A DNA stretch of 33,345 nucleotides from a virus: IMG/VR virus record IMGVR_UViG_3300020204_000208, positions 1 through 33,345 of that record. The stretch is one strand, 5' to 3'. The position numbers and the translations under genes were made by a program. The notes beneath the pieces are model-generated. The model did not search any database, was not told the DNA's origin, and worked only from the letters and a program-made list of their open reading frames with translations. This document shows, piece by piece, positions 1-33,345 of this stretch (position 1 is the first letter of the stretch; each line of letters starts with the position of its first letter).

Positions 1-2
1 AA

Positions 3-122
3 CGTATTTCTTCTGGGTATGCAGCTGCTGGTAGCGCTTTAAACTCCGCTATCGAAAACATTCTTGCCAGGGCTAAACTAGAGAATAGCCCGGTGCTTGC
101 TGAAGTCAGCAAAGCTTTCTGA
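3..122 (+). CDS. 3' end of an unrecognised protein (partial)
   Basis: The first 120 bases keep one frame open from the window edge to a TGA at 120-122, giving about 39 C-terminal residues that end in LAEVSKAF. The tail is rich in Ala and Ser and looks helical. The next gene starts 8 bases later, so it probably belongs to the same operon as the two hydrophobic proteins that follow. The missing 5' part prevents any functional call. The open frame is short and could in principle be chance, but the tight spacing and the gene order favour a real gene end. Confidence 0.6.
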   Translation, partial: RISSGYAAAGSALNSAIENILARAKLENSPVLAEVSKAF

Positions 123-130
123 GTAACAAA

Positions 131-865
131 ATGGTCCCTGCACTCGCTCCATTAGTTCCGATAGCAATAGGTGCAGGATTATTTGCAGCGCCTGCTTTAT
201 TCGGTGAACCTAAGAAACAACGGATGGCCGGTGAAGGACCGATTACTCCTGAAGGTGCTCTTAAACCCGGCACCCCTTATTTGGATAATGAAGGCCAGGT
301 AAAAATCTGGGGAGGTCCCAACTACGGCGGGCAGACTCCGGAAGCGTGGCAGAAATTAACGGGTCAAACAATTACTGGTTTAGAAGCAGCCCGATCGAAA
401 GGTCAATTCCCCGCTGTCGAAAAAGCTCCGGGGTTAGATGTCCCTACCGCTACGGTTCTCCCGCCTACTGACTACCCCGGAACTTCTGCTGATGCACAGA
501 AGACCGGCGATCCTTATGTGGATAGAATTTTTGATAGATTAGAAAAGACAACTTCTCCTGAACAAATTAATGAGCTTGAAGAAGCCAAGCTAGATCGTTA
601 CATTCGATTAGCAAGGGAATTATACGAACAGAGCTACGCCAAGGGTGTTGAGATTTCTCGGCGTCAAGCTGAGCTCGAGCGACTCCGCCAGTGGGGAGCC
701 CTGGAGCAAACTCGGATTGCCGCAAACTTGACAGGGCAAGCACTGGTTGCTCAGAGCATGTACCTCTCTGCAGTTCCTAACGTCAGCGTCATCGACGCGA
801 TGAATAAAGGCACCGCAACTGCTCTTGCACCATTTCAATTTAGACTTGGTGTAAGGGGAGGTTAA
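131..865 (+). CDS. Hypothetical virion-type protein with hydrophobic N-terminus
   Basis: Unrecognised 244-residue protein. Residues 3-25 are a continuous hydrophobic stretch (Pro/Ala/Leu/Ile/Gly) that could be a membrane-inserting segment. The middle (about 30-125) is Pro/Gly-rich and probably extended, and 130-205 is a charged helical region with several Arg/Glu-rich heptads. The ATG start follows the previous stop by 8 bases, and the next gene has a good Shine-Dalgarno inside this gene's last codons. An amphipathic protein in a phage structural operon could be an internal virion or membrane-interacting protein, but that is inference from composition and place only. Confidence 0.8.
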   Translation: MVPALAPLVPIAIGAGLFAAPALFGEPKKQRMAGEGPITPEGALKPGTPYLDNEGQVKIWGGPNYGGQTPEAWQKLTGQTITGLEAARSKGQFPAVEKAPGLDVPTATVLPPTDYPGTSADAQKTGDPYVDRIFDRLEKTTSPEQINELEEAKLDRYIRLARELYEQSYAKGVEISRRQAELERLRQWGALEQTRIAANLTGQALVAQSMYLSAVPNVSVIDAMNKGTATALAPFQFRLGVRGG

Positions 866-867
866 AA

Positions 868-1578
868 ATGGCAGCTCCTGCAATTCTCGGCGGTTTAGCC
901 GCAGGTGCCGGTGGAGCCATTTTTGGCGGTCTCTTCGGAGGTGGTAGAGGTGGCGGGGGTTCGAGTGCCCCTGCAACTCCTGATTACGCAGGTCAAGCGG
1001 CGTTATACACGGCACAAATGTCGCCGTATAACACCCGGCTTACCGTGGCCGCACAAGAGCTTGCCGCGATGCAGGCTCCTTATCTGGGTGCTGAAGGCGC
1101 TCAGCAGCAAGTTCTCGGTCAGAGCCAATACGACATTTTTGACGCGGCTCGTCAGAAAGATCTTGCAGAATCCAATTTGCGGCTCGGTATTGCTCAGGCA
1201 TACAGCCTTGGTGCTGCTGATGTCCTGACAAAAGAGGCGCAAAACAAACAAGCACTAGAATTACTGGGTGCTGGTACTCAAGCTGAGATCGCTAAGAGTT
1301 ACACGCAAGCCGTGGCCGGACTACAAAATACCATTCTGGGTGGTGAAAAAGAGCTTCAACTTCCGACTGCCACTGGGTTAGCTGGTGCTGGCCTTGGATC
1401 GTTGCAGGCTAAAAATCAGCTTGCTCAGAACCTCGGTACTACCAACCTGAATCTGCGTACTATGGAAGCCGATACGCAGAACAAGTTGGCACTCCAGCGC
1501 GGCGAGGTCGAAGGGCAGTTGGCGCTTAAGCGTTTCGCGGCTGGCTTAGCTAACGCTACGCACGGAGCCTTAGCGTGA
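868..1578 (+). CDS. Hypothetical Gly/Ala-rich virion-type protein
   Basis: Unrecognised 236-residue protein. It opens with a Gly/Ala-rich hydrophobic segment (about residues 5-36, with GGLFGG-type repeats), followed by a long Ala/Gln/Leu-rich helical region from about 45 to 225. The start is well placed: GGGGAGG lies 6 bases before the ATG at 868. The layout (membrane-like N-terminus, then long helix) resembles the preceding protein, so the two may act together, for example as internal virion or membrane-active proteins; this is inference. The stop overlaps the next start as GTGA at 1575-1578, which suggests translational coupling. Confidence 0.8.
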   Translation: MAAPAILGGLAAGAGGAIFGGLFGGGRGGGGSSAPATPDYAGQAALYTAQMSPYNTRLTVAAQELAAMQAPYLGAEGAQQQVLGQSQYDIFDAARQKDLAESNLRLGIAQAYSLGAADVLTKEAQNKQALELLGAGTQAEIAKSYTQAVAGLQNTILGGEKELQLPTATGLAGAGLGSLQAKNQLAQNLGTTNLNLRTMEADTQNKLALQRGEVEGQLALKRFAAGLANATHGALA

Positions 1579-2105
1579 TCAAATCGACAATAGGTGATTC
1601 GACCACGGTCGCCTCGTGGTTGGATTCGCTTGAAAAATCACAGAAAGATGCTTTTGTGTTTTATGCAAAAAATGCAACTAGCGAAGTAGAAGCTTACATG
1701 TATGCCCGGTTTTTAAATCCGGGTTATGCAGGCAGCATCTCCGATCTAACCGCGTGGGTTCAAGAGAAATACCCCAAAGAGGATTTGCGTAAAGTTCTTC
1801 TTCGGGAGATTGATGATCTTCAAGTGGATATTAAAAACATCCGCGACATGACCCTAACCGGCATGTTGGATCACGCCACGGCGGCAACAAAAATTGCTGC
1901 TTTACAAAAAGAACTTCGGTCGCACATTATGACTGTGCGCCAGATCAGTGACGGTCTCGATCGACGCGGACTCCTCCTGGCCGGGGCTGACCGGTGTTTA
2001 CGGGAACTTGTAAACACGTTTGACGGTCAGCCTTCTTTCCAGGCGTTGCTCGAGGATTCGTCCCTGTTGGTGTGGTCGACCCTCGAGCGTGAAGAGAAGT
2101 CTTAA
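1575..2105 (+). CDS. Hypothetical helical protein, possible terminase small subunit
   Basis: Unrecognised 176-residue protein, mostly helical and acidic-basic mixed. It starts with GTG overlapping the previous stop. Residues 30-70 have a short helix-turn-helix-like look (EVEAYMYARFLNPGY, then SDLTAWVQEKYP) and 75-150 could form a coiled coil. It is the only uncharacterised gene of suitable size before the terminase large subunit, though two opposite-strand genes lie between, so a terminase small subunit is possible but unproven. Its TAA shares the TTAA at 2102-2105 with the stop of the convergent gene. Confidence 0.8.
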   Translation: MIKSTIGDSTTVASWLDSLEKSQKDAFVFYAKNATSEVEAYMYARFLNPGYAGSISDLTAWVQEKYPKEDLRKVLLREIDDLQVDIKNIRDMTLTGMLDHATAATKIAALQKELRSHIMTVRQISDGLDRRGLLLAGADRCLRELVNTFDGQPSFQALLEDSSLLVWSTLEREEKS

Positions 2106-3178
2106 GCGACTTCGGTCAGTTTGCTGGTGATTGATTTGAGCGGGCAACGGAAAATTCCGTTAAACGCATCGTTGACTCCGAGAGCCATCACCAGCTGCTG
2201 ATCTTCCACGTAAGCACCGAACGGCAGGATGCAAGCTGGTTGGAACGACACGGGATGTCCGTATTCGTTTGTCCAGCAAATCAGCCGATCTTCCAGAGAA
2301 CCTGAGAACAAAGGTTCTTTAATGACGTGCGTGATTTTGCTGAACTGCTTATCGAGCACGTAAGCGCTCAAGTGATACAGCAGATACATACTGCCGTCGT
2401 CCCTGCGCTCCATGTGTTTCCAGTGATAAAACACCAGATAACCCGAGCCGATGTCGATGGGGGGCAGTGAGTTGAAGGTTGCCGTTTCGCCAGTGATTTC
2501 GTTTAAAACGTCACTGTTAATTTCGATAGCGGGACCTTTTTCACACTCGATCTTGATCGGACGCGTCGAGTACAGGCAACGCAACTCGTCGTAATGCGTA
2601 AAGAAACACCAGTTTTTTTCGGTTTTACCCTTGACCCGGTTTTCTCCGATCGGAGGGATCGCAGCACTAACAGCTTCGAGCTGTTCGTTGATGTGACAAA
2701 CGATAACCTTGGGCTGATCGAAAAACTTAAGACCTCCCTTGTCGTACTTGCTGGCGTAAGAGGAGGCGACGAACTGTACATACATTTCGCCGTCCGGACC
2801 CTCGAATAGCCGTGGGTCTTCGTAGCTCAGGCGGTGTTTACCAGGACGAAGGAGTTTGGCGCCCAGAATGGTGCTGTCATCACCCAGCACACCGATGTAA
2901 ATATCGGTCGGGGTGTTGTTCATGTAGAAGTACTTCATGTCCCACCGGAATGCAAAAGCTTCCGGTTGTGACCGCCACGCGATATACGTGGTGCCCTTGT
3001 GACGCAGGATGCTGGGACTGAAGTTGGCGACCGAGTGTTCCGGGTTGCCGCGTGAGATTCGAGTGAAGCGACCGTTTAGTTTTTCCGCCTGTGTATATAC
3101 GTCAGATATATCCCCCATCTCGGTTTTAATCGGATGAACCACGTAGTTGTGAGCGTGGTAGTAGCGGAGGCTTTGCAT
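2102..3178 (-). CDS. GH130-like five-bladed beta-propeller glycosidase or phosphorylase
   Basis: A 358-residue protein with signatures of the GH130/GH43-type five-bladed propellers that cleave or phosphorolyse mannosides. Visible motifs are FSPSIL and AWRSQ (about 53-72), the acidic YEDPRLF (119-125, with D121 where the family keeps a catalytic or binding Asp), KTEKNWCFF (185-193), FYHWKH about residue 260, and a C-terminal LPFGAYV block. It is the second gene of a two-gene - strand unit: its ATG follows the stop of the GT4 gene by two bases. A glycoside-active enzyme paired with a glycosyltransferase suggests trimming or remodelling of surface glycans on host or virion. Substrate cannot be told; the family call is from motifs only. 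Confidence 0.75.
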   Translation of the reverse strand: MQSLRYYHAHNYVVHPIKTEMGDISDVYTQAEKLNGRFTRISRGNPEHSVANFSPSILRHKGTTYIAWRSQPEAFAFRWDMKYFYMNNTPTDIYIGVLGDDSTILGAKLLRPGKHRLSYEDPRLFEGPDGEMYVQFVASSYASKYDKGGLKFFDQPKVIVCHINEQLEAVSAAIPPIGENRVKGKTEKNWCFFTHYDELRCLYSTRPIKIECEKGPAIEINSDVLNEITGETATFNSLPPIDIGSGYLVFYHWKHMERRDDGSMYLLYHLSAYVLDKQFSKITHVIKEPLFSGSLEDRLICWTNEYGHPVSFQPACILPFGAYVEDQQLVMALGVNDAFNGIFRCPLKSITSKLTEVA

Positions 3179-3180
3179 GA

Positions 3181-4353
3181 TCAGTTCAACAGATCGGTAA
3201 CGGCTTGTGAGAAACCTGCGGCCACGGATTCCCAGCGATACTCAGGACGTTGAGTTACCGCGAAACAACAGTCGGCAACTTCCTTGTACAGATCTTTGTT
3301 GTTGTACAAGTCGGTGAGCAGACCCGCCGCGTGGTTGATGTCGATCAGACCACGTTCGACACCCAGGTCTTTGTCGATAATCCAAGTTGCCACGTCGATC
3401 AGCAACCCAGCTTCGTCCCAAATGTCGAGACAAGATGTATGACAAGGCACCACCTGCGGTTTGCGGCAGCTGGCGTGCTCGAAACTTACAAGTCCCCAAC
3501 CCTCACCGTTTGTGGTGTTTAGGCCAACGTCACAGGCGTTATAGATTTTATTAAGGAGCTCGTCCGGCGGCGCAGCGATGTAGTTGATGTCAGTCGAAGT
3601 CAGCACCAAACGGTTTGTTGGTTCGACACCCACCAGTTTCATCTCCCGCTCGAACAGGGGGATAACATCCCAGCCCATGTCTTTAGCCCCCATATGGAGG
3701 TAGAGCATGGTGTCGGGTTTGTCTTTAGCGAACTGGGCAAACGCTTTGATCGTTAAATCGATCTGTTTGCGGGGTTGATTTCGGTTGGCGTTAAGAACGA
3801 TAAATTTGTCGTTCGGGAGCCCTAAGGCTTTGCGGGCTTCTTCTCGTGGGATTGGGTTGAATTTGGATAAGTCAACCCCATGAGGGAGAACGCCCAGGCG
3901 ACTAGGAGAGATGCCATGTTCAAGAATTCTGTTTGCTTGGGGGATGGTAAATGTGATTGCAAGATCCCAGTGCGGGATGTTGCGCAGCATATCAACGGGA
4001 TACCGGTTGCTGTCGGTAGGGAAATATGCTAAAAATTTGAAATTATATTTTTGCTTAAGGAAGTGGATGCGTTCCCAGACCTGATTGAGGATCCAGATGT
4101 CATTTAAACAGATAAAAACGTCAGGTTTTTCTTTTTCAAAGATTTCGATCAGGCGCGGTAGCCCGAACCGATCTGCACAATGCAGATTTGATGCAGGATA
4201 AATTTTGTATGGATATTTATGCGGATCGCCGTTGTAGTTGATTCCAACGACGGCAACTTCATGATCTTTACAAAGATGCTCCAGAACACTGTGTGTTACA
4301 CGACCAAATCCAGTGTTCGAACAAGCGTCTCCGTACCAAAGAACTTTTGACAC
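3181..4353 (-). CDS. Glycosyltransferase family 4 (GT-B fold)
   Basis: A 390-residue GT4-type retaining glycosyltransferase. The N-terminal Rossmann half begins MSKVLWYGDA with a Gly-rich loop (NTGFGR, 13-18). The C-terminal half has LNANRNQPRKQIDLTIKAF (187-205), in which the Arg/Lys normally contact the donor phosphates, and GEGWGLVSFEHA (283-294), the E-x7-E nucleotide-sugar motif. No signal peptide or membrane segment is seen, so it should act in the cytoplasm of the infected cell. It is the first gene of a - strand pair with the GH130-like enzyme and diverges from the terminase gene with only 53 bases between starts. Donor and acceptor are unknown; decoration of lipopolysaccharide or virion proteins is plausible. 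Confidence 0.9.
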   Translation of the reverse strand: MSKVLWYGDACSNTGFGRVTHSVLEHLCKDHEVAVVGINYNGDPHKYPYKIYPASNLHCADRFGLPRLIEIFEKEKPDVFICLNDIWILNQVWERIHFLKQKYNFKFLAYFPTDSNRYPVDMLRNIPHWDLAITFTIPQANRILEHGISPSRLGVLPHGVDLSKFNPIPREEARKALGLPNDKFIVLNANRNQPRKQIDLTIKAFAQFAKDKPDTMLYLHMGAKDMGWDVIPLFEREMKLVGVEPTNRLVLTSTDINYIAAPPDELLNKIYNACDVGLNTTNGEGWGLVSFEHASCRKPQVVPCHTSCLDIWDEAGLLIDVATWIIDKDLGVERGLIDINHAAGLLTDLYNNKDLYKEVADCCFAVTQRPEYRWESVAAGFSQAVTDLLN

Positions 4354-4406
4354 TCTGAATCAAATTCGAGATAGAGTTAATATAGCAATACTGTCAACTT
4401 AGTGAT
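4354..4406. promoter_or_regulatory. Divergent control gap between GT4 and terminase genes
   Basis: This 53-base gap must hold the 5' signals of both divergent genes. On the - strand it contains TTGACA, a perfect -35-like box, but only weak -10 matches at normal spacing. On the + strand it contains TTAATATAGCAATACTG. No Shine-Dalgarno is evident before the terminase ATG. Exact promoter positions cannot be fixed by eye. Confidence 0.4.
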
Positions 4407-5927
4407 ATGCCGAGCCGCGAAACTTTCGCTTACAGACGCGGTGCACAACTGCGTGCGGTTCGTGCTACTGAGCAAACTCCAGATGCTTTAGATTCGATTT
4501 ACGGGCGTGCAGCAAATGACTTCCACACGTTTTGCACCATTCTCGATAAAGCCCCAGCAAAACACATGCTGGAGTGGCATCGTCACCTGATCACAAATGA
4601 ATCAAATAAATACCTGCTTGATATTGCAGGCCCCAACTTGGACATTTTGGCACCTCGTGGCAGCGCGAAGTCCACGGTGCTAAACATGTTTACCGCATGG
4701 ATTATCGGGCGCCACACTACAGCTAAACGTCCGCTTCAGATTATTTACTGCTCATACAACATCGCCACAGCTATCCCTAAAAGCCGAATCATCAAACAGA
4801 TTATTGACTCGCCTGAATACAGAAAGGTTTTCCCCAAAGTCCAGTTGCGATCAGGAATGCAGTCGGATATCGGCTGGTCGATCGATTTTGATTACGCCGG
4901 AATCCCGCGTCTTGGTGATGAAGAATTTACCTTGCGTGCAGCTGGTCTGCGGGGCTCGATTACTTCAAAACGCGCCCACCTTGTGATTGTGGATGACCCC
5001 ATCAAGTCCAGCGCTGACATTAAAAACCCGGCGATCCGGGACGAGATGAACAACAACTGGTCGTCGGTTATCAGCCCGATTATTTTTGAAGGTGGTCGAG
5101 CCATTTGCTTGGGCACCCGATTTCATCCGCTCGACATTCATAAAACGATATTTGTCCCCGAGAAAGGGTGGAAACAGGTAACGCAGGAAGCTATTACATA
5201 TGGTGATCAGGGTGAGCCTGTAAGTTACTGGCCTGAGCAGTGGTCGGCGGAGTACTTGCTGGAACAAAAAGAACTAGATCCTGTCGCTTTTGCATATCAG
5301 TATCAGCAGCAACCGGTGATGACTACGGATCTGGTTGTGTCACCTGACCTGTTAGTCAAAGGGGAAGTCGTCACGGAGTTCGACAGCCTCGCTGTGGGCA
5401 TTGACCTGTCCGCCAGCAAGAACGAAACCAGTGACTACACGGCTTTTGTGCTCGGTGGCAGGCTGAAGGACAAGTATTACATCATCGACGCGCACCAGTG
5501 CCGATCCATCGGAAACCTCGAAAAAATCGACATGCTGTGCGACATGTTGTTGGAATGGGGCATACTGCAGAATATCGACGGCACATTTTTACCGACTTAT
5601 TCGACGATCACGCTTGTGGTCGAGTCGGTGGCATACCAGGCTTCACTGGCAGCTGACTTGCGCCGGGTGCTGATTAACGAGCGAGAACTCGGGAACCTAA
5701 ATATTCACGAAGTTAAAGGATTCAGGGGCGACAAGATCGCACGCTTCCGTGGGACACTCGGTCTGCTTGAGAACAAAAAGGTGGTGTTTAATAAATACCG
5801 TAAGTTCGATGCGCTGTTTGATCAGCTGATCAACGTCGGAGCCACGGCGCATGATGACTTGTTAGACGCCTACACCTGGCTTGTAACTTACCTGCAGAGA
5901 AGGGGAAGTTTTTCGATCGAATACTGA
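4407..5927 (+). CDS. terL: Terminase large subunit (ATPase and nuclease)
   Basis: A 506-residue packaging motor, full length for the family. The ATPase domain shows Walker A APRGSAKST (82-90), Walker B HLVIVDDP (191-198) and the coupling motif CLGTRFH (234-240). The RNase H-like nuclease domain shows its acidic residues in GIDLSASKNETSDY (D333), LVVESVAYQ (E406) and HDDLLDAYTW (D483, D484, D487). It docks on the portal vertex, pumps genomic DNA into the prohead and makes the cuts. Unlike most phages, the portal gene does not follow directly: about 3.8 kb of glycosyltransferases and small genes lies between. The call is firm; headful versus cos packaging cannot be told from here. Confidence 0.97.
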   Translation: MPSRETFAYRRGAQLRAVRATEQTPDALDSIYGRAANDFHTFCTILDKAPAKHMLEWHRHLITNESNKYLLDIAGPNLDILAPRGSAKSTVLNMFTAWIIGRHTTAKRPLQIIYCSYNIATAIPKSRIIKQIIDSPEYRKVFPKVQLRSGMQSDIGWSIDFDYAGIPRLGDEEFTLRAAGLRGSITSKRAHLVIVDDPIKSSADIKNPAIRDEMNNNWSSVISPIIFEGGRAICLGTRFHPLDIHKTIFVPEKGWKQVTQEAITYGDQGEPVSYWPEQWSAEYLLEQKELDPVAFAYQYQQQPVMTTDLVVSPDLLVKGEVVTEFDSLAVGIDLSASKNETSDYTAFVLGGRLKDKYYIIDAHQCRSIGNLEKIDMLCDMLLEWGILQNIDGTFLPTYSTITLVVESVAYQASLAADLRRVLINERELGNLNIHEVKGFRGDKIARFRGTLGLLENKKVVFNKYRKFDALFDQLINVGATAHDDLLDAYTWLVTYLQRRGSFSIEY

Positions 5928-5935
5928 TTTTTAGC

Positions 5936-6859
5936 GTGGGGGTACGTAAAGTCAAAAAGGTTTCTCGGGCATCCGAGCCGGACATGAACGAAAAAATTTG
6001 GGTCGCTATAACTGCTCATAAACCGCTGAATAGATTAAATAGTTTGATCAATGTTTTAAATGAATATTTACGGTATCCCTTTCAAATCGCTGTTAGGATT
6101 TACATTGATTACGACAGCCAAAACGACGTTGAGCTGCTCGAAAATCTACTTGAACCGTACAAAAAGTTAGACGCCCAAGTAGTTGTAGCTGCGCCAGGTT
6201 ACGAAAATTGGTATCTAACTTGGGCTCATAAGACAGATCTCGCACTTGAGATTCTGAATCGTCGCGCAGATTTTTATATTTATCAAGAAAATGACATGGT
6301 TATTACCCTTGAGAATTTTTTGTATTGGCGTAAATGGCGTCCGGTTTTAGGTCGCCGTGGCTTAGAGCCTGGGTTTATAAGGTACGAAAAGCACGAAGGA
6401 TTAAAAGTACCTTTTGATAATCACTACATTTATTCGCTGACGCGTGAAACTCCAAATGTCTGGTCGGATGTTGGATATAGAGTTCCGAAAATTTTGGTTG
6501 TTGATTACGACATTGACTTTTTTGTTCAGGTGGCCAACCCTTATTACGGGGCGATGATTCTTAATCAGGAAGATGGAGATAAATATGTAAGGTCAGATAG
6601 CTACGACCCCGAAAAAAGTTATCAGAAAGTCGGTATTCGAAACTGGCCGATAGCGGATCGAAGTTCTATGGGTTTGGCTTTTGAGGAAATCCCTCTGGGC
6701 CTGGAGCATCGACGGTGCGTTCCTTTAGTCAGAGAAAACGGAGTTTATGTGCCCCACACAGTTGGTTTGATACATCACGACGACTCAAAATATGCGCCTG
6801 AATTGGCTGCCACACCTACCGGAGTTTTAGACTGTAAACAGATGTTTACCCTGGTTTAG
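5936..6859 (+). CDS. GT-A-like glycosyltransferase
   Basis: A 307-residue protein that looks like a GT-A fold glycosyltransferase. The core starts IWVAITAHKPLNRLNSLINV (21-40), a beta-strand then helix that usually binds the nucleotide, with IYIDYDS around 57-63. FYIYQENDMVIT (about 112-123) sits where the metal-binding DxD-type motif should be, here as ENDM. The C-terminal half is Trp/Tyr-rich and variable, as expected for acceptor binding. The GTG at 5936 gives the longest form; ATG at 5984 (MNEKIW) is an equally likely start because neither has a good Shine-Dalgarno. It follows the terminase by 8 bases, so it is cotranscribed. No membrane segment is seen; the sugar is unknown. Confidence 0.75.
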   Translation: MGVRKVKKVSRASEPDMNEKIWVAITAHKPLNRLNSLINVLNEYLRYPFQIAVRIYIDYDSQNDVELLENLLEPYKKLDAQVVVAAPGYENWYLTWAHKTDLALEILNRRADFYIYQENDMVITLENFLYWRKWRPVLGRRGLEPGFIRYEKHEGLKVPFDNHYIYSLTRETPNVWSDVGYRVPKILVVDYDIDFFVQVANPYYGAMILNQEDGDKYVRSDSYDPEKSYQKVGIRNWPIADRSSMGLAFEEIPLGLEHRRCVPLVRENGVYVPHTVGLIHHDDSKYAPELAATPTGVLDCKQMFTLV

Positions 6860-6943
6860 CTGTGGTCCCTCGTGGAGCGCATTATGTTGAAGTTTGTTAC
6901 TGCTTAGATAAGAAAAACTGTTGTCAAATTGTCCATAGAGAGG

Positions 6944-7216
6944 ATGCTTATAGACTGCGTAAATATGTCGACAAAGAAAATGGAACAATTTACAAATTTG
7001 AACCAAAGTGAAAATCCCGTTAAGCCGGATTATTATCGGCGGAATGGTTTGGAGTGCTATGACGTACAACTAGCTTCTATGGGGCTCGTAAAGTACCAAG
7101 GTTATCTCGAAGGATGCGCACAGAAATATTTATGGCGTTGGGAACAAAAAAACGGAAAACAAGATCTTGAAAAAGCCGTAGAGTATTTGGCTAAACTGAT
7201 AGAAACACTCGATTAA
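6944..7216 (+). CDS. DUF3310 family small phage protein
   Basis: A small protein (90 residues from the ATG at 6944) with the DUF3310 pattern: a PDYYRRNGLECYDVQLA stretch, then KYQGYLEGCAQKYLWRWEQK and DLEKAVEYLAKLIE. DUF3310 proteins are common in phages, sometimes as a domain of nucleotide-metabolism proteins, but their activity is not established. The start is unsure: TTG 6929, ATG 6944 and ATG 6965 are in frame, and the conserved part begins only after 6990. The stop is one base before the next start. It begins a run of six closely packed small genes. Confidence 0.8.
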   Translation: MLIDCVNMSTKKMEQFTNLNQSENPVKPDYYRRNGLECYDVQLASMGLVKYQGYLEGCAQKYLWRWEQKNGKQDLEKAVEYLAKLIETLD

Positions 7217-7217
7217 A

Positions 7218-7502
7218 ATGGACGTTAGAGCTTTTGGTAGTGTTTATGGACAATCTGCAACCCTTCCGTATGCAAGTGGCTGTCTAATTAGCGCTAGCGG
7301 CACGTCGACAAACTTCCCATCCTGCCGTGGTTTTTATGTTGTCGATGGTGGCGACAATAATAATCTGCAGGTTATTTTTTCGGATTCTCCTGGACGTTCG
7401 GTAACTTTGACTAAAATTAAAGCAGGGCAGGTTCTGCCTTTTTCAATAACCACGGTCAGTGGTGCAGCTACAACGGTCGGTAGTGTTCTGCTTCTTTACT
7501 GA
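7218..7502 (+). CDS. Small beta-rich phage protein
   Basis: A 94-residue, beta-strand-rich protein. The pattern RGFYVVDGGDNNNLQVIF, then GRSVTLTKIKAGQVLPFSIT and a closing TTVGSVLLLY resembles a widespread small phage protein in which a residue or ion step (GGD-x-V) and a LPxxV strand are followed by ATxVxxLY. That group is usually found among head and neck genes, so a virion accessory role is likely, but its function is not established. Its TGA overlaps the next ATG as TGATG. Confidence 0.75.
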   Translation: MDVRAFGSVYGQSATLPYASGCLISASGTSTNFPSCRGFYVVDGGDNNNLQVIFSDSPGRSVTLTKIKAGQVLPFSITTVSGAATTVGSVLLLY

Positions 7503-7726
7503 TGGCTGAAGTCGCTAAAAAACGAGACCCCGAAAAATGGGCTCAAGCTAAAGCTCGGGCACGTAAAAAGCTCGGCGGTCACAGCGCTCGGGCTATGCAG
7601 CTCGCGACTAAATACTATAAAGAGATGGGGGGCCGTTACGAGGGTAAAAAATCCTCGGAAAACCGTTTAAGTAAATGGTCTAAAGAGGATTGGCAGACTC
7701 GCGAACAGTATGAAAAGAAAGACTGA
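7502..7726 (+). CDS. DUF5872-like small basic protein
   Basis: A 74-residue, strongly basic protein. The order KWAQAKARARKK, SARAMQLATKYYKEMGGRY, then RLSKWSKEDWQT matches the DUF5872 pattern, in which a KWT/SEEDW motif ends the domain. Such proteins occur in many phages and large viruses; no activity is established. Both ends use TGATG overlaps (7500-7504 and 7724-7728), so it is probably translated by termination-reinitiation with its neighbours. Confidence 0.8.
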   Translation: MAEVAKKRDPEKWAQAKARARKKLGGHSARAMQLATKYYKEMGGRYEGKKSSENRLSKWSKEDWQTREQYEKKD

Positions 7727-8157
7727 TGTTAACTGAATCTAAACCACTACAACCCAAGGTTTTTCTTGAGAAAAAGCTGACGGCTGTGTCCGATAGCTGC
7801 CCCACGGCGACTGTGGACATTGAAGAGAACGTAAAAAATCGAAATTGGACGATTGAAAAGTTTAAATATGGTCCTTTAAACCCTGATTTTCCTGATCCAG
7901 GCTTCTGGGAAGACAAAGCTGAGCTTTGGAACACGGATTTAGAGCACGCTATGAGCGCTCGGTGCGGAAACTGCGCAGCTTTTGATCAATCTGAAAAGGT
8001 TTTGGGGTGCATTGTTGAGGGGATTAACGAAAAACAGGCTGCAGATCCTTTAGACGTTCTGGATTTGGCAGATTTGGGTTACTGCCAGCTGTTTAAATTT
8101 AAATGTGCCGCGAAACGCAGTTGTGACGCGTGGCTTCACGGAGGTCCGATCACCTGA
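7726..8157 (+). CDS. Cys-rich protein resembling high-potential iron-sulfur proteins
   Basis: A 143-residue protein whose N-terminal 75 residues are low complexity and whose C-terminal part holds six cysteines: C80 and C83 (CGNC), C95, C120 (GYC), C127 and C133. The order C-x2-C, C, GYC resembles the four cluster ligands of high-potential iron-sulfur proteins, followed here by FKCAAKRSCDAWLHGGPI with two more cysteines. A metal- or cluster-binding fold is likely; electron transfer is only a guess. A single Cys (C25) lies outside the block. There is no signal peptide. Starts and stops overlap neighbours as TGATG. Confidence 0.8.
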   Translation: MLTESKPLQPKVFLEKKLTAVSDSCPTATVDIEENVKNRNWTIEKFKYGPLNPDFPDPGFWEDKAELWNTDLEHAMSARCGNCAAFDQSEKVLGCIVEGINEKQAADPLDVLDLADLGYCQLFKFKCAAKRSCDAWLHGGPIT

Positions 8158-8372
8158 TGGCTGATTTAGCTCGCGAAAAAGGTCGCACCGAACGGTATTT
8201 GCCTCGTGCTGCTTGGGCTCAAATGACAGCGGAAGAGCGGCGTGCCACGGATGAGAAGAAAAAACGCGCTACGGCAGGCAACAAACCGGTAAATACACAA
8301 GTCCCGAATACAGAAAAAGCTAAAGAAGCGCGTCGCCGCGCAAGCAAGTATCTTAGTAATAAAGAAAAGTAA
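8157..8372 (+). CDS. Small basic hypothetical protein
   Basis: A 71-residue Lys/Arg-rich protein beginning MADLAREKGRTERYLP. The ATG at 8157 overlaps the upstream TGA, the same TGATG arrangement as the two genes before, which is why it is preferred over an in-frame GTG at 8130. Composition (about 30 percent Lys, Arg and Glu, little hydrophobic core) suggests a helical or disordered nucleic-acid- or protein-binding tail. Not recognised. Confidence 0.7.
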   Translation: MADLAREKGRTERYLPRAAWAQMTAEERRATDEKKKRATAGNKPVNTQVPNTEKAKEARRRASKYLSNKEK

Positions 8373-8376
8373 ATTT

Positions 8377-8700
8377 ATGGATTACTTCGCCCGCAGCTCT
8401 AACTTTTTTACTAACGCTTTGAACGCTCAAGAGCGGGCTGCACGGGCTCAGACTCAAGCTCAACGTCCAGACATGGAGTCTGATCAATATTCTTCTCAGC
8501 TTGATCAGTTAGCGAGTCAAGGTCCGATCCCCCCGCAGTATGGTTTTTACGGCGTGGAGGATGAAGGCGAAAACCACACCGGTACGGTGCCTTTAGATAT
8601 CAAAGAAGATCTTTTAAATCGAGCCAAAGCTAAAAAACGTGAGACGAACGGATCTTTAAGACTTTTGGCCGGCGGCGGTATTTTCCAAGGAAGAGGTTAA
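8377..8700 (+). CDS. Hypothetical protein
   Basis: Unrecognised 107-residue protein. Residues 10-45 are Gln/Ala/Arg-rich and helical (NALNAQERAARAQTQAQ), 50-75 are Pro/Gly/acidic and probably extended, and the end is basic (NRAKAKKRETNG) with a Gly-rich tail. It lies 4 bases after the preceding small gene. Its stop codon overlaps a TATACT element that may start transcription of the GT17 gene. Place in the operon suggests a virion accessory role, nothing more. Confidence 0.75.
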   Translation: MDYFARSSNFFTNALNAQERAARAQTQAQRPDMESDQYSSQLDQLASQGPIPPQYGFYGVEDEGENHTGTVPLDIKEDLLNRAKAKKRETNGSLRLLAGGGIFQGRG

Positions 8701-8725
8701 TATACTGCTAGCTTTTTTAGCTGGC
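8701..8725 (+). promoter_or_regulatory. TATA-like element and leader hairpin before GT17 gene
   Basis: TATACT at 8701-8706 is followed by a hairpin: GCTAGCT (8707-8713) pairs with AGCTGGC (8719-8725) across five T bases, with one G-U pair. The stem ends directly at the ATG at 8726, and no Shine-Dalgarno is present. It could lower or gate translation of the glycosyltransferase. The -10-like call is by eye. Confidence 0.4.
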
Positions 8726-9571
8726 ATGTTCTTCGATTGTTTTATGTATTTCGATGAGGCGGAGCTGCTTGAGCTCCGTATCGAAATGCTGAAGGATATT
8801 GTAGACGGTTTTATTGTCACAGACGCAGATCGTACGTTTAAAGGCGATAAAAAAGAGTTTACGTGCCTTGAGACAATTCGAAAACTTGGGCTCCCAGAAG
8901 AGAAGATTCAAGTCCTTCACGTAGAGCTGCCGTCTCCGGACGTTCACCCAAACCCGTGGGTACGTGAATATGCGCAGAGGGATGCGTTAGCCGTGGGTAT
9001 GAGGATGTGCCCTCCGGATTCAGTCTTTTTCTTTAGTGATGTCGATGAAATCCCGAAGCCTGAAGCTCTGCTGGAAGCATTAAAAATCGCTATAGAGAAT
9101 CCAGAACGTTGTGTTCGGCTGTCGATGCCGATGTTTTATGGTCGAGGTGATTTACGGGTGATTGATCCAAAAGGAGACCCCACCAAACCTCCGACGAACT
9201 GGACCTGCGGCACAGTTGTGTTGTTCGATCAGCTGAACGAGACCCCTTCTCAGATTCGGATGAAGGATAACGGTTTAGTTTTTGGCGATTGTGACGCGGG
9301 TTGGCATTTTTCGTGGATGGGCGATGCTGCGCGGATGAAACGCAAGTTGACTTCTTTTTCGCATTGTTACGATGTAATTCCTAACGCCCACGCTCCCGCA
9401 GATAGTCAAGAAATGCTTGATTTCTTGGATGCGTATAAAGCTAAAGCGGGAAGTACTGATCCTTTGGGGCGGTGTGATCACATTCTGCAGGAATATCCTC
9501 ATGAACTATTACCCGAAGAGTTGTTTAAACTGGAAAGAGTAAAACAGTACCTCCTTCCTGATTATGTCTGA
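8726..9571 (+). CDS. Glycosyltransferase family 17
   Basis: A 281-residue protein with clear GT17 features (the family of beta-1,4-mannosyl-glycoprotein N-acetylglucosaminyltransferases). It begins MFFDCFMYFDEAELLELRI, the typical family N-terminus, which also fixes the ATG at 8726. FVTDADRTFKG-type and PDSVFFFSDVDEIPKPEAL (about 96-114) carry the acidic SDVDEIP donor or metal motif, and GWHFSWMGD (about 191-199) is the conserved C-terminal block. It is soluble. Bacterial and phage GT17 members are thought to add sugars to surface glycans, though substrates are mostly unproven. It is the third glycosyltransferase within 6 kb of the terminase. Confidence 0.9.
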   Translation: MFFDCFMYFDEAELLELRIEMLKDIVDGFIVTDADRTFKGDKKEFTCLETIRKLGLPEEKIQVLHVELPSPDVHPNPWVREYAQRDALAVGMRMCPPDSVFFFSDVDEIPKPEALLEALKIAIENPERCVRLSMPMFYGRGDLRVIDPKGDPTKPPTNWTCGTVVLFDQLNETPSQIRMKDNGLVFGDCDAGWHFSWMGDAARMKRKLTSFSHCYDVIPNAHAPADSQEMLDFLDAYKAKAGSTDPLGRCDHILQEYPHELLPEELFKLERVKQYLLPDYV

Positions 9572-9728
9572 CAAAATGCCTGCTGCCCTCCGAGAGCATT
9601 TTGAGAAAAAGGAGGAGGCTAAGGAAGGTCAAGAGCATGGCGATAAGATGAAGAAGCGGGGTGAAGCTCTTCGTAAGGCTAAAAAGGCTAAGGCTAAGCG
9701 TGAAGCTGAAAAAGCAGCCAAGCGCTGA
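9564..9728 (+). CDS. Small Lys-rich hypothetical protein
   Basis: A 54-residue protein starting at an ATG that overlaps the GT17 gene by 8 bases and ending in TGA at 9726-9728. It opens MSDKMPAALREHFEKK and is then almost entirely Lys, Arg, Glu and Ala in a helical pattern (KAKKAKAKREAEKAAKR). Small proteins of this sort are frequent in marine phages, but their role is unknown. The overlap, Lys codon use like its neighbours, and the lack of other content in this 180-base gap support it as a gene. Confidence 0.7.
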   Translation: MSDKMPAALREHFEKKEEAKEGQEHGDKMKKRGEALRKAKKAKAKREAEKAAKR

Positions 9729-9753
9729 CTTTTTTTAAAAAACTGGGGTTCTA

Positions 9754-11988
9754 ATGGCGGACACACTCGGCGTTAAACAACGCTTTAATGAAATCTTAGA
9801 GGCCGCCCGCAATCAGACTAAGGGGAATCAGGCGGCCACTATGGTTGTCCTGAGTCATCTGCAGCAAATGACGCTGTTGATGATAAAAAAGGGTCTGTTT
9901 TTTTACTGTGAGCAGGACACTTTTCGTGCTCGTGCCAAGTTTATAAACAGTCTGTTAGAGCTGAATAAGATTGATATCCGCTTTCCATCGATTATTCGTA
10001 ATTTTTTAATCGATGGTTGTGGTCTTTTTTACTTTCGCCCGGATCCAAAACTTAAATATCAGATCTATTTCTTTCCGAAAGATCAGTATCGGGTTTACCA
10101 CGACGTAAACGGCAGCCTTAATGAGGTTGTTCTTATTTACAGCTATAACGTTCGCAACTCTTCGGTTGGTTTACCTGGGGATAGCTACGGTCTGAATAAA
10201 AGATACGTCCGGATCTCGATTACCGAGGAGACGATTTCTGAATACGAAGCAAATACCGAACTTAGTTTTGAACTAGAGCCTGGTGCGGTCTTATCTCCTA
10301 AAAGTTCACGACCCAACACTCTAGGTTTTATCCCGGCAGTCGAGGTTTTAAACAAGCCGAACTCCAGTGGCACTGAAGGGGAGGGGGATTTTGATCCTTT
10401 CATGGAGCAAATTGTGCTTCACGATCAGATGATGCGGAATATTGCCAAAAATATTGAGTTTTTTGGTAATCCGACTCTCATCAGCTCTCGTCCTCGTTCC
10501 GATTTGGTGGAGGCTGCTGATGCTGACCGTACTTTCCGTCCGACTATTAGTAGCCAAAGCGGTTTTGGCGGTCGGGACACTCCTTCAACCCGAGTTTCTG
10601 AACCTTTTGGCGCTAATTCCTCTATAGGCGGTCTTCGTGTTCCGCGAATTATTGCGAACGTAGAGCCCAATGACCGTGTGGGCTACATGTCGCCCGATCC
10701 CATTAATGGGGATATGAATCGTTATGCCTTATTGCTGCGCGAAGAGATTCGCACTGCTTTAGGTGGTGTTGACGAAATTTCAATTTCTGCTGGCGCTACA
10801 GCTACGGAAATTAAAGGTCTTATGGGTCGTGCTCAGGCTACAGCTTTAAGAAAAAATAAAAGTTTTCTTACTTACGGTTTCTGCCGTTTGCTCGAGATGA
10901 TTATTTATCATCAAGAGCAAGTTTTCCGTGAAAGCTTTATCGCCGTCACAGGCTTAAAAGAACCTAAAGCTCCGGAAGAGAAAAACGTTGACACCGAACG
11001 CGCATATTCGCAAGCGTTAAATAAGTTTGAATCCACGGTTACCGTTGCGATTCAAGATGCACTAAACGCAAATAATATTCCTCCGGGTGTTTATGGATTA
11101 CCTCCGGATGGCGATCGCCAAGTTTCTTATCGTTTCCAAGGCGATGTTTATGAGGACACCGCTTACGACATTAACCAAAAGTCTATTGTCGTTAGAAACC
11201 TTCAAGAACTAGGTGTAGACAGCGTGGAAGCGCTGAAGTATCTTTTCCCCGATAAAACGGATGCAGAACGAGCCGAAATGTTGAAGGGATTTCCCTTCAG
11301 AATGGTTCAACAAACACAGAGCGCTTTTCAACAATTTTTAGTATTATTAACTCAGATGTTGCAAACGCCGCATCCTTTATCACCGGATCAGCCTCTCGGG
11401 GCCGACCCGCGTTTAAACCTAACGCCCCTGTTATACAGGACGTTTGACCACCTTGCGCAAGAACTGACTTACTCGGGCAGCTATGAGCCAGCAGATCCCA
11501 GCTTCGACCCCGAGCCCGGTCTCCCCGGCGGTAGCAGCCCCTCAGGCGGCGCCCTCGGATCAGGGCTCAACCGCCTACCCGCAATGGGTAGCCTCTACCC
11601 AGGGGGTGCCTTCGGCAGTTACAGCCCAAGTGCCGTTGCCGGCAACACTCCCTTCGGCCCCTTCTACCAGCAACCAGTCCAGCCAGTATCCGTCAACGTC
11701 CTCCCCGTCGAATCCGTGGGAAGCGGCAATGAGCAGCCTGGAACGGGTGGTTTCACGAATCTCCCCGTCCCCCAGCCAGGCAGCACAGTATCCGCAGTAC
11801 CAAACGGCGGCGCTGGATACTCAACAGTTCAGTCAGAATTTACAGGCCCAACCCTGGCAGTTCCAAGCCCCTACGGCTCCGCTGACCTTATCCAACAACG
11901 GATATACAACCCAGACTTCTTATCCGACTTCTACGGAGCAACAGCAGCAAGCCCCCGCCCTCAGCGAGGCAAGCGCCGCCGTAGTTAA
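9754..11988 (+). CDS. Portal protein with long low-complexity tail
   Basis: A 744-residue protein placed between terminase and capsid genes. The core (about 1-576) has a portal-like look: long helices, a DQMMRNIAKNIEFFGNPTL segment (about 227-246), and GGVDEISISAGATATEIK (about 339-356) before a long helix ending FCRLLEMIIYHQEQVF, where many portals have their stem and clip. It should form the dodecameric DNA channel at one capsid vertex. Residues 577-744 are Gly/Pro/Ser-rich and end in a basic RPQRGKRRRS; this tail lies wholly over the start of the next gene in another frame. The portal call is from place, size and helix pattern rather than a diagnostic motif. Confidence 0.75.
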   Translation: MADTLGVKQRFNEILEAARNQTKGNQAATMVVLSHLQQMTLLMIKKGLFFYCEQDTFRARAKFINSLLELNKIDIRFPSIIRNFLIDGCGLFYFRPDPKLKYQIYFFPKDQYRVYHDVNGSLNEVVLIYSYNVRNSSVGLPGDSYGLNKRYVRISITEETISEYEANTELSFELEPGAVLSPKSSRPNTLGFIPAVEVLNKPNSSGTEGEGDFDPFMEQIVLHDQMMRNIAKNIEFFGNPTLISSRPRSDLVEAADADRTFRPTISSQSGFGGRDTPSTRVSEPFGANSSIGGLRVPRIIANVEPNDRVGYMSPDPINGDMNRYALLLREEIRTALGGVDEISISAGATATEIKGLMGRAQATALRKNKSFLTYGFCRLLEMIIYHQEQVFRESFIAVTGLKEPKAPEEKNVDTERAYSQALNKFESTVTVAIQDALNANNIPPGVYGLPPDGDRQVSYRFQGDVYEDTAYDINQKSIVVRNLQELGVDSVEALKYLFPDKTDAERAEMLKGFPFRMVQQTQSAFQQFLVLLTQMLQTPHPLSPDQPLGADPRLNLTPLLYRTFDHLAQELTYSGSYEPADPSFDPEPGLPGGSSPSGGALGSGLNRLPAMGSLYPGGAFGSYSPSAVAGNTPFGPFYQQPVQPVSVNVLPVESVGSGNEQPGTGGFTNLPVPQPGSTVSAVPNGGAGYSTVQSEFTGPTLAVPSPYGSADLIQQRIYNPDFLSDFYGATAASPRPQRGKRRRS

Positions 11989-12406
11989 TCACTTCGGTAT
12001 TGAAGCTCCTGCGGTTCTGAATCAGTACGCCACTACGCTGGAGGATGCTCTGATCCAACAGGATCAAGCTCTTAACAACATTACCGGCCGTGCGCAGGCC
12101 ATGGAGATCATCCTGACTGATCCCGATCAGCTGGCTGATTACACTAACCGCTTCTTCACCGAAGTGTATCCCGTGGACATCGATCAACAGCCCGTTCAGC
12201 TTGAGACTACTTATCAGCCTCAGTACGATCAAATGCCCGCTGTGCCCGCCGCTTCTAGCGCTGCCGGTCGCCGTGTGGATCCCAACAGCCAGTGGGAAGG
12301 CTTCAGCCAGACCATGAACCAGGCTCCTGATCAAGCTTGGCGTTATCTGTCGCAGATGTCCCCCGAAGCTATCCGCAGCAAAATGCTGTTTATGGATGCC
12401 GGTTAA
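11483..12406 (+). CDS. Probable prohead scaffold protein, starts inside portal gene
   Basis: A 307-residue protein between portal and capsid genes. The first 160 residues are Pro/Gln/Ser/Thr/Ala-rich and disordered. The C-terminal half (about 165-307) has helices (QYATTLEDALIQQDQALNN, YTNRFFTEVY) and an end block, WEGFSQTMNQ to RSKMLFMDAG. Disorder plus C-terminal helices, and the place just before the capsid gene, fit a scaffold that shapes the prohead and is then lost. The first ATG after an in-frame TGA (11465-11467) is at 11483, giving a 506-base overlap with the portal frame. A later ATG (MSSLERVVSR, 11729-11731) would shorten the overlap. An intrinsic terminator follows 20 bases after its stop. 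Confidence 0.75.
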   Translation: MSQQIPASTPSPVSPAVAAPQAAPSDQGSTAYPQWVASTQGVPSAVTAQVPLPATLPSAPSTSNQSSQYPSTSSPSNPWEAAMSSLERVVSRISPSPSQAAQYPQYQTAALDTQQFSQNLQAQPWQFQAPTAPLTLSNNGYTTQTSYPTSTEQQQQAPALSEASAAVVNHFGIEAPAVLNQYATTLEDALIQQDQALNNITGRAQAMEIILTDPDQLADYTNRFFTEVYPVDIDQQPVQLETTYQPQYDQMPAVPAASSAAGRRVDPNSQWEGFSQTMNQAPDQAWRYLSQMSPEAIRSKMLFMDAG

Positions 12407-12424
12407 TTTTTAGCTGATTGAACA

Positions 12425-12453
12425 GGAGAGCCTCGTTTCGGGGCTCTTTTTTT
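12425..12453 (+). terminator. Intrinsic terminator after scaffold gene
   Basis: AGAGCCTCG (12427-12435) pairs with CGGGGCTCT (12439-12447) across a TTT loop, with one G-U pair, and is followed by seven T bases. A textbook rho-independent terminator, placed 20 bases past the scaffold stop, so it should limit read-through from the portal and scaffold operon. Confidence 0.9.
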
Positions 12454-12480
12454 GTCTAAAATGTTAAAAAAGGTCACTTT

Positions 12481-12651
12481 ATGCCTTTCGCTAGTGATGC
12501 ACAGCGTCGCAAATTCTATGCGATGGCTGAACGAGGTGAAATTTCTAAAGAAAAAGTTGCTGAATACGAAAAAGAGACTCACGGAGACCTTCCGGAGCGG
12601 GTGAAAGCAAAACGCAAGGCTAAGAAGTACACTGAGTCTAAGAACAAATAA
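12481..12651 (+). CDS. DUF3008-like small phage protein
   Basis: A 56-residue protein beginning MPFASDAQRRKFYAMAERG, followed by EISKEKVAEYEKETHGDLPERV and a Lys-rich tail. The pattern F-x-S-x-AQRR-x-FYA...LPERV is a recurring small phage protein (DUF3008-like). Function is not established; it is often encoded near head genes. It is the first gene after the terminator, so some read-through or a promoter in 12454-12480 (AAAATGTTAAAAAAGG) is needed. Confidence 0.8.
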   Translation: MPFASDAQRRKFYAMAERGEISKEKVAEYEKETHGDLPERVKAKRKAKKYTESKNK

Positions 12652-12655
12652 AAAA

Positions 12656-12832
12656 ATGCCTAACCCCATCGGTCGTAAGCGCATTCCCTCTGCATCTTCT
12701 GAGGTTGACGCCTTGAAAAAGGAGCTAGAAGCTCTCAAAGCGATGTACATTCAGGATATGGCCAACATCAGCGCTGATATTCAAACTTTGGGGTCTCAAA
12801 CTCAGGGTTCTGAAGCATCCACTGAAGGTTGA
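12656..12832 (+). CDS. Small coiled-coil hypothetical protein
   Basis: A 58-residue protein: a short basic start (MPNPIGRKRIPS), a heptad-like helix (VDALKKELEALKAMYIQD, 17-34) and a polar tail. It starts 4 bases after the previous stop. The helix could mediate oligomerisation. Not recognised. Support is from spacing, start codon and the amphipathic pattern. Confidence 0.65.
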   Translation: MPNPIGRKRIPSASSEVDALKKELEALKAMYIQDMANISADIQTLGSQTQGSEASTEG

Positions 12833-12833
12833 G

Positions 12834-12853
12834 AAGTTTTTAAAAACTTATAC
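12834..12853 (+). promoter_or_regulatory. 16-bp palindrome and TTATACT element
   Basis: AAGTTTTTAAAAACTT at 12834-12849 is a perfect palindrome without spacer. Its end overlaps TTATACT (12847-12853), a good -10-like box 23 bases before the GTG at 12876. It lies in a 43-base gap, and could be a promoter with an overlapping operator or protein-bending site. Confidence 0.45.
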
Positions 12854-12875
12854 TGGGTACAGCTGAGCCACTCTC

Positions 12876-13622
12876 GTGGTCTATACCCCTCTTTTTAATT
12901 ACAAATACGATTCTGGGCCTCATCAGATCCAAACCGGACCTGATCACGAAGCATTTCGTGTTGTAAGTTCAGGCATCGTTGATATTGGAGCGGATTATGG
13001 TCGCGTTGTCGCCGGTCCCCCCAATAGTGGTATTTACAGAACTGACGCTTGGCGTGCAGTTCCCCCAGCAGTCTCGGGTTTTTGGACGAATTATCAACAC
13101 GTTGATTATGAACCCAGCGGCGTTTTTCTAAGTGCTTATGAGGGGTATAGGCCATTAGGTGTTAGCACAATTGCTAACGCTAAAGTCCAAACTTCTTATG
13201 GTCCTCAGTGGGGTGTCCGTGATACGGGCAAATACACCTATTTCAACGGTGCCGCTCCGTCAAATCAGTCCTACAACCCGTATAACACTCCTGACGGTAA
13301 CACAGCAGCTGAGGGTTACACCGGAGGCCAATCGTTACAACAACGGTATGCCACTACCCTTCTCACGAACCCCACAAACGACACATCCGGTTCAAGAGCA
13401 GCGTGGGTTTATAACCCTCCTGTTTACTGCCAGACATTTACTGAAACTGTGCGGAGCGAAGCGCCTGGTCTAATGTCCACGCCTCTACGTTACATATATA
13501 GAGGTCGTGCTGGTAATTATGTGTCAAATTACGGCTCTATTTACCATCAACTACCTGAGGGTGTTCGGTCTATGGTTCGCACCTATAGCGCTTCTGTTAA
13601 TTCAAGTAATCAAAAAAAGTAA
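12876..13622 (+). CDS. Hypothetical Tyr/Gly-rich virion-type protein
   Basis: Unrecognised 248-residue protein, rich in Tyr, Gly, Asn, Ser and Pro and predicted to be mostly beta structure and loops. It has no long helix, signal peptide or membrane segment. It starts with GTG; there is no strong Shine-Dalgarno. It sits between the scaffold and capsid genes with its own TATA-like element upstream. Composition is typical of a virion surface or head-tail component. The coding sequence is long and its codon pattern is like its neighbours. Confidence 0.8.
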   Translation: MVYTPLFNYKYDSGPHQIQTGPDHEAFRVVSSGIVDIGADYGRVVAGPPNSGIYRTDAWRAVPPAVSGFWTNYQHVDYEPSGVFLSAYEGYRPLGVSTIANAKVQTSYGPQWGVRDTGKYTYFNGAAPSNQSYNPYNTPDGNTAAEGYTGGQSLQQRYATTLLTNPTNDTSGSRAAWVYNPPVYCQTFTETVRSEAPGLMSTPLRYIYRGRAGNYVSNYGSIYHQLPEGVRSMVRTYSASVNSSNQKK

Positions 13623-13668
13623 AACGCTAAAAACGCAACAATTAATCTGTTGTTAGGTGTTTAGATAG

Positions 13669-13696
13669 TTATATTAAGTATGTAGTTCTTCGGAGG
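13669..13696 (+). promoter_or_regulatory. TATA-like element and Shine-Dalgarno of the capsid gene
   Basis: TTATATTAAG (13669-13678) in an 82-base gap is the best -10-like match before the capsid gene. GGAGG at 13692-13696 lies 8 bases before a TTG at 13705 and decides that start, because no ATG or GTG is available at a suitable distance. Confidence 0.5.
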
Positions 13697-13704
13697 TTGA
13701 CGCT

Positions 13705-14820
13705 TTGTTCGTCGACAATGATTTTCCGAAGCTGCTCGGTGCGGAGTTATACCGTCCCCATCCTGCGTATGTCGTAGAGATGGCTGCTGAGCCGGTTGTT
13801 GTTCACGATTTTTCAAAACAACCCGGTCAGACCGTTCAGCTCGATCGTTATCGTTTCTTTGGCAACCCCGGCTCGAAAGAGTCTCGGGAACGCACCGCTG
13901 AGCAGACCATCGGCACTGCTAACAGCCGGAACATTGTCAAGGACAAAGTGCTCGTGACTCTCCGCGAGTACACCGGTCCCGCCGACCCGAGTGACCCCAC
14001 TCAGCCCAGCACCTTTAAGATTGCTCGCGAGACTCTAATCACCGCGCAGCGTCTTTTGCTGGACACCGGCAATTTGACTTCTTTCCACCAGTCCATCGGT
14101 TCGTTAACTCTGCTCGACGATTATCGTCGTTGGCGCGACCGGGTGTTCATCAACGAACTCCTGAAAGCCGTTTCTAAGGGTCAATCTTCCGATAGCCAAG
14201 GTGGTTACTACTACCCCGGTAACCTGGCCGTCGGTTCACTGACGTATGCCAACGCCGAGCAAGCTAAATTTGATGTTAAGGACGACCTGCTCCGTGTGGT
14301 GAAGAGCCTGCGTAAGCGGAACGTTCCTACCTACCAGGACGGTTTCTATCGCTGCGTTTGCGATCCGACCTTCCTGATGCACCTGCGTCAGAACAGCGAC
14401 TTCCGCGAAGTTGCTCGTTATCCCGGCAACGGTCAGATCAACCCCCTGATGTCCGCGATGCAGCCCAACGCTGCCATCTACATGGGTCAGGGCTTCGGTC
14501 AAGCCACCTTCGTGGCTGGTGAACCGATCATGCCGACCGGCTTCGTATTCGAAGGTGTTCGCTTCTTCGAATCCACGAACATGCCGACTCAGAACGCTAC
14601 CGCCACCATCGGTGGTACTGCGGCCTCCTACGAGACCGCTATCGGTATGTTCTTCGGTCCCCAATCTGTTGGTGTGGGCATTGGCGGTAACAACGCTCAA
14701 GTGCTTCTCAACAACAACGACGATTTCAGCCGTTTTATCATGATGATTTGGAGCCTGTACGCAGGTTTCGAACTTCTGAATGCTGACTTCGCCACCATCG
14801 CATACTCCTTTAACGCCTGA
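13705..14820 (+). CDS. Probable major capsid protein (N4 gp56-like)
   Basis: A 371-residue protein with the order expected of an HK97-fold capsid protein of the N4 gp56-like group: an N-terminal VEMAAEPVVVHDFSKQPGQTV block, an E-loop-like RERTAEQTIG, a spine-like helix region (LITAQRLLLDTGNLTSFHQS, SLTLLDDYRRWRDRVFINEL), and a P-domain with RCVCDPTFLMHLRQNSDFREV. It is placed after the scaffold gene. Its codons are markedly C/G-ending, unlike the AT-rich flanks, as expected of the most abundant virion protein. It forms the capsid shell. Start is TTG with a strong Shine-Dalgarno. Call is by family pattern and place. Confidence 0.85.
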   Translation: MFVDNDFPKLLGAELYRPHPAYVVEMAAEPVVVHDFSKQPGQTVQLDRYRFFGNPGSKESRERTAEQTIGTANSRNIVKDKVLVTLREYTGPADPSDPTQPSTFKIARETLITAQRLLLDTGNLTSFHQSIGSLTLLDDYRRWRDRVFINELLKAVSKGQSSDSQGGYYYPGNLAVGSLTYANAEQAKFDVKDDLLRVVKSLRKRNVPTYQDGFYRCVCDPTFLMHLRQNSDFREVARYPGNGQINPLMSAMQPNAAIYMGQGFGQATFVAGEPIMPTGFVFEGVRFFESTNMPTQNATATIGGTAASYETAIGMFFGPQSVGVGIGGNNAQVLLNNNDDFSRFIMMIWSLYAGFELLNADFATIAYSFNA

Positions 14821-14826
14821 GGAGGT
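14819..14826 (+). promoter_or_regulatory. Strong Shine-Dalgarno of the capsid partner gene
   Basis: GAGGAGGT overlaps the capsid stop codon and lies 8 bases before the ATG at 14835. It is one of the two best ribosome sites in the window and fits very high expression. Confidence 0.8.
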
Positions 14827-14834
14827 AACTAACG

Positions 14835-15707
14835 ATGGCCATTAACTCTAACCAGATCTCCGTTTCCAAGATCTATCCTGGAAACTACACCAACGTTCTT
14901 CGTTTCTGGAACGAAGAAAAGTCCGTTACTTATTTGAATGAGAACGGCACCAGCGAGACCCTCACCAACCAACCCGTTGGCGGTCCTGTTGGCGTGGTAT
15001 TTAGGCCCGGCTGGATTGCTCAGCAAGCCATTGGCTATGTTGACCTGTCCTACCAGGCTGCGGGCACCACCAACCAGCTCGAGTACTACACTCAGGCGTA
15101 TTCCTCTGGTCTGAACAGTGCTAACGCTGCCTTTGTGAACGGCAACGTTATTATTCCGTCTCCCGACTACCACAAGGATATTCGGGCCGACATCACTACC
15201 GGTATCAGCGTGCCTGTGGGCGCGTATGTGTATCGTGCCTCCCTCCGTCTGGACGGTGGCGACGTAGTGTCTAGCGGTGTGGGCGGTGGCGCTGCGGTGC
15301 CACACCTGGGTCTTGGCCCCGCTGTCGGCGTGGGTCTGACCGCTACCCCCAGCGCTAGCGGCTTCTTCGCTCTGATCAGCGGCACCAACAGCCGCATTGA
15401 GAACGGCACCTTCAACTCCTCGAACGCTTGGGATTCTTCCAAGATGCACGTGGTAACGAGTGCCACCACCTACAAGCTGTTCACCGTGGGCAACCTCGGC
15501 GGCGCAGCTGCTTCGGGTCTGGCTCAAGCCTCCGGTGTATACGATCCTCGTGCCACCAACGGCAAGCTGAACGGTAAGGACAAAGCCCTCGCTATCTGCG
15601 AAGTGTGCTGGCTCGTTCCCGATCAGGCTCCCGAGCGTAGCGATCTGGCTCTCCAGCCCGCCGGCGTGGTGGAGTCCAGCATCTACACCAGCACCGTTCC
15701 CTCCTGA
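14835..15707 (+). CDS. Abundant virion protein, possible head decoration protein
   Basis: Unrecognised 290-residue protein, beta-rich with Gly/Ala/Ser/Thr loops and few charges. It directly follows the probable major capsid protein, shares its strong C/G-ending codon bias and has the strongest Shine-Dalgarno of the window, all signs of a protein made in large amounts. Residues 145-160 are a Gly-rich loop (SSGVGGGAAVPHLGLG). A capsid cement or decoration protein, or a major tail protein, are both possible. An intrinsic terminator follows 17 bases after the stop. Confidence 0.85.
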   Translation: MAINSNQISVSKIYPGNYTNVLRFWNEEKSVTYLNENGTSETLTNQPVGGPVGVVFRPGWIAQQAIGYVDLSYQAAGTTNQLEYYTQAYSSGLNSANAAFVNGNVIIPSPDYHKDIRADITTGISVPVGAYVYRASLRLDGGDVVSSGVGGGAAVPHLGLGPAVGVGLTATPSASGFFALISGTNSRIENGTFNSSNAWDSSKMHVVTSATTYKLFTVGNLGGAAASGLAQASGVYDPRATNGKLNGKDKALAICEVCWLVPDQAPERSDLALQPAGVVESSIYTSTVPS

Positions 15708-15724
15708 TAAAGGTCGGACACTCC

Positions 15725-15751
15725 AGCCCCCTCTTCGGAGGGGCTTTTTTT
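15725..15751 (+). terminator. Intrinsic terminator after capsid genes
   Basis: AGCCCCCTC pairs with GAGGGGCT across a TTCG loop (8 pairs, one bulged C) and is followed by seven T bases ending at 15751. The UUCG loop makes it very stable. The T-run also forms the last codon region of the - strand gene that ends at 15750, so the two units share this DNA. Confidence 0.9.
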
Positions 15752-15887
15752 ATGCGTAGTGCTCGGTGTTGTCTTCTATATAGACCTTCAAATTCTTTAA
15801 GGCTTGTTCGAGAAGGAGCTTTTCCTCTTCAGTCAATTCAGTGTCTTCAAAATCATCGTCATTTGTTTTAGTTGGAGCATCTGTCAT
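15750..15887 (-). CDS. Small acidic hypothetical protein
   Basis: A 45-residue acidic protein: MTDAPTKTNDDDFEDTELTE, then a helix with EEKLLLEQALKNLKVYIED, ending TEHYA. It starts 5 bases after the stop of the upstream - strand gene, so it is the second gene of a two-gene unit. Its TAA lies in the terminator T-run of the + strand capsid operon. Not recognised. The coding pattern and tight spacing make it credible despite its size. Confidence 0.7.
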   Translation of the reverse strand: MTDAPTKTNDDDFEDTELTEEEKLLLEQALKNLKVYIEDNTEHYA

Positions 15888-15892
15888 TAATT

Positions 15893-16417
15893 TTACCGGC
15901 TTAGATAATCGACAAGCTGACGATAGCGCTCATTTACATCCATCGAAAACCTTTGTTTTGATGTTTGCGGATCTACTCGATCAACAATCGACCGTGCATA
16001 AGCTTCAGTGTTTACATAATCTGCTATCTCTGCTGCTCGCCGAAGCTCCGTGGGGTCTTCGTACATCGCACCCATAGCCACATAAGGCAACATACCACTT
16101 GTAACCAAAGGGTCTAACCCACTTTTCACAGAGTTGAACGATTCTGTAAAAATTTTCTTCGGTTTTCTTTCGCTAGCTTCTTTTGCACGCTTGGCAGCTA
16201 AATAACGCAATGCTTCAGGCGCTACGTTGGAAACTCCAAATGGATCTACCACGTTGGTTAGCATTCCTGTTACTCCCACGGGTATTGAGCGAGCTAAAGC
16301 ACGTACCGGTGCTATTCCTGCCTGTACTTGATCTCTGTATTCATTAAAAGTGTTGTAGATATCACCAGCGAACGGTATAAAACGTAAAACTTGGCCAGCA
16401 AATCTACGTACAGGCAT
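15893..16417 (-). CDS. Hypothetical protein
   Basis: Unrecognised 174-residue protein on the - strand inside the structural region. The N-terminus (MPVRRFAGQVLRFIPFAGDI) is basic-hydrophobic and could be amphipathic. RALARSIPVGVTGMLTNVVDPFGVSN (split by charge) and MLPYVAMGAMY are hydrophobic patches, and the end is a charged helix (DVNERYRQLVDYLSR). It forms a unit with the 45-residue gene downstream. It diverges from the HhH gene with 56 bases between starts. Its place on the opposite strand suggests separate expression from the capsid genes. Confidence 0.75.
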   Translation of the reverse strand: MPVRRFAGQVLRFIPFAGDIYNTFNEYRDQVQAGIAPVRALARSIPVGVTGMLTNVVDPFGVSNVAPEALRYLAAKRAKEASERKPKKIFTESFNSVKSGLDPLVTSGMLPYVAMGAMYEDPTELRRAAEIADYVNTEAYARSIVDRVDPQTSKQRFSMDVNERYRQLVDYLSR

Positions 16418-16473
16418 TTTTCGTACTAGCTCTGTTGACAGTTTAATGTAAAATTGTCCCAGATTCTGTTCAC
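16418..16473. promoter_or_regulatory. Divergent gap with TTGACA box
   Basis: The 56-base gap holds TTGACAGTTTAATGTAAAAT on the + strand. TTGACA is a perfect -35 box, but the TAAAAT sits only 8 bases on, too close for a normal promoter. The similar TTGACAGTATTGC on the - strand at 4354-4406 makes a shared motif possible. Confidence 0.4.
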
Positions 16474-16911
16474 ATGATGACTGCCACTCAAGTCAAGGAA
16501 TTCACCTTTACCCCGAATGGGGTGAAAATTGAAATTTTAAGCGAGCACGATGAAGGCGAATACAAAATGGTACGATCGCTGACGACCGGTAAGGTTTTCT
16601 TTGCTTACAAAAATCAGATTGAGGAAACTCTGAAAGAAGAAGAGATCGAGGAGAAGCCCTCAAAACAACGCCGTGGGCGACAGATCCTTAAACCCGAAGT
16701 GCCTGCATATAATCGCGTCAATATTAATAGCGCAACTCCTCAACTCTTAACTCAAGTTCTTAAAGGGGTTGGGCTTAAGACGGCAACCGAGATCAAAGAG
16801 CTTCAGCAGTCTTTACCTGGCGAGCGTTTCACAAAACTGGATCAACTCCGCTCGATTGCCCGCGTAGATTGGGATTCCGTGCTTGAAGGTGACACGGTTT
16901 ACGTTGAGTGA
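16474..16911 (+). CDS. Helix-hairpin-helix (ComEA-like) DNA-binding protein
   Basis: A 145-residue protein with two parts. Residues 8-50 form a beta-rich SH3-like or KOW-like unit (KIEILSEHDEGEYKMVRSL, then KVFFAYKNQ). After a charged linker (52-72), residues 80-140 form a ComEA-type helix-hairpin-helix pair: NRVNINSATPQLLTQVLKGV with the hairpin GVGLKTA at 98-104. HhH domains bind the DNA backbone without sequence preference. In a structural operon it could touch packaged DNA or complete the head. ATG at 16474 or 16477 both possible. Confidence 0.8.
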   Translation: MMTATQVKEFTFTPNGVKIEILSEHDEGEYKMVRSLTTGKVFFAYKNQIEETLKEEEIEEKPSKQRRGRQILKPEVPAYNRVNINSATPQLLTQVLKGVGLKTATEIKELQQSLPGERFTKLDQLRSIARVDWDSVLEGDTVYVE

Positions 16912-16932
16912 TTGAAATTTAACAATAAAATA

Positions 16933-16957
16933 AAGCGATAGAATACGTTTATCGCTT
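16933..16957 (+). promoter_or_regulatory. Inverted repeat with TATA-like core
   Basis: AAGCGATA (16933-16940) and TATCGCTT (16950-16957) are perfect 8-bp arms with a 9-base spacer. They overlap GATAGAATACG, a -10-like box, and lie 11 bases before the GTG at 16969. It may be an operator or a leader hairpin; no T-run follows, so it is not a terminator. Confidence 0.5.
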
Positions 16958-16968
16958 GTGGGTGGATC

Positions 16969-17589
16969 GTGGCTCAATTATCTACACAAGAACTTGAGCA
17001 GATTCAGAGTTATCTAGCTCAGCAGGGTGTTGTATTTCAACCTGATACAACCGACGCTACTAAACGCGAGGTTGTATATGCTGCGATTAACCAGTTATCT
17101 AGGAATCCTGCACAGGTTTTTGGTTACCGGTTAGATGATTTTAATTTCAGTCGCGTAGCGTATCACCTCGGTTACAATATTGCTACTGTTCCTGCTGGCG
17201 ACTACGCTCGTTTAATGGAGGCTTGCAACAGCGTCCCGAGTGAGTTTTATTACGACAAAATTGTTCAGCAGGTCGAGCGTTGTGAAGAAGCGGAGCGTTT
17301 AACCGAATTAGCCACGGGTCGTGCGACTAGCCGTCAAGAACTTATTCAGGGTGATGTCAGTCGTTCAATCAATATTCAAGACAAACGTGAAACCGCAAAG
17401 ATTTGGCGTGAGAACTATCTATACGAATGTGATCGACTGGCTCATATGCTTTATATTCCTAATTATCGCGACCCCGTGGCTGCTCGTTACCGTTTTGAAC
17501 GCAGTGGTGGTGAGTTTATTCAGGCCATCCCTGGTCCGCCAGATACTTCGCGAGCCGATAGACTCTGGTTTAACGCAAACTGGCGATAA
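16969..17589 (+). CDS. Hypothetical head-tail region protein
   Basis: Unrecognised 206-residue, mainly helical protein. It starts with GTG after a GGGTGG ribosome site. Residues 1-60 look like a Gln/Glu helical unit (STQELEQIQSYLAQQGVVFQ), 85-130 a charged helix, and 150-206 a Tyr/Arg-rich end with Pro turns. Size and place after the capsid genes fit a head-completion or tail-adaptor protein, but no signature is visible. Confidence 0.75.
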   Translation: MAQLSTQELEQIQSYLAQQGVVFQPDTTDATKREVVYAAINQLSRNPAQVFGYRLDDFNFSRVAYHLGYNIATVPAGDYARLMEACNSVPSEFYYDKIVQQVERCEEAERLTELATGRATSRQELIQGDVSRSINIQDKRETAKIWRENYLYECDRLAHMLYIPNYRDPVAARYRFERSGGEFIQAIPGPPDTSRADRLWFNANWR

Positions 17590-17592
17590 AAG

Positions 17593-17602
17593 CTATAGTA
17601 AT
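17593..17602 (+). promoter_or_regulatory. TATA-like element before 17626 gene
   Basis: CTATAGTAAT lies in the 36-base gap, 24 bases before the ATG at 17626. It is one of several similar elements in the gaps of the + strand. Confidence 0.35.
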
Positions 17603-17625
17603 TTAAGGAATTAGATTCGTTTCTA

Positions 17626-19221
17626 ATGGCTGGCAAAGGTCGCTTTTTCGAAGATATTAATAAACTTCGCGAAGCCCTCGTCCTCTATGGGCCTCAGTTT
17701 ATCGGGGCTTTAGGTGACGCAGGTGAAAATATTATTCGTAACCTTGCTCGTCAAGCTGATTTAGCTCAGCCCGCAGGTCGTGCTGCTTTACCTCAAGCCA
17801 CTAGAGCTGCTTCACAGGCTGCCCCTCGAGCCGCGCAAGAGGCTACTCAGCTTCGATTAGGACTTACTTCTAGAGAACGCGGTCGTTTTGTGTCTCCGTA
17901 CGGTCCAAAAATCTCTCCAGCTGATATTGATGCTCGTTTAGCTATCCAAAATCGTCCGAGCATTCAGGACGTGGAGGCTTTACGGTCTGCTTTACGGCGT
18001 CCCGAAGCTCCGGGACAGATGAGCATTTTTGGTGCACCCGAGCCTGCATTTAAAGTCACTCCTGCCCAGGGCCCTATTTCACGGACTGCTCAGAATTTGT
18101 ACGCTAACGATCCTGGCACTTATAACGCTATTGTTAATTTAGCTAAGCGGGCTACCTCTTTTTATGGCAAGCCTGTTTCCATTGATGATCTTGTTTCCCC
18201 TCGCGGAACTGCGATCCTTAATGAAATGGATCTGGCCACGCGTGGAGGCGGTTTAGTTCCTCAAGGCCCTGCAGGTTTAGCTACCCGTACTCCCGGAGGT
18301 CCGTTAGTCGAGTCTCCTGCTGGTCGTATGACTGAATACCAACGTGGCGCGTTGGTACGTCAGATGCAGGCAGCTGAGCCCGCAGGTGTGGGCCGAGCGT
18401 ATCAAGAGGAAGCTTTTGTTGATGTTCCTTTTGAAGAAATTCGAAACGCTGCTGGCGGTTTAAGAACTCTGGATCTCCGAAAAATCGCTGCCATAGGGGG
18501 GTTAGGTGGAATTGCTTTTGGCGGTTTGCTTTCCCGTATGAATCAACCCGAGTATCAGACCGGGCAAGCCACGGAATCTGTTGATTCGCCTTTGCCCCAG
18601 GGCAATTATCCCGCTCCTCCGGCTCTGACTCAGGATCCCGGCACCCTCGGTGTTCCCGGTAGTGCAAACCTGGGTCCGGCTCCGATTCGCGGTCAAATCG
18701 GTGCCGGTCAAGTGGTTATCACCACTCCTCGTTCCCGAGCTCGGGATGAAGCTCTTAACGAAGCTCTTCAGAATGCTCAGGCTGCTACCGGTTTAACCAA
18801 ACCTCAAGCCGACCTGCTTCGTTACTACCAACAACGCGAAGCTTACGCTGAGTTCCCCTCCAACAAAGCTCAAATTGTTAAAGAGTTTGCAGCTCTTGGT
18901 GGGCGTTATGCGCAACCGGACATGTCCGCGTGGGCTTCAGCTAACCCTGAACTTGCATTCGAACTGATGCAAAAAATGAAGGGCAAGCTTCCTAGCCAGC
19001 AGATGCCTCAGGCTCAACAAATCAGCCGTCCAGTTACGGAAATGGGCACCGACACTGGACGTAATGCTGTCGGTAATGCGCAAACTGCTGGTGTTGCTGC
19101 AACTCAAGGGGATCAAGGTTCGTACGATTTACAGCAGGCCACCACACCGTATTACCCCGTCCAAATCGGTAATCCCGGCACTAACATGTATGGGTATCCC
19201 TTAATTAATCCATACCAGTAA
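17626..19221 (+). CDS. Hypothetical large virion protein
   Basis: Unrecognised 531-residue protein. Residues 45-90 are Ala/Gln/Arg-rich and helical (AGRAALPQATRAASQAAPRA). The middle is Pro/Arg/Gly-rich. Residues 283-305 (LRKIAAIGGLGGIAFGGLLS) are a hydrophobic Gly-rich segment that could cross or insert into a membrane. Residues 375-455 are helical with charged Lys/Glu, and the end is Gln-rich. No enzyme motif is seen. A large Ala/Gly/Gln-rich virion protein with a membrane-like segment could be an internal virion or DNA-ejection protein; this is inference. Confidence 0.8.
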   Translation: MAGKGRFFEDINKLREALVLYGPQFIGALGDAGENIIRNLARQADLAQPAGRAALPQATRAASQAAPRAAQEATQLRLGLTSRERGRFVSPYGPKISPADIDARLAIQNRPSIQDVEALRSALRRPEAPGQMSIFGAPEPAFKVTPAQGPISRTAQNLYANDPGTYNAIVNLAKRATSFYGKPVSIDDLVSPRGTAILNEMDLATRGGGLVPQGPAGLATRTPGGPLVESPAGRMTEYQRGALVRQMQAAEPAGVGRAYQEEAFVDVPFEEIRNAAGGLRTLDLRKIAAIGGLGGIAFGGLLSRMNQPEYQTGQATESVDSPLPQGNYPAPPALTQDPGTLGVPGSANLGPAPIRGQIGAGQVVITTPRSRARDEALNEALQNAQAATGLTKPQADLLRYYQQREAYAEFPSNKAQIVKEFAALGGRYAQPDMSAWASANPELAFELMQKMKGKLPSQQMPQAQQISRPVTEMGTDTGRNAVGNAQTAGVAATQGDQGSYDLQQATTPYYPVQIGNPGTNMYGYPLINPYQ

Positions 19222-19222
19222 G

Positions 19223-19666
19223 ATGCCGTTCAATATTGGTGGTACTTTTACGGGTCCTATTCCCAGTTATGCGGAGTATTCGACCCCGTTAAATATAACG
19301 TCGCCCACTCCTTATTTCCAACCAAATCCGGATTTTACGAACCCCACTTATAGTGTGGATACGACAAGAATGCCCAGCATCAGGACTGGGTTTGAAAAAC
19401 CTACTTTTCTTGAACAGTTTGGCCAAAGTTTTTACCGTAATTTCCCGGATTATCTTGGCGGTGGGCGTAGCTCTGTTCCTTACGGCACGGCTCCTGGAGC
19501 TATTCCTGGCGTGAGTGGTGACCGTTTTGCGGGCACTGATCCGCGAATGCTTGAGCTGCTGCGTCGACTAAGTGATGCGACCTCTACCGGTGCTCGCACC
19601 GATATTGAGCGAGGCATCCGCCTTAGTCCCCGAAAAGCCTCGATCTATTCCGGTTCGATGGATTAA
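19223..19666 (+). CDS. Hypothetical virion-type protein
   Basis: Unrecognised 147-residue protein rich in Pro, Gly, Ser, Thr and Phe. It begins MPFNIGGTFTGPIPSYAEYS and is probably mostly extended until a short helix near 110 (DPRMLELLRRLSDATS). It starts 1 base after the stop of the large virion gene, so the two are cotranslated. Likely a minor virion component. Confidence 0.75.
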   Translation: MPFNIGGTFTGPIPSYAEYSTPLNITSPTPYFQPNPDFTNPTYSVDTTRMPSIRTGFEKPTFLEQFGQSFYRNFPDYLGGGRSSVPYGTAPGAIPGVSGDRFAGTDPRMLELLRRLSDATSTGARTDIERGIRLSPRKASIYSGSMD

Positions 19667-19667
19667 C

Positions 19668-19690
19668 CTACCTTCTATAAATTGCGGTAG
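19668..19690 (+). promoter_or_regulatory. Short inverted repeat bracketing TATA-like element
   Basis: CTACC (19668-19672) and GGTAG (19686-19690) flank TTCTATAAATTGC. The CTATAAAT core is close to a -10 box or a T4-type late element and lies 48 bases before the GTG at 19724. The arms are only 5 bp, so pairing is uncertain. Confidence 0.4.
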
Positions 19691-19723
19691 CATACAGAAA
19701 GATCGATTACATAAGAAGAGACC

Positions 19724-20278
19724 GTGGCGTCTACAAGCACGAACAAGCAGCCTTGTTTAATCGATCGCCCATTTCTTCGCGGTGCCCGGATTACTAATTC
19801 GACTGGCACCTGCAACCCCACGAACCCTAATCTGACTGATCTCATCCAACTCGTTCGCGTTGGTGATGTTCCATCTGAAGACGCTGCTCTAGTCGAAGAT
19901 ATTACGATCGTCAGCAATGAAGATTATCCCGATAACAGTGGTCGTAGAACCGCTGACATCGGTTTGTACGTTTACGCCCCTAACCAAGCCTCCCCTTCGA
20001 CCTCTGCCGCTTTGATGGTGGGTCGTGTTGAGGTGGGTTTAAGTGGCAGCACTTTTGGTTATCCGCAGCAAATTCAGTTGTTTGCTGTAAACGCCCCTGT
20101 CCCTGCTGTGGGCGATACAAACCTTACTACTCCGATTCAAATCGGTAAAGGTGAAGGTCTTTATTTAGAAAAAGGTTATATCCTTTGTGCCGGTTATATC
20201 GGTAATGGTCCCACCTCGGTTTCTGGTGGTTTAAGTCCTTCAGGGATTACGATCTGGGCACAAGGCGGTTTCTATTAA
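19724..20278 (+). CDS. Hypothetical beta-rich virion protein
   Basis: Unrecognised 184-residue protein, mostly beta strands with Gly/Pro/Thr turns. It starts with GTG. Strands such as IQLVRVGDVP, ADIGLYVYAP, MVGRVEVGL and IQIGKGEGLYLEKGYILCAGY suggest a compact beta-sandwich typical of decoration or receptor-side proteins. It ends 2 bases before the next start. No signal peptide or membrane segment. Confidence 0.75.
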   Translation: MASTSTNKQPCLIDRPFLRGARITNSTGTCNPTNPNLTDLIQLVRVGDVPSEDAALVEDITIVSNEDYPDNSGRRTADIGLYVYAPNQASPSTSAALMVGRVEVGLSGSTFGYPQQIQLFAVNAPVPAVGDTNLTTPIQIGKGEGLYLEKGYILCAGYIGNGPTSVSGGLSPSGITIWAQGGFY

Positions 20279-20280
20279 TC

Positions 20281-21813
20281 GTGGGCCGGACAAAGAGACC
20301 GGATGATTTTGGCTTCAAGTCTTTTAAAAAAGCAGAATCATTCAGAGCTCCTAAAACAATCAGAGGTTCGTATAATCCGGATGAGCTTTTAAAACCTCTC
20401 CCGTTTCACAGAAGATTTAGACCTCCGATTCTGACTAAAGAAACCAGCGCACAAAGCAATTATGACTACGCGTCGCTTTGGTGCCGTTGGCGGCGCGGTT
20501 ATGAATTAGCGATGTATTCGCAGCAGGCTTTTGATGGTCTGACTTATTCATTTAAGTATTACCCAGTCGGAACGCCCGGTGTCGGTGTTTTTCTTCCGGG
20601 TGCTTGCTTTATGTACCCAACCACACGATCCGATATGCGGATGTGGATGGTTGGTGTTCGCCCTCGTGATTCGTTTAACTTTTTGAGCTTTGGGTACGCA
20701 ATCGAGACTGTAACTCAGTACAACTCCACGACATACGCTGTCAAATTAAATACCAGATTTGGAGCTCCGATCTCTTTATTTACAGGTGAAGTTGTAAGTA
20801 ATCGATATAACCCCGATGGCTCAGAAAAAAAATATGGGTATAACAACTACACAATCACCGCAGTGGGATTTAACAACGTCCCTATCGCTCCCTCTTTTGC
20901 CCCCATTTTTAACACTTTATTTTTATCTGTATCTTCGGATAACAGCTGGTCTGTTGTTGATGCAAATACCCTTGCTGTTCCTGCAACGGGACCTCCAGCC
21001 GTGGGTGAATATTTAACTACGGAGATGAGGGCGCAGTGCACCTGCCCGGACTTCCTAAATCGAGAAGGATATAACTTATGGAACACTAACCTCAAGAATC
21101 GTTACCCAAATACAAGTATTTGGAACGTCAGTCCGGGTACATATGACGCGGGTGTCGATCAAGCTACGCGTTTGTTAAATACTCGGGATGATCCGGGTTA
21201 TGTCAGGGATTTTGGTTTTATTTATTTAAATCAAATTTATAACATCCCTACTTACGAAACCGAAAGCTATTCGGATCCAAATGTGTATTACTACCAACCA
21301 AAGTGGTGTAAACATATTTACGCAGCAATGTGGGATATGTATCTTCGTTACGGTCAGCAGGATGCGACCTCACAATGGATTTTGCATCAGCCAAATGATG
21401 AACCTTTAAACGAGTATTACAGAGAGCGATTTGATCGCGAGTTAGTTAAACAAGTTGAGTTCATGAAGCGCGAGAAAGATCTCGTGTGGTGGCAAAGATA
21501 CAGCCCAAAAATTACTGGGATGCCTGATCGGATGATGCAGCCAGACATGTATAACATGATGGCTAAGACTCTAAATTCAGGAGACACGGACTCATTAAAT
21601 GAGCTCGCTGCAACATCGTTCCAGATGTTTACGTTCAGCGAATATAATCCGTTTGAACCCTTAGGTCTAGAGAATCTTGAAACTTATGATGGGGGCACGT
21701 ATGCTTATGGCTCTCCCGTCGTTTCACCAGTAAACATCCTTGACGGTTCCACGTATGCCAACGGAACTCAAGGAACCATCACTTCATTTGCTTTAAACGG
21801 AGGTACGTATTAG
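20281..21813 (+). CDS. Large virion-type protein with SWIM-like zinc motif
   Basis: Unrecognised 510-residue protein, Tyr/Asn/Pro-rich. It starts with GTG two bases after the previous stop. It holds a CxC at 253-255 (AQCTCPDFLNREG) and a CxH at 343-345 (KWCKHIYAAMWDMYLR), the C-x-C...C-x-H order of SWIM zinc domains, including the CPDF and CKHIYA flanks. The 87-residue spacer is far longer than usual. SWIM domains bind DNA or proteins. The rest is beta-rich, with a Gly/Thr/Tyr-rich end carrying a GGTYAYG, DGSTYANG, NGGTY repeat. It overlaps the next gene as TAGTG. A virion protein that also binds zinc is the best reading. Confidence 0.8.
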   Translation: MGRTKRPDDFGFKSFKKAESFRAPKTIRGSYNPDELLKPLPFHRRFRPPILTKETSAQSNYDYASLWCRWRRGYELAMYSQQAFDGLTYSFKYYPVGTPGVGVFLPGACFMYPTTRSDMRMWMVGVRPRDSFNFLSFGYAIETVTQYNSTTYAVKLNTRFGAPISLFTGEVVSNRYNPDGSEKKYGYNNYTITAVGFNNVPIAPSFAPIFNTLFLSVSSDNSWSVVDANTLAVPATGPPAVGEYLTTEMRAQCTCPDFLNREGYNLWNTNLKNRYPNTSIWNVSPGTYDAGVDQATRLLNTRDDPGYVRDFGFIYLNQIYNIPTYETESYSDPNVYYYQPKWCKHIYAAMWDMYLRYGQQDATSQWILHQPNDEPLNEYYRERFDRELVKQVEFMKREKDLVWWQRYSPKITGMPDRMMQPDMYNMMAKTLNSGDTDSLNELAATSFQMFTFSEYNPFEPLGLENLETYDGGTYAYGSPVVSPVNILDGSTYANGTQGTITSFALNGGTY

Positions 21814-22481
21814 TGACATCCACACCTGTTGTCTTTCTTTTAAAACGTTCTGGCATCTCATCAGATCGTCCAAGCGGCACGATTTTACAAGGTGGCGAAC
21901 CAGCTATTTGCTTTGGCGCGGCTGATCCTGGACTTTACTTTGAGGATTCTGCTGGGTCTATCAGAAAAATCGGACCTTCTGCTTATAGCGCTACTGCACC
22001 CAACGCATCGCCGGCAGGCTTACCGGGTAACTCTATCGGGGAACTCTGGACCGATAGCAGCACAGCAAGTTACTACTTAAAGGTCTGGACTGGCTCAGCG
22101 TGGCAAAAGATCGGAGCTGCTTTTGCTGACACCGCTTCGTCTGCTACTTCAGCCAACACAGCCAATACCGCAACCTTTGCTTCCACAGCAGCTTTAGCAT
22201 CAGGAGCCGTTTTGGCTTCTGGAGCCATTAGCGCCAATAGTGCTTTGATTGCGTCCGGAGCTATTTTGGCTTCAGGCGCCATTCTGGCCTCAGGTGCTCT
22301 TGTGGCTTCTGGAGCGATCTTGGCCTCTGGAGCAATTCAGACCTGTTCGATCGTACTTAGCGGTTTGCCCGCCACCGCCTCGAGCGTCTCAGGCACTCTG
22401 GTGTATCAGGTGCAGAGTTCAGGTACGACGCCCAGCGGTCTGTTTGTCCGAGTGTTAGACGGCTGGGCGTATACCAATTAA
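21813..22481 (+). CDS. Tail-fibre-like protein with hexapeptide repeats
   Basis: A 222-residue fibre-type protein. Residues 1-55 and 65-100 have a domain seen in phage fibres (GNSIGELWTDSSTASYYLKVW, ending W-K). Residues 129-176 are eight ASGAxL-type hexapeptides, encoded by eight 18-base repeats at 22197-22340, which could form a trimeric stalk or left-handed beta-helix. The end, VLSGLPATASSVSGTLVYQV, is a C-terminal fibre block. It starts GTG (TAGTG overlap). Its TAA shares TTAA with the stop of the convergent Dps gene. Probable host receptor contact. Confidence 0.75.
   Translation: MTSTPVVFLLKRSGISSDRPSGTILQGGEPAICFGAADPGLYFEDSAGSIRKIGPSAYSATAPNASPAGLPGNSIGELWTDSSTASYYLKVWTGSAWQKIGAAFADTASSATSANTANTATFASTAALASGAVLASGAISANSALIASGAILASGAILASGALVASGAILASGAIQTCSIVLSGLPATASSVSGTLVYQVQSSGTTPSGLFVRVLDGWAYTN
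22197..22340 (+). repeat. Eight 18-base coding repeats
   Basis: Eight tandem 18-base units inside the fibre gene, each encoding a variant of ASGAxL. Units differ at third codon positions more than at first and second, so selection acts on the hexapeptide. Not a CRISPR: there are no spacers and the frame is never broken. Confidence 0.85.
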
Positions 22482-23014
22482 CCGCGCAGAGTAGCTTTGA
22501 TAAACCACGCAGCTTTGAAGGACAAGGCAACGTAGTCAGCCAAATAATTTTCGATATCGGGGGCGTCCACAGCTTTTGCTGTTTTTTGAATATCTTTTGC
22601 CACCATGCCGCCTTTATCTAAATTGCTCAGATAAGTGGAAAGCATATCCCGCATCTCATATGATTTGACGTTCTTAAAGTTTTTGCAGGCTTGCTGAAGC
22701 CCACGGGCGCACATAGGCATAAAGAAGTCTAGAGTGCGAACAAATTCGGATAAAGTGTCGAATTGTTTGATGTGGAGTTTGTACTGGCCCTTAAGGAACT
22801 CGTGGATCGGAAGAAAAATCGGACCCTCAACGTTTAGGTGAATTAGATGTGACTGGGTGTAAAGCTGATTTGTATACGAAGCAAGACCCACTAACTGAGA
22901 AGAAAGCTCCTCAACAGTGGGTCCAGCTGGTTGCTCGGGCTCTTGCATGATGATTGTTGCAACCCGCTCAACCGTGGGCGCAGCTTGATCAGCAAAAGAG
23001 TCCGAGTAAGTCAT
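22478..23014 (-). CDS. Dps-like ferritin (DNA protection during starvation)
   Basis: A 178-residue protein of the Dps family: 12-subunit cages that oxidise iron with peroxide and shield DNA. The ferroxidase region HLNVEGPIFLPIHEFLKGQY then HIKQFDTLSEFVRT aligns closely with E. coli Dps in spacing: H59, H71, D86 and E90 stand where E. coli has H51, H63, D78 and E82. K75 replaces D67. A long helix and AAWFIKATLRG end match the family C-terminus. Residues 1-33 are an extra disordered tail. It is the second gene of a - strand pair with an HTH gene (1-base gap), and overlaps the convergent fibre gene by 4 bases. Family call firm; enzyme activity uncertain because of K75. Confidence 0.85.
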   Translation of the reverse strand: MTYSDSFADQAAPTVERVATIIMQEPEQPAGPTVEELSSQLVGLASYTNQLYTQSHLIHLNVEGPIFLPIHEFLKGQYKLHIKQFDTLSEFVRTLDFFMPMCARGLQQACKNFKNVKSYEMRDMLSTYLSNLDKGGMVAKDIQKTAKAVDAPDIENYLADYVALSFKAAWFIKATLRG

Positions 23015-23015
23015 C

Positions 23016-23285
23016 TTAAAGGGAGCAAACAGCAGTGCTCAACGAGGAAACTTCTTCTTCCACTTTAACCAAGGATGAACTACGAAGATAATCTTCGAGT
23101 GCACTTCGATTAACGCGATAAAGAGACTTTGCGCCGTTGGGCTGCAGATTCACGTATACAGACTTAGGCCAACCGCCCGGCTGATTCGCTTCAGACAAAG
23201 CAATACGCTTCCGCACAAAACCAGAGCTGCAATTAAGGAGTTCAGCCGTTTCCGCGATAGTAAGAAGAGTCTTACTTTCCGACAT
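23016..23285 (-). CDS. Helix-turn-helix regulator (excisionase or AlpA-like fold)
   Basis: An 89-residue protein with LLTIAETAELLNCSSGFVRK (7-26), a MerR/excisionase-type helix-turn-helix, followed by a wing-like VYVNLQPNGAKSLYRVNRSAL and a charged tail. It should bind DNA. It heads a unit with the Dps gene. A palindrome at 23330-23348, next to a -10-like box on the same strand, could be its own operator. Nothing links it to an integrase in this window. Confidence 0.8.
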   Translation of the reverse strand: MSESKTLLTIAETAELLNCSSGFVRKRIALSEANQPGGWPKSVYVNLQPNGAKSLYRVNRSALEDYLRSSSLVKVEEEVSSLSTAVCSL

Positions 23286-23329
23286 TGTATATGCGAGAAA
23301 AAAGTTACGGCTTTATATTACATACGTTT

Positions 23330-23348
23330 CTTGTGTGCGCAACACAAG
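23330..23348 (-). promoter_or_regulatory. Palindromic operator candidate upstream of HTH gene
   Basis: CTTGTGT (23330-23336) and ACACAAG (23342-23348) are perfect 7-bp arms with a 5-base centre. On the - strand they lie 45-63 bases before the HTH start and cover a TTGTGT -35-like region; TGTAATATAAAG follows as a -10. This is a natural place for self-repression by the HTH protein. Confidence 0.5.
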
Positions 23349-23413
23349 CAGCCTCTGCGTCACAACTTCTTTATTATTCAGCTGCTACTATTAAATTTAG
23401 ACACGGATTTAAC

Positions 23414-23659
23414 ATGATTCGTTTAGCTGGTGAAATTTTTAAAGGGTACAACAAACCAAAGCGTGACATCCAAGGTGGTAAGCAGTTTGCTGTGGCAGCA
23501 AAAGAAGATGGGGAAGTTCGTTTAGTTCGTTTTGGGGACGCAAATATGGAAAACCGAAGCGACGATCCGGATCGTAGAAAGAACTTTAGAGCACGTCATA
23601 ACTGTGATGAACCTAAGAGTAAATTGACGCCTGGGTACTGGAGCTGCAAAGCCTGGTAA
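23414..23659 (+). CDS. Conserved phage protein with RRKNFRARHNC motif
   Basis: An 81-residue protein: MIRLAGEIFKGYNKPKRDIQ, KQFAVAAKEDGEVRLVRFGD, then DPDRRKNFRARHNC and TPGYWSCKAW. The pattern RR-x-FRARH-x-C...YWSCK-W is frequent in phage proteins, alone or as the C-terminus of larger ones, and its two Cys may bind metal. Function is not established. Upstream in-frame ATG 23291 and TTG 23285 exist but cover the operator palindrome and lack family-like sequence, so ATG 23414 is preferred. Confidence 0.75.
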   Translation: MIRLAGEIFKGYNKPKRDIQGGKQFAVAAKEDGEVRLVRFGDANMENRSDDPDRRKNFRARHNCDEPKSKLTPGYWSCKAW

Positions 23660-23709
23660 TCGATTACTTAATAAAAGCTATAAGCCGACGCAATAACCAA
23701 AAATTCCGC

Positions 23710-23738
23710 TAGAGCTAGACTTTAAATATGCAGCTCTA
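23710..23738 (+). promoter_or_regulatory. Inverted repeat before nblA-like gene
   Basis: TAGAGCT (23710-23716) and AGCTCTA (23732-23738) are perfect 7-bp arms with a 15-base spacer that contains TTTAAATAT, a -10-like box. The second arm ends 2 bases before GTG at 23741. No Shine-Dalgarno is present, so it could be a DNA operator or an RNA stem that gates translation. Confidence 0.5.
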
Positions 23739-23743
23739 TCGTG

Positions 23744-24004
23744 ATGGGCGCCCGGAAGTCAGATGACGCTCAAGATGTCTCGTGCGGACTGACACTTGAG
23801 GATGAATTCGTGTTGACGCGCATACGCGTAAAGGCACATTCCCTTAAAAATAAAGAACGGGATCAATACCTTTGGGAAACAGTATTTAAATTAATTTGCC
23901 GCGAACGAGCTTATAAGACAGTTATGAATGAGGTCGGAATCGCTGTAGACACAAATATGGATTTGTTTGATGACGAAGAAGGAGCAGCTGAAGCTGAGGT
24001 TTAA
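23744..24004 (+). CDS. nblA: NblA-like phycobilisome degradation protein
   Basis: A small protein (86 residues from ATG 23744; GTG 23741 is also possible). Residues 17-66 (counted from the GTG) match NblA: LTLEDEFVLTRIRV, then DQYLWETVFKLICRERAYKT, like the helix-turn-helix LTLEQEF...EFLxELxRQLMxKDN of the family. NblA is an adaptor that brings phycobilisomes to the Clp protease, freeing amino acids and stopping light harvesting. Cyanophages such as Ma-LMM01, and an uncultured marine one, are known to carry nblA. The acidic tail (DLFDDEEGAAEAE) is extra. It sits between a small phage protein and the lysozyme gene with its own inverted repeat. Confidence 0.75.
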   Translation: MGARKSDDAQDVSCGLTLEDEFVLTRIRVKAHSLKNKERDQYLWETVFKLICRERAYKTVMNEVGIAVDTNMDLFDDEEGAAEAEV

Positions 24005-24034
24005 ACTACTGTTATGCGAGTAAACATTTAAACT

Positions 24035-24043
24035 TTATATACG
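24035..24043 (+). promoter_or_regulatory. TATA-like element before lysozyme gene
   Basis: TTATATACG lies in the 62-base gap, 24 bases before the ATG at 24067. It matches the other -10-like elements of the + strand. Confidence 0.4.
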
Positions 24044-24066
24044 ATCGCTGAGTCTCCGTAATAAAA

Positions 24067-25341
24067 ATGAACGAACGCCAAGTACTAGAACAGTTTCGTT
24101 TAACTCCTGAGGGTCAACGTTTACTGCAGGCGATTCGTTATGCCGAAGGCACTGCTGGTCCTAAGGGTTATCAAACTTTTTTTGGAGGCGGAACTTTTTC
24201 TGATCTAAGTCGTCACCCAGATAAAGTTATTCGAAAAGACGGCTATGCAAGTGCGGCTGCTGGTGCGTACCAATTTATGCCTGATACCTGGAGGGGTCGG
24301 GCAAGTGCTTTAGGTTTGCAAAGTTTTGGCCCAAAAGAGCAGGATATTGCTGCTTTAAGTTTGGCAAGAAATAAATTACTTAAATATGGTGGTTTAGCCG
24401 CACTTAAAAAAGAGGGTCTAAGTCCACGCGTAGCAGCAGCGTTAGCTGAAACGTGGGCCTCTTTTCCTACTGAATCAGGTAAAAGTGCTTACGGTCAGCC
24501 GGTAAAAAAATTAAATGAACTTCAACGGGTTTATGGCGGTCCAATTTCACAACAGGTTGCTCCTGGGACTGAACCTGCCGACTCACAAACCGGGGACTTT
24601 AGAGAAAAAATTTCTGATTTGTTAATGAAATATTTGGGTGCTTCAACGAAACAAACGGATCCTTACGCTTCCTTATTGCAGAGCAACGCATTAGCGGAAC
24701 AACTAGAAGAGCAGGGCACTGAAGAGGCTTTAGAAAAAGCGGATGAACTTCGTTCCGCTGCTGTTTTAAGTAGTTTAACTTCTGATTCGTCTGATAACTA
24801 CACGAAGTTAGCAACGGAACTTTTAACTCTTCTAGAAGAGCAACCTCAAGGTACAACCGAACAGATGGTTGCCTCAGGTCCTGGGACAGCTCTAAAAGGT
24901 GCGACTGTAACTTCCTGGAATGATACCGGCGGTAAAGGCATTGATTTTGTGATACCCGGCGGCCGTGGGGCTATTTTTGCAGCACCTTTTAATGCAAAAG
25001 TTCTAAAAGTCGTAAACGATTCTCGGGAAACTAATCTCGAAAAAAATCCTAACGGTCCTAGGTTTTACGGTAATTATGTAGACCTTCGCGCCACGGCTCC
25101 GGATGGAACTCCTTTCGATGTCCGTTTAGCGCACTTTGATCGTCTCAACAGTAATTTAAAACCTGGAACTGTTATTGGTGCTGGTACTCCAATTGGTACG
25201 CAAGGTCGTACTGGATCCACTACCGGTGCCCACGTCTCTGCGGATTTTTATGATCCCGGCAGTACAAACGCAAGTGAGCGGGTCTTGGCTTTAAAGAATA
25301 TGATTGCTAATAGAATAAGTAAAGGCTTGCCCTTGTTCTGA
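24067..25341 (+). CDS. Virion lysozyme (GH104-like) fused to degenerate M23 domain
   Basis: A 424-residue peptidoglycan-active protein. Residues 15-150 match the lambda R endolysin family (GH104 lytic transglycosylase): RYAEGT with the catalytic E27, GGGTFSDLSRHPDKV, ASAAAGAYQFM, QDIAAL and TWASFP. Residues 165-275 are a helical linker. Residues 280-405 have an M23 (LytM) fold pattern: GGKGIDF, LAHFDRL and TGAHVSADF. But the first zinc His is Gly (G289) and the last is Ser (S391); D293, H356 and H389 remain, so zinc binding is doubtful. No signal peptide; it probably acts in the virion tail during entry, though release at lysis is possible. Confidence 0.85.
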   Translation: MNERQVLEQFRLTPEGQRLLQAIRYAEGTAGPKGYQTFFGGGTFSDLSRHPDKVIRKDGYASAAAGAYQFMPDTWRGRASALGLQSFGPKEQDIAALSLARNKLLKYGGLAALKKEGLSPRVAAALAETWASFPTESGKSAYGQPVKKLNELQRVYGGPISQQVAPGTEPADSQTGDFREKISDLLMKYLGASTKQTDPYASLLQSNALAEQLEEQGTEEALEKADELRSAAVLSSLTSDSSDNYTKLATELLTLLEEQPQGTTEQMVASGPGTALKGATVTSWNDTGGKGIDFVIPGGRGAIFAAPFNAKVLKVVNDSRETNLEKNPNGPRFYGNYVDLRATAPDGTPFDVRLAHFDRLNSNLKPGTVIGAGTPIGTQGRTGSTTGAHVSADFYDPGSTNASERVLALKNMIANRISKGLPLF

Positions 25342-25342
25342 A

Positions 25343-26014
25343 ATGTCTCAAGCACCGTCTCAAGCACCGTCTCAAGCACCGGCGTCGATTAACTGGGGAA
25401 AGATTGGGGAAAATATTGCTACAGGTGTAGGCGGTTCTTTAGGTAATATTATTTTAGGCCAAATCGGCAAAGCAACTTCGAATACTCCGCTTAGTTACGG
25501 CGCTGGTGTTGCTCAGCAGCAAATTGATGATCAAATCAAACGCATCCAACAATTAACTGAAGAACTTCAAAATCGCACTGAATACTATCGTCAGCTGGGT
25601 CAAGCTTCTAAAGAACAGCTCGGCAAAATAAGCGGTATTACTGTTCCTGATTATCGTTTAGCGGCGATCGATCAGTTTAATCGCGGCGTGGCCGGCGAAC
25701 GTGCTACGGGGGAACGTTACCTGAAAGGCTACGATCCCAGCCTCTTAGGATCTGCTGCTGGCGGTCGTTTCCGTTCCGCTATTTCTAGCGCCTCTGAAGA
25801 TTATCGGAAAGCCCTTGGATCATTAAGTGCCGAAGGAAGCCAGCGTTTTATGACTTCGAGCACTGCTAATCCAATTGCAGCATTTAAATCGATTGCTGAT
25901 GATAAAGATTACAACATGCTTCTTAATCCTGAATTTATGTCCACCGCAACTAACCCGATGACAGTGAGCATGGACTTCATGAAGTACAAGCCTTATATGA
26001 CTTACAATGTCTGA
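25343..26014 (+). CDS. Hypothetical helical virion protein
   Basis: Unrecognised 223-residue protein. It opens with three exact SQAP repeats (12-base repeat at 25346-25381), then a hydrophobic Gly-rich segment (IATGVGGSLGNIILGQIG, about 24-41), a coiled-coil region (QQQIDDQIKRIQQLTEELQN, about 58-77) and a Ser/Ala-rich helical part. This layout resembles the first two unknown proteins of the window. It starts 1 base after the lysozyme stop. It is probably in the virion and may act at the membrane. Confidence 0.75.
   Translation: MSQAPSQAPSQAPASINWGKIGENIATGVGGSLGNIILGQIGKATSNTPLSYGAGVAQQQIDDQIKRIQQLTEELQNRTEYYRQLGQASKEQLGKISGITVPDYRLAAIDQFNRGVAGERATGERYLKGYDPSLLGSAAGGRFRSAISSASEDYRKALGSLSAEGSQRFMTSSTANPIAAFKSIADDKDYNMLLNPEFMSTATNPMTVSMDFMKYKPYMTYNV
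25346..25381 (+). repeat. Three 12-base coding repeats
   Basis: TCTCAAGCACCG occurs three times in a row at the start of the gene, coding SQAP each time. The copies are identical, so they are probably recent slippage products. Confidence 0.85.
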
Positions 26015-26309
26015 TCAGATTCGTGAGCTACCCCACGAACGAAAAATAAGGTTTCACGGAGAAGCTGGTTTTGCAAAGCACGTTTATCGTTTTCGTTCGC
26101 GACGCGATATGCGTTTAGCGGGCAAGGTCTGGTCTGAAAACGAAGAGGAAAGATCTAAACGTTTAGCTAGAACACGTGCTTCTCGAAAAATGACCGAAAC
26201 CCCCGTGGGTCCGGGGTTTGGTGCGGGCGATACTGTTGAACCGGACAACACCCCAAAGTCGCTTGAGTTTCTCAACAAAAAACTCGCCCAAATGAGCTAT
26301 ACAAATTAA
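26007..26309 (+). CDS. Small basic hypothetical protein
   Basis: Unrecognised 100-residue protein, strongly Arg-rich (HVYRFRSRRDMRLAGKVW, ERSKRLARTRASRK). It overlaps the previous gene by 8 bases and the convergent methyltransferase gene by 38 bases at its end. It could bind nucleic acid or a virion surface. Support: long open frame, start overlap and codon pattern. Confidence 0.7.
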   Translation: MSDQIRELPHERKIRFHGEAGFAKHVYRFRSRRDMRLAGKVWSENEEERSKRLARTRASRKMTETPVGPGFGAGDTVEPDNTPKSLEFLNKKLAQMSYTN

Positions 26310-26850
26310 TAAATTCACCAATTCGATAATCTGTGTTTGTTGAAGAGGGAAAGTAATAAACAAAACCGAAGCACCTTGTACGCCCTAGTTTTGGAAGTCC
26401 GGGCGCATCGATAAATAGTTCTGGTCTCTCTTTTGCTACACAGAGAGGTAGATCTAATCCTATTTTTTGAGTCGTCAATAAAGCGACTTCTGAGGAAGTT
26501 AAAAAAACAATTGCTTCGTCAAATTCATTTTTTCTGTATTTTCTTAGACATGTTTCTAACCAAACCCTTTGTGCCGAGCGTTGAAATCTTTTCCTCTTTT
26601 TAAATATGTAAGGATCTTTAGGTTGCTCGTCATTATTTAAAAAATCCCGTGGGGGATATAGATACAGAGATTTTGCTTTCCATGTTTGTCTCAATCCGTC
26701 TTCTTTTGGTGTAAAGAAACGGTTTGCGTTTATGAGTGTATTTGCAGCTTCACTCGATGCAGGATCAAGATCAATTTCGCCGCCAAAAAAAGAGGTAGTT
26801 ATCCCAATTAGTTCAGGCGGCGAAACAAAATCAATCTGCGCTAGCGGCAT
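26272..26850 (-). CDS. Phage N6-adenine methyltransferase (Dam-like), altered motif
   Basis: A 192-residue protein of the phage N6-adenine methyltransferase family (PF05869 type): FVSPPELIGI, GEIDLDPASSEAANTLINA (25-43), TPKEDGLRQTW, and SLYLYPPRDF (61-70). Here the catalytic (D/N)PPY motif is YPPR, so activity may be lost or changed. The C-terminal half has AIVFLTSSEVALL and PELFIDAPG strands. It would methylate adenines, for defence against restriction or regulation, if active. It is the last gene of the - strand cluster, overlapping the previous gene by 20 bases. Confidence 0.75.
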   Translation of the reverse strand: MPLAQIDFVSPPELIGITTSFFGGEIDLDPASSEAANTLINANRFFTPKEDGLRQTWKAKSLYLYPPRDFLNNDEQPKDPYIFKKRKRFQRSAQRVWLETCLRKYRKNEFDEAIVFLTSSEVALLTTQKIGLDLPLCVAKERPELFIDAPGLPKLGRTRCFGFVYYFPSSTNTDYRIGEFINLYSSFGRVFC

Positions 26851-27253
26851 CCGACGTTTTATTTAAAAGTTCTTCCGCTGCTTCGAGATCAATTAAATGA
26901 ATGCTCATGCCGCGTTGATCCACCATAACAACAATCGGCTTATCAGTTTCACTTTCGGTATCTACAACTGTTATAAGTTTTTTTAAAAAGCCAGCTAAGT
27001 CTTCATCCATTATTTCCTCAGCCAACGCGATATCCGTCTGGATATCTTTAATTGTCATAAATTGACTGCACTCTGGTTTGGAAGGATTAAAAAACAGGGC
27101 GCCATTACCTTCTGCTTTACGGAATTCTTCGTACAGCGTGGCAATATCACCAATAATCATTTTCACCGTATTCAGAGCGATACGGTTTTGAACCTCACTA
27201 CGCCCAAAAATTTTCTTGGCAAGTTCAGTTGCTGTGCTCCGAAAACTACTCAT
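26831..27253 (-). CDS. Hypothetical protein
   Basis: Unrecognised 140-residue protein starting MSSFRSTATELAKKIFGRSE. Residues 1-60 are helical; 65-140 alternate acidic helices and a beta pair (KPIVVMVDQRGMSIHLIDLE). The ATG at 27253 is preferred: it gives an 8-base overlap with the upstream gene; a longer version from 27307 would overlap by 62. It overlaps the methyltransferase start by 20 bases. Confidence 0.7.
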   Translation of the reverse strand: MSSFRSTATELAKKIFGRSEVQNRIALNTVKMIIGDIATLYEEFRKAEGNGALFFNPSKPECSQFMTIKDIQTDIALAEEIMDEDLAGFLKKLITVVDTESETDKPIVVMVDQRGMSIHLIDLEAAEELLNKTSDAASAD

Positions 27254-27563
27254 TGCAATACCCTGAGAAGGAATTCCATGCGTCGCTAAGTACTTTAGCG
27301 GAGTCAAAAAGAAAGTTCGATAAGTTGGTTTCCGAAGGATCCAGCTTGCAGTAGTGACGACCTTCTACTAAACCAGATGTACCCCCTGATGTTATTCCTT
27401 GATATATAAGCTTATCTACAACAATTGATTGCACACCCAGACGAGCAGCGATAGTTTTTTTATTTACGAACGCTGTGGTTATGTCCGATGAGTTCGAATG
27501 CGCAATAATTTGAAGGCTTGCGTCGATACTTCGAAGGATTTGAAGTACATCTTTAGTAAGCAT
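27246..27563 (-). CDS. Hypothetical protein with possible HTH
   Basis: A protein of 105 residues from ATG 27563 (MLTKDVLQILRSIDASLQII). It has a short helical N-terminus and then FVNKKTIAARLGVQSIVVDK, an HTH-like segment with a following IYQGI turn and GLVEGRHYCKL, as in excisionase-type winged helices. Upstream in-frame starts at 27602 (ATG) and 27626 (GTG) would add a Pro/Ala-rich lead that overlaps a hairpin, so 27563 is preferred but unproven. It probably binds DNA. Confidence 0.6.
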   Translation of the reverse strand: MLTKDVLQILRSIDASLQIIAHSNSSDITTAFVNKKTIAARLGVQSIVVDKLIYQGITSGGTSGLVEGRHYCKLDPSETNLSNFLFDSAKVLSDAWNSFSGYCNE

Positions 27564-27706
27564 GTTTAGAAATGTAAAAGGGGCTGCCTCGGCACCCGAC
27601 ATCAGGCACAAAGGTTCAGTTACCACGATCAGGAAATGGCGAAAACTGACCGTACCCCCGAGGTTACCGGTGCAAGGCCATTCTTACAAGCACCGACAAT
27701 ACGATT
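27564..27706 (-). other. Structured gap in regulator cluster
   Basis: A 143-base gap. On the - strand GGGTGCC and GGCAGCCC form a small hairpin with a bulged C and tight loop, followed by CTTTT (about 27574-27597). CCTCGG further upstream could pair with CCGAGG of the same hairpin, so alternative folds are possible. Also CGGTGC and GCACCG at about 27667-27695 could pair across 16 bases. It may be an attenuator or leader; the pairs are by eye. Part of it would be coding if the downstream gene starts at 27626. Confidence 0.3.
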
Positions 27707-28129
27707 TTAGGGTTGTTTAAGCCAATCAGAGTCAGATAAATCTCTGATGTCCGTGTTTTTTCGGTTAAATCCGGCCCGCACTCTTTTAGTTATGTCCGGC
27801 TGCTCAAATCGAGATCGTAAGTGCATTGGATTTACACAAGTTACGGTGCCACAAACACGTTTTATGCAAAAATTACCGATGTCCGCTTTATAAAAACCAT
27901 AAAAAATGTTTTCGATGTTTAATTTCTTTCCTTCGATTGTTAGATATTTGTAATCAGTCTTCCAACAGGAGTCAAAATCTTTATGTTCGTCTGTAAGTTG
28001 CGTAAAAAGAGCCCTCAGTTCCGGTGAGATTTGACTCAATGCCGGCTTTGAGGGCTCATTATTTATGGTTTTTAAACACTCTGCGCAAACAGTGTCTTTT
28101 TTGACGTGGGTTTTATCCCTGAGACACAT
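27707..28129 (-). CDS. HNH-derived putative zinc regulator
   Basis: A 140-residue protein. An N-terminal CAEC (C15-C18) lies upstream of a region like HNH_3 domains: FDSCWKTDYKYLTIEGKKL, FYGFY, then VCGTVTCVNPMHLRSR (92-107) with the CVNPxHL signature. The usual catalytic His before CG is absent (KRVCG), so it is probably a DNA- or RNA-binding relic of an HNH nuclease. A sister motif is in the gene at 28790-29518. It starts ATG 2 bases after the previous stop. Function uncertain; a regulator of early genes is plausible. Confidence 0.7.
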   Translation of the reverse strand: MCLRDKTHVKKDTVCAECLKTINNEPSKPALSQISPELRALFTQLTDEHKDFDSCWKTDYKYLTIEGKKLNIENIFYGFYKADIGNFCIKRVCGTVTCVNPMHLRSRFEQPDITKRVRAGFNRKNTDIRDLSDSDWLKQP

Positions 28130-28131
28130 TT

Positions 28132-28575
28132 TCAGAGTGTATCCAAAACAATTTCTAACTGTTCTAGAAAATCAGCGGGTTCGTCAACTAACAGACGAAT
28201 GACTTTTTTAAGGCCATCCCTCAGCGTGGGAATATCTTCGTCTTCCCCGAATAAACCCTGTTCGTTAAGTAAAATCCAGTAGGTGTAAGCATTCAACATG
28301 TACATATGAGTTTGTTTTGCCCGCAGCGCTTGCGTTTTCCACTTTTCATAATCAAAACTGGATTGGTGCCGGCTACTACCCGTCTTTAACTCAAGCTCTC
28401 GAATCTCGATCTGGAGCTCAATATCTTTAATGGTGTACTGAAGAGCTGAAATCTTCGCTGAGCACTCTGCCCAAGTCTTCGGTTCTTCAGAATCCGAATA
28501 AATCCATGGGGGGAGATTGTCGATTACATATTTCTGGGACCATAAACAAGGCTTGTGTTCTGCAACTGCAATCAT
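28132..28575 (-). CDS. Hypothetical helical protein
   Basis: Unrecognised 147-residue protein. It has a short start with PCLWSQKYVIDNLPPWIY, a coiled-coil section (AECSAKISALQYTIKDIELQ, then IEIRELELK), and an acidic helical end (LLVDEPADFLEQLEIVLDTL). It overlaps the stop of the upstream winged-helix gene by 4 bases (ATGA). It lies between two putative regulators. Confidence 0.7.
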   Translation of the reverse strand: MIAVAEHKPCLWSQKYVIDNLPPWIYSDSEEPKTWAECSAKISALQYTIKDIELQIEIRELELKTGSSRHQSSFDYEKWKTQALRAKQTHMYMLNAYTYWILLNEQGLFGEDEDIPTLRDGLKKVIRLLVDEPADFLEQLEIVLDTL

Positions 28576-28904
28576 GAGCTCAAAATCGAATGAATTAATG
28601 AGTTGTATTTGCCGTCAATCACATATAGAACATGTGATTCAAAATTAACTCGGATGAGCAACTTATACTTTATAAGCTGTTTTAGGTCGCGTAAAAGTTT
28701 TTGCTTCGACGAACCTATCTCATCCAGAATTTCTTTGACGGATAACGGCTGACGACATAATAACAGATAAATCAAAACCGAGTGATGGCTTATGCAAGCA
28801 CTGACTTTTTTAAATTCGTGATTGTTCTTAGGGAGATCGAGCACCTGTATTTGGCTTCCAATAAGACTTGAATCATTTTGTGAGAAATTTTTTTGCTTAG
28901 CCAC
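28572..28904 (-). CDS. Winged-helix DNA-binding protein
   Basis: A 110-residue protein. Residues 40-103 form a winged-helix pattern: SVLIYLLLCRQPLSVKEILD, EIGSSKQKLLRDLKQLIKYK, then a wing LLIRVNFESHVLYVI. This matches bacterial wHTH regulators. Residues 1-39 are polar. The start GTG at 28904 has a strong AAGGAGG 10 bases before it, so a 115-base overlap with the upstream gene is real or nearly so. It is probably a transcription regulator. Confidence 0.7.
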   Translation of the reverse strand: MAKQKNFSQNDSSLIGSQIQVLDLPKNNHEFKKVSACISHHSVLIYLLLCRQPLSVKEILDEIGSSKQKLLRDLKQLIKYKLLIRVNFESHVLYVIDGKYNSLIHSILSS

Positions 28905-29518
28905 AGTTTCACATCCTCCTTCATTTGTGGGGTGATTTTGGTTGCCGGGCTCAGGGCCCGCATCATGTGGTAGGGATTTACACAGTTTTCACATCCGCAG
29001 GTTGGCAGCACCTTGTCCCTAGTCGCCAACTCAATGTCATAAAACTTTGAGTAGACGAAGCGGCGTGGCCTCATGATCGTCCCATCTTTATCGACGAGAC
29101 GCTGGAACTGCTTAGGTAAAAACAAGTGTTCATGCGGGTTTAGCCCAGGTCGATTCTGAGCAAGCCACGCTGAGACCTGATCGGACGGGCTTTTGGCGTC
29201 CCGATCCTCCTGCAGGCATCGCTGGCACGCGTAGCGCCCGCAGACCCTGTGAGCCCTTGGTAGATCCAACGTGGCGATGAACTCCGGCTCGGATCGACCG
29301 CAACTGCAGGTCAGACGCGTAACGCCACCAAATCGCTCTGCCTTGAAAGCGTCGAGGTTGTAGGTCTGGTCTGGGGTTTCCGGCAGATCTCGGGTAGTTA
29401 CAGGTGTTTGAACTACCAAACCAAAGACGGAAACCAGCACTGGGTTCGTCACGGTTTGTTTTCTAGTGCTCTCTTGATTACACAAAGATAGCACGGTCCG
29501 CCTTGCCTCTGGTTTCAA
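28790..29518 (-). CDS. HNH-derived zinc protein with C-terminal HTH
   Basis: A 242-residue protein. It has CSCG (71-74) and CGRYACQRC (93-101) zinc-type Cys pairs, then an HNH_3-like end CGCENCVNPYHM (174-185) with the same CVNPxH signature as the 140-residue protein downstream. Residues 196-240 look like a recombinase-type HTH (TPQMKEDVKLWLSKKISHKM, then SLRTITNLKK). It is likely a DNA-binding regulator, not a nuclease, because no catalytic His is seen. Start TTG 29518 is the longest; a later GTG (29440) is possible. Its last 38 codons overlap the winged-helix gene. Confidence 0.65.
   Translation of the reverse strand: MKPEARRTVLSLCNQESTRKQTVTNPVLVSVFGLVVQTPVTTRDLPETPDQTYNLDAFKAERFGGVTRLTCSCGRSEPEFIATLDLPRAHRVCGRYACQRCLQEDRDAKSPSDQVSAWLAQNRPGLNPHEHLFLPKQFQRLVDKDGTIMRPRRFVYSKFYDIELATRDKVLPTCGCENCVNPYHMMRALSPATKITPQMKEDVKLWLSKKISHKMIQVLLEAKYRCSISLRTITNLKKSVLA
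28915..28921 (-). promoter_or_regulatory. Shine-Dalgarno deciding the winged-helix start
   Basis: AAGGAGG on the - strand, 10 bases before GTG 28904. It lies inside the upstream coding frame and is the main evidence for the overlapping start. Confidence 0.6.
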
Positions 29519-29597
29519 TTTTTTGTTTTAGAGCTTTTCTTAACGAAATTTGCGCGTCTCCGGGGTCTCAAGCGGGTTGGCCCAGGTTAGCTAAACC

Positions 29598-29619
29598 AAA
29601 ACCAAAGAACTTTGGTTTT
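29598..29619. promoter_or_regulatory. 22-bp palindrome
   Basis: AAAACCAAAG and CTTTGGTTTT are perfect 10-bp arms with a 2-base AA centre. A fifth T follows on the + strand. The symmetry and 2-base centre suggest a dimer-binding operator; a weak two-way terminator is the alternative. Confidence 0.55.
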
Positions 29620-29776
29620 TGCTCATAGTATTATATAAATTAATTTTAAATACGTTTATAAAGTACAATTTCTAAGAATTTCATGTTAAGTCCCCGGACC
29701 ACAGAACTTTTTTGCTGCGATCGGTAGCAGGGGAAGCACTGTGGAAGAGAAGACTACAGAATTTTTTTGGTTTGAC

Positions 29777-29785
29777 TGGTATTAT
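29777..29785 (+). promoter_or_regulatory. Extended -10 promoter candidate
   Basis: TGGTATTAT matches the extended -10 (TGnTATAAT) at 8 of the 9 pattern positions. It would start transcription about 29792, 24 bases before the ATG at 29816. No -35 is seen, as is allowed for extended -10 promoters. Confidence 0.5.
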
Positions 29786-29815
29786 GAGATCATTAAGTAC
29801 AGTTCTTAGACTTAA

Positions 29816-29971
29816 ATGGTTACCGTGCAACCTACGACTTCTGAGACACCTGAAGTCGAGTACTGGCAAGAGTGCCGGCGACGTGCTGAGAAGTTAAATA
29901 TTCCAGCCTGGCAGCTTGCTGAAAATGAGTGGCATCACGGGCAGCTGGACAAACAGGACGACAATCGGTAG
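29816..29971 (+). CDS. Small hypothetical protein
   Basis: A 51-residue protein: MVTVQPTTSETPEVEYWQEC, then RRRAEKLNIPAWQLAENEWH and an acidic-polar tail. It has one compact helical centre with Trp residues. The start is 30 bases after the extended -10, and the next gene begins 27 bases after its stop. Not recognised; likely the first gene of a short unit with the sigma-like regulator. Confidence 0.6.
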   Translation: MVTVQPTTSETPEVEYWQECRRRAEKLNIPAWQLAENEWHHGQLDKQDDNR

Positions 29972-29998
29972 CATTTCGGAAAACATTTTGAATTTTTT

Positions 29999-30343
29999 AT
30001 GAGTGCCCAAACGTCTTCGTCCGAACTGCACGAAAGATTTGTAACTATGTACGAAATGTACCTTGATGGTCATTCGTACGAAAAAATTGGTAAACGATTT
30101 GGTATTAGTCGCGAGCGAGTGCGTCAGATTCTTAAAAAACGAAGTTCGACGGACGAATATGAAAAAATTAGACAAAGGATTTTGAACCGACGTGTCAACA
30201 CTTGGCAGGTAAAAGAAATCGCTTCGTTGATTTCGAATGGTTATTCCTGCCGTGAGATTGCAGGTATTTTGGGCTGCAGTGTTGACTGTGTGAAAAGGGT
30301 TTCTTCGAAGTACAACTTTCAGAAGTTAAAGAAAGTGGGCTAA
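29999..30343 (+). CDS. Sigma-70 region 4-like HTH regulator
   Basis: A 114-residue protein with two helix-turn-helix units. The first (about 18-48), MYLDGHSYEKIGKRFGISRE followed by RVRQILKK, is very close to sigma-70 region 4, where ISRERVRQI contacts the -35 element. The second (68-105), TWQVKEIASLISNGYSCREI then AGILGCSVDCVKRV, looks like a resolvase-type HTH. It lacks region 2, so it is not a full sigma factor; it may redirect host RNA polymerase or act as a repressor. It lies next to the divergent control region and before the fibre genes. Confidence 0.8.
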   Translation: MSAQTSSSELHERFVTMYEMYLDGHSYEKIGKRFGISRERVRQILKKRSSTDEYEKIRQRILNRRVNTWQVKEIASLISNGYSCREIAGILGCSVDCVKRVSSKYNFQKLKKVG

Positions 30344-30350
30344 TATTTAG

Positions 30351-30359
30351 AAAGGAGGG
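30351..30359 (+). promoter_or_regulatory. Orphan Shine-Dalgarno
   Basis: AAAGGAGGG is an excellent ribosome site, but the next ATG (30384) is 24 bases away. A 32-codon frame starting ATT at 30364 is the only reading at normal distance. GAGAG at 30371-30375 is a weaker site at the right distance for 30384. Confidence 0.4.
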
Positions 30360-30383
30360 CCGTATTTACAGAGAGCATAATAG

Positions 30384-31214
30384 ATGCCTGCGTGCCCGCA
30401 TTATCCGAGCCGACATAGCCTACACGCCCCAAATTTTGAAGGTGCTATTGCGGCACTTGTAGAATGCATTTATACGGTTAGCGGCGTGGGCACAACTTCA
30501 TTTACGATTGATCCTTCGGGGTACGCCTCAAATTTTGAGGGTTTAGTTCAAGTTATTGAGGACTTGAACTTTACGATGAGCGGTATATCCGCTGGCGGCG
30601 GAGGGGGTGGCAGTGGTGTTTATTTAGCTGGATCAGGTCTGTATTTGACTGGAGGAGATACGTTTAATGTCAACTTCAACACCATTTATCAGGAGGCAAT
30701 TTCCGGTTATTTCTTAGCACAAGCAGATCTCGCCGTTCTTTACAGCGGCACCTACGTTGTTTACAGCGGAAGTCAGGGCACTGGCGGGGGTGGAGGTGGC
30801 GGCGGAGCTAGTTTTGTTACCGTCGGAACTGCACCGACTGCTGGATACAGCGGCGGCTCTCTGTGGTTCGATACTAATGAAGGACGCTTGTTTGTTTATG
30901 CATCGGGCGCTGGTGTTAGCAACCCTGATTGGTATCAAACAAACGCAGAAGCTCTAGTGCATAAGTCTGAACAGCCTCCGTCTGGAGCTGGATATAACGC
31001 CCCGCCGCGGGATGGTTCACTTTGGTTTAGCACCATGTTGGGCTCGCTATTTGTTTATGATGCCACAAGTTCTGGTTGGTATGAAGCCGGACCGACTCGC
31101 AGCGTGGCTTACGGAGAAGCTGCACCATCACCTACAGAAGCAGGCGCTGGCTGGCTGGACAGCACTGTTAATAGCTTAAAAATTTGGAACGGCACAAGCT
31201 GGGCTGCCATTTGA
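30384..31214 (+). CDS. Tail-fibre protein with WF/WY repeats
   Basis: A 276-residue fibre protein. The N-terminus has a duplicated unit: NFEGAIAALVECIYTVSG (17-34) and NFEGLVQVIEDLNFTMSG (50-67). Two Gly-rich linkers follow (70-77, 132-141). Three copies of a fibre unit follow: GGSLWFDTNEGRLFVY (157-172), DGSLWFSTMLGSLFVYDATS (210-229) and AGWLDSTVNSLKIWNGTSW (255-273), each ending near a Trp. The same type of unit occurs in the 21813 fibre. It likely attaches to host surface glycans or proteins. ATG 30384 is the first in frame, after a stop at 30381. Confidence 0.8.
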   Translation: MPACPHYPSRHSLHAPNFEGAIAALVECIYTVSGVGTTSFTIDPSGYASNFEGLVQVIEDLNFTMSGISAGGGGGGSGVYLAGSGLYLTGGDTFNVNFNTIYQEAISGYFLAQADLAVLYSGTYVVYSGSQGTGGGGGGGGASFVTVGTAPTAGYSGGSLWFDTNEGRLFVYASGAGVSNPDWYQTNAEALVHKSEQPPSGAGYNAPPRDGSLWFSTMLGSLFVYDATSSGWYEAGPTRSVAYGEAAPSPTEAGAGWLDSTVNSLKIWNGTSWAAI

Positions 31215-31259
31215 CATACGGCTTGGCGTCCCTAAGTTTTAGTTGGATCTTATTTCACG

Positions 31260-31382
31260 ATGTCCAGACCTAAGTCCATTGTTAACAAACTTGAGTCCAA
31301 ACCTAAAAAAACGCGCCAGGGTGATGGGGCACATTCAAAAGCCTCTCATGGCCGCAAAAAAAGTCGCGGACAAGGCAAATAA
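31260..31382 (+). CDS. Small basic phage protein
   Basis: A 40-residue, very basic protein ending HGRKKSRGQGK after KPKKTRQGDGAHSKASHG. The KxTRQGxGxHSK...RKKxRGQG order recurs in small proteins of cyanophages. No function is established. It lies 45 bases after the fibre stop and 30 bases before the next start. Its size is small, but the motif makes it credible. Confidence 0.7.
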   Translation: MSRPKSIVNKLESKPKKTRQGDGAHSKASHGRKKSRGQGK

Positions 31383-31392
31383 CTATAGAATG
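31383..31392 (+). promoter_or_regulatory. TATA-like element before 31414 gene
   Basis: CTATAGAATG directly follows the small gene's stop and lies 21 bases before ATG 31414. It is close to other -10-like elements in the + strand gaps. Confidence 0.4.
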
Positions 31393-31413
31393 AAGTCAGT
31401 AAAAACCCCCTAA

Positions 31414-31899
31414 ATGTCTTTTGCCACATTTTTGGCGGGGGAGACTTTAAGCCCCGGAGATCCAGTCGCTTTGACGAGCGCTGGTGTCGTTTATAGGTGC
31501 TGCGCTGTCGATCCGAACACCGATACACTTGTCGGCGTTTGTTTAGAAAGCGGCTCGGTCAACGGCCAAGTCCGCGTGGGGCTTGATAACGCCGGCAGTG
31601 TATTTTCTAATTTGACTGTTGGTGCTCAATATTATGTCGGGTTAACGTCGGGTACATTAATTAGTGGATACGATAATTTTTTAAATGCACTAGAAAATAC
31701 TGGTTATGCTAGTGCGACTTTAAATTATGTAGGTCGTGCGATTACAACCAGTCGGATTTCAGTTGAGCGGAGTTTTCCTTTAATAATTGTCAATCCTGCT
31801 AGTTCTTCGGTTTTATTAGAATCAAGTGTAAGCGCAGTAAGCCCGTTTTTTATTCTTCAGGAAGACGGGTCTAAAATATTGCAAGAGGATGCTAGCTAA
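31414..31899 (+). CDS. Fibre-associated beta-rich protein
   Basis: A 161-residue protein with a recurring phage fibre-type domain: LAGETLSPGDPVALTSAGVV, LVGVCLESGSVNGQVRVGLD, LTVGAQYYVGLTSGTLISGY and VGRAITTSRISV. The end repeats a short FILQEDGSKILQEDAS. It is probably a tail-fibre partner or surface protein. It starts ATG and overlaps the next ATG as TAATG (31897-31901). Confidence 0.75.
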   Translation: MSFATFLAGETLSPGDPVALTSAGVVYRCCAVDPNTDTLVGVCLESGSVNGQVRVGLDNAGSVFSNLTVGAQYYVGLTSGTLISGYDNFLNALENTGYASATLNYVGRAITTSRISVERSFPLIIVNPASSSVLLESSVSAVSPFFILQEDGSKILQEDAS

Positions 31900-32639
31900 T
31901 GGCTAACGAAAAAATTTCTCAGTTTAGTCCGCTGACTACATTAGCTAGTGGTGATTATCTGCCGATTGTTGATATTTCGGAGCCTTCTACTGCAGATCAA
32001 AACAAACGTGTTGGTGTAGATGTTCTTGATGGACGTTATTTTGCGGCGGCTAGTGGTGCAGCCTCTTTAACTCTTGCTGTATCCGCTCAAGCTTCCGGTA
32101 ATGCAGCTTTATCGAGTGCCTCAACTGCGCTTGCTTCGGGTAATGCAGGTATTTCTGTTGGTTTAACGGCACTTGCTTCGGGTAATGCAGCTCTTACTAA
32201 TGCCGCTACCGCACAGGCTTCTGGTAACGCAGCCTTAACTTCAGTCGCAGGTAAGTACGATAAGACTGGCGGCCCGATTTCTGGTCCCGTTGTTGTTCAG
32301 TCTCAATCCTTCGGTGAAACTGGCACGGTCATATCTTCTGGTGTTTGTACTCTTAATTTCGGCGCTCGTAATAACTTTGAAGTAATCCTGACGAACAACT
32401 CGACTTTTGCTTCCCCGGTTAATGCCAGTGGCGGTCAGTGCGGTTCGATTACGATTCGTCAGGACGGAACCGGTAGTCGTTTGATCACCTACAGCGGTTC
32501 CTGGAGTTTTATCTCAAATACCGCGCCGACACTCACGACTTCTGCGAGCGGCGTGGATATTTTGACGTACTATTGCGTTAACCCAAATCGCGTCAGCGCG
32601 ATTCTGTCTGCTAACTACGGTTCTGGAACCGTCTCATGA
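31899..32639 (+). CDS. Tail-fibre protein with 14-residue repeats
   Basis: A 246-residue fibre protein. N-terminus MANEKISQFSPLTTLASGDY with YLPIVDIS is typical of fibre attachment parts. Residues 63-118 are four 14-residue repeats, AxASGNAALxxAxT, coded by four 42-base units; they should form a trimeric coiled or beta stalk. KYDKTGGPISGPVVV follows, then a C-terminal beta domain with NNFEVILTNNSTFASPVNAS and GSITIRQDGTGSRLITYSGS. Host recognition is likely. Its TGA overlaps the next ATG as ATGA. Confidence 0.85.
   Translation: MANEKISQFSPLTTLASGDYLPIVDISEPSTADQNKRVGVDVLDGRYFAAASGAASLTLAVSAQASGNAALSSASTALASGNAGISVGLTALASGNAALTNAATAQASGNAALTSVAGKYDKTGGPISGPVVVQSQSFGETGTVISSGVCTLNFGARNNFEVILTNNSTFASPVNASGGQCGSITIRQDGTGSRLITYSGSWSFISNTAPTLTTSASGVDILTYYCVNPNRVSAILSANYGSGTVS
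32085..32252 (+). repeat. Four 42-base coding repeats
   Basis: Four tandem 42-base units inside the fibre gene, each coding a 14-residue AxASGNAxL unit. GCTTCNGGTAATGCAG is the most constant part. They share the ASG motif with the 18-base repeats of the 21813 gene. Confidence 0.85.
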
Positions 32640-33345
32640 TTCCGGGTAATACTCCTCAAGAATTTTTTGGTGCTGCGGCTGCAGCGGCTGGAGCTGCCGC
32701 CACCGCTGGCAGGAGCGTTCGGTTCAACTCAGCCGACTCGGCGTTTCTCAGTCGCACCTACTCGACTTCAAGCACTAATCGAAAAAAGCAAACCCTTTCC
32801 TTCTGGATCAAACGCGCTGCACTTGGATCAACCCAACGTGTCTTTGATTGTTATGACGGTACATCGTCAGCGTCAACCGTACTAATTTTTCAAAGCGATG
32901 ACACTCTGCACTTTCATGTTGGTGGATCATCAACAAACGACATAAGGACAACGCAGGTTTTTAGAGATGCTTCTGCTTGGTATCACATTGTCATTGCCGT
33001 AGACACCACGGAAGCAACCGCAAGTAATCGCGTTAAGTTGTACGTCAATGGCTCTCAAGTAACTACATTTCAAACCGCTAACTATCCTGCTCCGAATACT
33101 GACAGCCAGTTTCCGTCGTCTAATGCTGATAATCGCATAGGCACGCAATGGGGTAGTTCGTCTGGATCGCTCAATGCTTATTTGGCGCTGTTCCATTTCA
33201 TCGACGGTCAAGCTCTGACCCCATCATCATTCGGGGAGACCTCAGCCACCACCGGCCAGTGGATTGCTAAGGACTACTCGGGCAGCTACGGAACGAACGG
33301 GTTCTTCCTTGATTTCGCGGATAACAGCAACAACACCGCTGCCAC
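32636..33345 (+). CDS. LamG/concanavalin-like tail protein (partial)
   Basis: Open from ATG 32636 to the window end (236 residues). After a Ala-rich start (EFFGAAAAAAGAAATAG), it has the marine-phage LamG-like pattern: TLSFWIKRAALGSTQRVFDC, TLHFHVGG, AWYHIVIAVDTTEATASNRV, KLYVNGSQVTTF and FIDGQALTPSSFGE, ending GFFLDFADNSNN. These domains bind sugars and occur in phage fibres. It probably continues beyond the window. Start overlaps the upstream stop as ATGA. Confidence 0.85.
   Translation, partial: MIPGNTPQEFFGAAAAAAGAAATAGRSVRFNSADSAFLSRTYSTSSTNRKKQTLSFWIKRAALGSTQRVFDCYDGTSSASTVLIFQSDDTLHFHVGGSSTNDIRTTQVFRDASAWYHIVIAVDTTEATASNRVKLYVNGSQVTTFQTANYPAPNTDSQFPSSNADNRIGTQWGSSSGSLNAYLALFHFIDGQALTPSSFGETSATTGQWIAKDYSGSYGTNGFFLDFADNSNNTAA

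Follow-up and report, generated by a model that had tools for sequence, protein, structure and literature searches.

The window analysed here is a viral DNA stretch of 33,345 nucleotides (IMG/VR record IMGVR_UViG_3300020204_000208), in which a dps gene on the minus strand (22478..23014) encodes a Dps-family mini-ferritin of 178 amino acids. A single base separates it from an upstream gene on the same strand (23016..23285), whose 89-aa product is an HTH protein, probably of the MerR/excisionase type; we annotate it as a putative regulator of the dps cassette based on its matches to the HTH_17 and TIGR01764 models and its linkage to dps. Both open reading frames occupy, on the minus strand, the coordinates given in the first-pass annotation, and the phage Dps proposed there was recovered by Pfam Ferritin (E 1.4e-8, exceeding the gathering score) and by PHROG 3636 (9e-24). 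Beyond the HTH gene lies a divergent intergenic region (23286..23412, no strand assigned), a likely promoter/operator of the HTH-dps cassette that we treat as a lead only, on the basis of its sequence and an upstream alignment of 26 relatives. On the other side, a convergent gene on the plus strand (21813..22481), identified as minor-tail-like by PHROG 356 and synteny, overlaps the 3' end of dps by 4 bases.

Judged by its gene sequences, the window represents part of an S-EIV1-like cyanophage genome, since its terminase (TerL) and its portal-like protein are 47.7% and 45% identical, respectively, to their counterparts in Synechococcus phage S-EIVl, the only phage record matched by the portal-like protein. 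The cyanophage context assumed for this DNA is thereby upheld. The phage Dps proteins of this lineage group in a single clade, apart from the cellular Dps sampled and on a stem so long that the exact root is unsafe. The gene is long established in these phages. A recent transfer from a host was considered and rejected, as no close copy exists in the 386 cyanobacterial genomes sampled (best E 2.7e-13) and the lineage is a single deep clade. A genome scan with phage-only motifs gave no match.

A monomeric AlphaFold model of the window Dps, built from 34 relatives, has a mean pLDDT of 84.6, and 120 of its residues reach at least 90. Confidence is very low for residues 1-26, and the remainder forms the Dps bundle with its BC helix. 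The helices of the model (34-61, 67-94, 103-109, 121-148, and 152-177) correspond to a four-helix bundle plus a short BC helix, so that the protein consists of an acidic N-terminal tail (residues 1-33) and the bundle (residues 34-177). Solved Dps structures superimpose on the model over residues ~30-178 with Z scores of 20-22 (best 22) and rmsd values mostly of 1.4-2.5, and the matches of the protein among solved structures are Dps-type chains. The comparison with solved Dps thus identifies the window protein as a Dps-fold protein. Both dps and the HTH gene are under strong purifying selection, with dN/dS of ~0.03-0.05 for dps pairs, where dS is near saturation in most.

The ferroxidase motif from H59 to E90 (22745..22840, minus strand) was defined by alignments. 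The inter-subunit ferroxidase ligands His51, His63, Asp78, and Glu82 of Dps correspond to H59, H71, D86, and E90 of the window protein, and the Dps spacing claimed for these four residues holds, because they align to the Dps motif without gaps, together with K75 at the position of E. coli D67. Viral contigs were searched twice, and the overlapping sets of 56 and 80 relatives gave 84 distinct full-length Dps proteins of the S-EIV1-like lineage. In all 84, nine residues are invariant (H56, H59, H71, H81, D86, E90, R93, D96, and C102), whereas position 75 holds Lys in 72 proteins and Gly in the other 12, never Asp or Glu. The reported change from Asp to Lys is real, given that K75 falls on the Asp or Glu of solved Dps proteins (Glu in 8ff9 and 3kwo, Asp in 1uvh). 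Neither Lys nor Gly occurs there in the 80 nearest cellular Dps (68 Glu, 11 Met, and 1 Gln), a motif-drawn and similarity-ranked sample that is no census. An acidic residue at position 67 is nevertheless not strict in the Dps family, as shown by Met or Gln in 12 of these 80 cellular relatives and by Asn in NpDps4.

The residue that follows the first ferroxidase His, Trp52 in canonical numbering, is Trp in all 80 cellular relatives; it is L60 in the window protein, and Leu (78) or Phe (6) among the 84 phage proteins. Positions H81, D96, and C102, fixed in the phage proteins, are mostly occupied by other residues in the cellular ones. With Trp52 gone and these new invariant residues present, the chemistry of the lineage may differ from that of canonical Dps. 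The neighbouring residue offers no constant substitute for the carboxylate, since position 76 is Asp or Glu in many relatives, but Gly in the window protein and Gly, Lys, Thr, or Asn in others.

The first-pass annotation had treated D67 as a residue of the iron site; in canonical Dps, however, residue 67 contacts the metal through a water molecule, in the second shell, and is no direct ligand (PMC6675082, PMC10002758). In Pseudomonas aeruginosa PA0962, Fe1 is bound by H37, D64, and E68, and the only protein ligands of Fe2 are H49 and E68 (PMC10002758); these residues correspond to H59, D86, and E90 and to H71 of the window protein. Most Dps structures contain a single iron (PMC7762939), at the site for which the window protein retains every ligand. 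NpDps4, with a non-coordinating Asn67, still oxidises iron (PMC6675082). Because the direct ligands are invariant and D67 is dispensable in the active NpDps4, K75 is no argument for a loss of iron chemistry, and the suggestion that it marks such a loss found no support. With the direct ligands kept but the water-bridging Asp67 exchanged for Lys or Gly, site A should be intact and site B weaker. The Lys could fill site B by forming a salt bridge to E90.

Comparison with known proteins places the window Dps among several related systems. In Synechococcus phage S-EIVl, the protein annotated as 'DNA-binding ferritin-like protein' (AHV82153) belongs to the same lineage; it is 42% identical to the window Dps over 93% and shares its four ligands, H81, and C102. 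It has Gly where the window protein has Lys and, unlike the latter, carries a basic KPRSPAKSK tail, occupies another genome position, and lacks an HTH partner. The S-EIVl gene that follows dps (L057:20522-21988) is annotated as sulfate adenylyltransferase and matched no Pfam family. PA0962 (8ff9), the top solved match both in the single-sequence search and in Foldseek, has identical direct ligands and likewise no basic N-terminal tail, but differs in having Glu at the D67 position and Trp at position 52. Nostoc NpDps4 and Thermosynechococcus DpsA, which have a His-type ferroxidase centre, are active as ferroxidases although their residue 67 is Asn and provides no carboxylate ligand. They have His in place of Asp78 and an additional His164, where the window Dps has D86 and F171, and so the latter does not belong to the His type. 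More generally, the cyanobacterial DpsA-type proteins combine His at 78 with Asn, Gln, or Lys at position 67.

Gly at the D67 position characterises a second lineage of cyanophage Dps, made up of that of cyanomyophage S-SRM01 (L285:1513-1944) and its environmental relatives (L296-L375). Gly was found in all 39 distinct proteins of this lineage, which keep the other four ligands and, unlike the window Dps, have no tail. The S-EIV1 and S-SRM01 lineages each form a separate, well-supported clade. Parallel loss of the carboxylate is a lead only, as the topology test did not reject one shared origin (p-AU 0.42). Among phage-encoded Dps proteins from outside the cyanophages (Lactobacillus phages, Grimontviridae, and Streptomyces phages), position 67 is Asp or Glu in all 10 sequences compared. 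Gratiaviridae also encode a Dps, known to us from the literature and additional to these ten.

Within the S-EIV1-like lineage, the dps genes were divided into two classes. Class I, to which the window gene belongs, is a grouping by features: an acidic tail, a location in the virion/lysis region, and an HTH gene that is always present. The tails of this class have net charges of -3 to -7, with 0-3 Lys/Arg and 4-9 Asp/Glu. All class I genes inspected occupy the same site, between the minor-tail-like gene, their constant syntenic neighbour, and the lysis genes, on the strand opposite to both. Class II includes 57 distinct proteins, among them that of S-EIV1, and forms one clade (support 97). Its tails are mostly basic (median net charge +2), in most relatives in the form KPKAPxKSK, with three exceptions (L134, L101, and L051); no HTH homologue was present in the flanks examined, and the genes whose surroundings were read lie elsewhere in the genome than the class I site. 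One of the exceptions, L134:5875-6492, lacks the HTH gene and has a strongly acidic tail of 60 residues, and acidic tails are therefore not exclusive to HTH-linked copies. Each of the 32 phage records checked, up to 87 kb in length, contains exactly one dps, which rules out two copies per phage; class I and class II thus look like alternatives.

In the window Dps, residues 1-33 contain one Arg, no Lys, and five Asp/Glu, corresponding to a pI of 4.05 and a charge of -4.5 at pH 7. The extra N-terminal tail of about 33 residues described earlier does exceed the shortest Dps proteins, yet the position of H59 against H51 of E. coli amounts to only 8 residues more. The protein has no C-terminal tail, and hence neither of the basic tails of the E. 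coli-type DNA-binding Dps. The basic DNA-gripping tail has been lost in this branch of the lineage.

The second search included 38 class I loci in which the contig reaches upstream, and every one corroborated the pairing of dps with an HTH gene that adjoins it and is co-directional with it (the contig of L084 starts inside dps). The two genes are mostly separated by 1 to 10 bases, most often by one, or overlap by 4 bases. From this tight spacing, conserved in all records, we infer that the two genes are probably co-transcribed, and the HTH protein is likely to control the cassette. Family matches fall just below the model cut-offs, with a score of 26.9 against 27 for HTH_17 (E 5.9e-6) and 26.3 against 28.8 for TIGR01764 'excise' (E 7e-6). 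Homologues numbered zero in 50,697 phage records and zero in 292 cyanobacterial genomes, the latter a weak absence from a search that had no positive control. The intergenic region contains a near-palindrome, TTGTGT-TGCGC-ACACAA, that is only partly conserved among the 26 aligned relatives. Synonymous codon conservation in the HTH gene (0.589) is no higher than in dps (0.591), giving no sign of additional regulatory constraint inside the gene.

Taken together, these data are best explained by a cyanophage mini-ferritin that detoxifies Fe(II) and H2O2 and is made during infection from the HTH-dps cassette under the linked regulator, a reading to which we assign a probability of about 0.6. The protein, predicted to assemble from 12 subunits, would capture Fe(II) at site A, the one of high affinity (H59, D86, and E90), and oxidise it with H2O2, while site B (H71 and E90) would be weakened by Lys or Gly in place of the water-bridging Asp67. 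Both Fenton reagents would in this way be removed from a cell that is still photosynthesising in the light. The acidic tail would make the protein a soluble, Dpr-like detoxifier that does not coat DNA, and the HTH protein would control the cassette. PA0962 oxidises Fe(II) with H2O2 (PMC10002758), and host tolerance of peroxide and iron has been proposed as the role of phage Dps (PMC6669764, PMC8008677). Since the host is light-driven, such a role is plausible here, as is the protection from peroxide envisaged in the first-pass annotation.

The same annotation had offered DNA condensation as the other possible function. Dps proteins usually bind DNA through basic tails, and the Dps-like Dpr proteins, which do not bind it, act as antioxidants (PMC7762939); with an acidic N-terminal tail and no C-terminal one, the window Dps is unlikely to condense DNA. 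An iron-inactive Dps that coats phage or host DNA would have a precedent in Dgeo_0257, which binds DNA and lacks ferroxidase activity (PMC9820295), and it would suit the PHROG label of the family ('DNA binding protein'), the basic tails of most class II relatives, and a K75 that could block site B. We nevertheless consider it very improbable, as the invariance of all direct iron ligands would be unexpected had metal binding been dropped, and class I tails are acidic. PA0962 acts on DNA in vitro without a basic tail (PMC10002758), and by analogy the window Dps may carry positive surface patches. A scavenger or store that would provide phage metalloproteins or tails with iron freed by the breakdown of host photosystems seems quite unlikely: Dps cages do store iron and class I dps lies in the virion/lysis region, but no other iron-handling genes were identified in the window, and storage likewise needs a ferroxidase, so that this explanation overlaps with that of a detoxifier. 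The position among virion genes could also point to a Dps cage packaged in the virion, where it would guard encapsidated or entering DNA. The opposite orientation of dps, its own HTH gene, and the location of class II copies outside the virion module make this hardly probable at all.

For the HTH protein, the alternative is an independent excisionase-like or host-takeover gene that shares the cassette and does not regulate dps. Excisionase-type models are its best family matches and no operator is conserved across all the relatives aligned, so this alternative retains some weight. We regard it as somewhat unlikely, because the gene is never apart from dps in the loci examined and its MerR/Xis-type fold is a general one, found in many regulators.

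Phage Dps proteins as such are already known, with 183 annotated phage records matching a cellular Dps and the S-EIV1 copy annotated. We found no paper on Dps in cyanophages in the open literature, a coverage that does not extend to the original S-EIV1 paper. As far as we have checked, the lineage-wide Lys/Gly with loss of Trp52, the HTH-linked acidic-tailed class, and the fixed genome place of that class are new. If the protein works as proposed, a widespread cyanophage lineage carries its own iron/peroxide detoxifier and regulator, which would suggest that reactive oxygen limits phage production in the light. We advance only tentatively, as an unlikely extension, that cyanophage Dps lineages have permanently lost the site-B carboxylate (Lys/Gly in S-EIV1, Gly in S-SRM01) in parallel with the cyanobacterial DpsA-type. 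On this view, the loss would adjust the centre to another oxidant or to a mononuclear mechanism, as would suit oxygenic phototrophs, and the class I protein would have been detached from DNA and brought under a dedicated regulator of the phage. With Lys or Gly fixed at position 67 in two cyanophage lineages, natural variants are at hand for a direct test of what this carboxylate does in Dps.

Elsewhere in the window (2102-4353 and 8726-9571), genes resembling glycosyltransferases of families 4/1 and 17 lie beside the terminase and portal genes, as does one whose product is weakly glycoside-hydrolase-130-like. The tail-like proteins encoded at 21813-22481 and 31899-32639 contain runs of ASGA / ASGNAAL repeats.
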